Shown here: in pieces, positions 1 to 64,000 of the stretch
Layout of the letters: every line of letters begins with the position of its first letter
Numbering within the stretch: the first letter of the stretch is position 1
Source: Paenibacillus sp. KS-LC4
GTDB taxonomy: Bacteria; Bacillota; Bacilli; Paenibacillales; Paenibacillaceae
Length of the DNA stretch: 64,000 nucleotides
NCBI RefSeq assembly: GCF_036894955.1
Contig: NZ_CP145905.1
Coordinates: forward strand, 4,482,501 to 4,546,500
Direction: 5' to 3'
Made by a program: the position numbers and the translations under genes
The notes under the pieces: model-generated
Seen by the model: the letters and a program-made list of their open reading frames with translations, nothing else
The model's database searches: none
Told to the model about the DNA's origin: nothing

Positions 1-2
1 GG

Positions 3-1115
3 GCTGCCGAAGGGCTTGCCATTCGAGCACGCGGCTCAGGACTCAGATTATTCTGGTATGTAAACCTAATGTGTTTTCTAATGACGCTATTTTTCAACAA
101 TGACGGCAGCATTCTTATTACAACCCCGATTTTGCTCATTATGTTGCATCATATGGGACTAAAAAATCACCAAAAAATTCCATACCTACTTTCAGGAGCT
201 TTAATTGCTACCGCCTCCAGCGCCCCCATCGGGGTAAGCAATATTGTAAATCTGATCGCGCTGAAAATCGTCGGCATGGATTTGTACATGCATACCGTCA
301 TGATGTTTATCCCCGCTACAATTGGTCTGCTGCTGCTCAGCCTGCTGCTATTCTTCTACTTTTACCATCAGCTTCCCCGGCAAGTCCCCCATTCGATTTC
401 AATTGTCCCTATTCAATCTGGCTACCATCCTCTACTCACGCCTAACGGAAGCAAGCCCGCATCTCCCAAATTCAGCAGCCGCTTTATGAAATTAATTCTG
501 CTTTTTGTCTTTTCTGTCCGGCTAAGCTTATTTGCTGCCTCCTATTTGCATATCCCCGTTGAGTGGGTCGCTGTTTTCGGCTCCTTGCTGCTCCTTAGTT
601 GGCGCTGGGCTTACTTGAAAATGCCGCCGAACGACATTTTGCGTAAAATTCCGTGGCATATCCTCATTTTCGCCTTCGCCATGTATATCATTATTTACGG
701 CCTGCACAATATTGGTCTGACGCAATTACTCGTGCAGGTATTCGAGCCGCTTGTCATGGGGAGCCTGATGAATGCAAGCATTTTAATCGGAGGGCTTGTG
801 TCCGCCATGTCTACACTCGTCAACAATCACCCCGCGCTCATGATCGGCACGATCACCCTCACCGAAATGAACCTCGATCCGCTTTCACTCAAAATCGCCT
901 ACCTCGCCAGCGTCATTGGGAGCGATATAGGCTCACTCCTGTTACCAATAGGCACGCTAGCCTCTCTCATTTGGATAAATCTTGTTCAGAGAGCCAAAAT
1001 AAAAATCAATTGGAAGGATTATGTCAAAGTGACGATTGTCGTCATTCCGCCTGTTCTGCTGTTTACTCTCGCTCTTCTTGCTTTATGGGTTGGCTGGATC
1101 TTCCCTTCGCATTAG
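3..1115 (+). CDS. ArsB/NhaD-type ion transporter, 5' end outside window
   Basis: This is the C-terminal part of a polytopic carrier of the ion transporter superfamily (ArsB/CitM/NhaD type). The frame is open back to base 3 without a stop, and residues upstream of the first ATG (base 69) still read like the family, so the true start lies before the window. The segment NNDGSILITTP matches the family's conserved helix-break motif (NDAAVLLLTP-like), and NNHPALMIGT matches the second repeat's equivalent. At least seven hydrophobic segments can be seen. The substrate (arsenite, Na+/H+ or a carboxylate) cannot be told from this part. A weak hairpin follows the stop codon. Confidence 0.8.
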   Translation, partial: AAEGLAIRARGSGLRLFWYVNLMCFLMTLFFNNDGSILITTPILLIMLHHMGLKNHQKIPYLLSGALIATASSAPIGVSNIVNLIALKIVGMDLYMHTVMMFIPATIGLLLLSLLLFFYFYHQLPRQVPHSISIVPIQSGYHPLLTPNGSKPASPKFSSRFMKLILLFVFSVRLSLFAASYLHIPVEWVAVFGSLLLLSWRWAYLKMPPNDILRKIPWHILIFAFAMYIIIYGLHNIGLTQLLVQVFEPLVMGSLMNASILIGGLVSAMSTLVNNHPALMIGTITLTEMNLDPLSLKIAYLASVIGSDIGSLLLPIGTLASLIWINLVQRAKIKINWKDYVKVTIVVIPPVLLFTLALLALWVGWIFPSH

Positions 1116-1195
1116 CTCACGACAGCTTCTACATGAACGGTCAGTCCACAATGAACTGCTGTATTCATTATTCATCTGTTATTTCTACAAAATAC

Positions 1196-1225
1196 GAGCG
1201 TTGCCTCCAAATAACGGCAGCGTTC
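1196..1225 (+). terminator. Possible hairpin terminator after transporter
   Basis: Arms GAGCGTTGCC and GGCAGCGTTC form a 10-bp stem with two G-U pairs and a 10-nt loop. There is no real T-run after it, so termination is uncertain. The rest of 1116-1269 shows nothing else. Confidence 0.3.
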
Positions 1226-1269
1226 GTTCTCATTTGAAGCAGCAGCACTTTTATTTCACTGCTAAAAGG

Positions 1270-1298
1270 TTTACAAATGAGCCATTAAGGTTTAATAT
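1270..1298 (+). promoter_or_regulatory. Sigma-A promoter for riboswitch transcript
   Basis: TTTACA at 1270-1275 and TAATAT at 1293-1298 are 17 bp apart, about 35 bp before the riboswitch P1 stem. The position fits a promoter for the riboswitch and the gene at 1496. Confidence 0.6.
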
Positions 1299-1333
1299 AT
1301 ATCCCTAGCCGAATTCTGGCACTCTATTATTAA

Positions 1334-1477
1334 TCGCTTAATTTTTCAATTGAAAAAGCGGGGGAACCAACGACGTGATTGAAGCGACAGCTTAAATCGC
1401 AAGGGGTGAATCCGGTGCGTTCGCGCACTGGTAGGGCAGCTCTCTGGCCCGAATCCGACAGCTAACTCCGTAAGCGA
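1334..1477 (+). promoter_or_regulatory. c-di-AMP riboswitch (ydaO-yuaA class)
   Basis: The core motifs of the ydaO class appear in order: GGGGGAACCAACG, then AAGGGGTGAATCCGG, a hairpin CCGGTGCG-TTCG-CGCACTGG, GTAGGGCAGC with GGCCCG, and the signature CCGACAGCTAACTCCG. P1 is TCGCTTA (1334-1340) with TAAGCGA (1471-1477). The class binds cyclic di-AMP and usually controls osmolyte or K+ transport and cell-wall genes. No intrinsic terminator lies between the aptamer and the start codon. The Shine-Dalgarno GAGGAGAG (1482-1489) follows five bases after P1. ACTCC (1465-1469), part of the conserved aptamer, and CTCTC (1440-1444) could both pair with it, so control may be translational (inference). 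Confidence 0.95.
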
Positions 1478-1495
1478 ACGTGAGGAGAGATGAAT

Positions 1496-1915
1496 ATGAT
1501 TGTCCTTCATGCGCCGGACGCTCCGCCTAAGGCGAAGCACGCAATGAAGCTTAAGGTCAAGCGCATTGAGCTGTTTGTTATTCCAGCACTCAATGTAGAC
1601 GCCGCTGGAAACCGGGCCTGCTTGCGGGTAACGACGGACAAAGGCATTGGCTTTGGCGAAACTTTTGTAGACGAAATGGAACGTCCTAACGATTGGGGTC
1701 TGTGGTGCAGCGCGCTGAGCAGCTTTATCGGCACCTTGTCCATAACAGGCCGTTCGCTTCGGGGCGAGCAAGCGGATCAGCACAGTGTGTACAACCTGTT
1801 CGATCACGCCATTCACCATCTCAAACAGTGGACGGCAGAAATTGAACCGGATGACAGCACCTCCGAGGAGCCTATTTTACTTAGCCGCTCGTTATTCTAT
1901 CTTTCTATTTTTTAA
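1496..1915 (+). CDS. Small protein of unknown function under c-di-AMP riboswitch
   Basis: A 139-residue protein that I cannot assign with confidence. Residues about 17-55 (MKLKVKRIELFVIPAL through RVTTDKGIGFGETFV) resemble the capping-domain start of the enolase/mandelate-racemase superfamily, but the barrel is absent and the protein is about a third of that family's length. It has no signal peptide or membrane segment. The C-terminal half is rich in His and acidic residues and ends in a short hydrophobic tail. ATG 1496 is chosen over ATG 1490 because it lies 6 nt from GAGGAGAG, whereas 1490 directly abuts it. It is monocistronic, with a strong terminator after it. The riboswitch is the only functional hint: potassium, osmotic or cell-wall physiology. 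Confidence 0.75.
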   Translation: MIVLHAPDAPPKAKHAMKLKVKRIELFVIPALNVDAAGNRACLRVTTDKGIGFGETFVDEMERPNDWGLWCSALSSFIGTLSITGRSLRGEQADQHSVYNLFDHAIHHLKQWTAEIEPDDSTSEEPILLSRSLFYLSIF

Positions 1916-1938
1916 CTTATTTTGAATCAACCTAACAC

Positions 1939-1988
1939 AAAAGAACCTTTCCCACCATCATTCAGCTGACGGGAAAGGTTCTTTTTTA
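1939..1988 (+). terminator. Intrinsic terminator
   Basis: AAGAACCTTTCCC pairs perfectly with GGGAAAGGTTCTT, followed by TTTTTT. Its position between convergent genes, with a shorter T-run on the other strand, suggests it may also serve the beta-mannosidase operon. Confidence 0.9.
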
Positions 1989-2014
1989 TCGGCTATCTAA
2001 CCTTCCTTGCTATT

Positions 2015-4570
2015 TCAAATAAAATCCGTCATCGAATGGACGGCAAGCTCGCCCGGCGATGCAGCAATGAAAGCCCGATCTCCTTGCGGATTGCGCGCAT
2101 AAAACGTAATCGTACGCGGTTCATTCGGCAGTAAATCGAAATAATTGTCACTGAAAATACCCTCGATGGTCGCGGAAAGTCGAACCTGCTTCGCCAGCGT
2201 ATTCGTCTCCAGAATAAAGGCCGTACCGCCGCTTCCTTCAATCTCACTTACCTTAATAACAGGAGCTATAAGTTCAAGCTCCTTCATCGGCCTGAAATAA
2301 TGCTCCTTTTCCTCCACAAGCAGTCCATCCTGTCTAAGCTTGGCAGCAAGAACAACTGAGCCTAGCTCAATATCTTCTGGAAGCAGCGCCTTCAGCTCAA
2401 TGGAGCAGGCCATATGACCCTTATTCGGCTGAAGCGATATGGGAACAGCAAACTTCTTCAGCACCTCGCCTGTGAAGGACCGCAGCTCTAGCCCAAGCTC
2501 GCCGATGAAGGGCTCATTTCGATCTGACAATACATAGCAATCGACACAGCTGCCGCTCGTATCATCGAAGGATACTAGCATGTCACGGAAGCTGCGCCCC
2601 GCATAATATTGCAGCGCCTTCCAGCGCCCATAATAGTCCATTCCCGCCCATGAGGCAACGGGCCAGCAATCGTTCATTTGCCAATATAACGTCCCCATGC
2701 AAAACGGCTTTTTCCGCCTATGAGCCTCAATCGCCGTCTTCATCGCTTCTGCCTGTAGCACCTGGCTCAAATACAGAAATGCCGAAAAATCCTTCGGCTG
2801 ACGTAAATACATCTCCATATATTCCTTGATCAGTTGGTTGCCGCGTGCGTTTTTCTGATGCGCCAGCATCACCTCCGATTCAATCGCCATATCCGCCTCC
2901 ACCGCATATTGCTGCACCGTTTGCAGCTCAGGGAAGGATTGAAAGCCGTATTCGCTCATAAAGCGCCCTACATGGACGTTATATTTTTCAAAAGGCTCTA
3001 TGTTATGCCAAACGCCCCAGTAGTGTATATCACCGCTCCTCGACAAGTTGAAAGCATGCTGCTCCTTGTCTCCCGTCAGCCCGCGCATCGGCGATGAAGG
3101 CCAATACGCAATACCATTGCCAAGCCCGGCGACCGCCTGCGGCAAAATCCGATGGAATATCGCCTCATAATCGGCCCACAGCCGCTCACGCTGCTCTGGC
3201 GTGTAATCGCGTTTCCAGCCCCAGCCCATATTTTCATCATAATGCGACCAGGCTGTGTCGATTTCGTTGTTGCCGCACCATAAGGCGATACAGGGGTGAT
3301 TGCGCAGACGCCGAACGTTTTCCTCCGCTTCCAGACGGACATTTTCCAGAAATGCCTCATCTCCGGGATACATGCTGCAAGCGAACATGAAATCCTGCCA
3401 GACGAGCAAGCCGTGCTCATCACAAAGCTCATAAAACGCATCCGCTTCATAAATGCCGCCACCCCAAATACGGAGCATATTCATATTCGATTGCACAGCA
3501 CTCACAATTTCATGACGGTAGCGCTCATACGTCACATCAGGCAGAAAGCTGTCGTTTGGAATATGATTCGCGCCTTTAGCGAATACCGGAACGCCGTTTA
3601 GCTCGATATAAAAAGCATGACCCTGCTCGTCTTGATCGGTTACCAGCCTCACTGCCCGCAAACCCGTCGTTACGCTGCGACTGCTCACAAGCTGCTCGAC
3701 TCCATCCTTTGCTTGCACAAGCCGTGCTTCAAAATGATAGAGCTCCGGCTTGCCTAGGCCTCGGCACCACCAAAGCCGCGGCTCGGTAATAGATGCCGTC
3801 AGCTCCACCGACTGCACCCCCGCGTTCAGCTTAACCTGCTGCTCCCAGCGTCTGCCGTCTGCCTCGACCCGTACCAGCCCTTGCCAAGCCCGCTCGCATT
3901 CGACCTCTGCAACTATTTTGAGAGCCGCTTGAGCGGACGTTATTTTCTGCTGCTCGATATATAGATCGGTCAGCCGTACTTCCGACCAGGCAACGAGCTT
4001 AACCTCCCTCCAAATACCGCTTGTCACAAAGCGCGGACCCCAGTCCCAGCCATAATGATACGGAGCCTTGCGGGCAAATACACTAAGCTTCTTATCGCCA
4101 AGTCCACCCAGCTCTGACTGATCATTCGTCGCTGGAAGCGAGTAGCCCAGCTTCTCAAGCTTTGGCAAATCCTCGTTTATAGGCGAACGAAATTTGACGG
4201 TTACCTCATTGCCTTCCAGCTTTAATAGCGGCTTAACATTGATTTTCCAGCTGCGGAACATATTGTCCGCCGACAGCATATGCTTGCCATTTACGTACAC
4301 ATCAGCATACGTATCTAGTCCTGTAAATACCAGCTCAAGCTGTGCGTGTGCAAGCATATCCGGCGTCACGCCGAACGTTGCCCGATACTCCCAATCCTGC
4401 TTGTCAATCCACTGCAATCCATGCTCATTCGTCCCGTAAAACGGATGGCCTATTTTCTCCTGCCGCAACAGATCTAAATGGACGTTTCCCGGCACTTTCG
4501 CTGGCAGCCAATCCTTCTCCCCGCAAGCTCTAAAGCTCCAATCACCTAAAATTATATTCGCTTCGTTCAT
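2015..4570 (-). CDS. Beta-mannosidase, GH2 family (copy 2)
   Basis: A cytoplasmic glycoside hydrolase (851 aa) expected to release mannose from the non-reducing end of beta-mannosides. It shows the GH2 order: jelly-roll sugar-binding domain (PGNVHLDLL near residue 30), Ig-like domain, then TIM barrel. The acid/base Glu is in WCGNNEID (Glu about 436) and the nucleophile Glu in MSEYGFQSFPE (about 540). There is no signal peptide, so the substrate must be imported. ATG 4570 has GGAGG five bases upstream; an in-frame TTG four codons earlier lacks a site. It is the last gene of the transporter operon, 37 bp after its paralogue, and the two are clearly diverged. Confidence 0.93.
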   Translation of the reverse strand: MNEANIILGDWSFRACGEKDWLPAKVPGNVHLDLLRQEKIGHPFYGTNEHGLQWIDKQDWEYRATFGVTPDMLAHAQLELVFTGLDTYADVYVNGKHMLSADNMFRSWKINVKPLLKLEGNEVTVKFRSPINEDLPKLEKLGYSLPATNDQSELGGLGDKKLSVFARKAPYHYGWDWGPRFVTSGIWREVKLVAWSEVRLTDLYIEQQKITSAQAALKIVAEVECERAWQGLVRVEADGRRWEQQVKLNAGVQSVELTASITEPRLWWCRGLGKPELYHFEARLVQAKDGVEQLVSSRSVTTGLRAVRLVTDQDEQGHAFYIELNGVPVFAKGANHIPNDSFLPDVTYERYRHEIVSAVQSNMNMLRIWGGGIYEADAFYELCDEHGLLVWQDFMFACSMYPGDEAFLENVRLEAEENVRRLRNHPCIALWCGNNEIDTAWSHYDENMGWGWKRDYTPEQRERLWADYEAIFHRILPQAVAGLGNGIAYWPSSPMRGLTGDKEQHAFNLSRSGDIHYWGVWHNIEPFEKYNVHVGRFMSEYGFQSFPELQTVQQYAVEADMAIESEVMLAHQKNARGNQLIKEYMEMYLRQPKDFSAFLYLSQVLQAEAMKTAIEAHRRKKPFCMGTLYWQMNDCWPVASWAGMDYYGRWKALQYYAGRSFRDMLVSFDDTSGSCVDCYVLSDRNEPFIGELGLELRSFTGEVLKKFAVPISLQPNKGHMACSIELKALLPEDIELGSVVLAAKLRQDGLLVEEKEHYFRPMKELELIAPVIKVSEIEGSGGTAFILETNTLAKQVRLSATIEGIFSDNYFDLLPNEPRTITFYARNPQGDRAFIAASPGELAVHSMTDFI

Positions 4571-4607
4571 CGTGTCCTCCAAAATCGTGATAGTAGATTA
4601 GAATAGA

Positions 4608-7148
4608 TTAGTTAAAATGTATGTCGGCCTTGTCAGCATTGAGAGCGGACACTTCCAGCGTCTCAGATCGCAGAGGCTGCCCGTCTGCTTGCTGCAAGGT
4701 GACCGTAACCAGTTCACCCGGCAGCAGGTCAAAATAGTTATCGCTGAAGCGAACGTTGCCCTGCTTCACAGTGATTTTCACCAGACGCGCAACACCGCCC
4801 GAAGCCACGATTGTAATCGTCTGCTCCTGCTCATTAAACGTCGCTGCAAGGGTGCTGTTCGGCAGGCTGAGCTCCCGATGATCACGTAAATAATAATAAT
4901 TGTCCGGCGCGTCCAACAAAGGAGCGGACAGCTTCACAATGACCTGCTCTGGCGCAGCATCGCCTAGCACTTCTGCCTCTGCAAGCTCGACCAATTGAAT
5001 TGCCGTATTTGGCGGCAGCTTGACGTCAAAGCTCTGCTCATACACCAAGGCGCCATCAAGAGTAAAGCACTGGAACAGCACTTCGCCCTCATGCGCTGAC
5101 AGCCGGTCATTAACAGCCCATACGCAGAGCGGCTGCCCTGGCTCATAATCGAGCGACAGCAGGAGCGGATGGTAAAACTTTTTCGCATAATAAAAAGAAG
5201 CCTTCGGCAGCAGCTCATAATCAATCAGCGACCAGCTCGTGCCTGGCCAGCTGTCATTATGCTGCCAGACGAGCGCTCCGCTCGTGCGATGCTTATTGCG
5301 CCTGTAATGCTCAATGCCATATTTTAAGCCCTCCGCCTGCGTGAGCATGGAGAAGTTCATATATTCTTCGATATTTTGCGGAATGCCTGTATAACCTTCC
5401 ATGAGCAAAATGCCCTTCTGGTGGTTCGTATCCTTGTTGCGATGCGCCAGCTCTACGCTGCCCCAATAAAATTCGCCTTCCGGGATATAGCGCTCCAGCG
5501 TATAGCGGTTCGCCGAGGCGTGCATGCCGAACTCGCTGCTGAACAGGGTGAAATCCTTTTTATAATTTTTGAACGTGACGCCTTCAATACTGTAATCAAG
5601 CAGCGGCGCCTCGCCGAATTTGCGCGGGTACACCGAGCCATGCCATACTTGCCAATTGTGACGGTCACCGACATCAGGATCGTTGGCATCATTGCCGCCA
5701 TAAGGCGACGAAGGCCAATACGGCCTGCTGCTGTCATATTGCTCCAGCACCTCCGGCAGCAGCTCATGGTAGATGCTCTCCCCATAGAAGGGACAAGTAA
5801 TATCCCCGCCAGCCGACTTCATATCATACAGCCAGTCAATTTCGTTGTTGCCGCACCATAAGGCAAGCGACGGATGATTGCGCAGGCGCTTCACATTATC
5901 AATCGCTTCCTGCCTCACATTTTCCATAAAATTACGATTGAAATCGGGGAATAGTGCGTTTGCAAAGGCAAAATCCTGCCAGACGAGCACACCAAGACGA
6001 TCGCATTCCTCGTAAAAAACATCCTTCTCATAAATGCCGCCAGCCCAAATGCGCAGCATATTCATATTGGAATCGACAGCCAGCTCGATGAGATCGGTAT
6101 AACGCTTGTCCTTCACCGCTCCAATAAAGCTGTCTGCCGGAATCCAGTTGGAGCCTTTAGCGAACAGCTTGACTCCGTTCAGCAGGAAGGCAAAGGCGGG
6201 CTTTCCAGCCTTATCCTCCAGCTGCAGCTCAATTGTTCGAATGCCGCAGCGCTTGCGATAGCTGTCAACCTGCTCGCCAGCCGCAAGCAGCTGCACCTCA
6301 AGCTCATACAAATACGGCTCGCCAAGATCATGCGACCACCATAGCTGCGGTTGCTTTACGACCAGTTCCGCCGCCGTCTCGCGTCCGCCTTTTACGGAAA
6401 TCGCCGCAGATGCCGCGACCTCGCCCTCCCTCGTAAACAGCTTGATTTCAGCAGTCAGCTGCGCCTGCTTATGATAGGCAACCGCATCAACGGCTACTCT
6501 CAAGGCTGCTGCTTCCTTGCCAGCCGATAACGTTTGAACGAATACACTGTCGAGCTTAGCGACACGTCTGCGCTCCAGACGAACGCCGCCCCAAATGCCG
6601 ACGGTCACCATTCGCGGTCCCCAGTCCCAGCCGAAGTTCATCGCAGCCTTGCGCAGCCATGGACGTTCCTTCGTATAGGAGGACCACTGGAATTGCTCCT
6701 TATCCTGATGATGCAAATGCAGCGGGTCAAAGCGGACAGCAATCGCATTTTTGCCCGGACGCATGACCCTCGTCACATCAAAAACATAAATGCGGTGCAT
6801 ATTTTCCGCTGTTCCGATTTCCAGTCCATTGACGAAGATCGTCGCAAATGTGTCCAGCCCTTCAAAAATCAGCTCATGCCGCTCCCCGTGACCGTCATGC
6901 CGCTCATGAATCTCATAGTCGAACTGCGCTCGATACCACCACTCCTTCTGCTCGATCCAGCGGCATTTGATGTCGTTATGCCCAAAATAGGGATGCTCAA
7001 TAATGCGCCGATCAATCAGTGTGGAATGCACATCGCCGGGAACGTTCGCCGTCATCCAAAAACGGTCGTCAAGTCCTGGTGCCGCTACCTGAAGAGGAGG
7101 CTTCTCCCCTACCTCAAAATGCTGCAATCGCCAGTCTGTTATTTTCAT
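4608..7148 (-). CDS. Beta-mannosidase, GH2 family (copy 1)
   Basis: A second GH2 beta-mannosidase, about 846 aa and cytoplasmic. It shares the VPGDVHSTL entry motif, the HPYFGHNDI segment, acid/base WCGNNEIDW (Glu about 436) and nucleophile SSEFGMHAS (Glu about 539). Most residues outside these motifs differ from copy 2, so the pair is not a recent duplication; different linkage or chain-length preference is likely (inference). ATG 7148 has GGAGG 11 bases upstream. It follows the solute-binding protein gene after a hairpin, which suggests differential expression within one transcript. Confidence 0.93.
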   Translation of the reverse strand: MKITDWRLQHFEVGEKPPLQVAAPGLDDRFWMTANVPGDVHSTLIDRRIIEHPYFGHNDIKCRWIEQKEWWYRAQFDYEIHERHDGHGERHELIFEGLDTFATIFVNGLEIGTAENMHRIYVFDVTRVMRPGKNAIAVRFDPLHLHHQDKEQFQWSSYTKERPWLRKAAMNFGWDWGPRMVTVGIWGGVRLERRRVAKLDSVFVQTLSAGKEAAALRVAVDAVAYHKQAQLTAEIKLFTREGEVAASAAISVKGGRETAAELVVKQPQLWWSHDLGEPYLYELEVQLLAAGEQVDSYRKRCGIRTIELQLEDKAGKPAFAFLLNGVKLFAKGSNWIPADSFIGAVKDKRYTDLIELAVDSNMNMLRIWAGGIYEKDVFYEECDRLGVLVWQDFAFANALFPDFNRNFMENVRQEAIDNVKRLRNHPSLALWCGNNEIDWLYDMKSAGGDITCPFYGESIYHELLPEVLEQYDSSRPYWPSSPYGGNDANDPDVGDRHNWQVWHGSVYPRKFGEAPLLDYSIEGVTFKNYKKDFTLFSSEFGMHASANRYTLERYIPEGEFYWGSVELAHRNKDTNHQKGILLMEGYTGIPQNIEEYMNFSMLTQAEGLKYGIEHYRRNKHRTSGALVWQHNDSWPGTSWSLIDYELLPKASFYYAKKFYHPLLLSLDYEPGQPLCVWAVNDRLSAHEGEVLFQCFTLDGALVYEQSFDVKLPPNTAIQLVELAEAEVLGDAAPEQVIVKLSAPLLDAPDNYYYLRDHRELSLPNSTLAATFNEQEQTITIVASGGVARLVKITVKQGNVRFSDNYFDLLPGELVTVTLQQADGQPLRSETLEVSALNADKADIHFN

Positions 7149-7207
7149 AGGGCTCTCATCCTCCAATTTATCTCTAGCTGTATGTTGAAAAAAATACGTG
7201 AAACGCG

Positions 7208-7251
7208 AAAAGACCCGCCTCCAATCGCTTGCGATTTATCAGCTGGGCCTT
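7208..7251 (-). terminator. Intercistronic hairpin, possible partial terminator
   Basis: On the minus strand AAGGCCCAGC pairs with GCGGGTCTT around an inner AATCGC/GCGATT stem, followed by TTTTCGCG. It sits between the solute-binding-protein and mannosidase genes, where such hairpins often stabilise the upstream message or attenuate readthrough. Confidence 0.5.
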
Positions 7252-7306
7252 CTCCGCGCTATGGCTGTTCCACCGTGCTTTTTTTTACAATTTCAATTCG
7301 CTATCC

Positions 7307-8638
7307 TTATTTGCTGAGCTTCGCTTCTGCGTCTTTCCCTTTATCGAGCAGCGTTTGGTAAGCTTCCTCAAGCGTTACTTGTCCGAACATAACCGCTTCC
7401 ATCTCGGATTTGTACGTTTTCACGAAATCCTCGGCACCTGCTGGAGCTGGATAGAAAGGCAATGCTTTCGGTTTGGCCGCTTCCAGCAGCTCTTTAGCAA
7501 ACAAGTCACCGGACGTAAGTGTCGGCTCAAGCTCCTTGAACACCTCTTCATTGATTGGAATACCGCGTGTCAGTCCAAGCGTCTTGCCGGATTCTTTATC
7601 GGCCACGAACCATTTAATGAACGCCTTCGCCTGCTCCTTGTTAGCCGAGCCTTCGCTCACAGACAGGAAAATCGTCGATTGCGCCCAGCCGCCGCCAGCT
7701 TCGCCAATCGGAATACTGCCTACTCCAAGCTTGCCGGGAAGCAAGGATTCAATAACGCTTGCCGAGCCGACAGATGCGGTTCTCAGCATCACTTTGCCTG
7801 AAGCCATCGAATCGAGCTGCGGATCATTTTCCTTAAAGGATAGCTGCTGGTCTGCTGCGGGCACGATGCCAGCTTTGCGGAAGTCCGCATAAATTTGCTG
7901 GAACTTCATCCAAGTATCTTTATCGAGATTAAACGTCGTACCGTCCTTGAAGATTGGCCCTTTGCCTTGAGAGGTTTGATAATATTGATAAAATTCCCAA
8001 ATGTTCGTCATATCGTCAATGCCGTATTGGCCCTTCGGCAGCTTCTCGTGCGCCTCTTTCGCATAAGCGAAAAAATCATCCCACGACCAGTTGCTCGCTG
8101 GAAGCTTAACTCCCGCCGCATCCAGCGCCTCTTTATTGTAGACGATGCCTTGTCCGTTATAGCTGAGAGGAACGCCGTACACCTTGCCGCCAATTTTAAT
8201 ATTTTCCAAAACCTGTGCATCTACGACGCCAGACAGATCAATATCGGAAAGATCCGCCAGCAGACCCCGTTTCGCATAGCCTTGAATGTAAGCGGCATCC
8301 ATCTGCAGCACATCTGGCAGCGTGTTCGATGCAGCTAGCGTCGGCAGCTTCTCCCAATAACCGTCCCATGCTGTATACTCAGGCGCGAACGTCACGTTCG
8401 GATTTTTCGATGTATACAGCTCCAAATCCTTAAGCGTGGCATCATGTCTTGCCTGCGAGCCCCACCACATCATCTTCAGCTTTGCCGCAGCATCGGCATT
8501 TCCCGCAGACGAAGCCGCTGGCGCCGTACTCGCTGGAGTTGTACTGCCACCGCTGTTTGAGCCGCAGCCAGAGAGAACGAGGGGAACCGAAATCAGTGTA
8601 ACAGGCAGCCATTTCAACCATTTTCTTTGTGTTTTCAT
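7307..8638 (-). CDS. Sugar ABC transporter solute-binding lipoprotein
   Basis: A 443-residue extracellular substrate-binding protein of the CUT1 (MalE-like) class. A lipoprotein signal with lipobox LSGC near residue 25 is followed by a Ser/Thr/Ala-rich linker. The body is a typical cluster-1 binding protein (MMWWGSQARHDATL, NVTFAPEYTAWDGYWEK, DVLQMDAAYIQGYAKRG). The family delivers oligosaccharides to the adjacent permeases. Context (two beta-mannosidases and a GH4 glycosidase) suggests mannobiose-like or galactomannan oligosaccharides. GGGAG lies 11 bases before ATG. No ATPase gene is present here, as is usual where a shared MsmX-type ATPase serves many importers. Confidence 0.92.
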   Translation of the reverse strand: MKTQRKWLKWLPVTLISVPLVLSGCGSNSGGSTTPASTAPAASSAGNADAAAKLKMMWWGSQARHDATLKDLELYTSKNPNVTFAPEYTAWDGYWEKLPTLAASNTLPDVLQMDAAYIQGYAKRGLLADLSDIDLSGVVDAQVLENIKIGGKVYGVPLSYNGQGIVYNKEALDAAGVKLPASNWSWDDFFAYAKEAHEKLPKGQYGIDDMTNIWEFYQYYQTSQGKGPIFKDGTTFNLDKDTWMKFQQIYADFRKAGIVPAADQQLSFKENDPQLDSMASGKVMLRTASVGSASVIESLLPGKLGVGSIPIGEAGGGWAQSTIFLSVSEGSANKEQAKAFIKWFVADKESGKTLGLTRGIPINEEVFKELEPTLTSGDLFAKELLEAAKPKALPFYPAPAGAEDFVKTYKSEMEAVMFGQVTLEEAYQTLLDKGKDAEAKLSK

Positions 8639-8728
8639 GCGTAGAACACTCCCTTTTTTATATAAATGTTGTTGAAGCCGATCGTTAAGCGCAAACAGCC
8701 GAAGCCGTCCTTTGGCGGTAAAGCTAAC

Positions 8729-8767
8729 GTTTCGCGGTAAAGTTTCGCGGTAAAGTTTCGCGGTAAA
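8729..8767. repeat. 13-bp tandem repeat, three copies
   Basis: GTTTCGCGGTAAA is repeated three times head to tail, with a degenerate fourth copy (TTTGGCGGTAAAG) about 10 bp before. It lies between the permease and binding-protein genes and does not code. Confidence 0.85.
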
Positions 8768-8779
8768 AGGCTTGAAGCT

Positions 8780-9613
8780 TTACCCTTTAATCCCTGTTGT
8801 CGCGATGCCTTCTACGAAATGCTTCTGGGCGACGAAGAACAATATCGCCGACGGAACGACAGATAATAGTGACATCGCAAGCAATTGTCCCCATTGGACT
8901 TCGAATTGGTCAATAAACATCCGCAACGCCAGACCAACCGTAAATTTCTCGACTGAGCTGAGGTAAAGCAGCTGCGAGAAGAAGTCATCCCAGCTCCATA
9001 GGAAGGTAAAAATCCCTACAGTGACAAGCGCTGGCTTAATGAGCGGTGCGATAATGCGGAAGAAGATGCCATATACCGATGCCCCATCAATTTGCGCCGC
9101 TTCATCAAGCTCACGCGGAATGCCCCGTACAAACTGGACGACCAGGAAGACGAAGAAGGCGCCGCCGCCGAAGAAATGCGGGAGAATAAGCGGAACATAG
9201 CTGTCCGTGAACCCTAGCTTGTTGAACAATATATATTGCGGCACGACGGTTACTTGAGCCGGCAGCATCATCGTGAGCAGCAATATGGAAAACCAGAAAT
9301 TGCGAAGCTTGAAGTTCAGACGGCCAAAGCCGTAGCCAACAAGCGCTGCTGTGGCGACGCCGCCAATGACGTTCCAAAACTCCATCATTAAGGTGTTTGC
9401 GAAGAAGGTGGCAAAGGTGAACTGGGGCGAGAAGCTCCAGCCGTTCGAATAGTTTTCCCACATGAAGACGGTCGGCCATAGCGACGGCTCTCCAAGCTCA
9501 GCCATGCTTTTGAACGATGCCCCAACCCACCAAATAACCGGATAAAGCATCAGCAGCGAAAATGGGAGCAAAATCAAATGGGTACGAAGTCCAGCTAGCT
9601 TTTCTGATCTCAT
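8780..9613 (-). CDS. Sugar ABC transporter permease, MalG-like
   Basis: A 277-residue inner-membrane permease of the CUT1 class with six predicted membrane segments. The EAA loop that contacts the ATPase reads DEAAQIDGASVYGIFFRIIAPL. It pairs with the permease encoded upstream; the two genes overlap by 4 bp (ATGA), a translational coupling sign. The C-terminus VEGIATTGIKG is typical of MalG-type subunits. The next gene downstream is the binding protein, an order (F-G-E) reversed from the usual E-F-G. Confidence 0.93.
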   Translation of the reverse strand: MRSEKLAGLRTHLILLPFSLLMLYPVIWWVGASFKSMAELGEPSLWPTVFMWENYSNGWSFSPQFTFATFFANTLMMEFWNVIGGVATAALVGYGFGRLNFKLRNFWFSILLLTMMLPAQVTVVPQYILFNKLGFTDSYVPLILPHFFGGGAFFVFLVVQFVRGIPRELDEAAQIDGASVYGIFFRIIAPLIKPALVTVGIFTFLWSWDDFFSQLLYLSSVEKFTVGLALRMFIDQFEVQWGQLLAMSLLSVVPSAILFFVAQKHFVEGIATTGIKG

Positions 9614-10527
9614 TTGGCTTTCCCCCCATCCGATTCATAGAACACCCAATATTTCGATACTAAGAAATTAATAGCTGTAAAGGCCGCGATAATGACGAGC
9701 AATATCCAAGCAAGCGCTGATGCATAACCCATTTCATACTGCTTAAATGCCTTCTCGTATAAGAACAGTACGTACATATAAGTTCCGTTTGCCGGGCCGC
9801 CCTGTGTAATGATGAAAGCAGAGGTAAACATTTGGAAGGCGTTGATAATGCCCAGCACAAGGTTGAAGAACATAACAGGCGAGAGCATCGGAATCGTAAT
9901 TTTGAAAAACTGGCGAAGCTTGCTCGCTCCATCAACGGAAGCCGATTCATAGAGGTCTTTCGGAATTTGTTTAAGCCCCGCTAGAAAAATAACCATCGTT
10001 GATCCAAACTGCCAAGCGTTCAGCAAAATCAATGTGCCTAGTGCCGTATCCGGATTGGATATCCAACCAATTCCTTCAATGCCGAACCAGCCAAGCACAT
10101 GATTGACGTAGCCATCTAGGCCAAACATGTTTCTCCACAGTGCGGATACCGCAATGCTGCCGCCGATTAGCGATGGAAAATAAATGGCCGTGCGATACCA
10201 GTTGAGGCCTCTTACCTTCTTGTTAAGTAAAATCGCAACCATTAGCGAGAAAAACAGTTTAATCGGAACGGCAAGCAATACGAAGGTGAAGGTGACCGTT
10301 AGCGATTTTATAAACAGCCTATCCTTCGTAAAGATGCTCTCGTAATTATCCGTCCCGGTCCACGTTGGTGAATCCAGCAGCGAATAATCGGTGAAGGACA
10401 AGTAGAACGATTGTAAAATCGGCCACAGCGTCAGCAGCAGAAAACCGATTAGCCAAGGAGAGATAAATACGTAGCCGGCAATATCATGCCCCGTAATTTT
10501 CCAGCGGCTTTGTTTTTTTTCAAGCAT
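9610..10527 (-). CDS. Sugar ABC transporter permease, MalF-like
   Basis: A 305-residue permease and first gene of the mannoside operon. It has the CUT1 start (GYVFISPWLIGFLLLTLWP) and EAA loop YESASVDGASKLRQFFKITIPM. The start at ATG 10527 (MLEKKQSRWK) is preferred, with AGAGG upstream; an in-frame extension to 10623 would run through the promoter and operator region. Upstream are two cre-like sites and an operator-like motif also found before the LacI gene, so expression is probably inducible and catabolite-repressed. Confidence 0.92.
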   Translation of the reverse strand: MLEKKQSRWKITGHDIAGYVFISPWLIGFLLLTLWPILQSFYLSFTDYSLLDSPTWTGTDNYESIFTKDRLFIKSLTVTFTFVLLAVPIKLFFSLMVAILLNKKVRGLNWYRTAIYFPSLIGGSIAVSALWRNMFGLDGYVNHVLGWFGIEGIGWISNPDTALGTLILLNAWQFGSTMVIFLAGLKQIPKDLYESASVDGASKLRQFFKITIPMLSPVMFFNLVLGIINAFQMFTSAFIITQGGPANGTYMYVLFLYEKAFKQYEMGYASALAWILLVIIAAFTAINFLVSKYWVFYESDGGKAK

Positions 10528-10586
10528 GGCAAGACCTCTTTTCAGCGCGGGATAAATGGTCGAACTTTGTTGAACCCTGTATATCG

Positions 10587-10601
10587 TAAACCAATAGTAG
10601 T
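10587..10601. promoter_or_regulatory. Putative LacI operator, transporter promoter
   Basis: TAAACCAATAGTAGT here matches TAAACCAATGTAGT at 11896-11909 in the LacI promoter except for one inserted base. A sequence shared by two promoters around the regulator suggests its binding site (inference). Confidence 0.5.
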
Positions 10602-10602
10602 A

Positions 10603-10616
10603 TGAAAGCGTAAACA
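10603..10616. promoter_or_regulatory. cre-like site
   Basis: TGAAAGCGTAAACA fits the CcpA consensus TGWAANCGNTNWCA at 13 of 14 positions, 76 bp before the permease start. Confidence 0.45.
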
Positions 10617-10671
10617 ATGTCAACCTAATTTTTATTGAATGTTATGTTTATAATAAATAACTGAGGTTTAC

Positions 10672-10685
10672 TTAAAGCGTTTACA
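10672..10685. promoter_or_regulatory. cre-like site
   Basis: TTAAAGCGTTTACA fits the CcpA consensus at 13 of 14 positions and lies in the upstream part of the mannoside operon promoter region. Confidence 0.45.
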
Positions 10686-10720
10686 ACAATAACAAGAAAC
10701 AAAAATCTGCTTTATCCCGC

Positions 10721-10764
10721 AAAAAAAGACGGTTTAACGAGGAGATTTCCCCGCTAACCGCCTT
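10721..10764 (-). terminator. Intrinsic terminator of the LacI gene
   Basis: On the minus strand GGCGGTTA...TAAACCGTC forms an interrupted stem ending in TTTTTTT. It lies 60 bp past the LacI stop and insulates the regulator from the transporter operon. Confidence 0.85.
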
Positions 10765-10824
10765 TTAGTGAAGCTATATCGCCTTTGCTGATCTACAACT
10801 TAAAACCTAACAAATTTATCTTTA

Positions 10825-11877
10825 TTAATTTACAGGATCACCTACACTTTCCCGAATAATTAAATCGCTTTGCAGCAAAATTTTCGCATAGGGCATAGGC
10901 GCGTTTTCCAGCCGCCATTGCAGCAGTTCAACGGCCTTAATACCAAGCGCCTCCTTCTCTGCATTTACCGTCGTAATCATTGGCGTTTCGCCTAATATTT
11001 CAAGATTGTTGTCAAAGCCCGTTAAGGAGCATTGCTCGGGAACCTGCTTGCCAAGCCGCTGCAAAGCATTCATTGCGAGCAAGGCAATTTGGTCATTTGC
11101 ACATACGAATGCAGTTGGAAAACGGCTGGCTTCAAGCTCTATCAGACTGGACTGCAGCAAATTCAAATTAAACTCGTCCAGCGTCGGCTTTACTTTAAGC
11201 AAGCCCTCATTAGGCACATATTCAAGCCGGCACTCGTCCATAACCGAGCGGAAGCCGCTCCAGCGATCAATAAAGCTGCGGGAATAACCAAGCTCCCCGA
11301 TAAATTGAATGCGAGTATGGCCTTTGCCGATCAAAAACTTGACCAGCTTGCGAATGATATCATAGTTGTTCATAAAGATGCTGTCGCATTCCAGCAGCTC
11401 ATCCTCATGGTCAACCAAAATAAACGGAATGGCCTTGTTGCGCAACTCGACCAGCATCGGTGTAGCGATCAAGCCCACACCAATAATACCCATTAAGCCT
11501 TCAGGCTTCATGACGAGGTTGAAATTTCGCGGCGAATCATCCGATATAAGGACGGAGCCCAGCCCCTTTGCCTCCAAGCTTTTGGAAATGCCATCAAGCA
11601 CTTTGCCCCAATAGCCCGACTCCTTGTTTTGGCTGCGAATATTCGGAATGAGTATGCCGACAATTTGATGCTCTTCCTCGTTCGTATGCTTGCTGCTTGG
11701 CAGCTTTTTGGCACTTTTCTGGTTCATGTAGCCAAGCTGCGAGGCCATTTCAAATATTTTGCTTCGCGTAACGGCGCTAATGCCCGATTTTCCCGATAGA
11801 GCTTTGGATACCGCATATTTGGATACGCCTACCCGATCCGCAATTTCCTGCATCGTAACCTTTTTTTGCTTCCCCAC
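10825..11877 (-). CDS. LacI-family regulator of the mannoside locus
   Basis: A transcription factor of about 350 residues: N-terminal LacI helix-turn-helix (MQEIADRVGVSKYAVSKALSG) plus a periplasmic-binding-protein-like effector domain, which normally binds a sugar. The start is probably GTG 11877, nine bases after GGAG; an in-frame TTG at 11883 is too close. It lies between the GH4 gene and the transporter operon, all on the minus strand. Its promoter holds a 12-bp palindrome and a motif repeated before the transporter operon, so autoregulation and local control are likely (inference). Confidence 0.93.
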   Translation of the reverse strand: MGKQKKVTMQEIADRVGVSKYAVSKALSGKSGISAVTRSKIFEMASQLGYMNQKSAKKLPSSKHTNEEEHQIVGILIPNIRSQNKESGYWGKVLDGISKSLEAKGLGSVLISDDSPRNFNLVMKPEGLMGIIGVGLIATPMLVELRNKAIPFILVDHEDELLECDSIFMNNYDIIRKLVKFLIGKGHTRIQFIGELGYSRSFIDRWSGFRSVMDECRLEYVPNEGLLKVKPTLDEFNLNLLQSSLIELEASRFPTAFVCANDQIALLAMNALQRLGKQVPEQCSLTGFDNNLEILGETPMITTVNAEKEALGIKAVELLQWRLENAPMPYAKILLQSDLIIRESVGDPVN

Positions 11878-11895
11878 GGTCAATCACTCCAAGTC

Positions 11896-11916
11896 TAAAC
11901 CAATGTAGTCAACTAC
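11896..11916. promoter_or_regulatory. Putative LacI operator, own promoter
   Basis: TAAACCAATGTAGT is followed by CAACTAC. Within it GTAGT-CA-ACTAC is a perfect inverted repeat, the form expected for a LacI dimer. A half-site-like CAATGTAGTAGT also occurs at 13535-13546 before the GH4 gene. Confidence 0.55.
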
Positions 11917-11996
11917 TATTTTGTAAACCAAATAATTTATTGATTATCATAACAAATCCACTCCTCCCTGTACACAAGGTAATATTTAGTAATATT

Positions 11997-13511
11997 TTAC
12001 CATTCTGTAGTTGCGGCGGCAGGACGATCAATGGCCTTATCCGACTCCCCCGCATTGCGACTTGCTTCCTCACGGTTGCTCTGCATTTCTTCAACCGATT
12101 TTGTTTTCAGACGCGCTGCTCCTTCATAGCTGCGCACCGGAATGGCAAGACCATTTTCCAAACGTTTTTTTGCGGCAGCAATTGCCTCTCCGTATTGCGG
12201 AAGCCATTGCTCCTGGGCAACAAGCATTTCATCGACCATTTGCCAAATCTCATTCGGGTTACAAACGGCTCCGACCAGCGGGTCCATCATCATCGCTTGG
12301 CGCAGCAGCTTGTCATCGCCCTGAATCGCCGCTTCGACAGCCAGCCGCTGAACGGAAATGCTCACATTGCACAAAGCCGCGCAGCCTAACGGTAAATCAC
12401 CGACATGCGGCATGCTGATGCCGTTCCGATCCGCATAGCCCGGCGCTTCTATAATCGCATCATCCGGCAAATTGGCAATTACGCCATTGTTAACGACGTT
12501 GAAGTGGCCGCGGTACACCCGTCCCGTCTCCAGCCCCTCGATAATGTACGAGCCATGCTCCTGACCCCGATGCTCCTTGGCGTAGACCTTAGGCTCTTCC
12601 TTCATCCAGTTCGGGAAATCAGTCTCGAACCAGTTGCGCCCTTCTGTGCATACGCGCAAGTAACCGCCCGTTTCACCATTAATCCACGTTCCAAGATCGA
12701 TCCAGTCGCGAATTTCCTCAGGACGCTTGCGGTACCAAGGCACATATTCGCTCAAATGACCGTTGGATTCCGTACTGTAGTAGCCGAAGCGGCGCAGCAT
12801 GTCGATGCGCACCTTCTCTGTTTTGCTGAATTCCGGATGCTGTTCAAAGGCCTCCAGCAGCTTGCCCGTCATATCCTCGCCATTATGTTTAATTTGCACA
12901 TACCACGTTTGATGATTGATACCTGCGCAAATAATGTCAACCTCTTCCCGCGGAAGGCCAAATACTTCAGAAATTTGCGCATGTCCGCCCTGAACACCAT
13001 GGCATAAGCCAATCGTTCGTACACCGCCATATTTATTACAGGCCCACGTCAGCATCGCCATCGGGTTCGCATAATTCATCAGCAGGCAGTTTGGCTCCGC
13101 CACCTCGCGGATATCCTTGCAAATATTCATCATTTCGACGATGCCCCGCTGACCGTACATAATGCCGCCCGCACAAATCGTATCGCCCACACATTGGTCT
13201 ATGCCGTATTTGAGCGGGATGTCCACATCGGTCTGAAAAGCTTCCAAGCCACCGACACGAATCGTTACAAAAATGTAACGTGCATCCTTCAGCGCTTCGC
13301 GGCGATCGGTCGTAGGCTCGATCTCAATTTCTAATCCGTTCTCATTAATATCGCGCTGGCAAAGCTGGGTAACCATGTCGAGATTTTGCGGATTAATATC
13401 CTGAAAAGCGACTTTGATATGATTAAATTCTGGTACAGTCAGCAAATCACGCAGCAATCCTCTAGTAAAACCAATACTTCCTGCTCCAATAAATGCAACT
13501 TTAAATGACAT
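11997..13511 (-). CDS. GH4 glycosidase, probable alpha-galactosidase
   Basis: A 504-residue NAD+- and divalent-metal-dependent glycosidase of family GH4, which works by an oxidation-elimination mechanism. The N-terminal Rossmann motif GAGSIGFTRG, the YANPMAM segment and the metal-binding CHGVQGG support the family. Length and overall pattern fit MelA-type alpha-galactosidases better than 6-phospho-glucosidases, but GH4 specificity is hard to read from sequence; alpha-galacturonidase remains possible. Next to beta-mannosidases, removal of alpha-galactosyl branches from galactomannan fragments fits well. GGAGG lies nine bases before ATG. Confidence 0.88.
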   Translation of the reverse strand: MSFKVAFIGAGSIGFTRGLLRDLLTVPEFNHIKVAFQDINPQNLDMVTQLCQRDINENGLEIEIEPTTDRREALKDARYIFVTIRVGGLEAFQTDVDIPLKYGIDQCVGDTICAGGIMYGQRGIVEMMNICKDIREVAEPNCLLMNYANPMAMLTWACNKYGGVRTIGLCHGVQGGHAQISEVFGLPREEVDIICAGINHQTWYVQIKHNGEDMTGKLLEAFEQHPEFSKTEKVRIDMLRRFGYYSTESNGHLSEYVPWYRKRPEEIRDWIDLGTWINGETGGYLRVCTEGRNWFETDFPNWMKEEPKVYAKEHRGQEHGSYIIEGLETGRVYRGHFNVVNNGVIANLPDDAIIEAPGYADRNGISMPHVGDLPLGCAALCNVSISVQRLAVEAAIQGDDKLLRQAMMMDPLVGAVCNPNEIWQMVDEMLVAQEQWLPQYGEAIAAAKKRLENGLAIPVRSYEGAARLKTKSVEEMQSNREEASRNAGESDKAIDRPAAATTEW

Positions 13512-13653
13512 TGATTTACGCCTCCAATGGCTCGCAATGTAGTAGTGAACAATATGCTAATTGTAGCACCGGCAGCATGAAGGCGTTTGCACAATTATAA
13601 CTTCTATTTTGCTTCTTTGTATAAAATTCTAACTTTATATCCTAAACGAACAA

Positions 13654-14532
13654 TTAGCGCTCCACTTCCTTGCGCACCGCGCGGCGATAGGCAAGCGGCG
13701 TTTCATTCGTATATTTTTTGAAAAGAGTACTGAAATATTGGCTGCTGTTCACGCCAACATAATGGCAAATATCACTGACCGGAATATCGGTCTGCTCCAG
13801 CAGCATTCGCCCCTTCTCCATCCGAAAGCGCATGACGTAGTCCATAACCGAGCTACCCGTACCCGCTTTAAATATACGGTGGAAATACCCCGGATGCAGC
13901 CTTACCGCAGCCGCAATATCCTTAACCTGAATATCGCGGTCATAATTTTGCTGAATAAAAGCGAGGCTCTCGCCCACATAAAACTCCGATGCATCATGCG
14001 ACTGGCTGGAGGCCTCCTGTGCAAGCCTGCCAATTTGAACAAGCAGCTGCGTCAGCTGAAGTGCAGTGAGAAGCGGCTCCGAGCGCCGCTTGCCGTCCAG
14101 TTCCAGCACGAGCGCCTTCAGCATTTGATACACATCGCTTGGATCGTAAAGCAGCAAATAATCATGCTGCACAGCAAGCAGCGCCGCAAGCGCATGATCT
14201 GTCTCCGCCAGTTGTTTAAGGGAAGGAAGTCCCACACCAGTATGGCTAAAAATAAATTCAACATTGAGCATCCGGCATGCGGTGCCCTCCGCAACAAGAA
14301 GGCGGTGTGCGACCATCGAGTCGATGACGATGAAATGCCCTTTTTCCATCGGGATGGATTTATTCGGCAGCTCTACCGTGCAATCGCCTGATATGACATA
14401 CATAATTTCAACAGCGCTATGCTGGTGGTAAGCCATTTCGAAGCCATTCCATTCCTTAAAATAATAAGCTACTACACGAGGATGCTGCTCGGCCTGCATG
14501 AGTTGCCCCTGAAAAATACCCCTTCTTTCCAC
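13654..14532 (-). CDS. AraC-family regulator
   Basis: A 292-residue regulator with an N-terminal cupin-like sensing domain (HQHSAVEIMYVISGDCTVELP) and a C-terminal double helix-turn-helix (about residues 190-290, including DIAAAVRLHPGYFHRIFK and VGVNSSQYFSTLFKKYTNETP). GTG 14532 is the start, with GGAGG eight or nine bases upstream; the nearby ATG is out of frame. It lies 143 bp before the GH4 gene on the same strand and probably regulates it. A second regulator beside the LacI gene suggests separate control of glycosidase and transporter. Confidence 0.9.
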   Translation of the reverse strand: MERRGIFQGQLMQAEQHPRVVAYYFKEWNGFEMAYHQHSAVEIMYVISGDCTVELPNKSIPMEKGHFIVIDSMVAHRLLVAEGTACRMLNVEFIFSHTGVGLPSLKQLAETDHALAALLAVQHDYLLLYDPSDVYQMLKALVLELDGKRRSEPLLTALQLTQLLVQIGRLAQEASSQSHDASEFYVGESLAFIQQNYDRDIQVKDIAAAVRLHPGYFHRIFKAGTGSSVMDYVMRFRMEKGRMLLEQTDIPVSDICHYVGVNSSQYFSTLFKKYTNETPLAYRRAVRKEVER

Positions 14533-14571
14533 TTCATCGTCCCTCCTCTAAGTAAACACCTTCCAAGCTGC

Positions 14572-15318
14572 TTACAGCAGCCTGCCGTTATCTTTAGCGA
14601 ACCACAGCTGCATCGTCAGCATGCTGAGCACAATTGACGTCAGAGACGACGAAGCCGACATCGCAAAGACGATCAATATTTGATAGCGGACCGCCTCAAT
14701 CGGGTCTGCCCCAGCGACGATCATTCCTGTCATCATGCCTGGCAGCTGTACGAGTCCAACCGTCTTCATGCCGTCCAGCGTAGGAATGAGACTGGAGCGC
14801 ACTGCCCGGCGCACGGCTTGGCGAATCGCCTGCTTTGCGGTCGCTCCAAGCGCCAGCAGCGTCTCAATCTCTCCCCGCGACGCTTCAAGCTCCCGTTTCA
14901 TATGGTTTAAATAGAGGCCGCATACGATCATGGAGCTGCCGATAATCATCCCGCTGACCGGGATGATATACCTTGGCTCAGGCTCAATAATACGAAGCGA
15001 GAGCAGCAAGGCCAGCGTTACCGCCTCCGTGCCTGCCAATGTAAGCGCAATGCGCAGCCGGATGCCCTTAACCGGCATGGCACGGGAGCCGGCATTCCAT
15101 GACGCAACCGTAATCATCGAAATAATAATGAGCACAATAAAAATCGGATGATTCGTCTCAAAAATAAAATGCAGCAAAAAACCGATAAACAGCAGCTGCA
15201 CAGCGGAGCGAATCGTACCGGTAATAATCTCCTTCTCCAGGCCCAGCTTTTGCTTCATTGAGATAAATGTCGTAATGGCAACAAATACTAGCGTACAGGC
15301 GAGCGCAATATTATTCAT
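14572..15318 (-). CDS. fetB: FetB-like metal exporter permease (UPF0014)
   Basis: A 248-residue membrane protein with about seven hydrophobic segments, of the family of E. coli FetB, the permease of an iron exporter. Recognisable stretches are LEKEIITGTIRSAVQLLFIG, VASWNAGSRAM and LVQLPGMMTGMIVAGADP. ATG 15318 with GGAGAGG upstream is chosen. It overlaps the ATPase gene by 8 bp, so the two are coupled. The role in iron or manganese export is inferred from family and from the neighbouring Fur box. Confidence 0.87.
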   Translation of the reverse strand: MNNIALACTLVFVAITTFISMKQKLGLEKEIITGTIRSAVQLLFIGFLLHFIFETNHPIFIVLIIISMITVASWNAGSRAMPVKGIRLRIALTLAGTEAVTLALLLSLRIIEPEPRYIIPVSGMIIGSSMIVCGLYLNHMKRELEASRGEIETLLALGATAKQAIRQAVRRAVRSSLIPTLDGMKTVGLVQLPGMMTGMIVAGADPIEAVRYQILIVFAMSASSSLTSIVLSMLTMQLWFAKDNGRLL

Positions 15319-16063
15319 GGGGGTCCTCTCCTTGCTCCCGCGCATGCTGACTTTCTAAAAAGCTGCGCCCCTGCTCCGATCCGGGATTTGTGAAAAAAGC
15401 TTCCGTAGCGCTTTGCTCCAGCAGCCTGCCCTCCGCCATAAACCAGATACGCTCGCTTATTTGCCGTGCCTGCTCTAGATCATGAGTAATCCAGATGAAT
15501 GCCGCGCCTTCCTTCGAGCACCATTCGCGTAGAAACTGCTCTACCTGCCGCTTGCTCTTCGGATCAAGCGATGAAGTCGTCTCATCCAGCAGCAGCAGCG
15601 GGGAACGAAGCACTAATGCCCGCGCAAGGGCTGTCCGTTGTTTTTCTCCGCCAGACAAGCTTTCCGCCTCTTTGCTCCATTCGATATGCTCAAGGCCAAC
15701 GCCTTCCATACACCGCCTCGCCAGCGCTTCATCGAACGGCTTCCCTTGCAGCTCGCTTACCGCTCGCAAGTTATGCTCGACCGATCCCGGCAGCATGCTC
15801 GGCGTCTGAGCAACGTAACACACGATGCGCCGCCACTGCTCGGGCTTCCACTCGCTGCTTGTCCGTCCCTTCAGCAATAGCGTTCCTGCATCCAGCTCAC
15901 CAAGCAGCGACACGATTCGCAGCAGCGTGCTTTTGCCCTGTCCGGATGCGCCTAGCAGCGCAATACGTTCCCCGGCCTGCACCTGTGCTGTAATCCCCTC
16001 AAAAATCCATTCGGGAGGTTTTCTATATTTCGATACGTTATCCAAGGTTAATAAGGGGGTCAC
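15311..16063 (-). CDS. fetA: FetA-like ABC transporter ATPase
   Basis: A 250-residue ATPase: Walker A GASGQGKST (about residue 38), signature LSGGEKQR, Walker B LLLLDETTSSLD, H-loop WITHD. It is the energy subunit for the FetB-like permease. GTG 16063 has GGAGAG upstream. The operon diverges from the response regulator at 16329, and the 265-bp gap carries a Fur box close to the regulator side. Confidence 0.88.
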   Translation of the reverse strand: MTPLLTLDNVSKYRKPPEWIFEGITAQVQAGERIALLGASGQGKSTLLRIVSLLGELDAGTLLLKGRTSSEWKPEQWRRIVCYVAQTPSMLPGSVEHNLRAVSELQGKPFDEALARRCMEGVGLEHIEWSKEAESLSGGEKQRTALARALVLRSPLLLLDETTSSLDPKSKRQVEQFLREWCSKEGAAFIWITHDLEQARQISERIWFMAEGRLLEQSATEAFFTNPGSEQGRSFLESQHAREQGEDPHE

Positions 16064-16245
16064 CTAGCTCTCTCCTTCATCCATAGCCTGCATTTCACCA
16101 TTATACTCTGCTCCCTGTCTGCTCGAAAGGGAATAGCCAGACGACGATTGGGAGCAGTTGTTGGACTGTATCGGCACTCATAAGCAATTGTGTCATTTTC
16201 GCGGCTGTCCTTCGGCTAATGCGGCAAGAAACGGAGGTTTTTTAG

Positions 16246-16292
16246 TTGACAACAATGGGGGCTGCATGTAATGATAATGATAATTGTTATCA
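16246..16292 (+). promoter_or_regulatory. Promoter with overlapping Fur box
   Basis: TTGACA (16246-16251), 17 bp, TAATGA (16269-16274). TGATAATTGTTATCA (16278-16292) matches the Gram-positive 7-1-7 Fur consensus TGATAATNATTATCA at 14 of the 15 positions, the N counted as a match. The extended 16272-16292 resembles the 19-bp GATAAT hexamer array. Fur bound here would cover the -10 region. The rest of 16064-16245 shows nothing clear. Confidence 0.85.
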
Positions 16293-16328
16293 ATTGTGAA
16301 TATAAACATAAAGATGAGGTGTGGAGCC

Positions 16329-17060
16329 ATGGCATTTCAGCAGCCATATAGCATTCTGATTGTGGATGATGAGGAGCATATCCGCAAGCTGCTCAAGCTA
16401 TTTTTGAAAAAAGAAGGCTGGATCGTTGAAGAAGCCTCGGATGGCATCAATGGCTTGTTCAAGGCGATGCAATACAACTATTCAATGATTTTGCTGGATC
16501 GTAATTTGCCAGGGATGGACGGGCTTGAATTTTGCCGCGAGCTCAAGAAGAAAAAATCGACACCCGTCATTATGCTTTCCGCCCGCGGAGAAGAGGATGA
16601 CCTGCTCGACGGCTTCCAAGCGGGCTCCGACGATTATGTCGTTAAGCCATTCAGCCCGCGCGAGCTGATGTACCGCATTAAAGCGATCATTCGCCGCACC
16701 TCGGAGTTTGCTTATCGCGCCTTGCAGCGCAAGCAGACGCCCGATCTCACGCTGCCAGGACTCGTGTTCGATTATGATTCGCGGCAAGTGATTGCGGGAA
16801 ACAGCAAGGTGAAGCTGACGTTCCGTGAATATGAGCTGCTCCGGTTCATGGCAGCCAACATTAATCAGCCCATTTCCCGCGAGGATTTGATGCGGCGCAT
16901 TTGGGGCTACCAATCACTCGGCGATTACCGAACGATTGATACCCACGTGAAGCGGATTAGAGAGAAGCTGAGCCGCGTCCACCCCGAATCTGCCTCCCTG
17001 CTTCAGACGGTATGGGGCATTGGCTATTGCCTGATGAATCCCGCGGCAGAGACCATTTAG
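16329..17060 (+). CDS. Orphan OmpR-family response regulator
   Basis: A 243-residue regulator: receiver domain with acidic pocket DDEE (13-16), phospho-acceptor Asp57 in LLDRNLPGMDG, Lys in VVKPFSP, and a C-terminal winged helix (LTFREYELLRFM, TIDTHVKRIREKL, WGIGYCL). Start ATG 16329 follows GGAG; upstream in-frame codons lie within the promoter transcript and lack a site. No histidine kinase gene adjoins it. The Fur box in its promoter suggests induction under iron limitation, with FetAB or the cobalt transporter as possible targets (inference). Confidence 0.93.
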   Translation: MAFQQPYSILIVDDEEHIRKLLKLFLKKEGWIVEEASDGINGLFKAMQYNYSMILLDRNLPGMDGLEFCRELKKKKSTPVIMLSARGEEDDLLDGFQAGSDDYVVKPFSPRELMYRIKAIIRRTSEFAYRALQRKQTPDLTLPGLVFDYDSRQVIAGNSKVKLTFREYELLRFMAANINQPISREDLMRRIWGYQSLGDYRTIDTHVKRIREKLSRVHPESASLLQTVWGIGYCLMNPAAETI

Positions 17061-17168
17061 ATGAGCGGCTACAGCAGGCAGCATGGCATGACCTATCTAT
17101 ATTAGCCTGTTTTCCTGCCTGCCTTGTCCCCGCTCCCCCGGCTTGACCAACCCCGCTTCAAAACAAAG

Positions 17169-17212
17169 CAAAAGCTCCGCATTCGCCAATTAGCGCAAGC
17201 GGAGCTTTTTTA
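17169..17212. terminator. Bidirectional terminator between convergent genes
   Basis: AAAGCTCCGC pairs with GCGGAGCTTT, followed by TTTTTA on the plus strand. The stop codon of cbiO overlaps the T-run. Confidence 0.9.
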
Positions 17213-18079
17213 ATATCTGTTAGATTTTACAGCTTCTTTAAATTGTGCGAGCGTGCGCGGCGCCTGCTGTTCTCCTCGCAGCTCAAACGGCAATGCTTCC
17301 CAGGCTTCCAGCACCATTGGCAGCGTGAGCCCAAGGCTTCTGAGACGCTCTCCTTCACCAAATACAGTCTCAGGCGTCCCCTCCAATATACAGCAGCCCT
17401 CATGCATAATAAAAATCCAGTCCGCCCAAGCATAGGCCATATTCATGTCATGCGTTGCCATAATCGGCGTTATGCCGCTGGCATGAATACGATCAAGCTC
17501 AGCTACCAGCCGCTGCTCCGATATCGGATCGAGATAAGCAGCCGGCTCATCAAGCAGCACCAGCTCCGGCTCAAGCGCCAACACGCCGGCAAGAGCGACG
17601 CGCTTCTTTTGTCCAAGGCTGAGATGATGCAGCGGCTTATGCGCCAGCTCCTGCAAGTTCAGCTGCTGGACGATACGCCCCGTACGCCTGTTTATTTCCT
17701 CTTCATGAAGCCCCGCATTGCGCAGCCCATAGGAAATATCCTCATAAGCGGTATTCAGGATGAGCTGATGCTCTGGGTCCTGAAAAACAAGACCAACACG
17801 CCGTCTCAAGCTGGCAAGCTCTCTGGGCTTGTAAGAAAGCGGCTCGCCGCGCCAGCTGACAAAACCGGATTGCGGACGATTAATGCCAATAAGCTGCAAA
17901 AAAAGCGTCGACTTTCCCGAGCCATTATGCCCGCACAACGCTATCTTCTTGTTCGCAGGAATGCGCAGCTTTAGCTCGTTTAAAGCGGCCTTGTCCGTTC
18001 CGGGGTAAGTATAGCTTACACTATTCATTTCCATGATTGTTGATGCCTGATCGTTGCCTGCCAGCTTATTCACCTCCAT
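17210..18079 (-). CDS. cbiO: Cobalt ECF transporter ATPase CbiO
   Basis: A 289-residue ATPase of the energy-coupling-factor cobalt importer: Walker A GHNGSGKST, Q-loop VFQDPEHQLI, signature LSLGQKKRVALAG (LSLGQ instead of LSGGQ, common in ECF ATPases), Walker B LVLLDEPAAYLDP. The ATG at 18079 lacks an obvious site because the gene overlaps cbiQ by 14 bp; reinitiation from cbiQ is likely. Last gene of the cbiMNQO operon. Confidence 0.9.
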   Translation of the reverse strand: MEVNKLAGNDQASTIMEMNSVSYTYPGTDKAALNELKLRIPANKKIALCGHNGSGKSTLFLQLIGINRPQSGFVSWRGEPLSYKPRELASLRRRVGLVFQDPEHQLILNTAYEDISYGLRNAGLHEEEINRRTGRIVQQLNLQELAHKPLHHLSLGQKKRVALAGVLALEPELVLLDEPAAYLDPISEQRLVAELDRIHASGITPIMATHDMNMAYAWADWIFIMHEGCCILEGTPETVFGEGERLRSLGLTLPMVLEAWEALPFELRGEQQAPRTLAQFKEAVKSNRY

Positions 18080-18887
18080 TCCGAAGCCATAGCTCTACTG
18101 CCAGTAAAAGGGTTAAGCCCAGCCCAGCTTCCGCCCAATATCGGAGGCGAACCGTCCGCTTTGCAGCAGGCGCAAGGCGGATCTCATTCGTGAAGCCTCT
18201 CGCCATCAGTCCGTTCGATAGCCCCTTATAGCGATGCATCGTCTTGACGAACAGCCTCACGGCAATAGCTGCCGTACCTTGCAGCTTGCCCTTGAAGCTG
18301 TTTTGGCCGCCGCGCGCGCGCTGTGCGATCAGCATAGCGCCCGCCGTATCCAGCAGCAGAAAGATGAAGCGATACATAATGATCATGAGCTCCAGTACAA
18401 TTTGCGGCATTTTCAACCGCTTCAGCACCTGCAGCAGCTCGGGAAACGGGGTCGTCAGGGTGATGAAAAACAGGCAAGCCAAGCAAGCAAGAATACGCGT
18501 GAAAATATGTCCGGCCATCCCTAAGGATGCCTCCGGCACATACAGACTGATCGGCTCCCATGAAGCGAGCACCCAGCCTGTATTCTCAGCTGCCAGCCCT
18601 CCTGCTGCGCTGCCGCTGTTACCGCTGCTAGTGAATTCAATAAGCAGCGCTGGTAAGCTGAGAACGAACAGCAGGCAAGAGGAGAAAAGCATCACCATAT
18701 AAAGCTTGGCGGGCACCCTTGCATAGCCAACCGTCCACAGCATAAGCCATCCAAAAATAGCCAGCTGCACGATCGGATGAGCAAGATAGGCAAGCAGCAG
18801 CAGCAGGGCTGCAAGTCCGCATTTCCAAAAGGCGGATAAATCCCGCAGCCGATTGGAATAAGAAATCGTATCCAGCCATTTCATCAT
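18066..18887 (-). CDS. cbiQ: Cobalt ECF transporter T component CbiQ
   Basis: A 273-residue membrane protein linking ATPase and substrate unit. The T-component signatures are the RARGG tract (AQRARGGQNSFKGKL) and LMARGF, cytoplasmic helices that contact the ATPase. It has five or six hydrophobic segments. The start ATG overlaps the cbiN stop (ATGA). Confidence 0.9.
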   Translation of the reverse strand: MMKWLDTISYSNRLRDLSAFWKCGLAALLLLLAYLAHPIVQLAIFGWLMLWTVGYARVPAKLYMVMLFSSCLLFVLSLPALLIEFTSSGNSGSAAGGLAAENTGWVLASWEPISLYVPEASLGMAGHIFTRILACLACLFFITLTTPFPELLQVLKRLKMPQIVLELMIIMYRFIFLLLDTAGAMLIAQRARGGQNSFKGKLQGTAAIAVRLFVKTMHRYKGLSNGLMARGFTNEIRLAPAAKRTVRLRYWAEAGLGLTLLLAVELWLRNGGE

Positions 18888-19168
18888 TGCTGCTTTGTTT
18901 TCTCCGACTTCCCTTTAAATAGGCCAATCACATAGCCGATAATGCCAGCGCCTATCGCAGCTTGCAGCGCGAACAGCATGCTTTCTGTTTCTCCCGGCAC
19001 CTCTGTCAGCGGAGACGCCCATGGCTCATAATGGGGCGCAATCGTCTGGATCATTTCCTCCGCTGCCCCATCCGCGCCGCCGAACTCGGCATTAATGAAG
19101 ATTAATGGCGCAACGGCAAGTAAAATAACAATGGCTAAAATCCAAATATTTTTGGCACTGCGGCTCAT
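18884..19168 (-). CDS. cbiN: Cobalt transporter auxiliary protein CbiN
   Basis: A 94-residue protein with two membrane helices (residues about 8-27 and 68-85) flanking an extracytoplasmic loop with ADGAAEEMIQTIAPHYEPW, typical of CbiN. The family helps CbiM load Co2+. Start and stop codons overlap with both neighbours. Confidence 0.9.
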   Translation of the reverse strand: MSRSAKNIWILAIVILLAVAPLIFINAEFGGADGAAEEMIQTIAPHYEPWASPLTEVPGETESMLFALQAAIGAGIIGYVIGLFKGKSEKTKQQ

Positions 19169-19950
19169 TATACGCGTTCCCCTTTCATTCTCCGCTTCAA
19201 AATAGACAGCTCGTCCGTATTAAAAGATTGCAGCCAGTTCCAAATCAATACCGTCAGCAAGCCTTCACTAACAGCAAGTGGAATTTGGGTAATCGCAAAA
19301 ATACCGCCAAATTTCATAAAGGACGCGATAATGCCGCCTTCGACAGCCGGAAAAGCAACTGCGAGCTGAATGGAAGTGACGATATAAGTTGCCAGATCGG
19401 CAACAGCAGCCGCCGAGAAAATCGCCAGGCCTTGCTTGCTGCCTGAGCGCATCAGCAGCCGATAGATCGCATAGCCCGCAGCAGGACCTGCAACCGCCAT
19501 TGAAAAAGCATTCGCCCCAAGCGTCGTCAACCCCCCATGCGCCAGCAGCACCGCTTGAAACAGCAATACCATTGAACCCAATACGCTCATGGGCAGCGGC
19601 CCGAACATGACTGTTCCAAGCCCCGTTCCCGTCGGATGCGAGCTGCTTCCTGTAACGGAAGGAATTTTCAGCGCGGACAGCACGAAGGTAAAGGCAGCTG
19701 CCAAGCCCAGCATCAGCTTAAGCTCTGGCGCTTCCTTGGTAATCTTCCGAATAGCACGTACACCTAAGATGAAAAAAGGTATAAAGGCTACCCACCAAAA
19801 AATCGCCCAGCCTACAGGCAAAAATCCTTCCATAATGTGCATCGCATAAGTAGCTTGCGGCTCATTCACCAATAAAAAAAGCGTGAAGCCGATAATCAGC
19901 AAAGCGGTGCTTGCTGCCGTCTTTCTTTTTAACTTGACCATTTGTTTCAT
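19168..19950 (-). CDS. cbiM: Cobalt transporter substrate-capture protein CbiM
   Basis: The substrate-specific S component for Co2+. After an N-terminal signal sequence the mature start MHIMEGFLP is visible; the free N-terminus with its His residues coordinates the metal in this family. Later motifs [11 protein letters not shown] and [20 protein letters not shown] are characteristic. GGAGGG lies very near ATG 19950; ATG 19941 is possible. First gene of the operon, controlled by the cobalamin riboswitch upstream. Confidence 0.93.
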
Positions 19951-20086
19951 TACCCTCCCCATTGTTCTGTAAAGCTTGCAAGGTGAAACGGCCGAATGCC
20001 ATCCTCTGGCGATCCGGAGCGGTTCAGACCGAGAAATATAGAGTAAGGATGGAAACCTCCTATCCGTTCTCTATATATTGAATAAT

Positions 20087-20122
20087 AAAAAAGACCGCCT
20101 CCCCTTCGCCGGGAAAACGGTC
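20087..20122 (-). terminator. Riboswitch expression-platform terminator
   Basis: On the minus strand GACCG...CCC ggcgaa GGG...CGGTC is followed by TTTTTT. It lies about 100 bases past the cobalamin aptamer and before cbiM, as expected for transcription attenuation. Confidence 0.85.
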
Positions 20123-20220
20123 ATGTGTACGCAGAAATAGACGGTTGCGCCAGCAAACAGACTGGTAGCAATCGCTTTCGTTCGTACACCTATCCTTTCC
20201 GCGAAGGCACTGTGGTGCTG

Positions 20221-20402
20221 GAACGAGGTAGGTCTCCTGGCTAGCAGATCATCATTTTCCTTCGTCTTCCCCGGCTGCCCTTAAGCATGGCCAAGTGACT
20301 CCTGCTGGTGAAGGAAAACTCCCTGATTACAGTGGCGGGACCGCTCGGGATTTGCACCCGATTCCCTGTTACCCTTTGACGTGCGCAAAGGCACCTCGTT
20401 CC
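20221..20402 (-). promoter_or_regulatory. Cobalamin riboswitch
   Basis: Read on the minus strand: P1 GGAACGAGGT with ACCTCGTTCC, the core AGGGAATCGGGTGCAAATCC, the GCGGTCCCGCCACTGTAA segment, and the 3' B12 box GCCAGGAGACCT. The class binds adenosylcobalamin and normally switches off downstream genes. Here it precedes cbiMNQO, so cobalt import should fall when B12 is plentiful. Confidence 0.96.
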
Positions 20403-20501
20403 ATGTCAATCCTCTTTATCATTCATTGGTCATTTTGTAGTTTGATCTTATCACAAAAGATTCAGGCTGTCCCCTATAAATGTAAATGGCCGAAATTGCT
20501 A

Positions 20502-21737
20502 TTAGAAAAAGGACAAAATGACGCCTACGACAAAGCCGCATAATGCGCCGTTGACGCGAATCCACTGCAAATCGTTGCCGACCTTTTCCTCCAGCATCGA
20601 GACGAGCGCCTTGTCATCCATCCGTTCGAGATTATCCCGAACAAGCGCACCGATGCGGTAATGATTATTCTCAATAAGTCGCACGAGATAGCCGCGAATG
20701 CCGTTTTCCCAATTGGCTAGCATCTCTTGTTTGCCGTTCAAATAATCCGTTGCAAAACGGTATCCCTGTACGATTGCGCGCCCACCGCTGCGATGCTGCT
20801 CCTCCAGCTTATCCAGCACAAGCTGCCGCAGCTCCTCCAGACGCAGATGGATGAAGCGTTCCGTTTCTACGCTGTCCGCACCCTGTTCAATTAGCTGCTT
20901 CAGCTTGAGCATGAGCTCTTCGTTATCGGCAAGCTTCTCCGCCTGGGCTCTTACCTCAAGCAGCAGCTTCTGCCGATGCGGGCTCCCAGGATAAGAAAGC
21001 TCCTGCATCGTAGAGAGCAGCATGTTCTGAATCAAGCCGCCGAGCTTTTCCTCGTTCATAAAGCCGACGAAGGCTTGCAGCGCAAACCCCATGAAGCCGC
21101 CGACCTTAAGCTCCTCCAGCTTCTTAAAAGCGAGCTTGCCGAGCATTTCCTCGGTTTCACGCTTGCGAATCCAGTGGCCTACATGCTCAAGGCCATAATC
21201 CAGCGCCCGTTCATCCCAGCGCTCATGGACGAAACGATCCGCCAGCTTGCGTACGATTGGCGTAAAATCCTGCTTTTTCACATAATCCGCCAAAAAGCTA
21301 TGCAGCACGCTGCTAATACGCTCCAAAGGCAATCGCTCAACAGCCGACTGGGCAAAATCGACAGCCGCCATTCTGAACCTGCGCTTGCCAATCAGCTTGG
21401 TCGCTGCCGATGCCGCACCAGCGAACAGCTTAAAGCCCGACAGCTTGCGGGTAATGCTGTCTTTATTCAGCAGTTCATTTTCCATCGCGCTAATGAGCGA
21501 GTTAACGATTTTCGCCCGGTTTTTGAGCAGCAAGGACGTATGCGGAATAGGAATGCCCATCGGATGGCGGAACAGCGCGGTCACAGCAAACCAGTCGGCG
21601 ATCCCGCCAACCAGACCTGCTTCGAAGCCGCTTTCCAGCAAATGCGTCCAGGCGTTGTCTGGCAGCCACCATCTCGTCGTAATAAAGCCTGCCCCCATAA
21701 CGGCAAGCGAAATGCCTGCTATATATCTTGATTTCAT
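20502..21737 (-). CDS. DUF445 membrane protein
   Basis: A 411-residue protein of the DUF445 family, function unknown. N-terminal helix (YIAGISLAVMGAGFI), family signature GLVGGIADWFAVTALFRHPMG near residue 45, a long helical middle, and a C-terminal membrane segment (GALCGFVVGVILSFF). ATG 21737 has AGGGAGG upstream; longer in-frame starts run into the repeat array. It stands alone, with repeats on the promoter side. Confidence 0.88.
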   Translation of the reverse strand: MKSRYIAGISLAVMGAGFITTRWWLPDNAWTHLLESGFEAGLVGGIADWFAVTALFRHPMGIPIPHTSLLLKNRAKIVNSLISAMENELLNKDSITRKLSGFKLFAGAASAATKLIGKRRFRMAAVDFAQSAVERLPLERISSVLHSFLADYVKKQDFTPIVRKLADRFVHERWDERALDYGLEHVGHWIRKRETEEMLGKLAFKKLEELKVGGFMGFALQAFVGFMNEEKLGGLIQNMLLSTMQELSYPGSPHRQKLLLEVRAQAEKLADNEELMLKLKQLIEQGADSVETERFIHLRLEELRQLVLDKLEEQHRSGGRAIVQGYRFATDYLNGKQEMLANWENGIRGYLVRLIENNHYRIGALVRDNLERMDDKALVSMLEEKVGNDLQWIRVNGALCGFVVGVILSFF

Positions 21738-21810
21738 TATTGTCCTCCCTAATCGCGGCGCCCCAGCGCCTCCTGTTGCATATTGGCCTATTATACCAGA
21801 TAATGAGGTG

Positions 21811-22150
21811 GCAAGCGCAAACGGCTGTGCCTGCCCTCGGCAGCACAAGCTCGTTTCGCGTAGAAATATAAGTATTAAATAAGAATAAAACTTATTAGTC
21901 TTATATTTCAAGCGCAAACGGCGTTGTCGGTTAATGACAACAACAGCTCGTTTCGCGTAGAAATATAAGCATTAATAAGAATAAAACTTATTAGTCTTAT
22001 ATTTCAAGCGCAAACGGCGTTGTCGGTTAATGACAACAACAGCTCGTTTCGCGTAGAAATATAAGCATTATAATAATAACAATACTTATGCATCCTTATA
22101 TTTCAAGCGCAAACGGCTGTGCCTGCCCTCGGCAGCACAAGCTCGTTTTT
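21811..22150. repeat. Array of four palindromic repeats
   Basis: Units at 21811-21872, 21900-21969, 21996-22065 and 22095-22150. Full units open with CTTATATTTCAAGCGCAAAC and close with the imperfect inverse GCTCGTTTCGCGTAGAAATATAAG-type arm (positions 21946-21969 in unit 2). The middle is a variable stem: GTTGTC/GACAAC in units 2 and 3 (identical 70-mers, 96-bp period) and TGTGCCTGCC...GGCAGCACA in units 1 and 4. AT-rich spacers between units contain their own inverted repeat. Outer units are truncated. There is no coding content. Confidence 0.9.
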
Positions 22151-22193
22151 CAACTACACCATTGTTTCGTTACCTATAAAGGGGATTAACTGT

Positions 22194-23552
22194 GTGCTCA
22201 GACTACGAACTATTTTTCTAAAAATGACTCCGCCGCAAATTCTTACGCTCGGCTTTCTCGCGATTATTGCGGTTGGTACTCTATTGCTTTCCCTGCCTTA
22301 TGCCTCGGCAAACCATCACGCAACGCCGCTCATTGACGCATTGTTCACAGCCACCTCCGCTGTTTGCGTAACGGGGCTTGTCGTCGTCGATACCGGCATC
22401 CACTATTCGACCTTTGGCGAGCTCGTTATTCTCGTACTTATGCAAATTGGCGGGCTTGGCTTTATGACGATGTCTACGCTGTTCGCCCTTGCATTGCGCA
22501 AACGAATATCGCTGCGCGAGCGGCTGCTGCTGCAGGAGTCAATGAATCAATCCTCGCTGGAGGGGATCGTCCGCTTCATTCGGCGCGTGCTCATTTATGC
22601 TTTTGCAATCGAAGGGGTAGGCGCTCTCGTTCTCGCACTGCGCTGGTCAACGGAAATGCCCTTTGGCAAGGCGCTATACTTCGGTATTTTTCATAGCGTG
22701 TCGATGTTCACCAATGCTGGATTTGATATTATGGGCCCGATGAACGGTCCGTTCAGCAGCTTTGTCAATCATGTCAACGACCCAATCATTAATGTGATCG
22801 TCATTGCGCTTATTTTTCTCGGCGGGATCGGCTTTATCGTTCTGGCGGAAATGTGGGATTATCCCAAAACGCGCAAGCTGTCGTTTCACTCCAAGGTTGT
22901 GCTGTATGCAACAGGCATTTTGTTTGTTGCAGGTGCAGCCGTTATTTTTATTTTTGAGTTTACGAATACCAAAACACTAGAACCGCTTAGCATAAGCGGC
23001 AAGCTGTACAGCTCATTGTTCCAAAGTATATCGCCGCGTTCAGGCGGCGCCAATACGCTTGATATTCCATCAATGCGCCATGCAACGCAGTTTCTCATTA
23101 TTTTGCTCATGTTCATTGGTGCGTCACCCGGCTCTGCGGGCGGCGGCATTAAGGTGACGACGTTTGCGATTCTGATAGGAGCGGTGTTTGCGATGATTCG
23201 CGGCCGCGAGGATGTTGTTTTTTTCCGCAGAAGACTGGCGAAGGATCGCGTGTACAAGGCGCTGACAATTACGATTGCATCGCTGGCGGCGATTATTTTA
23301 TTTACAATGATTTTATCTACGACCGAGGATGTCGATTTCCTCGTTCTGCTGTTTGAAGTGACGTCGGCTTTCGGTACAACCGGATTATCGCTTGGCTTGA
23401 CACCGCATTTGACCGTAATCGGCAAGGTGCTGATTATCATTATGATGTTCGCTGGGCGGCTCGGGCCGCTGACGCTGGCGTTTACACTCGTTCCAACGCA
23501 GGAGAAGAAGGAGCTGTATCGTTATCCGGAAGGTAAAATTATGATCGGCTAG
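22194..23552 (+). CDS. ktrB: Potassium uptake channel subunit KtrB
   Basis: A 452-residue K+-translocating subunit of the Ktr/Trk superfamily. Four pore loops can be located: SAVCVTGL, SMFTNAGFD, SPRSGGAN and SAFGTTGL, each with the selectivity-filter glycine. The preferred start is GTG 22194, about nine bases after AAAGGGG, giving MLRLRTIFLKMTPPQ, close to known KtrB N-termini. The cytoplasmic gating partner KtrA is not next to it; one elsewhere in the genome is expected. Ktr proteins are common c-di-AMP targets, which links loosely to the riboswitch at 1334. Confidence 0.93.
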   Translation: MLRLRTIFLKMTPPQILTLGFLAIIAVGTLLLSLPYASANHHATPLIDALFTATSAVCVTGLVVVDTGIHYSTFGELVILVLMQIGGLGFMTMSTLFALALRKRISLRERLLLQESMNQSSLEGIVRFIRRVLIYAFAIEGVGALVLALRWSTEMPFGKALYFGIFHSVSMFTNAGFDIMGPMNGPFSSFVNHVNDPIINVIVIALIFLGGIGFIVLAEMWDYPKTRKLSFHSKVVLYATGILFVAGAAVIFIFEFTNTKTLEPLSISGKLYSSLFQSISPRSGGANTLDIPSMRHATQFLIILLMFIGASPGSAGGGIKVTTFAILIGAVFAMIRGREDVVFFRRRLAKDRVYKALTITIASLAAIILFTMILSTTEDVDFLVLLFEVTSAFGTTGLSLGLTPHLTVIGKVLIIIMMFAGRLGPLTLAFTLVPTQEKKELYRYPEGKIMIG

Positions 23553-23606
23553 CAACTGGCGTGGCAAAATTATTTTTCAAAGGACAGGCTACCGCATTAT
23601 ATATGC

Positions 23607-23649
23607 TCTGAGCTAGCTGAATACGTTCAGCTCTCAGGGTATTTTTTTT
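23607..23649 (+). terminator. Intrinsic terminator after ktrB
   Basis: CTGAGCTAGCTGAA pairs with TTCAGCTCTCAG (small bulge), followed by TTTTTTTT at 23642-23649. Confidence 0.88.
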
Positions 23650-23744
23650 GCGCTGAAAATCTAGTATTATACATTTTTGGTGTTCATAATCCGATAAAAA
23701 GGATAGGACTATTTTACTAAAATGCTGCAAGGGAGAATCATTGA

Positions 23745-24974
23745 ATGTCTGATAGGTTGAAAAATATTTTGAAGCTGCTGCAAGAGCTATGGTTTGTGCC
23801 ATTTGTCGTTTATACCGCCGGACTTGTGTATGTACAAGGCTCCTTTCATCCTTATTTCGGTGATCTGTTTATATTCAAAAATATTTTAACATTTTACCCT
23901 GTATCTCAAAGCCTGTATTGGATTAACGGTATTTATTTCTCCTTCTTTTTAGCACAACCTGTTATAACGATAGCTATATTGGAGTCGCAAAAGGCTAGAA
24001 GAAAGCCGCGTAAGGCACCGAACCGCTCAAATGTGAAACTAAGGCGTTTTTTGTTTTTCTTATTCCGAAATCGGAGACATCGCTTTTTTTACCCACTACA
24101 TAGTGTCATCTTTTTGGTCTTAATCTTTTCAATGCTTTTATTTCAAATTTTCACGTTGAATAAAGATTTACATCTGCCGTTAAGTATGCAAAATATACTT
24201 TTTTATAATGTTTTTTTCTTTATCCTATTTATTTCATATCAAATTAAAACCAAAGAATCAACGGCTAAAATAAGCATTATTTTCGTTGCAGCTCTCACTT
24301 TAGTTATTTCGATATACCTTAGCGGCATTCATGCGCAATATATTAATCTTACGAAATACGACGCTCAGAAGAGCAAGATTGAAATGTCCAGAGTCTCATT
24401 GGATAACGAAACGCTGACACTCATTAAAATGGATATTTCAGCTGATTATTATATCGGATACCACCTAAGTACTAATCGAACCATTTTTTTAGCTAAGGAT
24501 AATATTAATAAAATCGAAAATTTTCAGGCCTCTTATGCAGGAAAAAAACAGCTCGCTGATCCATCTGCTGTAAACGATGAAGAGGCTGCCATTATTAAAA
24601 CGTTGCAAAGCTATTATGATTTTAGAATCCACTCTGGGAAGTACACGAAAGCTTGTACACAATCATGCGCCTCATTCGACGCATTCAAGCAGCTTCAATC
24701 AAATGCCTACTTGGGCAAAACATCAGATTCCATTCAGTTAAAGTATTTGCAGAACAGCCCTTATCGCGGCAAAGATGTGAAAAACTATTATGGAGTAGAC
24801 TTCTCCCTGCCAGAACAGATTGAAGGCGACGCGAATGTAAGAGCCGTCTACGTCAAAGAATATTGGAAGGACGACATTTTCTATCTAAAATATACACTGC
24901 AAAATGTCGCTGCATCGGATAAAAACCCATGGATCATCATTAAAGATGAGGACATATTCTTTGACTTTCAATAA
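23745..24974 (+). CDS. Multi-pass membrane protein of unknown function
   Basis: A 409-residue protein that I do not recognise. About five hydrophobic segments fall in the first 200 residues (near 16-35, 55-78, 114-136, 147-164 and 172-192), with a basic cytoplasmic-looking loop (KARRKPRKAPNR, FRNRRHRFF) after the second. The last about 210 residues look soluble, with two cysteines (KACTQSCASF) that could form a disulfide if extracytoplasmic. GGGAG lies 9-10 bases before ATG 23745. The gene is visibly more AT-rich than its neighbours and stands alone, which suggests horizontal acquisition (inference). Confidence 0.7.
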   Translation: MSDRLKNILKLLQELWFVPFVVYTAGLVYVQGSFHPYFGDLFIFKNILTFYPVSQSLYWINGIYFSFFLAQPVITIAILESQKARRKPRKAPNRSNVKLRRFLFFLFRNRRHRFFYPLHSVIFLVLIFSMLLFQIFTLNKDLHLPLSMQNILFYNVFFFILFISYQIKTKESTAKISIIFVAALTLVISIYLSGIHAQYINLTKYDAQKSKIEMSRVSLDNETLTLIKMDISADYYIGYHLSTNRTIFLAKDNINKIENFQASYAGKKQLADPSAVNDEEAAIIKTLQSYYDFRIHSGKYTKACTQSCASFDAFKQLQSNAYLGKTSDSIQLKYLQNSPYRGKDVKNYYGVDFSLPEQIEGDANVRAVYVKEYWKDDIFYLKYTLQNVAASDKNPWIIIKDEDIFFDFQ

Positions 24975-25054
24975 TGGAGCTCAAGAGATCGAATATAGCC
25001 TGGATACGCAGTGAGGATGTCTGTAGCAACAGAAGAATAGCAAACAGGAATTTG

Positions 25055-25233
25055 GCGGACACAGCAGCAGCTATTTGTTGCAGATAAGGGGAATGAGTAG
25101 GTTCGCGGACTCAGAAGCCGCTAAACGCCCACTTTATGAATATTTATAGCTACAAAAAACGTCTTAACGGCTTCCCTGTCCGTTCACCCTCCAAAATCGC
25201 CTAAAATAAGGAAATAGCGGCACCTGAGTCCGC
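25055..25233. repeat. Dispersed 180-bp repeat, copy 1
   Basis: It begins GCGGACACAGCAGCAGCTAT and ends AATAGCGGCACCTGAGTCCGC-like; the two ends are inverted relatives. Internal GCGGACTCAG (25105) and CTGTCCG (25176) repeat the theme. A homologous 181-bp copy lies at 62488-62668. The element fills most of the gene-free stretch 24975-25411; the remainder shows nothing else. Confidence 0.8.
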
Positions 25234-25411
25234 TTAGACTAAAACCATCCCCCCTTCTGGGGGAGCATCATCTTTTATGCTTTCGCCGCTATCGCTCAGC
25301 ACTGCACTAGGTTTACTGATTACCGGTTGTTGCGGCCGCACGGCACAGATAAACACAATGCCATGCTAGCCATCATCTGCTATGCGTAATGCATCCAAGC
25401 CATCTACTAAA

Positions 25412-27175
25412 TTACTGCCCACTCGTCCCATTGTCATCACTTGGCGACAAGCGAATATGAAACGTTCGGTCATATGGCGTTAGCACATTGACGACAAGCG
25501 TCTGGCAATCTGACGGGAATGCCGCGCCACGAATCGATTTAGCCCAATGCTCATGGGCAGCGCCGTCCATTTCAATCCAATCATCGCCAGCCGTATATTT
25601 AACAGTACCCGCTTTCCAAAATTGCGTGCCTGTTTCCGCAGGAGCCAATTCGCCGCCAGCTAATTGCCCTTCCTTACCGAAGATGAAGGAGATTTGGGTT
25701 AAAAGTACATCCGGCTTGTCACATTGAACTCGAATATGCCAGCCGTCTGGTGATTCAATGAGCTCAATGCGTACATCATGCTTCTGAAGATGCGTTACTT
25801 CACGCAATTGATGCGGCAGCAAATACCATGGGCTGACAGCGCTGCTCGCTATTTCAGGCAAACGATCCGTCGGAATCGGCCCATAATAGCCCTTTGATTC
25901 CGTCCCCGTCAGAATGAAGCCCGATTCAAGCTGCTCCATATCGTTCATTTTGATAAACCCTGGCTCGAACGAGCTGCTAACCTGCACACCAAGCAGCCGC
26001 GCCGCTCCATGCCGAAGGGCAAAAAACGAATTCGTCTCCGTCATAACCGTTACACTCGTTTGACCCTCTCGCTGCCGGGCAACAGGTGCGCCGAATTCGG
26101 GATGCAGACGGCTGTGATAGATTTTTCCATCATGACCAGCAGACGCCATCTGATTTAAATAATATGGACGATTAAATTTTCCATTGATGACAACGCGATA
26201 ATGATCGGGTAGACTGCCGCTTTCCACACCAGACTCTTTCAGCTCCGGATGAAGCAAATACCCTAGAAATACATTGTTCGAGATCGCTCCCGGATGGTTA
26301 AGCGCCTCGATTCCAAGCTCAGCCAACGCAGCAAATAGAGCATTCTGATCACGATGCGCCATAAGACTTGCTACGAGTGCATAGCTGGACATGTCAAACA
26401 ATTGTCCAAAATCCTGGCGTCCGGAATAATCCGTTACGACCTCTCCATCCGGGTGAATGAGATAAGCCATCATCCGCAAATTGCGGCGAACCGGCTCCAG
26501 AAGCTCGGGTCTTCCAAGCAGCTCAGCAGCGTGGAACAGCATGACGTCGCTCACGCCGTTATAAATACCATTGCTGCGCTCCGTCCATTCTCCATCCTCC
26601 GTGCAATCCATACCCTCAGCCAGCCATTGATCGGCGCGAGCTATCAGCTCCGCATGGCCAGTCAAGCGATGCAGAAATGCAAGTGCCGCTGTCAAAACCC
26701 AACGATGGTTCGGTGTATGACAGCCGCCTGTCAGCAATGCTGGCGCAGAACGCTCCAGAAATTTTCTAATGTCCGCCCTAGCCTGTTCCAGCTCTGTCCA
26801 TTCATGCTTCATCAGCAATTCAAGCAGCTGAGCAAGTCCAACAACGGCAAAAGCAGTATCTGGCGGCGAATGCATATTGGTCCAGCCGGGCGATATCGTT
26901 CCATCCTCGTGCTGTTCGCGCACAATAAATGCCGCAGCCAATTCCAAACGGCGCAGCAGTTGTTCGTCATGATAATAGTTGGAGCGTTCATCCACTAATG
27001 AGCACGCCCACATCGCCATAATCGTTGGCGTTCCCATGTGGGTCGGCCAAGCAACTCCATTATCCGGTTCGGCTATACCACCATAGAAGCGGCTGCCGAT
27101 ATCCATTATTTGATTGTCGATTCCTTGCTTGACCCAGCCATCGTTGACGGCAACCAGCTTCGCATGCATGTTCAT
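25412..27175 (-). CDS. Alpha/alpha-toroid glycan-active enzyme, unassigned
   Basis: A protein of about 586 residues that I cannot place in one family. The first about 300 residues read as a helical-toroid (six-hairpin) catalytic domain (AFIVREQHEDGTISPGW, GGCHTPNHRWVLTAALAFLHRLTG, SNGIYNGVSDVMLFHAAELL); the rest looks beta-rich, as in polysaccharide lyases and unsaturated glucuronyl hydrolases. There is no signal peptide. His/Asn in HTPNHR and Tyr in GIYNG are candidate active-site residues (inference). ATG 27169 is better spaced from AGGA than ATG 27175. It is the last gene of the sugar locus and overlaps (ATGA) an open stretch after the amber codon of the isomerase gene. Confidence 0.75.
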   Translation of the reverse strand: MNMHAKLVAVNDGWVKQGIDNQIMDIGSRFYGGIAEPDNGVAWPTHMGTPTIMAMWACSLVDERSNYYHDEQLLRRLELAAAFIVREQHEDGTISPGWTNMHSPPDTAFAVVGLAQLLELLMKHEWTELEQARADIRKFLERSAPALLTGGCHTPNHRWVLTAALAFLHRLTGHAELIARADQWLAEGMDCTEDGEWTERSNGIYNGVSDVMLFHAAELLGRPELLEPVRRNLRMMAYLIHPDGEVVTDYSGRQDFGQLFDMSSYALVASLMAHRDQNALFAALAELGIEALNHPGAISNNVFLGYLLHPELKESGVESGSLPDHYRVVINGKFNRPYYLNQMASAGHDGKIYHSRLHPEFGAPVARQREGQTSVTVMTETNSFFALRHGAARLLGVQVSSSFEPGFIKMNDMEQLESGFILTGTESKGYYGPIPTDRLPEIASSAVSPWYLLPHQLREVTHLQKHDVRIELIESPDGWHIRVQCDKPDVLLTQISFIFGKEGQLAGGELAPAETGTQFWKAGTVKYTAGDDWIEMDGAAHEHWAKSIRGAAFPSDCQTLVVNVLTPYDRTFHIRLSPSDDNGTSGQ

Positions 27176-27372
27176 CTTCCTTCCTCTTCATCCTTTAATC
27201 CACTAAGCGCAAGCCTTATAGCAGCCAGCTCCGCCTCAATCCGCACAGGTATTTCTTCGTACAGCTTTTCCCAAGGAACGAACAACGGTTCACGCTCCGC
27301 AAGCTCGTAAGGAACGAGCTCAAACGATGGCGTGAACCGATGATACGCCTGCTGATAAAAATATTCATCGTC
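27172..27372 (-). other. 66-codon open stretch after in-frame amber codon
   Basis: Directly after the TAG of the isomerase gene (27373-27375) the same frame stays open for 66 codons and ends in a TGA that overlaps the next gene's ATG (ATGA). The encoded stretch runs from DDEYFYQQAYHRF to ALSGLKDEEEGR and has protein-like composition. It has no ATG; the only plausible internal start is a TTG about nine bases after GGAG. It may be the lost C-terminus of the isomerase gene, a readthrough extension, or a separate small gene. The stop-start overlap argues it was translated until recently or still is. Confidence 0.55.
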
Positions 27373-28317
27373 CTAGATTTCAGACAGCTTGGCGAGCAGC
27401 AGCTCGTGGCTCTGTTCGATTTCCTCTGGTGTACATGCGGCTTTTAGCTCATACACCTTCACAGGAGCCGCCTCGATAATAGGAAGGAAGCGGTCGAAAT
27501 AATGCATGTCCCCACTGTGTACATATGGACACCAGTGATCCGACAGCCCTACCGTCTCATGAATATGAATACCGACCACATTGTCCTTTATAGCTTCCAT
27601 ATCCCGTGCATTATCGTACAAGCCCATACGCTCCATCATCATGCCGTGGCCAAAATCGTACCACAAGCCGACTGGGGCGCCCTTCAGCCGATCAAATACC
27701 GTTTTCGCCTCGCGCAGTGTCGGCATCTGATAACAGCGTGAACGCGTCTCAATTCCAATGGATACGTCCCAGCCCTTGGCTGCGATGATTTCGCAAATTT
27801 CTTCCAGACTGTCGCCAATTCGCTGCACATAGTGCCCCGACAAGGACTCTCTGCGCTCCAGCATCTCGTTCCACAGCTTTACGTATGCAGGGGAATCCGG
27901 TCCATGGTCATGGTAAATTTTTTTGAGCTCATTATCAATGTTATAATCGAACGGTACTTCGCCCGGGTGGACGACAACAGCCTTCGCCCCATAACGATTC
28001 GCATATTCCGCCGAACCGATCAGCAGCTCAATGGCACGCTTTCGCTTCTCTTCATCCTCAAAGCCGAGCAGCACCGAATCGGTACCGTAATCAGGGTCTG
28101 GATCATGCGGAAACGTATTGTGGACACTCGATACTCCGATTTCTCCCCCTTCAATCATTGGCTCTATCGTGGTCAGCAGCTCTTGTGTAACGTTATAGTT
28201 CAGCTCCACGTAGCGAAAGCCGAGTTCCCGAATTTCATTGATCATGCTGCTGCCGACATCATGACGTTTAATATTCCAGCATGTCGAGAACGAAAATTGT
28301 CCTTTATCCTTTCCCAT
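27373..28317 (-). CDS. Sugar isomerase/epimerase-type TIM-barrel protein
   Basis: A 314-residue protein of the xylose-isomerase-like TIM-barrel (AP endonuclease 2) superfamily. Barrel-end metal ligands are plausible in VVVHPGEVPFD, SIGIETRSR, WYDFGHG and GIHIHE. Members isomerise or epimerise free sugars or inositols; specificity cannot be read. It sits between the permease operon and the toroid enzyme, so it probably processes the imported product. The frame ends in TAG but continues open for 66 codons, so the protein may be truncated. Confidence 0.85.
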   Translation of the reverse strand: MGKDKGQFSFSTCWNIKRHDVGSSMINEIRELGFRYVELNYNVTQELLTTIEPMIEGGEIGVSSVHNTFPHDPDPDYGTDSVLLGFEDEEKRKRAIELLIGSAEYANRYGAKAVVVHPGEVPFDYNIDNELKKIYHDHGPDSPAYVKLWNEMLERRESLSGHYVQRIGDSLEEICEIIAAKGWDVSIGIETRSRCYQMPTLREAKTVFDRLKGAPVGLWYDFGHGMMMERMGLYDNARDMEAIKDNVVGIHIHETVGLSDHWCPYVHSGDMHYFDRFLPIIEAAPVKVYELKAACTPEEIEQSHELLLAKLSEI

Positions 28318-28343
28318 AAGCTCCTCCTGAAATAGAGACTCGT

Positions 28344-29219
28344 TTAACCTTTGACCGCCCCGAGCATAACGCCGCTAACAAAATACCGCTGCAGCCACGG
28401 GTAGACAATCATAATCGGCACGGTTGCGAAAATAACGCTCGCCGCCTTCAAGCTTTCCGGCTGCAGCTTCGCCTGTCCAGTTGCGCCCTCCATTACGAGC
28501 AGCTCGCTGACCATGTTGTTTTGAACGAGCTGATAAAGCTTTAATTGCAGCGGATACATCTCCGGGCTCGTAATATACATAAGCGTATCTGTAAAGCCGT
28601 TCCAGCGACCTACCCCATAAAACAAGCTTAGTGTAGCAATAACAGGCAGCGAGAGAGGCACGATAATGCTAACCAAAGTGCGCAGATACGTGCTTCCGTC
28701 AATCTCTGCCGACTCCTCTAGCGAATCGGGAATGTTTTGAAAGAAAGTAATCAAAATGATCATATAAAATGGGCTAATGAGACCTGGCAGCATAAGCGCC
28801 CACATGGAGTCTAGCAAGCCTAAATTACGAACGAGCATATACTCCGGAATAAGCCCACCGCTGAAAAACATTGTAATGATAATAATGAACATGACTAGCT
28901 TGCGTCCCTTTAATTTCGTTTTGGCAAGCGGATAGGCCGCCGCAATTGTCATGACCATACACATAATTGTAAATAATACCGTCAGTATAATGGTGAAACC
29001 GAGTGAACGAATCATCGACTGATCTGAAAATACCTTGCTGTAGGCATCCCAGTTCATTTCGACAGGAAAAAGGCTGACCTCGCCAGACATGATGGAACGC
29101 GTTGAGCTTAATGAAATGGAAATTATGTGAAGAAACGGAGCCAAGCATAGCAGCACGAATATTAAAATAGCGATTGTATTGACAATATCAAAGGATCGGC
29201 TGGCTTGTTGATCTCTCAT
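28344..29219 (-). CDS. Sugar ABC transporter permease, YtcP-like
   Basis: A 291-residue permease with six membrane segments and EAA loop EESAEIDGSTYLRTLVSIIVPL. The YtcP/LplC-type pattern (FSGGLIPEYMLVRNLGLLDS) marks it as the second permease of large-oligosaccharide importers common in Paenibacillus. ATG 29219 has AGGAG nine bases upstream. It ends FVSGVMLGAVKG, typical of the subfamily. Confidence 0.92.
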   Translation of the reverse strand: MRDQQASRSFDIVNTIAILIFVLLCLAPFLHIISISLSSTRSIMSGEVSLFPVEMNWDAYSKVFSDQSMIRSLGFTIILTVLFTIMCMVMTIAAAYPLAKTKLKGRKLVMFIIIITMFFSGGLIPEYMLVRNLGLLDSMWALMLPGLISPFYMIILITFFQNIPDSLEESAEIDGSTYLRTLVSIIVPLSLPVIATLSLFYGVGRWNGFTDTLMYITSPEMYPLQLKLYQLVQNNMVSELLVMEGATGQAKLQPESLKAASVIFATVPIMIVYPWLQRYFVSGVMLGAVKG

Positions 29220-29275
29220 GTCATATCGCTCCTTTCTAATCTGAATCAAAATAAAAGTTTATACATTTTTATATT

Positions 29276-30178
29276 TTAAATGATGCTTTGGTCTGCCAGT
29301 TTTTTCGATAAGTAGTTGGCGCCTAATACAAACACAAGCCCGACAACTGCCTGAAACAAGCCGACGACCGTAGCAAGCGTATATTGTCCAGATTCAATGC
29401 CGATACGGTATACGAAGGTGCTGAGCACATCCGAATAATCCCGTACAGCGGTATTACCAATAATATAAGGACGTTCGAATCCGATGGCGATCATATTGCC
29501 CACGTTAATAATAAGGAGGGTAACAATGGTCGGCTTTAGGGATGGCAGCGTAATGCTCCAAATTTTTCTCAGTCTGCCCGCTCCGTCAACGTCAGCCGCC
29601 TCGAACAGCTCCCTATTGATACCTGTAAGAGCTGCCAAATAAATGATCGTACCCCAGCCGGCACTTTGCCATACGCCGACGATCAAATACGTAATTAACC
29701 AATCGTTTTTGTCCGTTAGAAAAGGAATGGCTTCAAATCCTAGCGAAGTAATGAAATTGTTTACCATACCGGATTGAGTACCAAAAACCTGGTAGACGAT
29801 CCCGCCGATAATAACCCACGAAATAAAATGCGGAATGTACAAAATCGTTTGTGAAATCTTTTTGAACCAAGCCGTTTTGAGCTCATACAGCATAATTGCG
29901 ATAAACAACGGTGCTGGGAAAGATACAAGCAGGTCCAAGAAATTAAGCATGAGCGTATTGCGCAGCGTCTTGTAAAAGTCCGCCATCGCGAATACTTCCT
30001 TGAAAGCATCAAGCCCTATCCACTCAGAACCATTAATACCTTGGAAAAAGTTGAAATCCTTAAATGCGATAATGATGCCATACATCGGCCCGTATTTGAA
30101 AATTAAGAAATAAGCAACCGGTAAAATAAGCAGCATATATAATTGCCAGTATCTGCGTAAATACACGCTCATGTTCAA
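29276..30178 (-). CDS. Sugar ABC transporter permease, LplB-like
   Basis: A 300-residue permease of the LplB type: KYGPMYGIIIAFKDF near the N-terminus, EAA loop FEAADVDGAGRLRKIWSITLPSLKP. It pairs with the YtcP-like subunit downstream. GGAG is nine bases before TTG 30178 and fifteen before ATG 30172, so a TTG start is likely. It follows the binding-protein gene after a stable hairpin. Confidence 0.92.
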   Translation of the reverse strand: MNMSVYLRRYWQLYMLLILPVAYFLIFKYGPMYGIIIAFKDFNFFQGINGSEWIGLDAFKEVFAMADFYKTLRNTLMLNFLDLLVSFPAPLFIAIMLYELKTAWFKKISQTILYIPHFISWVIIGGIVYQVFGTQSGMVNNFITSLGFEAIPFLTDKNDWLITYLIVGVWQSAGWGTIIYLAALTGINRELFEAADVDGAGRLRKIWSITLPSLKPTIVTLLIINVGNMIAIGFERPYIIGNTAVRDYSDVLSTFVYRIGIESGQYTLATVVGLFQAVVGLVFVLGANYLSKKLADQSII

Positions 30179-30211
30179 TATTATCCACTCCTATCTGCTA
30201 ACGATTAAGCT

Positions 30212-30251
30212 CGGGGACAGGACTTAGATTATCCATCGTCCATTGTCCCCG
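30212..30251 (-). terminator. Intercistronic stem-loop after binding-protein gene
   Basis: CGGGGACA (30212-30219) pairs perfectly with TGTCCCCG (30244-30251), with no T-run. Such stems after binding-protein genes usually protect the upstream message and lower permease expression. Confidence 0.6.
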
Positions 30252-30275
30252 AACTGCTTATTGCAGGCGTTCTAT

Positions 30276-31883
30276 TTATTTCATAGCCTCATAAGCTTTT
30301 GTGCGTTCATCCAAAATCGCTTGACCGCCTGCTGCCATGTAGTCCTTCATAATCGATTCAAATGTGCTCTCGAATTGATCCGGCTTCACCATCGTTGTTT
30401 TTACGACAATTTCATTGAACTTGTCACGCAGCGCCGCACCATATTTGGCTTGGGCTTCAATTGGATGGTCGAACAAGACAGGCTTAATGGTATCCGTTCT
30501 GGAAATCGTCAGTGCTTTGCGAGTTTCTTCTTGGAATTTCTCAGGCATCCCTTGAACATAGGCTTCAACGTTGCGCTCTGTATCGCCCAGTTGCTTTCCG
30601 TTGGAGATAATGGCCATGTCACCGCCGTTGTATACGCGGTTTTTCACATCTGTAGGAGCATCTTCATTCAATACCGGGATACCATCCTTCAGTGTATAAT
30701 TTTCGCCTGCTACGCCGTTTTGAATGGTAAGCAGATTATCTCCTGAGGCCATCCAATCCAAGTACTTGACTGCTTCTACCGCGTTTTTGCTGCTCTTCGG
30801 AATCATGAGATACATACCAACTGGCGCATATTCCGGCTTCGGATGCTTGCCCTCAGAATTGGTGTACACATCAACGGAGGACAGCTTCGCGTCTGGAATG
30901 TTCGTTTGCAGCGTCGAGTATAAGCCATCTGGGTAGAATGGGTTCATATCATCTTCGCTGAAGAAACCAACCAAGCCCTTAGACGCATCCTCGTTCAATT
31001 TCTTCTTGTCTTCATCAAGGCTAAAGTCTTTGCTCATTAGTCCTTCGTTATAAAGCTTGTTCATGAATTTCAAACCGTCTTTGAAGCCCGGAAGCAGGAT
31101 CGGAAAGTCATTTGATCCGAGCTGCTGGATTTGCGTGTAGCGCTGTTCGTCAGTGACAGGTTGAATGAAGGACCATAGGAGCGGCTCATATTGAGCAGAT
31201 GCTAATGCCATACCGAGCGGAATAACTTTGCCGCCTGTTTGACCCGGATCTTTTTCTTTAAACGCTTTCAAAGTCGTGTAAAGCTCATCTGTCGTTTGCG
31301 GTACAGGCAGGCCTAGCTTGTCAAGCCAGTCTTGACGAATAAAAGAGGAATATTTCCCCAAATGCGAACGTTTCGCTGGCAATGCAAATTGCTGGCCTTT
31401 ATAGTTTCCGTAAGCCAATGTTTCATCGCCCAGGAATTTTTTGAGGTTAGGACCATACTGATCAAGCAGCTCGCCAAGGTCAGTCAAACCGCCTTGCTGA
31501 GCGTAACGGTAAAAAGTACCCGAATCATATGTGAATACAATGTCTGGAACATCGCTTCCGCTCGCCATAAGAACGTTAAGCTTCTGAATTTCCTCCGAAC
31601 GTGGAATCGGAACAAACTGAACATCAATGTTATTTGGCGTGCCGAAATTGTCCTGTACGTATTTTGTTAAATAGTTATTTGTAATCGTCAAACCGGATGG
31701 CGTATTGCCCCGATCGAATACTTCCACCTTAAGTGTAGCTTTCTTGCCGGTAGTCGCTTCGCCCCCTGCTGCTTCGCTGCCCTTTTCATTGTTACTTCCA
31801 CATGCACCAAGCAGCATCGTACCTGCAAGCGTTAGTGCTAGTAAAACGCTGACTTTCTTTTTCCCCTTTAGAACTTTCATCAT
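30276..31883 (-). CDS. Large sugar-binding lipoprotein (LplA/LipO-like)
   Basis: A 535-residue extracellular binding protein with a lipoprotein signal (lipobox LLGACG near residue 28), matching the large binding proteins that work with LplB/YtcP permeases. Segments NVLMASGSDVPDIVFTYDS and NEDASKGLVGFFSEDDMNPF are typical. ATG 31883 has GAGGGG nine bases upstream; an in-frame TTG three codons earlier is closer than usual. First gene of the transporter operon; a cre-like palindrome lies upstream. The substrate is unknown; the companion enzymes suggest a uronate-containing or branched oligosaccharide (inference). Confidence 0.92.
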   Translation of the reverse strand: MMKVLKGKKKVSVLLALTLAGTMLLGACGSNNEKGSEAAGGEATTGKKATLKVEVFDRGNTPSGLTITNNYLTKYVQDNFGTPNNIDVQFVPIPRSEEIQKLNVLMASGSDVPDIVFTYDSGTFYRYAQQGGLTDLGELLDQYGPNLKKFLGDETLAYGNYKGQQFALPAKRSHLGKYSSFIRQDWLDKLGLPVPQTTDELYTTLKAFKEKDPGQTGGKVIPLGMALASAQYEPLLWSFIQPVTDEQRYTQIQQLGSNDFPILLPGFKDGLKFMNKLYNEGLMSKDFSLDEDKKKLNEDASKGLVGFFSEDDMNPFYPDGLYSTLQTNIPDAKLSSVDVYTNSEGKHPKPEYAPVGMYLMIPKSSKNAVEAVKYLDWMASGDNLLTIQNGVAGENYTLKDGIPVLNEDAPTDVKNRVYNGGDMAIISNGKQLGDTERNVEAYVQGMPEKFQEETRKALTISRTDTIKPVLFDHPIEAQAKYGAALRDKFNEIVVKTTMVKPDQFESTFESIMKDYMAAGGQAILDERTKAYEAMK

Positions 31884-31958
31884 TTGATTCAACCCCTCTT
31901 TCTTTTCGATTATTTTGCTCCCTTCACTCGATTATTAAACGAGAGTATAAAGCGTATT

Positions 31959-31972
31959 TGAACACGCTTTCA
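31959..31972 (-). promoter_or_regulatory. cre-like site in palindrome
   Basis: On the minus strand TGAAAGCGTGTTCA fits the CcpA consensus at 13 of 14 positions. The wider AAAGCGT (31949) / ACGCTTT (31964) inverted repeat encloses it, upstream of the binding-protein gene. The rest of 31893-32205 shows no gene. Confidence 0.5.
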
Positions 31973-32205
31973 TTCGTCGCTTGCAAACCGTGATTAGGAA
32001 GTGGCCTCAGTATGACACGCTATTTGGTATGCTTGCAATAAACCAGTTTCGGAGCGGCAAACCGTTATGCCGAACCCTTGCGCTGCATGGCTTTTGAGGA
32101 TTAGAATAGATCATTTTCCCGACATAAACCGATTTCCATAAACACCGAAAAAGCCCGTCATAAAGCCATTTCCGAGGATAAACTCTTTTCGTGACAAACA
32201 AAAAG

Positions 32206-32250
32206 AAGCAGCCGCTCGAACATACTATCCTGTTCGAGCGGCTGCCTCTA
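32206..32250 (-). terminator. Strong terminator after AraC sensor gene
   Basis: Long stem GGCAGCCGCTCGAACAGG with its near-perfect complement CATACT-looped arm GTTCGAGCGGCTGC, followed by TTCTTTTTG on the minus strand. It separates the regulator from the transporter operon. Confidence 0.85.
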
Positions 32251-32325
32251 AAAAAGCTCATCCATTCGTATTTAGATGTAATTGATAAGGTAATTGATAA
32301 GCTGAACGACTATTTCTTTGCCGCA

Positions 32326-34560
32326 TTAGTTCAGAGCTGAAGGACGCATTTTAAGCTTGCGAAATTCGCCTGGCGTTACACCAGTTACTCGTTTGAACAC
32401 TCGGCCGAAGGTAATGGAGTTCGCATAGCCAACCTGAAGTGCAATGCCTTGAATCGTCTCATCGGTATTCACCAGCAAGCGTTCGGCTTGCTGCATGCGA
32501 AGCTGAACAAGAAAATCAACAAACTTCATATCGTACTCCAGCTTGAACAAATAGCTTGCGTATTTGCCCGATATTTGAAAACGGTCGCTCAAATGATTGA
32601 GGGACAGGTCGGGATCAGCGAAGTTTTCCTGAATGTAGGCCTTCATATCCGTTATCATCGTTTTGTAGCTTTTCGTCTCACTCATGGCTACATAAGCATC
32701 GTAGAGATCAGTCAAATATTCTAGCAATAGCTCCTTCATTTCCAGCAAGGTCGAAGCTGTCTTCAGCTTGGCAAGCAGCGCAGCAGTGCGTTCTCCTTCC
32801 AAACATTCATTGAGTGCTTCTGATAAATCCTTCAGCTCACGGCTCAGCATTTGCATGAAGAGCTGCATAAGCGAATGAGTATCTTCATCTTTAATGGCTT
32901 CCGTACCGAGTCGTTTAAATAATTGCTCTAAAGTATTGCGCCAGCTTTCATTCGTCGCTCTAAATTCCTGCAAACAATCGGTACACATTTGGATGTAATT
33001 AAACGTACCGTGCTGTCTTTCCTTTGGAATATCGCCACTAAACGTAATGGCATCCTTTCCAATGCAAAGCTGATATTCCATACCGTTAAGGGCATCGCGA
33101 TAGGATTGTCCAATTCGGCTCCATTCGTTTGCGATTGAACCAATCCCAATCGACAAATTAAACCGCAAATGCTCCCCAACCCATTGCCGCGCAACCACAG
33201 CAGAAGCCTGAAGCTGATCCAGCATCCGGGAATCGTCATTCGAAACCGCGAACACAAAGGTGATGAGATTTGGCGCCAGCCATTCTCCCCATCCCTGCAA
33301 GCCTTCGTTGTGTGCAAGCTCCTGCATGACATTGCCGAGCGCAAATTTTAGAACATTTTGCTCATTAAGCGTGTTTTCAGACTGAAATTCATCGTAACGG
33401 TTCAGCTTTACAACCATAACGGCATACCGTCCAGCGACCGGCAGCAAAGCCAGCTTTTGCAGGCGCTCTTTCGTTTGCCCATTTTGCTCCCCGCTTATCA
33501 GCTCGTTAAAAAGCTGCCTGCGCTGAAGCAGCATGCTTTCACGCTGATTCTTTTCGTGATCCAGCGACTGAACGATTAGATTTTCTAGCGCACGGTCAAT
33601 CATCGTCAAATCGTCTGCCAGAACCGCTCCTCCGTCACCGCTCCGCAGTTGCAACGCCTGTATTCGATTCATCATTAAGCGAATCGGCTTATAATTGCGG
33701 CGCGTCACCCAAATAATATAAACAATTGCAGCTACAAAAGTCAGAACCGCCATAATCACCCACGCATAGGAAACGACCGATACCCAACCAAGCAAATGGC
33801 CGTCCTGGATACCACTTTCGAAAGTCCAGCCAAGTGAGTCTGAGGTAACTGTCGTTAGAACACTGCCTTCTTCTGATTCTCCAAAGCTATTGTTTATAGG
33901 ATACACAGGCTTATTTTCTCCATCGGTAATTCGCATAAATGAAACCTGATGGCTTGTCATACTGTTTATCAATTGCTCAACTACGTACAAATCAATATTA
34001 ATAACTAATATGCCTTCTTTGCCGAATGGGAAAGGCGTCCTCTTATGCATCGTAATGACCCTGACGGGCTTTAGTATGTCGAATTCCCGATACTCTCGGC
34101 TCGCCGACCATCCTTGATAATCCAGATTTTTTTTCGCCTGCTTAATAAAATCACGATCTCCAAAATCCGGGAGAAAAGTCTGTCCGCTCGACGTAAGCAC
34201 CAAACCATCGGATTCCCTATAAAGATAGGCTGAATCAATAAAGTCGTTTTCCTCCACCAGCGAACGCAAACTATGAACGACGCCATATGTGTCGCTCGTT
34301 TCGGAAGATCCGTTTAAAAACGCAGCGTAGCTTTTATTTTTGGAGGCCTCGTTCATTGTATTAAACTCTGCTCCACGTATAGCACGCTCGACGCTTTCCA
34401 CCACATAGCCGGTGGTGATGTTGTCTGCCTTTGCCGTTTCAGACCGTGATATCTCGTTAAGTGCAATGAACGATAAAAAAATAATCATTGACACAGTAAG
34501 TACAAGAATCGGAAAATAAGATACAAGCAACCGGAAGTACCAGTTGTTTAGCTTAAGCAT
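32326..34560 (-). CDS. Membrane-anchored AraC-type transcription regulator
   Basis: A 744-residue regulator: membrane helix (about 12-34), extracytoplasmic sensor of about 225 residues (Cache-like, with FIDSAYLYRESDGLVLTSSG), second helix (about 262-286), a cytoplasmic linker, and a C-terminal AraC double helix-turn-helix (about 645-740, with LNHLSDRFQISGKYASYLFK and GYANSITFGRVFKRVTGVTPG). In Paenibacillus such one-component sensors stand next to LplB/YtcP transporters and activate them. It has its own promoter region with a cre-like site. Confidence 0.92.
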   Translation of the reverse strand: MLKLNNWYFRLLVSYFPILVLTVSMIIFLSFIALNEISRSETAKADNITTGYVVESVERAIRGAEFNTMNEASKNKSYAAFLNGSSETSDTYGVVHSLRSLVEENDFIDSAYLYRESDGLVLTSSGQTFLPDFGDRDFIKQAKKNLDYQGWSASREYREFDILKPVRVITMHKRTPFPFGKEGILVINIDLYVVEQLINSMTSHQVSFMRITDGENKPVYPINNSFGESEEGSVLTTVTSDSLGWTFESGIQDGHLLGWVSVVSYAWVIMAVLTFVAAIVYIIWVTRRNYKPIRLMMNRIQALQLRSGDGGAVLADDLTMIDRALENLIVQSLDHEKNQRESMLLQRRQLFNELISGEQNGQTKERLQKLALLPVAGRYAVMVVKLNRYDEFQSENTLNEQNVLKFALGNVMQELAHNEGLQGWGEWLAPNLITFVFAVSNDDSRMLDQLQASAVVARQWVGEHLRFNLSIGIGSIANEWSRIGQSYRDALNGMEYQLCIGKDAITFSGDIPKERQHGTFNYIQMCTDCLQEFRATNESWRNTLEQLFKRLGTEAIKDEDTHSLMQLFMQMLSRELKDLSEALNECLEGERTAALLAKLKTASTLLEMKELLLEYLTDLYDAYVAMSETKSYKTMITDMKAYIQENFADPDLSLNHLSDRFQISGKYASYLFKLEYDMKFVDFLVQLRMQQAERLLVNTDETIQGIALQVGYANSITFGRVFKRVTGVTPGEFRKLKMRPSALN

Positions 34561-34589
34561 GTTAAACCCCCTACAATAGCATTGATTTT

Positions 34590-34603
34590 TGTAAGCGTTA
34601 CCA
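34590..34603. promoter_or_regulatory. cre-like site
   Basis: TGTAAGCGTTACCA fits the CcpA consensus at 13 of 14 positions, 30 bp before the AraC sensor start. Confidence 0.5.
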
Positions 34604-34712
34604 TTTCGTCAAAACCGAAACAAGTTAAGCGGTATACTTTGTTAATCTATTGTAGCACAGCCCCTCTAAAATCGAAACACTTCATGACAGCCAAAATAGT
34701 GGTTACTAAAAA

Positions 34713-34743
34713 GAAAAAAGCACAGGCTAGCCACCAGTGCTTT
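34713..34743 (-). terminator. Terminator after DUF4180 gene
   Basis: On the minus strand AAAGCACTGG pairs with CCTGTGCTTT (one mismatch) around a TGGCTAG loop, followed by TTTC. Confidence 0.85.
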
Positions 34744-34772
34744 AAGTAAGCGAGACAACACAAACCGAAAAA

Positions 34773-35144
34773 TTAGTTAGTAATATTATGCAAAGCTAAA
34801 ACAGCAGCCTGTTTGTCCCGTAAAAAAAATATCTGATTTCCATTATTGCACTCATAAATAAAATCCTTCAAGCTCTTGCTGGCATAGCTATCAAAATCAC
34901 CAACAATGGCCAGCTTCACATTGTAGTTTACATATTTTTGTAATATCTCGCCTGCAAGCCTGGTTTTGAGGTCGAAGAAATCCTCCGTTAGGTTTGCTTT
35001 CTGCAACAAAATTTTATTGCATTCATGGTGGTAATTAACAGAAGCCATTAAATCCAATGCATCTTGAGCATCGCGGATAATCACATCCATACTTTCTATA
35101 ACCGCAACTTTAGAGCTGCCTTGCCGGTCTATGGTTATGTTCAT
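34773..35144 (-). CDS. DUF4180 family protein
   Basis: A 123-residue cytoplasmic protein of the DUF4180 family, unknown function. Typical segments: IRDAQDALDLMASVNYHHECNK, LTEDFFDLKTRLAGEILQKY and VKLAIVGDFDSYASKSLKDF. The fold resembles STAS-like domains by pattern (weak inference). ATG 35144 with GGGGAG upstream. It forms a one-gene unit after mqo. Confidence 0.85.
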   Translation of the reverse strand: MNITIDRQGSSKVAVIESMDVIIRDAQDALDLMASVNYHHECNKILLQKANLTEDFFDLKTRLAGEILQKYVNYNVKLAIVGDFDSYASKSLKDFIYECNNGNQIFFLRDKQAAVLALHNITN

Positions 35145-35257
35145 TTTTAATAAGTCTCCCCTTTTTAATTTTTCATGCCTTTTTTTCTGCAATTGCATGG
35201 ATTGGACTGAGCAGGTAATTTTACAAGAAAGATGCAGCCTTCTTATTTCTAGATTAT

Positions 35258-35303
35258 AGAAAGATAAAAAGCGCCCCGTTTTGCGGACGCCTTGTATCTT
35301 TCT
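35258..35303 (-). terminator. Terminator after mqo
   Basis: Outer arms AGAAAGATA and TATCTTTCT are perfect; an inner GC-rich stem (GGCGTCCGC with CGGGGCGC, imperfect) is followed by TTTTTATC on the minus strand. Confidence 0.75.
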
Positions 35304-35358
35304 ATGATTTGCCTATTCGACTGCTAACCATGCTGAACGGTATTTAATCTCACAAACT

Positions 35359-36870
35359 TTAGTAAGAAGCCTGCTTGACTGGGCCCCGTTCACTGTTTAG
35401 ACCAAGCGTCTGTGCAGTCGACGTATGAATTTCGTTTATAAGCTCTGGGTTTTGCAAAAGCTGCATGCCATAAGAAGGAATCATTTCTTTTATTTTTGGT
35501 TCCCATGCCTTCATATGCTGCGGGAAGCATTTCTCCATCAGCTCCAGCATAACGGATACCGCTGTAGAAGCACCTGGAGATGCGCCAAGCAAAGCAGCAA
35601 TCGAGCCGTCAGCGGCATTAATCACTTCCGTACCAAATTGAAGCGTTCCTTTGCCAGCCGCTGTATCTTTAATGACTTGTACACGCTGGCCTGCTATTAC
35701 AAGCTCCCAATCCTCGCTTTTCGCATTCGGGACAAATTGGCGTAAAGCCTCCATCCGCTGTTCTTTCGATTGCATAACTTCCTTAATCAAATATTGGGTC
35801 AAGGACATATTTTTGACGCCTGCCGCCATCATGGTTACCAAATTATCTGTTTTGACAGAAGCCAGCAAATCCATCATAGAACCGTTTTTCAAAAACTTTG
35901 GCGAGAAGCCCGCAAACGGTCCAAAAAATAATGAAGCCTTCTTGTCAATAAATCTGGTGTCAAGATGCGGAACCGACATCGGAGGAGCTCCGACTGGTGC
36001 TTGACCATACACTTTCGCATGATGCTGCGCTACAATCTCAGGCTTCTTGCATACCATGAATATGCCGCTTACCGGGAATCCGCCAATGCCCTTTCCTTCA
36101 GGAATGCCGGATTTTTGCAGCAAATGAAGGCTTCCGCCTCCGCCGCCAATAAAGACAAATTTCGCAGTACGGCGCTCGACAGCACCGCTGTCTACATTGC
36201 GTACTTTCAATTCCCACGAGCCGTCGCTTGCACGTTTAATATCATCCACATTATGCTTGAATTTAATATCGACATTTTTACTTTTCAAGTGTGTAAACAA
36301 CATCCGCGTTAAAGCGCCAAAGTTTACATCCGTACCGGATTCGATTCTAGTGGCCGCTATAGGACCATTCAAAGTCCGTTCCTTCATAATAAGCGGAATC
36401 CAATCCAGCAACTTTCCCGGATCTTCGGAATATTCCATTCCTTGAAACAAAGGGTTGTTAGACAATGCTTCAAAACGTTTCTTCAGAAACGCGACATCTT
36501 TTTCCCCTTGTACTAAGCTCATATGAGGCAATGGCGTAATGAAGTCTCGCGGATTACGAATGAGTTGGTTGTCCACAAGATAGGACCAGAACTGCTTGGA
36601 TACTTGATACTCTTCATTAACTTTAATAGCTTTGCTAATGTCTACGGAGCCGTCTGGCTTCTCCACGGTGTAGTTAAGCTCACACAAGGAAGAATGACCC
36701 GTTCCTGCATTGTTCCATTCGTTAGAGCTCTCTTCTCCTGCGCTTGCAAGTCGCTCAATCACTGTAATTTCCCAGTCCGGTACTAATTCCTTCAGCAGTG
36801 ACCCCAAAGTCGCACTCATGATACCGGCACCAATTAAGATAACGTCTGTTTTGGTTTGTCTGTTGCTCAT
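35359..36870 (-). CDS. mqo: Malate:quinone oxidoreductase
   Basis: A 503-residue FAD-dependent, membrane-associated enzyme that oxidises malate to oxaloacetate and passes electrons to quinone, an alternative to NAD-dependent malate dehydrogenase. It shows the N-terminal FAD site ([16 protein letters not shown]), the family hallmark [19 protein letters not shown], and [28 protein letters not shown]. Length is standard. AAGGA lies eight bases before ATG. It stands alone with its own terminator. Confidence 0.97.
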
Positions 36871-37192
36871 TTCTACCGTCCTTACACACTAATATTTGAA
36901 GAAAAAATGTAAGCTATCCCGCCTGCTCAACCTATTAAGCGAGTTAATCAAACATCTTTCTGATTCACGTTCTATTTTTCTTATCACAGCAAGTTTCATT
37001 ACTATTATTAAAGTATTAAGATATTTACTATTATAAAGCCTTTACATATCATTCACAACAATAGGGAACATGTTACAATGTGCTTCTGATATCTTACGTT
37101 CCCAGGGGAGAAAGGAATAGCTAAATACATTTGTACATTACTACTATCATATCACAAAAATCACTCACTGTTAGCACTGATTTTGAATATAA
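36871..37192. other. AT-rich intergenic region without gene
   Basis: No coding frame with a ribosome binding site on either strand. It should hold the mqo promoter. A weak hairpin (AAAATCA with TGATTTTT on the minus strand, about 37156-37186) may terminate the phosphotransferase transcript. Confidence 0.5.
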
Positions 37193-38164
37193 CTAGCCAA
37201 TAAACCCCAGGGCCAGTCTGTAATGATAATCAGCGAGACCTTTAGCAAATGGCTGATCGGGAAATCCTCTATGAAGCAGCTTTAATCCACCAGAGGTTAA
37301 CGAAATATGATGATGAAAACGATAAAATGACATTCGGTTTTGGTCAAGCTGATCCTTTTTCAAATAACGGTAAAACTCACCAAAACGAATTTGTAAAAAA
37401 GTGTGCTCATGTTCAATATCGTAAAATTCAGCGCCTTCAATATCTATGAAATAAGGCTCTAATCGGTCGGTGACCAAAATATGATCTGGACCAAGCTCAC
37501 CGTGTATAAAGCCGTAGCGGTTTCTAGCTTCAATTCTTGCCTCCAGCTCATATAATTTTTCGAGCAGCCTTGATTCATTTCTCCGAATATCCTCCATATG
37601 TTGCGACGCATAGGATAACTGCGCTTTCGCATTTTCCAGCTGTAATAAATGGCAGTTTCGCAACTGCTCTTCCTCTTGATTAGGCTTTCCATAGCCCTGT
37701 CTTTCGTTGGCATGCATACCAGTAAGCATATCTCCGATACGCTCAAATAATTGGTCTTGAACCTTTGTATCGGAGTGTTGAAAATAGTGTTCCGCCTTAT
37801 GTCCATTTACGTACTCCACGAGGGCATAATCAAAGTGGTAGCGGCTTCTTTCCGTATTTAAATGATAAAGAGCAGGGGTCTGAATGCCATGTTCTTTTAA
37901 ATAGCGATTATTCATTTCAAATAAATGACTGCCATAGGATTGGTCAGCTATAGAAGCGCTTGCTATTTCCTCTTGAAAAAAATTCATGCTAAGATCCCAT
38001 ACATATAAAACGCAGGAAAAACGATTGGTGCAGTCTATTTTGTAAACCGCTTTTTGTGCACCACCATGCATTTTAGTTACGTTAGCAACGATATAATCAG
38101 TACCAAAAACCTTTCCCACATACTCCTGTAAATCTTTAAGCTTGAGATGGCAAAATAAAGCCAC
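37193..38164 (-). CDS. Aminoglycoside-phosphotransferase-like kinase
   Basis: A 323-residue protein with the protein-kinase-like APH fold. The catalytic loop reads FIHGELGPDHILV where the family usually has HGDLHPGN, so the catalytic Asp is Glu and the metal-binding Asn is His; the following FIDIEGAEF keeps the Mg-binding Asp. A helical insert with many Glu, Gln and Arg residues (about 150-210) precedes the loop. The substrate could be a small metabolite rather than an antibiotic. GTG 38164 has GGAG ten bases upstream. Confidence 0.8.
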   Translation of the reverse strand: MALFCHLKLKDLQEYVGKVFGTDYIVANVTKMHGGAQKAVYKIDCTNRFSCVLYVWDLSMNFFQEEIASASIADQSYGSHLFEMNNRYLKEHGIQTPALYHLNTERSRYHFDYALVEYVNGHKAEHYFQHSDTKVQDQLFERIGDMLTGMHANERQGYGKPNQEEEQLRNCHLLQLENAKAQLSYASQHMEDIRRNESRLLEKLYELEARIEARNRYGFIHGELGPDHILVTDRLEPYFIDIEGAEFYDIEHEHTFLQIRFGEFYRYLKKDQLDQNRMSFYRFHHHISLTSGGLKLLHRGFPDQPFAKGLADYHYRLALGFIG

Positions 38165-38297
38165 GGATCAACACTCCATTCATCTTTTTTTGCCGGCATC
38201 TCAAATTTATTACAAATTTCACCAAAAGTATAGACTGTTTCTTTACGTTCTGCTATAATGTTGAATAAGCTCTCGAAAAAAATAGCCCTACATAAAT

Positions 38298-38352
38298 AAG
38301 TAACCGCCAACAGCAGGCCCCTTGAGGAGCCGCTCTGGCGGTTACTTTTTTT
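38298..38352. terminator. Strong terminator after kduD
   Basis: AAGTAACCGCCA pairs perfectly with TGGCGGTTACTT. T-run TTTTTTT on the plus strand; on the minus strand, where kduD ends, only TTATTTATG. Confidence 0.85.
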
Positions 38353-38369
38353 AGTCTAATGAATGAAAA

Positions 38370-39125
38370 CTAACGGTTCATCCATCCGCCATCTACGCAG
38401 AGGACGTGGCCATTCATATAGTTCGATGCAGCGGAGGCGAGGAAAATCGCCGGCCCCATCATATCCTCGGATTCACCCCAGCGCGCGGCTGGAATACGGT
38501 CGAGAATTTGCTTGCTGCGAACCGGATCCTCACGAAGTGCCTCGGTGTTGTCAGTGCTCATGTAGCCTGGAGCAATCGCGTTCACCTGCACATTTTTTGA
38601 AGCCCATTCGTTGCCCAGCGCCTTTGTCAGACCAGCTACTGCATGCTTGCTCGCCGTATAGCCCGGCACATTAATGCCACCTTGGAAGGACAGCATGGAT
38701 GCAATGTTGATGATTTTGCCTGAGCCCTGCTCAATCATATGGCGACCAGCCAGCTGGCTGAGCACATAAACCGAATTCAGATTGACATCAAGCACCGCTT
38801 GCCAGTCTTCAAAGCTGTGATCCGCAGCAGGCGTACGACGGATAATGCCCGCATTGTTAACCAAGATGTCGAGGCGTCCAAGTCCCGACAGCGTCTGTTC
38901 GATAATGCCCGGCAGCAGGCTGCGGTCCGATACATCGGCTTGAATGGATACCGTTTTGCGGCCAAGCGCCTGAATTTCCTTCTCTACGTCAGTTGGAGGC
39001 GTGCTGTTCGTCACCAGCGCAATATCTGCTCCCGCTCTTGCCAAGCCTACAGCAATTGCCGCGCCCAGACCGCGTCCAGCACCTGTTACAATCGCTGTTT
39101 TTCCAGTCAAATCGAAAAAGCTCAT
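38370..39125 (-). CDS. kduD: 2-deoxy-D-gluconate 3-dehydrogenase KduD
   Basis: A 251-residue short-chain dehydrogenase. Cofactor motif TGAGRGLGAAIA, NNAGI, catalytic Ser in NIASMLS and Tyr/Lys in YTASKHAVAG. KduD reduces 2,5-diketo-3-deoxygluconate in the breakdown of unsaturated uronates from pectin or glycosaminoglycans. The pairing with KduI two genes upstream supports the assignment. ATG 39125 is chosen (AAGGATGG upstream); a longer start at 39152 would include KDDKDGAE. Confidence 0.9.
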   Translation of the reverse strand: MSFFDLTGKTAIVTGAGRGLGAAIAVGLARAGADIALVTNSTPPTDVEKEIQALGRKTVSIQADVSDRSLLPGIIEQTLSGLGRLDILVNNAGIIRRTPAADHSFEDWQAVLDVNLNSVYVLSQLAGRHMIEQGSGKIINIASMLSFQGGINVPGYTASKHAVAGLTKALGNEWASKNVQVNAIAPGYMSTDNTEALREDPVRSKQILDRIPAARWGESEDMMGPAIFLASAASNYMNGHVLCVDGGWMNR

Positions 39126-39154
39126 CTCTGCACCATCCTTATCATCCTTCAAAA

Positions 39155-39907
39155 TCAGGCCTTCTCTATACGCACGCCCTGCTGCTCGTATTTGTCAGCC
39201 ACAGCTGCATCAATGTGCGAATCGGTTATAATCGTATGAACATCCTTCAAAGCGGCAAACGTAAGCAGCGCTCCCTTGTCGAACTTGCTATGGTCGGCTA
39301 TGCAATAAATATCGCGGGCGCATTCCATATATACCTGCTTGAGCTTGGCCAGCTCCTCGGTGAAAATCGTCAGCCCGTACTCCAAGTGAATACCCGTCGT
39401 CGATAAAAACAGCTTATGCACATTTAGCCGCTTGACCCATTCCTGCCAGTCCGTTCCAATGAGCAGATTTTGAAAGCGATAGCCGCCGGGTATAACGAGG
39501 CGGATCTGCTCCTTCGCCGTCAGCTCGCGAATAATGAGCAGATCGTTGGTGAGCACGGTCAGCGGCATGTTTTTGAGCCGCTTCGCAATTTCCAGCGTGG
39601 TGCTGCCCGCATCCAGCGCGATAATATCATTTTCAACAATATGGGTTAACGCCTGCTCGGCAATTGCGACCTTCTCCTGCTGATGCTTGCTATTCGGATA
39701 CTGCAAAGGCAGTAAGCTTTCATCATCTGGAGGGAGCACCGCTCCGCCATGCATGCGCTTGAGCAGCCCCTTCTCCTCCAGCTTCTCCAAATCTTCGCGT
39801 ACCGTCTTTTCCGTCACCTTGAAACGCTCGCTCAGCTCGGATACTTTGACGCTGCCCTTCTCCTCCAGCTGAATAATAATTTGTCGATGACGTTCAGCGG
39901 CAAGCAT
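39155..39907 (-). CDS. DeoR-family regulator of kdu operon
   Basis: A 250-residue regulator: N-terminal DeoR helix-turn-helix (RHRQIIIQLEEKGSVKVSEL, TEKTVREDLEKLEEKGLLKR) and C-terminal sugar-phosphate sensor (DIIALDAGSTTLEIAKRL). It lies between kduI and kduD, one base after the kduI stop and 29 bp before kduD, so it is made with the operon it probably controls. The inverted repeat at 40796-40837 is a candidate operator. Confidence 0.92.
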   Translation of the reverse strand: MLAAERHRQIIIQLEEKGSVKVSELSERFKVTEKTVREDLEKLEEKGLLKRMHGGAVLPPDDESLLPLQYPNSKHQQEKVAIAEQALTHIVENDIIALDAGSTTLEIAKRLKNMPLTVLTNDLLIIRELTAKEQIRLVIPGGYRFQNLLIGTDWQEWVKRLNVHKLFLSTTGIHLEYGLTIFTEELAKLKQVYMECARDIYCIADHSKFDKGALLTFAALKDVHTIITDSHIDAAVADKYEQQGVRIEKA

Positions 39908-39908
39908 G

Positions 39909-40739
39909 TTACTTAAGCTCTTCCATTTTCACAGCGTCCATATCCGTGAACGTGTAGTTTTCGCCCGCCATCGACCAGCAGAACGTATAATTGCTCGTGC
40001 CAACACCCGAGTGAATCGACCATGGCGGCGAAATAATTGCCTGCTCATTGGCAACGACCAAATGTCTCGTCTCCGAAGGCTCGCCCATCATGTGGAATAC
40101 GCGTGCATCCTGGTTCACATCGAAGTACAGATAAGCTTCCATACGACGGTCATGTACGTGCGAAGGCATTGTGTTCCAAACGCTGCCTGTTTTGAGGCTC
40201 GTTACACCCAGCATTAATTGACAGCTTTGAATGCCATCGCCATGGATATACTTGTACAATACGCGCTCGTTGGACGTTTCCAGAGAACCAAGGTGAGTAG
40301 GGTTCGCTTCTTCCATCGTCATTTTGCGAGTCGGATATTCCGCATGCGCCAGCGCAGAGCAGAAATACAGCTTCGTTGGGTTCGCTTTATCCTTGCTTGC
40401 CAGTTGAACGTCACGCTTGCCTTTACCTACATACAAAACATCAAGACGGCTAAGCTCGTACGACTCGCCATCAACCGTAATAATGGCATCGCCGCCAATG
40501 TTCAGGAAGCCAATTTCCCGGCGCTCCAGAAAATATTCGGTTTTGAGCGTATCTCCCGCTTCCAGTACAAGCTTCTCGTTCACAGGAAACGCGCCGCCTA
40601 CAACCATACGATCATAGTGCGTGTAAACCGAAGTAAGGCGATCCTGCTCAAACAGGCTTTCGATCAAAAATTCCTGACGAAGACGCTCCGTCGTATATTG
40701 CTTTACATCCGTTGGGTTAGTTGTGTGACGAATTTCCAT
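39909..40739 (-). CDS. kduI: 5-keto-4-deoxyuronate isomerase KduI
   Basis: A 276-residue cupin-type metalloenzyme that converts 5-keto-4-deoxyuronate (DKI) to 2,5-diketo-3-deoxygluconate. N-terminus MEIRHTTNPTDVKQYTTERL and metal ligands in NTMPSHVHDRRMEAYLYF (His-X-His, Glu) and PPWSIHSGVGTSNYTFCW are classical. GAGGAGG lies nine bases before ATG. First gene of the operon. Confidence 0.96.
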   Translation of the reverse strand: MEIRHTTNPTDVKQYTTERLRQEFLIESLFEQDRLTSVYTHYDRMVVGGAFPVNEKLVLEAGDTLKTEYFLERREIGFLNIGGDAIITVDGESYELSRLDVLYVGKGKRDVQLASKDKANPTKLYFCSALAHAEYPTRKMTMEEANPTHLGSLETSNERVLYKYIHGDGIQSCQLMLGVTSLKTGSVWNTMPSHVHDRRMEAYLYFDVNQDARVFHMMGEPSETRHLVVANEQAIISPPWSIHSGVGTSNYTFCWSMAGENYTFTDMDAVKMEELK

Positions 40740-40795
40740 ATTAATAGTTCCTCCTCAAGGATAATAAAATGAAATGATCAGGCGCACCTGAATAG

Positions 40796-40837
40796 GTTTG
40801 AAAATGTTCGTTTTAATAATAGCACACTTTTTCAAAC
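40796..40837. promoter_or_regulatory. Inverted repeat in kdu promoter
   Basis: GTTTGAAAA (40796-40804) and TTTTTCAAAC (40828-40837) flank a TATTAT -10-like box on the minus strand. The placement suits a repressor operator. Confidence 0.45.
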
Positions 40838-40967
40838 TTAAACAATCCCCTTAAAGCATTCTTCGCAAAAGGCACTAAAGGGGCGGCAACGACGCTATTC
40901 AAAAATGCCTTTTTTTATGTTAGGGTATATATCATTAAAGATCGCCATTAGAAGCGGAGCGAGCTGA

Positions 40968-42284
40968 ATGTATTCACTATTTCGCAATGAAAAAATACAA
41001 ATGGTCGGCATCGCGCTCGCAACAGCCGTCGGAGCCGAATTCAGGATCACTCCGTTTAGCGGGGATTTTTACCGCATCGGGCTCGGCGTCAGCATCTTTT
41101 TATTTTTTCTGCTGCAATTTCGCCATCTTTCGTTTGTGAAAACAGGCTTTCTAGCCGGTATTGCCGCTGTCATCTTCCAATCCGTGGAGTGGCTGATCTA
41201 CACGAATTCCACTTCTCTAATAGCTGGCCTGCAAAATAATGCTCCAGCCGCCCTATACTATACCTTCTTTGCCTGGTGTCTTAGCAAGCTGCTGGGACGC
41301 GCCAAGGAAATTCAGCCGCTGGCGCTGGGCGCACTCGTTACAATTGTGGACTTCTCCTCCAATTTACTGGAGCTTCTGTTCCGTAATATTTTTCTCGGCA
41401 CAGCGCCCTATCACTTCGATGAACTAGCCCTGCTGCTTATGACGGCTGTTATTCGCAGCTACTTTGTCATCGGTCTGTACAATAGCATGGCCATCCAGCA
41501 GTTCAAAATGCTTCATTTCGAGCAGGAGAAGCGCATCGAGCAAATGCTGAATGTCGGCTCCAGCTTGTATGGAGAAGCGTTCTACCTGCGGAAATCAATG
41601 GATAATATTGAAGGCATTACGGCGAGCAGCTACGAGCTGTACGACAAGCTGCGGCAGGAGCAGCCTGTGCTCGCCAAGCAGGCGCTCATCGTCACCCAGC
41701 AAATTCATGAGGTAAAAAAAGATACTCAGCGTATTCTAGCCGGGCTGCTCAAGCTGTTTGATCATGAAACGCTTACCCAGATGAGCCTCGTGGAGGTCAT
41801 GCATTATGTGAGGAAGGGCACTATGGAATATAGCGAGATGCTGGGGAAAAAGATTGCCTTTCAGCAGCGGGTGGCGGTTGATTTGATTACGCCTCATTAT
41901 ATTGCACTGCTCTCTATATTGAACAATTTGGCGGCAAACGCCGTTGAAGCGATTGAAAGCAGCGGCTCCATTGATATTGAAATCAGCCAGCATGGCGACA
42001 AGCTAATGTTGATCGTTGCCGATTCCGGCAAAGGCATACCGCCAGAGGAGATGGAGCTCGTTTTTGAGCCAGGCTTCACCACCAAATTTGATCAAACGGG
42101 AATCGCAGCAACCGGAATCGGCTTGTCCCATGTGCGTGATATTATTTCTTCATTTGCGGGCTCGATTCGCGCAAAGTCGCTGGATGATGGGCCAGGCACC
42201 GCCTTTATTGTCGAACTGTCGCTTGCTGCGCTAAACCATCCTTATACAACGCCAAACTTGAAGGAGGCACACCATGTCCATTAG
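40968..42284 (+). CDS. glnK: Sensor histidine kinase, GlnK (YcbA) type
   Basis: A 438-residue kinase: six or so membrane segments in the first 190 residues, a helical dimerisation region, and a C-terminal ATPase domain with N-box NNLAANAVEAI, G1 DSGKGIPPEE and G2 GIGLSHVRDI. The likely phospho-acceptor His is in QQIHEVKKD. The arrangement and the partner regulator match the glutamine-sensing YcbA/YcbB (GlnK/GlnL) system of Bacillus. GGAG lies eight bases before ATG; the stop overlaps glnL by 11 bp. Confidence 0.85.
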   Translation: MYSLFRNEKIQMVGIALATAVGAEFRITPFSGDFYRIGLGVSIFLFFLLQFRHLSFVKTGFLAGIAAVIFQSVEWLIYTNSTSLIAGLQNNAPAALYYTFFAWCLSKLLGRAKEIQPLALGALVTIVDFSSNLLELLFRNIFLGTAPYHFDELALLLMTAVIRSYFVIGLYNSMAIQQFKMLHFEQEKRIEQMLNVGSSLYGEAFYLRKSMDNIEGITASSYELYDKLRQEQPVLAKQALIVTQQIHEVKKDTQRILAGLLKLFDHETLTQMSLVEVMHYVRKGTMEYSEMLGKKIAFQQRVAVDLITPHYIALLSILNNLAANAVEAIESSGSIDIEISQHGDKLMLIVADSGKGIPPEEMELVFEPGFTTKFDQTGIAATGIGLSHVRDIISSFAGSIRAKSLDDGPGTAFIVELSLAALNHPYTTPNLKEAHHVH

Positions 42285-43170
42285 CTTCGTAATTGTAGAT
42301 GATGATGCCGTCAGCAGGCGTATGCTGCACAATATAATTGAACAATCTAGTTTAGGCGAAGTATTGGGTACGGCTAAAGGAGGAATCGAGGCTGTCATGC
42401 TGATTGATGAGCTGAAGCCCGATGTTGTGCTGATCGACATGCTCATGCCCGATCAGGACGGCATTACGACGATCGACCAGCTCCGGGCTATGCGCTACGG
42501 CGGCAAGTTTATTATGATCTCGCAAATTGACAATAAGGATATGGTTGGAAAAGCTTATCGCAGCGGCATTGAGTTTTTTATCCATAAGCCGATTAATCGC
42601 GTGGAAGTGCAGGCTGTTCTACATAAGATGAATGAAAGCTGGAAATATGAGCGTTATGTAACGGAAATGAAGCAGTCGCTCGCCAAGCTTGATATTATAG
42701 AGCGCCCGCCAGCCGTACAGGAGCGCAGCATCCGCGAAGCAGCCCGCCACATTTTAATGGATATGGGCATTATTAGTGAGGCTGGAAGCCGCGATATGAT
42801 TGCTGCCGTCGAATATTTATCCGAGCTGCCTCAGCCCGCTGCTTTCCCTCCATTAAAGGGATTGTATGAAGCCGTTGCGCGTACAAGCAAGCAGAGCCAG
42901 AGTGATATAGACAAGGAAAGCAAAGCAATTGAGCAGCGGATGCGCCGCGCCGTCATGACGGCGCTAACCAATATCGCCTCCATTGGACTGACGGATTACA
43001 GCAATCCGAAGTTTGAGCATTATGCTCCGCTTTATTTTGATTTCAAGGATGTCCGGCTGAAGATGAAAATGATGGATGAGGAAGCCACGCCCGATAAAGG
43101 CAAGGTTAATATTAAAAAGTTTCTTCAAGTGTTTTTTATGGAAGCAATGGAAAAAAACAAACAAGCGTAA
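42274..43170 (+). CDS. glnL: Response regulator, GlnL (YcbB) type
   Basis: A 298-residue regulator: receiver with Asp-rich pocket VDDD, phospho-acceptor Asp55 in LIDMLMPDQDG and Lys in IHKPINR, followed by the YcbB-type DNA-binding domain (about 145-298) with YSNPKFEHYAPLYFDF. AAGGAGG precedes ATG within the kinase gene, so translation is coupled. In Bacillus GlnL activates a glutamine transporter and glutaminase; neither lies next to it here, but an amino-acid ABC importer follows 2.2 kb downstream. Confidence 0.87.
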   Translation: MSISFVIVDDDAVSRRMLHNIIEQSSLGEVLGTAKGGIEAVMLIDELKPDVVLIDMLMPDQDGITTIDQLRAMRYGGKFIMISQIDNKDMVGKAYRSGIEFFIHKPINRVEVQAVLHKMNESWKYERYVTEMKQSLAKLDIIERPPAVQERSIREAARHILMDMGIISEAGSRDMIAAVEYLSELPQPAAFPPLKGLYEAVARTSKQSQSDIDKESKAIEQRMRRAVMTALTNIASIGLTDYSNPKFEHYAPLYFDFKDVRLKMKMMDEEATPDKGKVNIKKFLQVFFMEAMEKNKQA

Positions 43171-43176
43171 TCTTTC

Positions 43177-43222
43177 CTATATTTCAAGCGTAAACGGCTG
43201 CCGCCTTCCTCAGGTGGTCAGC
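43177..43222. repeat. Partial relative of the 21.8-kb palindromic repeat
   Basis: CTATATTTCAAGCGTAAACGGC matches the opening arm of the units at 21900 and 21996 at 20 of 22 positions, followed by its own stem GCTGCCGCC/GGTGGTCAGC. The closing arm is absent. It lies between convergent genes and may act as a transcript end. Confidence 0.65.
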
Positions 43223-43832
43223 TTACCCCTTTTTTCTCCAAAAAGATAAGGGAAAGCCGATAGGAAAGGAAAAGCAGCAAAACGCCTACCGCCAGAAAGG
43301 CTGCACTAGCTGCCGCTGGAAAGCTTAGCGTATCCGAGCTGCTGGACACCCCCCCAAAAACCATAAGAAAAGTCACAGGAAGGGCAACTGCAACCAAGCC
43401 AACTATCCGACTTGCACTAAAACCAAACCGGTAATAGATTGGATAATAAAGCGAAGCATAAACAGCAATAATGAAAAAAATGATTGGAATAAAGGAAGCC
43501 GCATACACCATTTCCCTTCCTACTAGTGCTATATTGATGGCGTATACGGAAGCGCTCGCGACAATCCCTATGAGTGCAAATAAAAGGACAGCTGCATATT
43601 TCGCCTGCACGATTGATTTACTGCTGACAGGCAGGCTGGCAATGACGATCATGCTTTTATTTTTGGCATCCAAGGTAGCGGAAAAGGTCATGAGCATAAT
43701 AGCAGAAAGCGCAGCTACCAAAATGAAAGAAGCTTGGTTATACATCAAAAATCCAAATAAATACAAATAGAGCAGCACATACAAAAAGTAATAGCGCAAA
43801 ATAAACAAATCCTTACGTAACAGCAGCAGCAT
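43218..43832 (-). CDS. ABC-2 type exporter permease
   Basis: A 204-residue protein with about six hydrophobic segments, of the ABC-2 permease type found with YtrA-like regulators. ATG 43832 (MLLLLRKDLFILRYY) with GGGAGAAGG upstream is chosen; it overlaps the ATPase gene by 20 bp. The conserved DAKNKSMIVIASLPVSSKSIVQAKY loop resembles ABC-2 proteins linked to cell-envelope stress or antimicrobial peptides. The substrate is unknown. Confidence 0.85.
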   Translation of the reverse strand: MLLLLRKDLFILRYYFLYVLLYLYLFGFLMYNQASFILVAALSAIMLMTFSATLDAKNKSMIVIASLPVSSKSIVQAKYAAVLLFALIGIVASASVYAINIALVGREMVYAASFIPIIFFIIAVYASLYYPIYYRFGFSASRIVGLVAVALPVTFLMVFGGVSSSSDTLSFPAAASAAFLAVGVLLLFLSYRLSLIFLEKKGVS

Positions 43833-44697
43833 GGCCCTTCTCCCCCTTAGCGGTAAAGTACATAATATCCTCCAGCGTAGGACGACTAAGCTGCGCACCA
43901 TCACCCACCATAGCAGCTATTTCATGTCCTCGATCTGTCAGACCTTCAAACCCGACGAGCGATTCCCGAATGCCGATAAACGCTGCTTTAACGCTTGGAG
44001 CTTCAAGCAAGCCTACCGGCCCTTTCACTAACACATACCGCTCCTGAATTTGCTCCCTCGACTCGTTAAAGACGAGCTTGCCGCGATGCAGAAAAGCAAT
44101 ATAATCGGCAATTCGATCCAGATCGGTTGTAATATGCGTCGAAAATAAAATTGATTTCCGCTCATCCAGCATAATTTCGGCAAGTAAATCCAGCAGCTCG
44201 CGCCGGAAAACGGGATCTAGCCCCGCTGTCGGCTCATCCATTATAAGCATATCCGCTTGATGGGATAGCGCAAAGGCAAGCGCCAGCTTCATTTTCATCC
44301 CTTTGGAAAGACTGCTTATTTTCATTTTGGGAGACAGCTCGAAGCGCTCAAGCAATCGGGAAAAAGCGTGATCGTCCCATTTTTTATAAAACGGGGCAAT
44401 AATATTTTTCATCGACTGGATCGATAAATGCTCATAATAATGGCACTCATCGGATACAAAGCCGATTCGCTGCTTAATTTCAGCCGCCTGTAAGCTTAGG
44501 GACTGTCCAAAAATCGTTATTTCCCCCGTATCCGATCGGGTAATGCCCATAATCATTTTAATTAACGTCGTTTTGCCTGCTCCATTCGGGCCAATCAGCC
44601 CGGTTATGTACCCCTGCTTAAATGCGCAGGACAGAGGCTCGATGCCGAACATTTTAAACTGCTTGGATACTTCGTTCAGCTTAATGATGTCGCTCAT
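43813..44697 (-). CDS. ABC transporter ATPase (YtrB-like)
   Basis: A 294-residue ATPase with Walker A GPNGAGKTT, signature LSKGMKMKL (degenerate, as usual in this subgroup), Walker B MLIMDEPTAGLDP and H-loop STHI. It works with the ABC-2 permease; the start overlaps the GntR stop (ATGA). Confidence 0.92.
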   Translation of the reverse strand: MSDIIKLNEVSKQFKMFGIEPLSCAFKQGYITGLIGPNGAGKTTLIKMIMGITRSDTGEITIFGQSLSLQAAEIKQRIGFVSDECHYYEHLSIQSMKNIIAPFYKKWDDHAFSRLLERFELSPKMKISSLSKGMKMKLALAFALSHQADMLIMDEPTAGLDPVFRRELLDLLAEIMLDERKSILFSTHITTDLDRIADYIAFLHRGKLVFNESREQIQERYVLVKGPVGLLEAPSVKAAFIGIRESLVGFEGLTDRGHEIAAMVGDGAQLSRPTLEDIMYFTAKGEKGHAAAVT

Positions 44698-45092
44698 ATG
44701 TCCAAATCTCCTTCCTCATATAGCAGCTCGATGTGCTGCTGAAGTTCACTCAGGCTCAGACGCAGCGCCTTCCCTTCTTTAATGACGGCGAGCATTTGCT
44801 GCTCCAGCCGCTTCATGCGCTGCTCTCTAACAAAATCGGCATTCACACCCGTTACGAACGAGCCTTTGCCAACGACCGAGTCAATAAGTCCTTCCTTCTC
44901 CAATTCCTCATAAGCCCGCTTTGTTGTAATGACGCTGATCTGCAAATCTTTGGCAAGCTGCCTAATCGAGGGCAGCGGCTGCCCTGAGCTAAGTGTGCCG
45001 TTTAAAATTAGACTGCGAATTTGCTGGGTGATTTGTACATAGATCGGATCATTTGAAGCGTTGGATAAAATAATGTTCATTTCCATCACCAT
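44694..45092 (-). CDS. GntR-family regulator (YtrA subfamily)
   Basis: A protein of about 132 residues: winged helix (IYVQITQQIRSLILNGTLSSG, PSIRQLAKDLQISVITTKRAYEELEKEGL) with a short helical dimerisation tail instead of a ligand domain, which defines the YtrA subfamily. The start is probably one of three close ATG codons at 45092-45080; a ribosome binding site is weak. It leads the exporter operon, and a long palindrome overlies its promoter. Confidence 0.88.
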   Translation of the reverse strand: MVMEMNIILSNASNDPIYVQITQQIRSLILNGTLSSGQPLPSIRQLAKDLQISVITTKRAYEELEKEGLIDSVVGKGSFVTGVNADFVREQRMKRLEQQMLAVIKEGKALRLSLSELQQHIELLYEEGDLDI

Positions 45093-45107
45093 GCTTAGCC
45101 GTTTAAT

Positions 45108-45133
45108 GTATATATAGTATATATACACTATAT
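45108..45133. promoter_or_regulatory. Palindromic operator before GntR gene
   Basis: GTATATATA-G-TATATATAC (45108-45126) and an overlapping ATATAGT-N8-ACTATAT form nested palindromes 16 bp before the GntR start. The AGTATATATACACT core resembles the AT-rich sites of YtrA-type repressors. Confidence 0.6.
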
Positions 45134-45264
45134 TCTTCGTATATGTCAATAACGCTTGGCTATACTAAGCTGCGAGCGAAATAAACGCCGATTTTCTGTC
45201 TTAATAAATAGCTGCTTCCAGTTGCGTAACCTTATCTAACAGGATTTTTGACAGCTTTGTAAAT

Positions 45265-45278
45265 GGAAAGCGCTTACC
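45265..45278. promoter_or_regulatory. cre-like site
   Basis: GGAAAGCGCTTACC keeps the AAAGCGCTTAC core but differs from the consensus at both ends (12 of 14). Confidence 0.35.
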
Positions 45279-45285
45279 TTTTTCC

Positions 45286-45320
45286 CCGACATTATTTTCT
45301 GTCGGATTTTATTATTTTTT
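45286..45320 (+). terminator. Leader hairpin before amino-acid importer
   Basis: CCGACA-TTATTTTC-TGTCGG followed by ATTTTATTATTTTTT. It is a weak terminator or attenuator 70 bp before the binding-protein start. Confidence 0.4.
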
Positions 45321-45391
45321 ATAGTCGGATCATTAGAATAGGTGACAGAAGGTTAATAAGTCTAACATTAATGGAAATGGGGTTTTCATTT

Positions 45392-46192
45392 ATGAAGAAA
45401 ATCGGCTCACTTTTAATGACCAGCTTGCTTGCTCTTACCCTTAGTGCATGCGGCAGCAGCAGCGAAAATGCACCAGCCGCCTCGGATGGCACGGGAGCAT
45501 CGAATGAAATTGTAACGTACACCATTGGAACCGATGCTACGTTTCCACCCTTCGAATACGAGCAGGATGGCAAATATGTCGGCATCGATATTGATTTAAT
45601 TAATGCTATCGGTGAGCTCGAAGGCTTTAAGGTTGATTTGAAGCCGATGAACTTCAAGGGCATTATCCCCGCTATTACAGCTAATCAACTGGACGCTGCT
45701 ATTGCCGGCATCAGCATTACCGACGAACGCAAGCAGGTTGTGAATTTGTCCGATACTTACTTTGAAGCAGGTCTGTCTCTGGTTGTCCATTCGGATAATG
45801 ATTCAATTACGAAGCCGGAGGATTTGAAGGGCAAAGTCATTGCGATTAAAAAAGGAACGGCCGGCTCTGAAAAAGCTGAACAATTAGCTAAGGAATACGA
45901 CATTACCCTAAATTATTTTGATAGCAGCCCTGCCATGTTCCAAGAGGTAGTCAACAAAAATGCGGATGCTACTATCGAGGATTTCCCTGTCATTTCCTAT
46001 AAGCTTGCTGTTGATCCAAACGCTCATTTGAAAATCGTTGGTGAAAGGCTCACAGGCGATCAATATGGCATTGCAGTGAGCAAAGACAACGAGGAGCTGC
46101 TGCAAAAAATCAATGACGGCATCAAAAAGCTGAAGGAAAGCGGCAAATACGATGAAATCATTAACAAATATATAGGAACGTCTGCAAAATAA
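45392..46192 (+). CDS. Amino-acid ABC transporter binding lipoprotein
   Basis: A 266-residue polar-amino-acid binding protein. Lipobox LSACG near residue 20; then the family-3 pattern TYTIGTDATFPPFEYEQDGKY and GIDIDLINAIGE. The Asp and Arg that bind the ligand's alpha-amino and carboxyl groups are plausible in DAAIAGISITDERKQ. The ligand may be glutamine, cystine or a basic amino acid. ATG 45392 is chosen so that the signal peptide starts MKKIG; only GGGG is seen upstream. Confidence 0.92.
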   Translation: MKKIGSLLMTSLLALTLSACGSSSENAPAASDGTGASNEIVTYTIGTDATFPPFEYEQDGKYVGIDIDLINAIGELEGFKVDLKPMNFKGIIPAITANQLDAAIAGISITDERKQVVNLSDTYFEAGLSLVVHSDNDSITKPEDLKGKVIAIKKGTAGSEKAEQLAKEYDITLNYFDSSPAMFQEVVNKNADATIEDFPVISYKLAVDPNAHLKIVGERLTGDQYGIAVSKDNEELLQKINDGIKKLKESGKYDEIINKYIGTSAK

Positions 46193-46232
46193 AGACGAAG
46201 ACATCCTGTGAAATGAAGGAGCTGTGACTTTC

Positions 46233-46889
46233 ATGATGTCCTCATGGCAAGTTATTGTAGATGCGATGCCCTTGCTGCTGCAAGGGTTATGGATAACGGT
46301 CAAAATTGTTGTCATCTCGCTGCTGATTGCATTCGTTATCGGATTAATTACGGGACTGATAAATACATCATCGAATAAAATTTTAAAGTTTATTGCAACG
46401 CTCTATATTGATATCATTCGCGGTACGCCGCTGCTCGTGCAAATGTTTTTCATCTATTTCGCCCTGCCAGCCTTTCTCGATATTCGCATACCTGCGGAGA
46501 CAGCTGGGATCATTGCAATTAGCGCCAATGCTGGTGCCTACATTGCGGAAATTTTCCGCGCTGGTATTTTGTCGATTGACAACGGGCAGCGTGAGGCTGC
46601 TCGTTCACTCGGTCTAAGCCAGGTGCAGACCATGCGCCTCGTTATTTTGCCGCAGGCGTTCCGCCGCATGATTCCCGCATTCGTCAACCAGTGTACGATT
46701 AGCATCAAGGATACTTCGCTGTTGTCCGTTATCGGCATCAGGGAGCTAACGCAGAGCGGTGAAATTATCATTTCTACCAACTACCGCGCATTCGAAATTT
46801 GGGGCACCGTCGGCATCCTTTATTTCATCATCATTTACAGTATCTCACGCCTGTCCCGTGTACTTGAAAGGAGGCTGAGCCTGAAATGA
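46233..46889 (+). CDS. Amino-acid ABC transporter permease
   Basis: A 218-residue permease of the HisM/GlnP family: [17 protein letters not shown] and EAA loop [29 protein letters not shown] is 11 bases before ATG 46233. The stop overlaps the ATPase start (ATGA). A single permease gene implies a homodimer. Confidence 0.94.
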
Positions 46890-47608
46890 TCATTGTAGAA
46901 GGCTTGAAGAAAAGGTTTGGCGACAACGAGGTGCTGCGCGATATTTCCACCACCATTACCGAAAAGGAAGTCGTCTGCATCATCGGCCCTTCCGGCTCTG
47001 GAAAAAGCACCTTCCTTCGCTGCCTTAATTTACTGGAGGAAGTGACGTCCGGCATTGTGAAAATCGGTGACGTTACCGTCACAGCGCCTGAGACGAATAT
47101 TGACAAGCTGCGGCAAAATGTCGGCATGGTGTTTCAGCAGTTCAATCTATTCCCGCATTTGACGGTGCTGGAGAATATTATGCTGGCTCCCAAGCACATT
47201 AAGAAAATGAACAAAGCAGAGAACGAGAAGCAGTCAATCGCGCTGCTCAATAAAGTAGGTCTTGCGTCCAAAAAGGATGAATATCCTGCTCGCCTGTCCG
47301 GCGGCCAGCAGCAGCGTGTCGCAATCGCTCGCGCACTGGCGATGAATCCGCGGGTCATGCTGTTCGACGAGCCAACGTCTGCACTCGATCCGGAAATGGT
47401 CGGCGAGGTGCTTCAGGTAATGAAGGATTTGGCTCACGAAGGTATTACGATGGTCGTCGTCACTCATGAAATGGGCTTCGCCCGCGAAGTCGCTGACCGT
47501 GTTATTTTCATGGATGGCGGTTATATTGTTGAGCAGGGTCCGCCCGCTGCGATCTTTGATACGCCGCAGCATGAGCGCACGCAAGCTTTTCTGAGTAAGG
47601 TGCTGTAG
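46886..47608 (+). CDS. Amino-acid ABC transporter ATPase (GlnQ-like)
   Basis: A 240-residue ATPase: Walker [11 protein letters not shown]-loop [10 protein letters not shown], signature LSGGQQQR, Walker [16 protein letters not shown]-loop VTHEMGFA. These are the canonical marks of the polar-amino-acid subfamily. Third gene of the importer operon. Confidence 0.96.
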
Positions 47609-47644
47609 GAAAGCCATTCCCATAACATAACGATGGCTCAATAA

Positions 47645-47692
47645 AAAAGAAGCTCTCGCTCCCCATAGTCATGAGGAGTGAAGCTTCTTTTC
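47645..47692 (+). terminator. Terminator after amino-acid importer
   Basis: AAGAAGCT with AAGCTTCTT, inner CTCC/GGAG pairing, then TTTTC. It may also serve the sucrose phosphorylase operon, which converges on it. Confidence 0.8.
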
Positions 47693-47729
47693 ATATTTTA
47701 GCTCAAAGCTGCTGGTTAGAGGCATCTTG

Positions 47730-49199
47730 TTATACCGCATATTGAACGGTCTTGCCATCCAAATCCAAATACTCAATGACAGACTTATTTGTTATTAGAT
47801 TTATAAACAAGCTGCAGGCCTTATTATCCTTTTTCCATGCCAGTCGCACTTCATCCTTAGATGAATCCATTACGGTAAATTCCCCATTAAAAGCTTCATA
47901 CTCATTTCTGAACCTGATTAGCTTTAAAAGTCTCTGCACGACTTCTTTTTTTAGCGACTGCTCAATTTCCTCCAGGCTGAAATTGTGGCGGTTAATTTCA
48001 CGGCCCTCTCCGCTTTTCTTGACACCCTCCAGGTCATTTTCCCCTGCAAGTAAGCCAACATAATAAACCTGAGGTACTCCTGGCGCAAAAAATTGAATCG
48101 CTCTAGCAGCTAGGTATGCATCGTCCTCCCCATTCAGAACAGAATAAAAGCTGCATCTTATTTGATGTACGTCAAAACCATCGTCAGCCTTGTGCTCGTC
48201 CGATAAAATAAGACTGAGGTTGGAGCCTCTTTCTAAGCACACATCCACTAGCTTCCTTGCCTCTTGTGTATCAATGAGGTCATCCATATCTGGTTTAACT
48301 GGAATGCCATCATGACAGTCAAGCATAGTGAACTGCTTCTGAGGCCGGGTTCTCAGATAATGACACAGCTCATGGCTGGATTTATTCATTAAAGCATCGA
48401 GCACTCGGTACGGCAGTATAAAATCATAAATCCAGTAGCCGCGCTCTGCCAGCTTGTATTGGGTCGTATAATGTGCGTGTACCTCAGGAAGCAAATCTAT
48501 ATCTAACGAATTGGCTAGCTCCATCATCCAATCAAGAAATTCGTATATGTCCGGCTCTACGAAGAAACAGCTCGTTCCAAGCTTTTTAATGACATAGCCG
48601 ACCGCATCGAGTCTGACTATTTTTACATTTTGCCGCTTAAAATTCATAAAAAAGTCTATCATTAATTGTTTGAACAGCTGAGATTTTATATCTAAATCAA
48701 TTTGCTCCGAAGGATCTGTTTTTCCAAACGTCGTCCAAACCTTCTCTTCTTCGCCTGTTTCTGCAATCGTATAGGTGGAATAGGGAAGCGGCCGCCGCAA
48801 AAACATTTTGGCAATATCCTCTTGAACCGGCTCCCCGGACTCCCAAAGCTTATCCAACGTTAAAAATAAATCAGCATATTCGGATTTCCGTCCTTTTTGG
48901 AGAAAGTCCTGAAAATACTCCGATTGCCTTGAAATATGGTTAACCATTAAATCAACCAATACATCGAATTTTTCTCCAATAGCTCTAATATCATCCCAAG
49001 TGCCGAAGCTAGGCTCGATTTCCAGATAAGTCAATGGGGCGAATCCTCTGTCTCCTGACGATGGGAAAGGCGGTAGGATATGAATGCCGCCTTTAAACAC
49101 ATCTGCAAAATGCTTAAGAAGGACATCGTTTAGAGCCTTCAAGTCTCCTCCCATTGAATCGGGATAAGTGATGAGCTGTACCTGATTTTTCACGGCCAT
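47730..49199 (-). CDS. gtfA: Sucrose phosphorylase (GH13)
   Basis: A 489-residue cytoplasmic enzyme that splits sucrose with phosphate into glucose 1-phosphate and fructose. Start VQLITYPDSMGGDLKAL, catalytic nucleophile Asp in VRLDAVGY, acid/base Glu in LLPEVHAHY and the stabilising Asp in MLDCHDGI follow the GH13 subfamily 18 pattern. Length is normal. AGGAGG precedes ATG, 12 bp after the fructokinase stop. Last gene of the operon. A glucosylglycerate- or sucrose-6-phosphate-specific relative cannot be excluded. Confidence 0.92.
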   Translation of the reverse strand: MAVKNQVQLITYPDSMGGDLKALNDVLLKHFADVFKGGIHILPPFPSSGDRGFAPLTYLEIEPSFGTWDDIRAIGEKFDVLVDLMVNHISRQSEYFQDFLQKGRKSEYADLFLTLDKLWESGEPVQEDIAKMFLRRPLPYSTYTIAETGEEEKVWTTFGKTDPSEQIDLDIKSQLFKQLMIDFFMNFKRQNVKIVRLDAVGYVIKKLGTSCFFVEPDIYEFLDWMMELANSLDIDLLPEVHAHYTTQYKLAERGYWIYDFILPYRVLDALMNKSSHELCHYLRTRPQKQFTMLDCHDGIPVKPDMDDLIDTQEARKLVDVCLERGSNLSLILSDEHKADDGFDVHQIRCSFYSVLNGEDDAYLAARAIQFFAPGVPQVYYVGLLAGENDLEGVKKSGEGREINRHNFSLEEIEQSLKKEVVQRLLKLIRFRNEYEAFNGEFTVMDSSKDEVRLAWKKDNKACSLFINLITNKSVIEYLDLDGKTVQYAV

Positions 49200-49211
49200 A
49201 TTGCGCGCCTC

Positions 49212-50168
49212 CTATATTCCATAGCTTTCTTTTATGACCTCTAGCTTTGGCAAATCCACGACTGCACCCGTATATTTCAGCTGATAGGCGCTGACTGCCA
49301 AGCCTAGGCTTATCGCGTCTTTAATAGTGAAGCCTTTAATGGCCGCCGTATAAAAGCCTGACCAGAACGCATCTCCTGCTCCTGTCGTATCCACGACATC
49401 GGTCGCCAAGGAGCTGTATTTAAGCGTCTCCACTCCATTTGAAACGATTGCGCCATCCTTACCCAAGGTCAGAATGACTAGCTTTGCACCCAGCTCCAGA
49501 AACTTTTTCAACTGGTTCTCAGGAGTGTCTTTTCCAAACAATCTTTCTGCATCATCCTCAGAAGGCTTAATCACATCAACCTTGCCAATGATCGACTTCA
49601 CATATTCGGTTCCATCCTCGCCACTTTTCCAGATCATAGGATGATAGTTAGGATCAAATCCTATCCAGATATGGTTTTCACTCGCTATCTCAATAACTTT
49701 TTCGATCGTTTGACGCGCGGGCTCCATGGAAAGAGGCCAGCATGAAAAGTGTACGATTTTTGATTTCAATAAGGATTCATGAAGAACGGTATCAAAGGTC
49801 AAATGATAATCAGCCCCTCTATAAAAAATAGGGACTGGTGTTGCTGTGCTCTTCGTTAAAACAACCATACTCGTTGAAGCATTAACTCGCTGGATCCCAC
49901 TCGTATCAATATCCATCTTTCGCAATTGTTCGATTAAAAAAGACCCTAAACCATCTTCTCCTACAGCAGAGGCCACAAAAGAATGGATGCCTAGCTTCTT
50001 CACATTCATAGCGATATTCGAAGGCGACCCGCCGAAAAACTTATGAAACGTATCGCCTTCAAAACTTTCATCATAATCAGCAGCTATCATATCAATCAGA
50101 AGCTCACCAACCGTTAATAAATCATTCCCTTTATTTCCGAACGCTATTTTATCTTCAAACCCAAACAC
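49212..50168 (-). CDS. PfkB-family fructokinase
   Basis: A 318-residue sugar kinase: N-terminal TVGELLIDMI, GGSPSNIAMNVKKLG, and the ATP/active-site motif DTTGAGDAFWSGF with the catalytic Asp. Next to sucrose phosphorylase it most likely phosphorylates the fructose released. GTG 50168 has AGGAG eight bases upstream. It stands between the importer and the phosphorylase in one operon. Confidence 0.92.
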   Translation of the reverse strand: MFGFEDKIAFGNKGNDLLTVGELLIDMIAADYDESFEGDTFHKFFGGSPSNIAMNVKKLGIHSFVASAVGEDGLGSFLIEQLRKMDIDTSGIQRVNASTSMVVLTKSTATPVPIFYRGADYHLTFDTVLHESLLKSKIVHFSCWPLSMEPARQTIEKVIEIASENHIWIGFDPNYHPMIWKSGEDGTEYVKSIIGKVDVIKPSEDDAERLFGKDTPENQLKKFLELGAKLVILTLGKDGAIVSNGVETLKYSSLATDVVDTTGAGDAFWSGFYTAAIKGFTIKDAISLGLAVSAYQLKYTGAVVDLPKLEVIKESYGI

Positions 50169-50193
50169 GTCATCTACTCCTCTTGTCTGTGCT

Positions 50194-51018
50194 TTATTTC
50201 AGAGCTCCCTCTGTAATTCCTCTAATGATTTGTTTTTGGAGCACAAGATAAAGAATCAGTACTGGAATAATCGTCATGATTAACCCGGCCATTAATGGGG
50301 AAAAATCGACGGAATAGGTTGAGAAAAATCCATAGTTAGAAAGTGGCAATGTCCTCATAGAGGGCGATTGCAAAATTAAACTTGGCAACAAATAGTCATT
50401 CCAAATCCAAAGCGTGTCCAGAACTATAAGAGTGACCATGACTGGCTTCAGCAACGGGACAACAATTTGAAAAAAAGTTCTTAATCTTGAGCTTCCGTCG
50501 ATGAAGGCTGACTCCTCGAGCTCAAGCGGCACACCTTTCATAAATCCATGGAAAGTAAATACTGCAAACGGAACACCGAATCCTAAATACATAAAGAGCA
50601 GGCTTCCTTGTGAATTCAGAAGGCCAAGCTCCCCATAAATCAACACTAGAGGAATCATCAAAGCCTGAAAGGGAAGGGTCATAGAGGCCAGCATGGCAAA
50701 AAACAAGATAGAATTAGCCTTCCATTTAAAGCGGACGAACATATAGCCCGTCATGGACGAAAAGAAAATAATAATAAATACACTACTAATCGTAATGATG
50801 CTTGAATTTAATAATCCGGTCATAAAGTCCATATCATCAATGGCCTTCATGTAATTATCGAAATTAAATTGCTTGGGCCAAGACAATGGATTTTCTACAA
50901 ATTGCTGAGTGGTTTTAAACGTATTCAATATGACTAGTAAAAAAGGCAATAAAAACAGCAATAATACGATATAAAGCAGGATTGATTTCAAAAAGGCTAA
51001 TGGTTTAGGACTCCGCAT
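50194..51018 (-). CDS. Sugar ABC transporter permease, MalG-like
   Basis: A 274-residue CUT1 permease with EAA loop EESAFIDGSSRLRTFFQIVVPLLKP and C-terminus IIRGITEGALK. Its ATG overlaps the stop of the upstream permease gene (TAATG). Probably part of a sucrose importer. Confidence 0.92.
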   Translation of the reverse strand: MRSPKPLAFLKSILLYIVLLLFLLPFLLVILNTFKTTQQFVENPLSWPKQFNFDNYMKAIDDMDFMTGLLNSSIITISSVFIIIFFSSMTGYMFVRFKWKANSILFFAMLASMTLPFQALMIPLVLIYGELGLLNSQGSLLFMYLGFGVPFAVFTFHGFMKGVPLELEESAFIDGSSRLRTFFQIVVPLLKPVMVTLIVLDTLWIWNDYLLPSLILQSPSMRTLPLSNYGFFSTYSVDFSPLMAGLIMTIIPVLILYLVLQKQIIRGITEGALK

Positions 51019-51899
51019 TACGCTTCGACCTCCAATTTCTTCAAAAAGTACGCTTGGGTCAAAGCAATAACCGCCACCACGACGAATAATACAACGGCTT
51101 CTGACTGACCTACCCCATATTCATTGGAAAGAAAAGCTTTTTGGACAACATGATAGGAGGACAACTCAGTCGAATTAAAGGGCCCCCCCTTGGTTAAAGC
51201 CAAATTCAGATCGTAGGTCAAAAAAGAACGTGAAATGGAAATGAAAATACAAATGACAATCGCTGGCGCAGTAAGCGGCAAAATGATTTTACGAATTTTA
51301 TCAAACCCATTTGCTCCGTCAATACCTGCAGCCTCTATAACATCAACAGGAACACTCATAAGTCCAGAAATATAAATAATCATGAGGTAGCCGATGAGCT
51401 GCCATGCCGAAACGATAACGAGTGCCCAAAAGGCTTTGTTCGTATCGGTCAGCCACGAGGTTTCAAATAGGGCCCAGCCGTATTTCTTTCCTAAATATGG
51501 TAAAACCTGAGAAAACAGAAGCTGCCACAAGTAGCCAAGCACTAGACCACCAATAAGGTTAGGTGTAAAAAAGCCTGTTCGGAGTAATTGCTGTCCTTTA
51601 AAGCCACTAGTTAAAGCAAAAGCAAGAAAAAATGCAGCAACATTGGCGATAATAACGGTGAAAAGCACATATTTCAAGGTAAACCATAATTGAGTGAGGA
51701 AGGTCTTATCTTGAAATACCTCCACGTAATTTGCTAAACCCAAAAAAGTATGGTCCCCGCTCCGTACATCCCAGTTTGTAAACGTGAGATAAAGTCCGAA
51801 TAGAAAGGGGATCAGAACAACGGCAAAAAAGGCAAATATAGAGGGGCCTCCAAAAATTAGAAAGGTGCCTGTGTTATGCAGCAATTTCTTGTTTGTCAT
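51018..51899 (-). CDS. Sugar ABC transporter permease, MalF-like
   Basis: A 293-residue CUT1 permease: FGGPSIFAFFAVVLIPFLFGLYL at the N-terminus, EAA loop IEAAGIDGANGFDKIRKIILPLTAP. It pairs with the next gene. GAGGAT lies upstream of ATG. Confidence 0.92.
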   Translation of the reverse strand: MTNKKLLHNTGTFLIFGGPSIFAFFAVVLIPFLFGLYLTFTNWDVRSGDHTFLGLANYVEVFQDKTFLTQLWFTLKYVLFTVIIANVAAFFLAFALTSGFKGQQLLRTGFFTPNLIGGLVLGYLWQLLFSQVLPYLGKKYGWALFETSWLTDTNKAFWALVIVSAWQLIGYLMIIYISGLMSVPVDVIEAAGIDGANGFDKIRKIILPLTAPAIVICIFISISRSFLTYDLNLALTKGGPFNSTELSSYHVVQKAFLSNEYGVGQSEAVVLFVVVAVIALTQAYFLKKLEVEA

Positions 51900-52008
51900 A
51901 GCTATTACATCCTCTTATCATTTAATTGGTAAATTCAACTACAGACCAGAGAAGGGGATCAGCCTATGCGCCTCACCCCTTTGATCTGTCAGGATTGATA
52001 CTTATTTA

Positions 52009-53364
52009 TTATTTCCCAGCGGTTGATTTCCAATAATCCTGCACTTCTTTTGTAAGGCCTGCCCGATCGACTTTATCCACTAAATATTTTTGCATAGAAG
52101 CTCCGGTTTTCGACCACCAGTCCGAAGGGAAATAGTTGATAACCCCGATATTAACCGTTTTACCTTCAGCCACATATTTCGAAATCGCACTAGACATCGG
52201 ATTCGAGCTTTCCACCTTACGATCTTTATATGGCATAGCAAGGCCCGCTTCACCGATAATTGCTTTTTGACTTGCTTCGCTTGTAATCATCCATTCAACA
52301 AAAGCTTTAGCCGCTTCCTGCTGCTCTGGTGTTGAACCCGAATTATCAATGGCAAACAATTTTGGCTCCGTATAAGCCACTTGCGAATTTCCAAAATCAG
52401 CAGCATTATCGCTGATCGGAACAGGAATGATGCCGAAATCCTTATCACGTCCCTCAAGCGGTCCAATAACGGCCCATGACCAGTCACCCATGAAATAAAA
52501 GGCTGCTTCTCCCTTTGCAAAATCAGCACTGTCTTTATTGTAGTCGGCAACTAATGGATCAGCTTTCCTTGCATTGTATTTTTTCAACAGGTCGAATGTA
52601 TCCATCAAACCGTTGTATGCTTGATTCGTTGACAAATCGACAGTGCCTTGTTTAAGCTCTTCTACAAATTTACGATTTTCCTCCACATTGTTGGATTGCA
52701 GCGAATAGGCCAAGCCTTGATAGTGAGCAGCTAAGGACCAATCTGCGCCGTGGATAATAACCGGAGCTTTGCCGGCAGCCTCAATTTTTTTGAATAAAGC
52801 CTCAAGATCACTTCTTGTTGCAAACGTTGACGGATCGAAGGAGCTGCCGATCACTTCATCAATGACGCGTTTGTTGTATAGCAATCCATACCCTTGAGCC
52901 GTATAAGGTACGCCGATGAATTTGCCGTCAAGCAATGCGCCATCTACAGCACCTGGCAGAGCAAGACCTTCATACTTTGCTTTCTCCGACTCCAGATCAA
53001 GGAACTTATCTTTATATTGATGGATCGTTCCTGCATCGAGATTGGCAATCGTTGCCGGCTTGCCGGAAGCTAGAAGAGATTGGAATTTTTGAAGCTGTTC
53101 TCCACCAATAGCTGTGGGAATCAGTTCAATCGTTACATTTGGATGCTCCTGGTTGTAGACTTTAAAAAGATTTTCAAAAACCGTATTTATTTCAGCAGAG
53201 GTATTGAAAAAGGTAAGCTTCACTTCCTTGGACGTTTGGGATGAGTTTGGCTCGCTGGACGCTGCTGCTTCATTACTGGTGTTGTTATTTTTAGAGCATG
53301 CAGCTAATAACGAAAGCACTAACACCATACAAATACCTAAAATAATTACTTTGGATCTTTTCAT
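52009..53364 (-). CDS. Sugar-binding lipoprotein of sucrose locus
   Basis: A 451-residue extracellular binding protein with lipobox LLAAC near residue 22, then a Ser/Asn-rich linker and a CUT1 binding-protein body (KLTFFNTSAEINTVFENLF, EAAFYFMGDWSWAVIGPLE). First gene of the five-gene importer, kinase and phosphorylase operon. GGGGGAG precedes ATG. Two LacI operator copies and a cre-like palindrome lie upstream. Confidence 0.93.
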   Translation of the reverse strand: MKRSKVIILGICMVLVLSLLAACSKNNNTSNEAAASSEPNSSQTSKEVKLTFFNTSAEINTVFENLFKVYNQEHPNVTIELIPTAIGGEQLQKFQSLLASGKPATIANLDAGTIHQYKDKFLDLESEKAKYEGLALPGAVDGALLDGKFIGVPYTAQGYGLLYNKRVIDEVIGSSFDPSTFATRSDLEALFKKIEAAGKAPVIIHGADWSLAAHYQGLAYSLQSNNVEENRKFVEELKQGTVDLSTNQAYNGLMDTFDLLKKYNARKADPLVADYNKDSADFAKGEAAFYFMGDWSWAVIGPLEGRDKDFGIIPVPISDNAADFGNSQVAYTEPKLFAIDNSGSTPEQQEAAKAFVEWMITSEASQKAIIGEAGLAMPYKDRKVESSNPMSSAISKYVAEGKTVNIGVINYFPSDWWSKTGASMQKYLVDKVDRAGLTKEVQDYWKSTAGK

Positions 53365-53386
53365 TGTGACTCCCCCATCATTAGTT

Positions 53387-53413
53387 TTGAAAGCGCAACC
53401 ATCTTGCTTTCAA
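53387..53413. promoter_or_regulatory. Inverted repeat with cre-like half
   Basis: TTGAAAGC (53387-53394) and GCTTTCAA (53406-53413) are perfect arms. TGAAAGCGCAACCA inside fits the CcpA consensus at 12 of 14 positions. Confidence 0.4.
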
Positions 53414-53417
53414 TTTA

Positions 53418-53460
53418 TATGTTAACCGTTTGACATATGATGTGTCAAGCGGTTGACATA
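53418..53460. promoter_or_regulatory. Tandem LacI operators, sucrose operon promoter
   Basis: TATGTTAACCGTTTGACATA (53418-53437) and TGTGTCAAGCGGTTGACATA (53441-53460), centres 23 bp apart. The second shares its 18 inner and right-hand bases with the palindrome at 56859-56878 before the other LacI gene. On the minus strand they cover the probable -35 (TTGACA) and -10 regions, as expected for repression. Confidence 0.85.
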
Positions 53461-53555
53461 TAAATTATTATTGTATCGTTATTATCTCTCTACACGGCAG
53501 AAATTATTCCCGCCAGACGACAAATATGGACTATGAGGCTGAGGTTTCTGAATAT

Positions 53556-53592
53556 GAAAAAGGGGACTTGCTCATCGCTCATCCCCGCCTTT
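53556..53592 (-). terminator. Terminator after LacI gene 1
   Basis: On the minus strand GGGGA...TCCCC with a 15-nt loop, then TTTTTC, just past the stop codon. Confidence 0.7.
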
Positions 53593-54600
53593 CTAGGTCG
53601 TCCCTCTTTCAACTAAAGAGACGCCCAGCATATAATCTTTTTTTACTTCCTCACCGTTAATTTGCTGAATAATAATTTCTACCGATAGTTTGGCCATTTC
53701 CTCAATCGGCTGCTTCACGCTTGTTAATCTAGGCATGATTAAGGAGGCTAGAGCCACGTCATCATAGCCAATAATTTTAATATCGTCAGGAATTTTCCTG
53801 TTCATCTTTAAGCACGCTTGGATGACATAGGCGGAAATAACATCACTTGTTGCAAAGATGCCATCAACATCCTTATTTTCTTGCAAAAAATCCATTAGAA
53901 GCTCTACACCATTATCAATATCCGTATAATCATTGATTTCCAAGTAAAAGTTCATAATCTCGATGTTTCTTTCCTTGCACTCAGCTGAAAATCCTTCATA
54001 TCTAAGTCCTGAAAATATGCTTTTATTATTTAATAAATCACCATTATAGCCCTTTATGCCTCCATATATAAATGCCAGCTTGCGGCAGCCCTTATCAAGC
54101 AATAATTTTGCCACCATTCCCCCGCCAGCCTTATTGTCAGAGGTCACTAGGGGGACATGCTCAGCGATACTTCTGTCAAATGATAATAAAGGCAATTTCA
54201 ATTGCAAATAATCATCTGTCTCTAACAGCATACTCCCCATGATGATGCCATCCACTTGATTTTTTTTCAACATATCAATATATTGCTTTTCTTTTGTCCG
54301 ATCATTTTGCGAGTTGCACAATAGTAATTTATAATCGTTTTGAAAAGCATAATATTCTATATGCTGCGTTAATTCACTGAAAAATGGGTGAGCAATCTCT
54401 GGAATAATAAGCCCAATCAAATTCGACTTTTTCCTGAACAAGGACCGCGCAAGCTCATTCGGTTGATAGTTCAGCTCCTCCATCACCTGGTAAACTTTTT
54501 CGCGTGTAGTATTGCTTATGTAGCCTCGATTATTAAGAATGCGAGACACAGTAGTGACTGAAACTCCCGCCTTTTTAGCCACATCATCTATTTTAGGCAT
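53593..54600 (-). CDS. LacI-family regulator 1 of sucrose locus
   Basis: A 335-residue repressor: helix-turn-helix IDDVAKKAGVSVTTVSRILN, hinge ELNYQPNELARSLF, and an effector domain starting LIGLIIPEIAHPFFSEL. ATG 54600 has GGGAGGG upstream. It precedes the sucrose operon on the same strand with its own terminator. It is a close paralogue of the regulator at 55737: the recognition helices differ at one position (TTVSRILN against TSVSRVLN type), consistent with a shared operator. Confidence 0.94.
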   Translation of the reverse strand: MPKIDDVAKKAGVSVTTVSRILNNRGYISNTTREKVYQVMEELNYQPNELARSLFRKKSNLIGLIIPEIAHPFFSELTQHIEYYAFQNDYKLLLCNSQNDRTKEKQYIDMLKKNQVDGIIMGSMLLETDDYLQLKLPLLSFDRSIAEHVPLVTSDNKAGGGMVAKLLLDKGCRKLAFIYGGIKGYNGDLLNNKSIFSGLRYEGFSAECKERNIEIMNFYLEINDYTDIDNGVELLMDFLQENKDVDGIFATSDVISAYVIQACLKMNRKIPDDIKIIGYDDVALASLIMPRLTSVKQPIEEMAKLSVEIIIQQINGEEVKKDYMLGVSLVERGTT

Positions 54601-54708
54601 CCGTTTCCCTCCCTTATCGTTTATACAGTATAACAGGAATGCTCCGCACACTTCCATTTTGAATACCTATAAGAAATCATTTTTTCCAACATTATACTCA
54701 TTAGAAAA

Positions 54709-54738
54709 TAAAAAACGGCTGCGAAAGCAACCGTTTTG
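54709..54738 (-). terminator. Terminator after hydrolase gene
   Basis: AAAACGGTTGC pairs with GCAGCCGTTTT (one G-U) around TTTC, then TTATTTT on the minus strand. Confidence 0.88.
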
Positions 54739-54765
54739 TCGAAGCTTAACATCATGAACCAGCCA

Positions 54766-55710
54766 TCAGCCTTGCATGTTCTGCGGATTTAATGCTCGAT
54801 TTAAAGCATCAACGTAGGCTTTACTAGCCCGCTTACTGACTTCCGCTTGCGGTGCAGCTAATTCGAAAGCGTGGAAGCAGCCGGGATACATTTGAAACTC
54901 TACTTCTACACCCGCTTGAGCCAGCCGTGCCACATATTCAATCGTTTCATCCCGAAAAGGATCTAGTTGCCCAACACATGTATACGTAGGCGGCAGTCCG
55001 GCATAGCTTTCTGCACGGGAAGGCGCTGCATAGGGGGAAATGGTGCCCGAAGCATGCTCGCCTAAATACATGCTCCACGCTGCCCTATTATTGTCTCGAT
55101 TCCAAACCGCACGGTTTGTGCTAATTTCATGACTGGAGGCTGTTACATTACGATCATCAATCATCGGATACAATGGCATTTGAAAAGAAATAGCAGGTCC
55201 GCCTTGATCACGGGCCATTAATGAAAGTGCCGCCGTTAAACCACCGCCCGCGCTAGCCCCGGCGACGGCCAATCTTGTTATATCTATGTTTAATTCACTT
55301 GCAGAAGCCATCCACTTTAGTGCGGCATAGCAGTCATCTATCGCCGCAGGATAAGGATGCTCAGGAGCAAGACGATAATCTACGGATACGACGACACACT
55401 GGGTGTCCAGAACAAATCTTTCGCACAAAGCATCGTCTGAATCTGGATGCCCAAGAACATACCCCCCGCCATGAATCCATAACAGGGCAGGCAAGGCTGT
55501 TCCCGTTCTGTTCACAGGTTCATAAATCTTAAGCAGCAAATTGGAGGCTGGACCTGAAATCATCTGGGTTCTCGTTGCCACATGAGGAGACTTCTCTACC
55601 TCTTGTACCGGGACGCCTCGAAAAAGCTGCAAATCATTTGGCAGGTCCAATGGTGGAAGCTGCTCTAACGTTGCTCGCAGCTCCGGTAATACTCTGCTTT
55701 CGAAATTCAT
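54766..55710 (-). CDS. Alpha/beta hydrolase, hormone-sensitive-lipase type
   Basis: A 314-residue cytoplasmic esterase. Oxyanion motif HGGGYVLG (His about 80), nucleophile elbow GASAGGGL (Ser about 153), acid in GQLDPFRDE and His in CFHAFE complete the catalytic triad of family IV. ATG 55710 is six bases from AAGGAGG; ATG 55716 abuts it. It lies 26 bp after the second LacI gene and is probably made on the same transcript; the reason for the link is unclear, but deacetylation of imported acylated sugars is possible (inference). Confidence 0.9.
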   Translation of the reverse strand: MNFESRVLPELRATLEQLPPLDLPNDLQLFRGVPVQEVEKSPHVATRTQMISGPASNLLLKIYEPVNRTGTALPALLWIHGGGYVLGHPDSDDALCERFVLDTQCVVVSVDYRLAPEHPYPAAIDDCYAALKWMASASELNIDITRLAVAGASAGGGLTAALSLMARDQGGPAISFQMPLYPMIDDRNVTASSHEISTNRAVWNRDNNRAAWSMYLGEHASGTISPYAAPSRAESYAGLPPTYTCVGQLDPFRDETIEYVARLAQAGVEVEFQMYPGCFHAFELAAPQAEVSKRASKAYVDALNRALNPQNMQG

Positions 55711-55736
55711 ATTCATCCTCCTTATATAATGAGCGT

Positions 55737-56714
55737 TTAGGTTGTTTCTCTCTCAATCAATTCAATCGGCAATATATTTTCCTGTGATACAGCTTCGCCT
55801 TGTATCTGACCCATGATGAGTCTCACAGCCATTTTTCCAATTTCCTTCGTTGGCTGTTTAATCGTTGTAATAGCGGGGGTTAGAAGCTTTCCTAATTGAA
55901 TACCATCGTACCCTACAATCTTCACATCGTGAGGAACGGACTTCCCTAGTCGATGGCATTCCTTCAAAACCTGAGCGGCAATGATGTCACTGCTTGCGAA
56001 AACCCCATCTATATCTGGATTTTCTAAAAACATTTTGGTGACAAGCTGATCATATTCAGCATAATTAAAACCGTTCAAATCCGTTTGTAAAATGATATGC
56101 TCAATGCCTTTGATTGTAATCACTTTCTTAAACGCATCATGTCTCAATGTTGCCAATAGATTAAGATGAAGATTTCCGCTGATGTGTGCAATTTTTTTGC
56201 AGCCCTTTTTGATCAGCAAATTTGTAGCCAGCTCTCCGCCCTTATAATTATCGGATGAAATATAGGGAATCGTATCCGCGATTTGACGATCCAAGGTCAC
56301 CATTGGCAGCTTGATAGAGGTGTATTCTTTAATGTCCATCGTATGGCTACCCATAATAATTCCATCTACCTGGCTGGCCTTGAGCATATTAATATACTCT
56401 TTTTCTTTGACCATGTTTAATTGCGAATTACAAAGCAATATTTTGTATCCGTGCTTGTCAGCATAATATTCGATATGTTTAGTCACTTCCCCGAAGAACG
56501 GGTGTGAGACGTCTGGAATAATAAGACCGATAATATTGGATTTCTTCAGAATCAAGGATCGGGCAACTTGATTGGGCTGATAGTTGAGCTCATCCATTGC
56601 TTCCTGCACTCTCTTCTTAAGCTTTCCGCTGATGTATCCTCTATTGTTGAGTACTCTAGAAACAGAAGTGACGCTCACCCCTACTTTCTCCGCGATATCT
56701 TTAATCGTCGACAT
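55737..56714 (-). CDS. LacI-family regulator 2
   Basis: A 325-residue repressor closely related to regulator 1 along its whole length: IKDIAEKVGVSVTSVSRVLN, ELNYQPNQVARSLI, then LIIPDVSHPFF and YKILLCNSQ. GGAGG lies before ATG. Its promoter holds a perfect-arm palindrome with the same core as the sucrose operon operators. It appears to be an operon with the esterase. Two paralogues on one operator imply cross-regulation or heterodimers (inference). Confidence 0.93.
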   Translation of the reverse strand: MSTIKDIAEKVGVSVTSVSRVLNNRGYISGKLKKRVQEAMDELNYQPNQVARSLILKKSNIIGLIIPDVSHPFFGEVTKHIEYYADKHGYKILLCNSQLNMVKEKEYINMLKASQVDGIIMGSHTMDIKEYTSIKLPMVTLDRQIADTIPYISSDNYKGGELATNLLIKKGCKKIAHISGNLHLNLLATLRHDAFKKVITIKGIEHIILQTDLNGFNYAEYDQLVTKMFLENPDIDGVFASSDIIAAQVLKECHRLGKSVPHDVKIVGYDGIQLGKLLTPAITTIKQPTKEIGKMAVRLIMGQIQGEAVSQENILPIELIERETT

Positions 56715-56858
56715 TGGGCTTCCTCCAAACGTTATCCAGCAATTCGGCCGAACCTATAGCGTTTACTTCCAAAATGCCTAGCAAATATACATCGAGCTGT
56801 TCCTTTCTCACATTTTATTGCTTACAGATGTACCCCTAGTATATGGTTGGCATTTCCG

Positions 56859-56878
56859 TATGTCAAGCGGTTGACATA
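56859..56878. promoter_or_regulatory. LacI operator before regulator 2
   Basis: TATGTCAAGCGGTTGACATA: 8-bp perfect arms (TATGTCAA/TTGACATA) around GCGG, the same core as 53441-53460. It lies 145 bp before the regulator 2 start codon. The rest of 56715-57050 holds a terminator and no gene. Confidence 0.85.
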
Positions 56879-56916
56879 CAGGATAAAGCCAACAGTGATT
56901 CGCTTTCTTTTCCATT

Positions 56917-56953
56917 AAAAGCAGCCTATCCTCAATCAAGAATAGGCTGTTTT
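56917..56953. terminator. Terminator after vanZ-like gene
   Basis: Perfect arms CAGCCTAT/ATAGGCTG with 12-nt loop; CTTTTAAT follows on the minus strand and TTTTCGC on the plus strand. Confidence 0.8.
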
Positions 56954-57050
56954 CGCTCTTTTAGTCCAGTGAATAAAAGTATTAGACTGCCGCTGTTATT
57001 GAGCTGTTATTAAGCTGCCATTTTCCGTTAATTGCATCATATCTACGGAC

Positions 57051-57989
57051 TCAGTTCCAAAAATATATCATTCTCCTATACCCAACATCCCATATTTTTT
57101 CGTTCCCCTCAATGGTTATCGTGAGCTCACTGCCCGCCTCGATAGGAATTTCAAACATCGCCGGGAACAGTTCCGGATAAAGGCGTTGATCCTCTCCTGA
57201 GCTGGTCAACACCTCGCGTCCATTAACGAAAACACGGACACTACCAGAATAGTCCAGCTGTTCAGGTATCCCATAATTTAAGAAGAAAATAATCTCCTCC
57301 TTATTCGTATAAGTGAACGTTTTTAAATTTCCACTTTCAGCCTCATACATATTATAGCGGGGGCTTACGTCTTGACCGCTTAATTTAAAGCTATTTGCTT
57401 GTATTCCGGCTGATAGGTTTCCAGAGTTGTCCATCAATTCCTTTATCGCTACAAAGGGGCCTGCTTCTTTAGTCAACGCTTTATCCACAATCCCACACAA
57501 GCCCCATACCCCTACTAAAAGAACCACAGAGGAAATGGCGGTTATTATCATATTGCTCCAACCATTTTTTGAACGAAAACCAAGCTTATACGCCCCAAAA
57601 CCAATTACTGCACCTAATGAGTTTTGAATGGCGTCGTTAATATCGAAGCTGCCGAGAAACGAAATTGCCTGTGCGGTTTCCAGTACAATAATAGACAAAA
57701 AGAACAATATAATAAATCGAACAAAAGTGATTCGATATAATAATGGAATCCATAATCCAAAAGGGATAAAGGCTATGATGTTCCCAATCCCTACAAGATC
57801 CATGAGGTTAGGATGTAGAAGCTCAGATAGAGTTGGCAGCTTAAAAAAACTGTCAGGTAAAAAGATAAAGGTGTAGCCAGCGGTTTGCTCAGAGGCACCT
57901 GTTCTACCGAAAGCGAGAAACATAAAATAAAAAATTAGAACGGTATAGAGTATGGTTATGGTAAAAATAAGCTTACGTTGTTTTGTCAT
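57051..57989 (-). CDS. VanZ-like membrane protein
   Basis: A 312-residue protein: N-terminal VanZ domain of four or five membrane helices (LMDLVGIGNIIAFIPFGLWIPLL, ETAQAISFLGSFDINDAIQNSLGAVIG, the family's hallmark), then a membrane-anchored extracytoplasmic beta-rich domain of about 125 residues. VanZ proteins are linked to low-level resistance to glycopeptides, but most members have no known function. The long C-terminal domain is unusual. It is monocistronic. Confidence 0.87.
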   Translation of the reverse strand: MTKQRKLIFTITILYTVLIFYFMFLAFGRTGASEQTAGYTFIFLPDSFFKLPTLSELLHPNLMDLVGIGNIIAFIPFGLWIPLLYRITFVRFIILFFLSIIVLETAQAISFLGSFDINDAIQNSLGAVIGFGAYKLGFRSKNGWSNMIITAISSVVLLVGVWGLCGIVDKALTKEAGPFVAIKELMDNSGNLSAGIQANSFKLSGQDVSPRYNMYEAESGNLKTFTYTNKEEIIFFLNYGIPEQLDYSGSVRVFVNGREVLTSSGEDQRLYPELFPAMFEIPIEAGSELTITIEGNEKIWDVGYRRMIYFWN

Positions 57990-58089
57990 GGTTATCTCAA
58001 CCTCTTTACTATAATCACATATGTAACGTTTTGTATCGCAAAATCATTAAACTTCTATGTGCCGTTAAAAAAGATATTCAATAGTTACC

Positions 58090-58255
58090 TAGGGAGTGTC
58101 TGAGAACTCTGAGGGCAGCCAATTTTGCCGAATTTTCGTTCCATGCAAGGCGCGTTTGTGAAGGCGTACCGGGGGTGCGCCTTCGCAAACGGAACGAAGC
58201 AGGGGGCGGAAAGGCGGTGAAAGGGGCCACTGAACGGGTTTTCAGACACTCCCTA
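58090..58255. mobile_element. MITE-like element with TA target duplication
   Basis: A 162-bp element (58092-58253) with terminal inverted repeats GGGAGTGTCTGAGAAC and GTTTTCAGACACTCCC (15 of 16 complementary), flanked by TA on both sides (58090-58091 and 58254-58255). The inside folds into a long hairpin: TTCGTTCC/GGAACGAA outside and GTTTGTGAAGGCG/CGCCTTCGCAAAC inside. It has no gene of its own. TA duplication points to IS630/mariner-type transposition in trans. Confidence 0.85.
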
Positions 58256-58280
58256 AAAGGCTGTCGATTTCTCGACAGCC
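58255..58280 (-). terminator. Terminator after GNAT gene, shortened by element
   Basis: GGCTGTCGA/TCGACAGCC perfect stem; the minus-strand T-run is only TTTT before the inserted element begins. Confidence 0.75.
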
Positions 58281-58292
58281 TGGACAGAAGAG

Positions 58293-58736
58293 TTACTTCT
58301 GCTGTTCCTTATATTTCAAATGTAAAATGGGGTAAGGGCGGCCTGCTCCATCCGTCAAATCTTCACCGATTATTCCGAAGCCGTTTTTTAAGTAAAACCT
58401 TGTTGCATAAGCATTTTGTTTATTCACATCGACGGAAGTGATCCCAAAACGATTGATGCATTTTTCTAAAATTTGTTTCCCATACCCTTTGCCCATTTTA
58501 TCAGGATCGAGAAATAGTGCTTCCAAGTGATTTTCATTGATGGCGGTAAAACCAATGATAGAGTTTTCGATATACCAAAGACATACATCAAGATGAGGAA
58601 AATACATAGGTAATTCTTTTTTGATTTCCTCTTTATCCTTGACGCTCAAAAAATGATGAGTGGCCATTACCGACCGTTCCCAAAGATTTATAATCATCTC
58701 ATAGTCATTAACGGTTGCTTTTTTGTTTTGTATCAT
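58293..58736 (-). CDS. GNAT-family N-acetyltransferase
   Basis: A 147-residue acetyltransferase resembling YjaB. The acetyl-CoA pyrophosphate loop is DKMGKGYGKQIL (Q/RxxGxG/A form), after the strand ALFLDPD; the C-terminal strand FYLKNGFGIIGEDLTD is typical. AAGGAG lies before ATG. The acceptor substrate is unknown. Confidence 0.9.
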   Translation of the reverse strand: MIQNKKATVNDYEMIINLWERSVMATHHFLSVKDKEEIKKELPMYFPHLDVCLWYIENSIIGFTAINENHLEALFLDPDKMGKGYGKQILEKCINRFGITSVDVNKQNAYATRFYLKNGFGIIGEDLTDGAGRPYPILHLKYKEQQK

Positions 58737-58766
58737 TTCGTTCCGCTCCTTTTTCTTTTTAATTTA

Positions 58767-58832
58767 TCACGCTCCTTTCATCACTTTTTTGTAGATGGTG
58801 ATCGTAGTCCTCCAATTAATATATGATTCCAC
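58767..58832 (-). CDS. Possible 21-residue leader peptide
   Basis: GTG 58832 lies eight bases after GGAAGGAG and opens a 21-codon frame (MESYINWRTTITIYKKVMKG plus Ala) ending in TGA about 30 bp before the GNAT start. It could be a leader peptide, a tiny membrane-active peptide or a gene remnant. Only the binding site and spacing support it. Confidence 0.25.
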   Translation of the reverse strand: MESYINWRTTITIYKKVMKGA

Positions 58833-58875
58833 CCTTATCACTCCTTCCACAATTAAATTAATACACTGACATGCG

Positions 58876-59826
58876 CTAGCTTGCAGCTGACAGCTTCATA
58901 ACTACAATGTTAGGACGATTGAACAGGCGCTGGGGAATAACACTGTTGCCGAGTCCTCTGCTGACCAGCATATTCGTCTGACCGCTTGTATATTGGCCCG
59001 CATCGTACACGGGCAGTAAACCTTGCCCCGGAGCGACAAGCCCGCCAATGAACGGCAGCCTGACCTGCCCGCCATGGGCATGTCCCGAGAAGGTCAAATC
59101 TATTCCAGCACGAGCATAGACATCAAACAATTCGGGACGATGAGAGAGCAGTATCGTGTAAAGTCCCTCCTTGACTTGCTTTCCTCCCTCCGCTTTTGTG
59201 GAGGCACCTGCATTCTCTTTCCCGGCTATGTTGTCAAAGTCTTCAATAGCTGTTTGAATATTTTGCTCCACCGCCTCCGCAGCATGTCCGCCATACGCTG
59301 AAAATTTCGGATCGTCGATGCCTAGCAATCGAATTTCCCCAGCTCCAGCCACTGTCCCATCACCAGCTCCATTTCTATTCAGCAAGGGTATGCTTGCCGC
59401 TTCATTCCGCAGGACATGAACGCCTAGCTCAAGCAGCCTTTTCTCCAGCTCCGGGTAACGCGAATAAGCATATTCATGATTGCCCGTCACATAATAAACC
59501 GGAGCCAGCTTCACGATTTCTGCCATTAGCTCAAGGCTTTCCTCCTCACCTCCACGCCTGCTATCTATTAAATCGCCTGTAACGACGATAAGGTTAGGCT
59601 GCTGTTTTGCCACCTTGCGAACGAGCCGCGTCTGATTATTGCCAAATCTTTTGCCATGCACATCAGACAGCTGCACAATCGTAAAATCTTTCAATCCCTG
59701 CGGCAGCTTGGACGATGACAGCTGAAATGATGACACCGTCAAAGCATTATTTTGAAAATAAAGAAAAATGACGATAGCAGTTGCTGTAGCTAGGTATATC
59801 CCCACTCTTTTTAACGGCCTGCGCAT
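58876..59826 (-). CDS. Metallophosphoesterase, YkuE-like
   Basis: A 316-residue calcineurin-like phosphoesterase with one N-terminal membrane helix (about 8-26), placing the enzyme outside or at the membrane. All dinuclear-metal motifs are present: QLSDVHG, VVTGDLID, VTGNHEY, LLSHRPE and FSGHAHGGQ. The family includes lipid-A and UDP-sugar phosphatases and YkuE. It is monocistronic. Confidence 0.92.
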   Translation of the reverse strand: MRRPLKRVGIYLATATAIVIFLYFQNNALTVSSFQLSSSKLPQGLKDFTIVQLSDVHGKRFGNNQTRLVRKVAKQQPNLIVVTGDLIDSRRGGEEESLELMAEIVKLAPVYYVTGNHEYAYSRYPELEKRLLELGVHVLRNEAASIPLLNRNGAGDGTVAGAGEIRLLGIDDPKFSAYGGHAAEAVEQNIQTAIEDFDNIAGKENAGASTKAEGGKQVKEGLYTILLSHRPELFDVYARAGIDLTFSGHAHGGQVRLPFIGGLVAPGQGLLPVYDAGQYTSGQTNMLVSRGLGNSVIPQRLFNRPNIVVMKLSAAS

Positions 59827-59902
59827 AAGCTCCTCCTCTTCTTGCTATTCCTTTATGAATTCCAGCTCTTTCCTCTTGTCTATTATACCTGTTTCTATTT
59901 CC

Positions 59903-59940
59903 GAATAAAAATAAGCGGGACGCCCGGATGCGCCCCGCTC
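59903..59940 (-). terminator. Terminator after chemotaxis receptor
   Basis: AGCGGGGCGC with GCGTCCCGCT on the minus strand (small mismatches), then TATTTTTATT. Confidence 0.8.
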
Positions 59941-59953
59941 TTGTTCTAGTGCC

Positions 59954-61708
59954 TTATACGTTGACCTTCTTTACGGCTTCACTCATCTCATGTGTCTGTT
60001 GCCGAAGCAAACTCGACGTTTGAGCCACCTTCTGGAACATGACCGACTGCTCGCTGGTCAAACGGTAAATCTCATCCGAGCGTTCCGAGACGCCCGATGC
60101 AATATGCGCTATCGCATGTACGGACGCCGCCGCTTCCTCAGAACCTGCTGTCATCTCCTCAGCCGAAGCCGAAACTTCTTGAATGCGCTGCGTCACGATA
60201 CGGAAGGCATCCACCACTTCGGTAAAAGCCTGCTCTGCTTCCGCCGTAATAACTACGCCTTGGCCAATTTCTTGCGCGGTAACGCCCATCTTCGTACCGA
60301 TTTGCTGAGACTCCTGCTGGATGCCGAGAAGCAGATCCGATATCATCTGCACCGATAGACTTGAAGCTTCCGCCAGCTTGCGCACTTCATCGGCCACAAC
60401 CGCAAACCCTTTGCCGTGCTCGCCAGCATGTGCCGCTTCAATCGAGGCATTCAGCGCCAGCAGCTTCGTCTGCGTGGCAAAATCCCTAACCGCTTGCAGC
60501 GCCCCGCCAATTTCCTGTGAGTAGCCGCTCAGCACCTCCACCATCGCAGCTACATCGCCAGCTACTACAGATATGTTCTCCATCTGGTTTTTCATCTCTG
60601 TCATGCTTTGCTTGCCGGATTGCGCTGTAGCTAGTGCGCTTGCTGCTGCATCTGAAACTGCAGTAGAAGACTCGGATATGCTGGTAATTCCTTTTGCGAT
60701 TTCCTCCATCGCATTCGCGCTGTCGCCTGCGCCTTGCTTCTGCGTATGCGCCCCCTGCCGAATATGCTGTACGGAATGATCAACCGTCTTGCTCATGACG
60801 AGCATCTCCTCCGCATTACGGCTGAATTGCTCTGTCGAATCTACTAATATATCCGTCGTTGCCGCCACACCTGCAACCATATCGCTAATGATTTTGTTCA
60901 AGTTGCCGGACATATGAATCATCGCTTTAAACGTGCTGCCGATTTCATCCTCGCTTCTGAGATGATACGCCGTCAAAATTTGATTGGCCTGTGCGAGCTC
61001 GCCATGCGCCATTTTATCGACACTGTCCTTCAATACTTTGAGCGGTCTAAGACCCTTCACGACGAAGCGCGATACAATCGCTATGGCCGCAATCGTAATG
61101 AACAGCAGCAGCGCATAAAAGGGAATGCTCGACTTAATAATATCCTCTTCAATATCGCCTATAACCGATATAGCCGTATCAATGCCGATGACACCAATTA
61201 AAGCACCATTGCTGTCGGTAATTGGAGCATACGAGGAAATGTATTTTCCGTATTCCTCATTATCAATAATTTGTGAGCTCGCCGTTTTCCCTTGGAGCAG
61301 CGCCTGAACTGCTTCAACAGGCATATCCGTCACTTCATTGATCGGCGATGCCTTATCGACATCCTTCATGCCGTCTACCATAATAAGCGGCGTGCCCTTG
61401 TCATCAATTTTCACGAAATAAACATACATGGCGCCTATGCGCACCCGAAAATCATCAAGCTCATCACGTATAGTCAAAAACAAATCATTTTCCTTCGGCT
61501 CTTTGGCAAACTCAGCATAAGTAACGGTATTCAGCTGGTTGACGTAGCTTTGTGCAATCTGGATGTTATAGCTGGAAATGGCCTCCTGTGCAGCTGACTT
61601 CATATTTGCCAACTGCAGCACGACGCTGCCGGCAGAAATAACAACAATGACTAGCGTAACGACCGCAACAATGCGCGCCACTAAACGTTTCTTGAAAAAT
61701 CCGATCAT
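59954..61708 (-). CDS. Methyl-accepting chemotaxis protein
   Basis: A 584-residue receptor: membrane helix (about 8-30), extracytoplasmic Cache-type sensor, second helix (about 185-208), HAMP domain, and a long cytoplasmic signalling coil. The hairpin tip that binds CheA/CheW contains [20 protein letters not shown] and [14 protein letters not shown] 61708 has GAGG five bases upstream. The ligand is unknown; no che genes adjoin it. Confidence 0.94.
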
Positions 61709-61747
61709 TCGATCCTCTTCCTCCCGCATCAAACCCAGCCTTTTTTA

Positions 61748-61793
61748 AAATATAAGCATGTATAAGTTTTACACCTATAAAACGCTTATATTT
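61748..61793. repeat. AAATATAAGC inverted repeat, relative of 21.8-kb array
   Basis: AAATATAAGC (61748-61757) and GCTTATATTT (61784-61793) are perfect arms around an AT-rich 26-bp spacer, the same arrangement as spacer plus arms in the array at 21861-21909. It lies before the chemotaxis receptor gene. Confidence 0.55.
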
Positions 61794-61989
61794 CTCGGAC
61801 TGAAACGCGCCACGCCGCCAGAGGACGGCTTTTGCCATTTCACCTTGCTAGTCCGCTACCCAAACCTAACATGCTTCAAGCACTATGTATGGTGAAAATA
61901 TTAAACGAATATGTCGAAATTCGCAAGAAAATATTGGACCGCTAATTGCAATCGCTTAAGAAAGAAAAGTAGATTGCAGCGTCCATTTT

Positions 61990-62412
61990 TCAAAGTTGCT
62001 GCTTTAGCTGCCTACTTTTAGTTTCAGCAGCGATTTCCCTAATAAAAGGCGTTATCGCAAAAACATTTTCAATGTCCATCTCATCAAGTTTCGCCCAATA
62101 ATAAATGGTATTTATATGAATATTAATATCCTTTGTTAGATGATATTTTATGAGCGCAGCTATATTTTTCTCTGTCTTGTTTTCCGAAATGGCATCGTTG
62201 TATGATTCAATAATAATGATCATTAAAGCAAATTTTTCTTCGAGATTTAAGTCCATGTTTTCATATGCATGCAGGAATTCAGCGACTCTATTGGAATCAG
62301 CAACCTCGTATTCCCAGTCTTGTGTGTATTCACTTGGGGATGGCAGCTTGATTTTCTCTACAAGCCCCTCCACAGCGCTTCGTGTAACATATTTAGGATG
62401 TCTATTGTCCAT
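61990..62412 (-). CDS. Small protein of unknown function
   Basis: A 140-residue, mostly helical, acidic, soluble protein that I do not recognise (EEKFALMIIIIESYNDAISENKTEKNIAALIKYH). AGAGGTGG about ten bases before ATG supports it. Composition and size resemble immunity or stress proteins, but nothing specific is seen. It has no operon partners. Confidence 0.65.
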   Translation of the reverse strand: MDNRHPKYVTRSAVEGLVEKIKLPSPSEYTQDWEYEVADSNRVAEFLHAYENMDLNLEEKFALMIIIIESYNDAISENKTEKNIAALIKYHLTKDINIHINTIYYWAKLDEMDIENVFAITPFIREIAAETKSRQLKQQL

Positions 62413-62487
62413 TATTTAGTGCCACCTCTGTATATCATAATTAAAATGAACACCGATATTTTTCTATCTATATATTAGGACAGGCTT

Positions 62488-62668
62488 TGTGGACACAGCA
62501 GGCGCTATTTCAACAAAATCACGGGTTTTGGAGCAGTATGCGGACTCAGGCGCAGCTATTGTGCTGCCGATCAGCATTTTGACGGGATGAAGAGGGGCAT
62601 AACGGATCTCCTGTCCGCGTACGGCCTTAAATCGGCCCTATAGAAGCAATAGCGGAACCTCAGTCCGC
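62488..62668. repeat. Dispersed 180-bp repeat, copy 2
   Basis: It begins GTGGACACAGCAGGCGCTAT, has GCGGACTCAG at 62540, CTGTCCGCG near 62611, and ends AATAGCGGAACCTCAGTCCG plus C. Same order and nearly same length as 25055-25233. The remainder of 62413-62826 holds nothing else recognisable. Confidence 0.8.
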
Positions 62669-62909
62669 AAAAAAGGAGGGGCTAACACTAGTGGTGCAGT
62701 TGCGGCTAGCTGTACCGTAACAGCAACAATCCCATACGGCGGCTTACTGAGCCTTGAATGGTTCCTTGCCCGAAGCAGCATGCTGATTCTAGTAGACTCC
62801 CACAGCCAATAAAAATGACGGAGCCCCTAAGCCCCGCCCTCTGCCTCTACCTCTACCTCTACCTCTACCCTATACTCCGGCTCTTCCTCTTCATTTTCAT
62901 CTTCCTTGC

Positions 62910-63131
62910 TTACGCCTTCTCCACTTTAAAAACGAACTTCCATTTAGCGACGTTGCCGGAATATCGGCCTCGGTTTTCCACGACCACCACGTCCAGCGTA
63001 TGCTTCTTGCTCGCGGCCACTGTTGAAGCGTTGAAAGATTTGTTAGCCGCACCCACATCAGGAATTTTGTCCTGCTCGACTGCCGTCGCCTCCAGCTTCA
63101 CAAGCTCGCTTGGCATTAGCACGTTATTCAC
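62910..63131 (-). CDS. Small unknown protein, possibly frameshifted
   Basis: 73 residues from GTG 63131 (AAGGGG five bases upstream), 19 bp after the phosphatase-like gene, so probably in its operon. The frame ends at TAA 62910, but the -1 frame continues to 62827 with an acidic tail (VSKEDENEEEEPEYR then four Val-Glu pairs). One extra A in the AAA at about 62923 would join the two into a protein of about 100 residues. The Val-Glu run comes from a hexamer repeat CTCTAC on the plus strand (62844-62869). I do not recognise the fold. Confidence 0.5.
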   Translation of the reverse strand: MNNVLMPSELVKLEATAVEQDKIPDVGAANKSFNASTVAASKKHTLDVVVVENRGRYSGNVAKWKFVFKVEKA

Positions 63132-63150
63132 TATTTCCCCTTTTATACCA

Positions 63151-63480
63151 TTATTCCATGGGCATATATTCTATAATGGCGGCTTGCAGCCGCTCTATAA
63201 GGTCTGCATTCATATATTCGTATTCATCGGGGATGTGGAGGCAAATGACCCTTTTCTCACTTAAAGCATGAGGAAACTTCTCCTGTATACGGCGCAAATG
63301 CTTTTTCTCCATGACAAAAATAACATCAGCCCAGCCGATGTGGCCTTCGGTCACTCGCACTCTAGCCTGCGGCTCCGTTCCGGCAGAACGCACCTCATGC
63401 CCATCAACACCACTCAGCACCGTTTCAGCCGTCAAACTGCGCCATTTGTTCCGGCTGCAAATAAATAATAGCTTGCTCAT
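63151..63480 (-). CDS. Low-molecular-weight phosphatase-like protein
   Basis: A 109-residue protein with the phosphotyrosine-phosphatase loop CSRNKWRS (C-X5-R-S) at residues 8-15 and a possible general-acid Asp in HIPDEYEYMN. It is shorter than classical LMW phosphatases (about 150) and belongs to a predicted small phosphatase group. ATG 63480 lies one base after the stop of the upstream gene. Confidence 0.87.
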   Translation of the reverse strand: MSKLLFICSRNKWRSLTAETVLSGVDGHEVRSAGTEPQARVRVTEGHIGWADVIFVMEKKHLRRIQEKFPHALSEKRVICLHIPDEYEYMNADLIERLQAAIIEYMPME

Positions 63481-63481
63481 T

Positions 63482-63775
63482 CTACAGCTCGATGCTCGTG
63501 TAATGCTCCACGACCGGAAACGGATCATAATAATGATGCAGCAGCCGCTTCCACTCCTGATATTCCGCAGAGCCGCGGAAGCCCTCGGTATGATCCTCCA
63601 GCGTCTCCCATTTCACGAGCAGCACGTATTTATTTTGCTCCTCCAAGCAGCGCTGAAGCTCATGGTGGACATAGCCCTTCATACTGGATATAATTTGCGA
63701 GGCTTCCTTGAAGCTGGCCTCGAACGAATCAGCGAGTCCCGCCTTAACCTGTAAAATAGCAACCTCCAAAATCAT
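63482..63775 (-). CDS. Antibiotic-biosynthesis-monooxygenase-domain protein
   Basis: A 97-residue dimeric ferredoxin-like (ABM) domain: MILEVAILQVKAGLADSFEASF, GYVHHELQRCLEEQNKYVLLVKWETLEDHTEGFR, and HHYYDPFPVVEHY. Members include heme-degrading and quinone monooxygenases, but many are uncharacterised. GGGAGGG lies about ten bases before ATG. First gene of a small operon with the phosphatase-like gene. Confidence 0.9.
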   Translation of the reverse strand: MILEVAILQVKAGLADSFEASFKEASQIISSMKGYVHHELQRCLEEQNKYVLLVKWETLEDHTEGFRGSAEYQEWKRLLHHYYDPFPVVEHYTSIEL

Positions 63776-63815
63776 AATTGCACGACCCTCCCGCTTTGTA
63801 TTCAACCAGTTATTA

Positions 63816-63998
63816 CTATGTTGCCGAAACAAATTGAACGATGCCAATAGACATCAACATCAATAACAAGACAACAACAAAGCCGATGGCAAATTTCAGT
63901 CCACCAGGCAAGCCTTGCCGTCTTCCATGCTCTTGCTCCAGCTTCTCCAGCCGCAGCTTAATTTCATCCAGCTCTCTATCCTTGTTCTCCTCCATCAT
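63816..63998 (-). CDS. Small coiled-coil membrane protein
   Basis: 60 residues: a charged N-terminal coiled coil (ELDEIKLRLEKLEQEH) and one C-terminal membrane helix (about 34-54). It starts three bases from the window edge; the true start or ribosome binding site may lie outside. Function unknown. Confidence 0.6.
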   Translation of the reverse strand: MMEENKDRELDEIKLRLEKLEQEHGRRQGLPGGLKFAIGFVVVLLLMLMSIGIVQFVSAT

Positions 63999-64000
63999 GC

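Follow-up and report, generated by a model that had tools for sequence, protein, structure and literature searches.

We found that a c-di-AMP riboswitch in Paenibacillus sp. KS-LC4 directly precedes a gene whose 139-residue product has the capping-domain fold of the enolase superfamily and lacks the catalytic barrel. The gene lies near the start of the window, i.e., the entire 64,000-nucleotide stretch that we analyzed. On the fold and sequence results, we consider it fairly probable that the protein is a barrel-less enolase cap under OFF control by masking of the Shine-Dalgarno sequence, and that it acts without catalysis as a binding or adaptor protein at low potassium and low c-di-AMP; the mode of control is read from the sequence, and the role from the gene neighborhood.

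The features of the locus are listed in Table 1. An earlier note, made from the sequence of the window, had described a near-textbook c-di-AMP aptamer, and the RF00379 match spans the whole model far above the gathering score. The note had also described a single small gene with its own promoter and terminator, which agrees with the promoter-like site and the stable stem found here. The scan for sigma-70-like sites returned 5 per 1.7 kb, compared with 1.8 in shuffled sequences, and both hexamers are retained in three relatives (L002, L003, and L061). The A-run opposite the U-run of the terminator would suit the convergent reading frame at 2015-4582 as well. For the leader as a whole, the minimum-free-energy fold has a z of -1.48 and was left out of account. 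The genome has two further RF00379 sites, which presumably precede an RpfB/YabE-like gene (L113) and an NlpC/P60-like gene (L114), the names being read off the translations.

Table 1. Features of the riboswitch locus, in window coordinates
Feature	Position	Strand	Evidence
Promoter-like site TTTACA-17-TAATAT	1270-1298	+	Sigma-70-like consensus scan; consensus match alone
c-di-AMP (ydaO/yuaA-type) riboswitch aptamer, RF00379	1325-1491	+	Rfam: 93.2 bits vs. gathering score 38, E 1.2e-20, full model 1-134
Hairpin loop CUCUCU	1440-1445	+	6 contiguous pairs possible with 1484-1489
Shine-Dalgarno GGAGAG, putative partner of the loop	1484-1489	+	Sequence; spacing to the start as in relatives; would form a translational expression platform
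Barrel-less enolase-superfamily capping-domain protein, 139 aa	1496-1915	+	Homologues, AlphaFold2 and fold search, size series, dN/dS
Intrinsic terminator, 15-bp stem 1939-1953/1971-1985 and U-run	1939-1985	+	-22.8 kcal/mol, z -6.7

Just upstream, at 69-1112 (+), lies a gene for an ArsB/CitMHS-type transporter (PF02040, 129.5 bits). Two tandem reading frames of ~850 residues each (2015-4582 and 4608-7166, both on the minus strand) are convergent with the riboswitch gene, and we take them to resemble glycoside hydrolases of the beta-mannosidase type. Farther away, the window contains a cobalamin riboswitch (RF00174, 123.6 bits) at 20210-20413 (-).

Two start codons are available to the small gene, ATG1496, which gives 139 residues, and ATG1490, which gives 141 (1490-1915); the onset of GGAG lies 12 nt and 6 nt upstream of them, respectively. 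Leaders could be read for spacing and pairing at 49 of 53 loci. Outside the window, GGAG begins 8-16 nt before the start, save in L002 and L003 (6 nt), two near relatives that share both ATGs and whose spacing was taken from the first. Because its spacing falls within this range, ATG1496 appears the likelier start, and we prefer the 139-residue form.

The window protein had no Pfam match over the cut-off, no NCBIfam match, and no sequence match in the PDB. A match to PF01812 (E 0.19) was discarded as chance, and a search of PDB sequences with profile A2 returned a single unrelated match (E 1.4). Among 60 related genomes, a search with the window protein found matches in 30, comprising 30 of the 37 within its genus and none of the 23 outside it. 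None of the 39 matching places has an internal stop, and RF00379 lies directly upstream on the same strand in all 29 loci other than the window's, counting one locus per genome (nine second copies with weaker matches are not counted as loci). Similarly, 35 loci from 33 named genomes (two with two loci each), taken as found and without selection, all have the aptamer core just upstream, according to a pattern search that recovered 44 of 44 Rfam sites with no extras. These genomes carry Paenibacillus titles except for two Bacillus sp., and the nearest relative, in P. algorifonticola, is 93% identical. Members are similar in length and share the same C-terminal tail. Over 13 pairs, dN/dS was 0.05-0.18, with dS saturated in one pair. 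These comparisons show a conserved reading frame subject to purifying selection. The earlier note had named absence of the frame from relatives as refuting its proposal, and had suggested a check for pairing with ydaO riboswitches; within the genus, the frame is kept and lies behind RF00379 at all 29 other loci.

Several genomes have tandem copies of the small gene. The aptamer core was not found by pattern at the first copy in L065, L066, L067, L072, L081, and L082; for example, the first paralogues at L065 9310-9735, L072 9327-9749, and L081 9317-9748 have no core and the second paralogue does. At L064 and L069, the core is present at both paralogues. Three members (L098, L103, and L104) have no RF00379 upstream, and group II intron matches adjoin one of them (L103 760-845 and 2570-2740, minus strand). 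In wider searches, 4 of 398 genomes were positive across the phylum, all from the window's own family, and 21 of 398 across the class.

The earlier note had observed that the protein resembles, if faintly, the N-terminal part of enolase-superfamily proteins, and our fold and sequence evidence support homology. The AlphaFold2 model of the window protein shows the N-terminal capping-domain fold of enolases in the fold search. The best Foldseek E-values were modest (6.2e-3 and 2.6e-3), with unrelated folds from rank 18 and rank 21 onward. The two VIA comparisons covered the chains ranked highest by Foldseek, and any fold that Foldseek overlooked lay outside their reach. In the fold alignment, the enolase chain's C-terminal helix and strand are present as well, so a C-terminal piece seems to have been kept, beyond the likeness noted earlier. 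In sequence, the window protein gives no match to PF02746 (MR_MLE_N) at its gathering score. A profile of 12 genus members, however, matches the N-domain of two full-length proteins, L105 and L106, at 27.7 and 25.4 bits. The former passes PF13378 (34.5 over 29.4) and not PF02746 (18.8 under 22). The alignment series places no (beta/alpha) barrel domain in the 139-residue chain. Since the barrel and its KxK, D, E, and D positions, which in L105 are presumably the catalytic lysine and metal ligands, are absent, enolase-type catalysis is impossible for this protein. It thus resembles the mandelate racemase/muconate lactonizing enzyme group (PF02746 and PF13378) in its capping fold, its C-terminal helix and strand, and a chain of sequence similarity through partial forms, and differs from that group in lacking the catalytic barrel and in not reaching PF02746.

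The partial forms come from a second family of the same order (f6). A wider profile (A3), built without partial or full-length forms, found members in 60 of 104 genomes of this family, including some forms with a partial or complete barrel; across 12 sequences, partial forms scored 61-71 bits and full-length forms 30-47 bits. Four partial forms (L168, L169, L171, and L172; 251-290 residues) retain the N-domain together with a late barrel piece and a C-terminal tail. For example, L171 aligns with L105 at 5-117/11-123 and 157-211/270-324, and the stretch between the two matches, with KxK, D, E, and D, is missing or unalignable in the partial forms. With PF02746, L172 passes (25.9 over 22), L171 reaches 17.0 bits, and L169 has no match. 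L172, which is the gene of locus L161, sits directly 3' of an RF00379 aptamer (99.6 bits). At the other end of the series, the small L046 protein shares 55% identity with L171 across 108 residues, and the tail of L046 aligns with the end of the partial forms. Near the full-length L165-L167, neither a riboswitch core nor kdpA was found within the 9-10 kb fetched. In a further family (f2), genome G037 has a broken copy behind RF00379 and beside kdpA, in which a remnant of the N-domain is followed by a remnant of the barrel end; it reads as if the ancestor at that place was longer. A terminator-like hairpin also precedes this broken copy (L116, about 4400-5400). Many of the barrel-less proteins of the second family (L133-L160) have, by eye, a recurrent cysteine pattern, FDC ... 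[DE]C.CG, ahead of the second strand, which may bind a metal or be redox-active.

The small protein thus seems to descend from a full-length enzyme through barrel loss. The (beta/alpha) barrel would have been lost entirely, leaving the N-terminal alpha/beta part and the C-terminal helix and strand as a capping domain, and partial-barrel forms still occur in relatives. Descent from an enzyme could also mean that the gene is a functionless fragment of a dead enzyme gene, still decaying, and the broken copy in G037 and another in G082 with six stops speak for this. For the window's genus, this reading is contradicted by the dN/dS values, and the 39 intact frames, the similar lengths, the common C-terminal tail, and the retained riboswitch argue against it as well, making decay very improbable overall. 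The earlier note had named a decayed fragment of a longer enzyme as what would refute its proposal; the longer enzyme does appear to have been the source, but the gene is not decaying.

The layout of the leader suggests how the riboswitch would act. The window aptamer extends into the Shine-Dalgarno sequence and leaves no space for a terminator before the gene. Runs of at least 6 contiguous pairs between loop and Shine-Dalgarno are possible in 26 of the 29 leaders listed (28 distinct, from the 49 readable leaders with repeats dropped), as compared with 22% of shuffled loops; the pairing is broken in one near relative (L003). Plain GGAG pairing had been tried as a test and was replaced by these longer runs, since 48 of 49 leaders passed it, yet so did 64% of shuffled loops. 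We infer that, when c-di-AMP is bound, the loop would pair with the Shine-Dalgarno sequence and stop translation. A similar translational switch, with a CTCC/GGAG pseudoknot, was hypothesized for the C. glutamicum nlpC gene (PMC9960051), and the window loop can likewise pair straight with its Shine-Dalgarno sequence. In B. thuringiensis, potassium shortage is reported to lower c-di-AMP, and kdp is then transcribed from behind an OFF riboswitch (PMC6488665), a logic that the window switch would share. Given both the putative OFF control through the loop and the transcription of kdp when c-di-AMP falls, synthesis of the protein is expected at low c-di-AMP, as in potassium shortage.

Unlike RF00379 switches of the terminator type, the window switch has no terminator between aptamer and gene, and the loop may mask the Shine-Dalgarno sequence directly. 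In the second family, leaders have a terminator-like hairpin in 24 of the 26 scored (27 were entered, starts were picked by script, and no shuffled control was used). Within the best 30 places of this family, a same-strand aptamer lies at most 700 nt upstream in 27, 26 by pattern and L144 by Rfam, whose scan covered 20 of these loci. The exceptions are L149, at a contig edge, L159, with none by pattern, and L162, with an aptamer about 1 kb upstream. For members from other genera, no RF00379 was found within the 12-kb stretch in nine (L189, L190, L193, and L195-L200), and in L191, L192, and L194 it lies within that stretch solely on the side of the neighboring gene.

The earlier note had suggested that the protein could be a c-di-AMP effector in osmotic or envelope homeostasis; the neighborhood of the relatives, often with kdp and a TrkA_N-like gene that the note had not foreseen, points to a potassium role rather than an envelope role. 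kdpA lies within the stretch at 12 of the 35 named-genome loci and at 10 of 17 in a partly chosen set (L116-L132), which was fetched partly for tandem riboswitches or odd members and gives no unbiased rate. In the second family, it was found in 12 of 20 stretches, mostly best-scoring ones, namely in 10 of 12 with barrel-less forms, 2 of 5 with partial forms, and 0 of 3 with full-length forms. In a class set of 19 of the 21 class-wide places (the window's own and G082, with its stops, were excluded), made up of 18 members and L202, which reads as an ordinary enzyme, 6 of the 18 members have kdpA nearby, that of L200 being 5 kb off and cut. Chance proximity would be ~0.3% for each locus, by arithmetic from about 20 kb of a 6.5-Mb genome, the genomes being related. 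Most commonly, the small gene and kdp are divergent, with one riboswitch facing the small gene and one or two facing kdp. L170 differs in that the small gene separates the riboswitch from kdpA, and L181 in that it precedes kdpA on the same strand. Many relatives have either their strand or their intergenic region in common with kdp, behind RF00379, resembling the kdpFABC operons under c-di-AMP riboswitches; in contrast, the window's genome has no KdpA.

A gene of ~132 residues resembling TrkA_N precedes kdpA, by eye, at 27 of 34 loci. PF02254 was run on two of these proteins; one passed (26.9 over 23.8) and one had no match. In the class set, the TrkA_N-like gene lies at most 4 kb from the small gene in 15 of 18 members, also where kdpA or a riboswitch was not found. 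Operons of kdp with this gene first, behind one or two riboswitches, occur at L064-L067, L069, L072, L079, L081, L082, and, in the second family, at loci such as L173-L176. Its product resembles stand-alone TrkA_N (RCK_N-like) proteins in being small and single-domain; it comes from the same loci as relatives of the small gene and is a separate gene, not found in the window's genome at E 1e-8. In L062 (8673-9629, minus strand) and its cluster of 20 loci, an HMGL-like aldolase gene (PF00682) and the small gene are transcribed divergently. Pyruvate carboxylase, through its HMGL-like domain, appears in a published list of c-di-AMP receptors (PMC7288161).

These associations could mean that the small protein is a subunit or regulator of KdpFABC, or of the TrkA_N-like protein, surviving elsewhere merely as a relic. 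In families f1, f6, and f32, and as the broken copy in f2, its gene either diverges from kdp or lies upstream of it, and it adjoins the TrkA_N-like gene also at loci where the search for kdpA was negative. However, 11 of 30 genus carriers, the window's genome among them, have no full-length KdpA, 16 of 30 have no TrkA_N-like gene, and all 7 non-carriers have KdpA without the small protein. Because of the carrier counts, neither is an obligatory partner, and the co-occurrence counts rule out a strict Kdp subunit. The window protein also remains under purifying selection behind its riboswitch, and we regard an accessory of Kdp or of the TrkA_N-like protein as unlikely. A second alternative is a receptor role, in which the small protein would bind c-di-AMP, perhaps on the surface that once faced the barrel, and pass on or buffer the signal, the riboswitch providing feedback. 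Its expression is tied to c-di-AMP riboswitches in two families and through two kinds of expression platform, and it persists where kdp or the TrkA_N-like gene is missing, which would suit an independent sensor; against this, Pfam finds no known receptor domain over the cut-off, and no riboswitch is seen with many of the carriers from other genera. We regard a receptor as improbable.

We therefore return to a small binding or adaptor protein without catalysis, which would serve the response to low potassium and low c-di-AMP; from the neighborhood of the relatives, such a role in the potassium or osmotic response has about an even chance. Its ancestral setting may have been near KdpFABC and the stand-alone TrkA_N-like protein, with the gene now alone in the window's species. 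More tentatively, and a little short of even, we suggest that the TIM barrel was lost stepwise and that the complete cap became a new effector of c-di-AMP and potassium, first beside kdp and the TrkA_N-like gene and later independent of them.

Most known targets of c-di-AMP riboswitches encode transporters or cell-wall hydrolases. To our knowledge, a cap kept after loss of the catalytic barrel is undescribed for the enolase superfamily. In the literature searched, which was limited by license and in part by narrow phrases and is hence weak evidence, we recognized no account of a free-standing enolase capping domain or of this gene. One Paenibacillus transcriptome study lists an RF00379 site that precedes a cell-wall hydrolase (PMC5670726). 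The riboswitch class is known; the small-protein family appears to be new, a barrel-less offshoot of a known enzyme superfamily that is absent from Pfam and NCBIfam above cut-off. A conserved, uncharacterized protein family thus joins the list of c-di-AMP riboswitch targets. The same aptamer serves the same gene family with a terminator in some lineages and probably with Shine-Dalgarno masking in others, which offers a natural comparison. Finally, the evolutionary path from full enzyme through partial barrel to no barrel can be read in living genomes, providing an example, open to testing, of an enzyme domain recruited as a signaling or adaptor protein.
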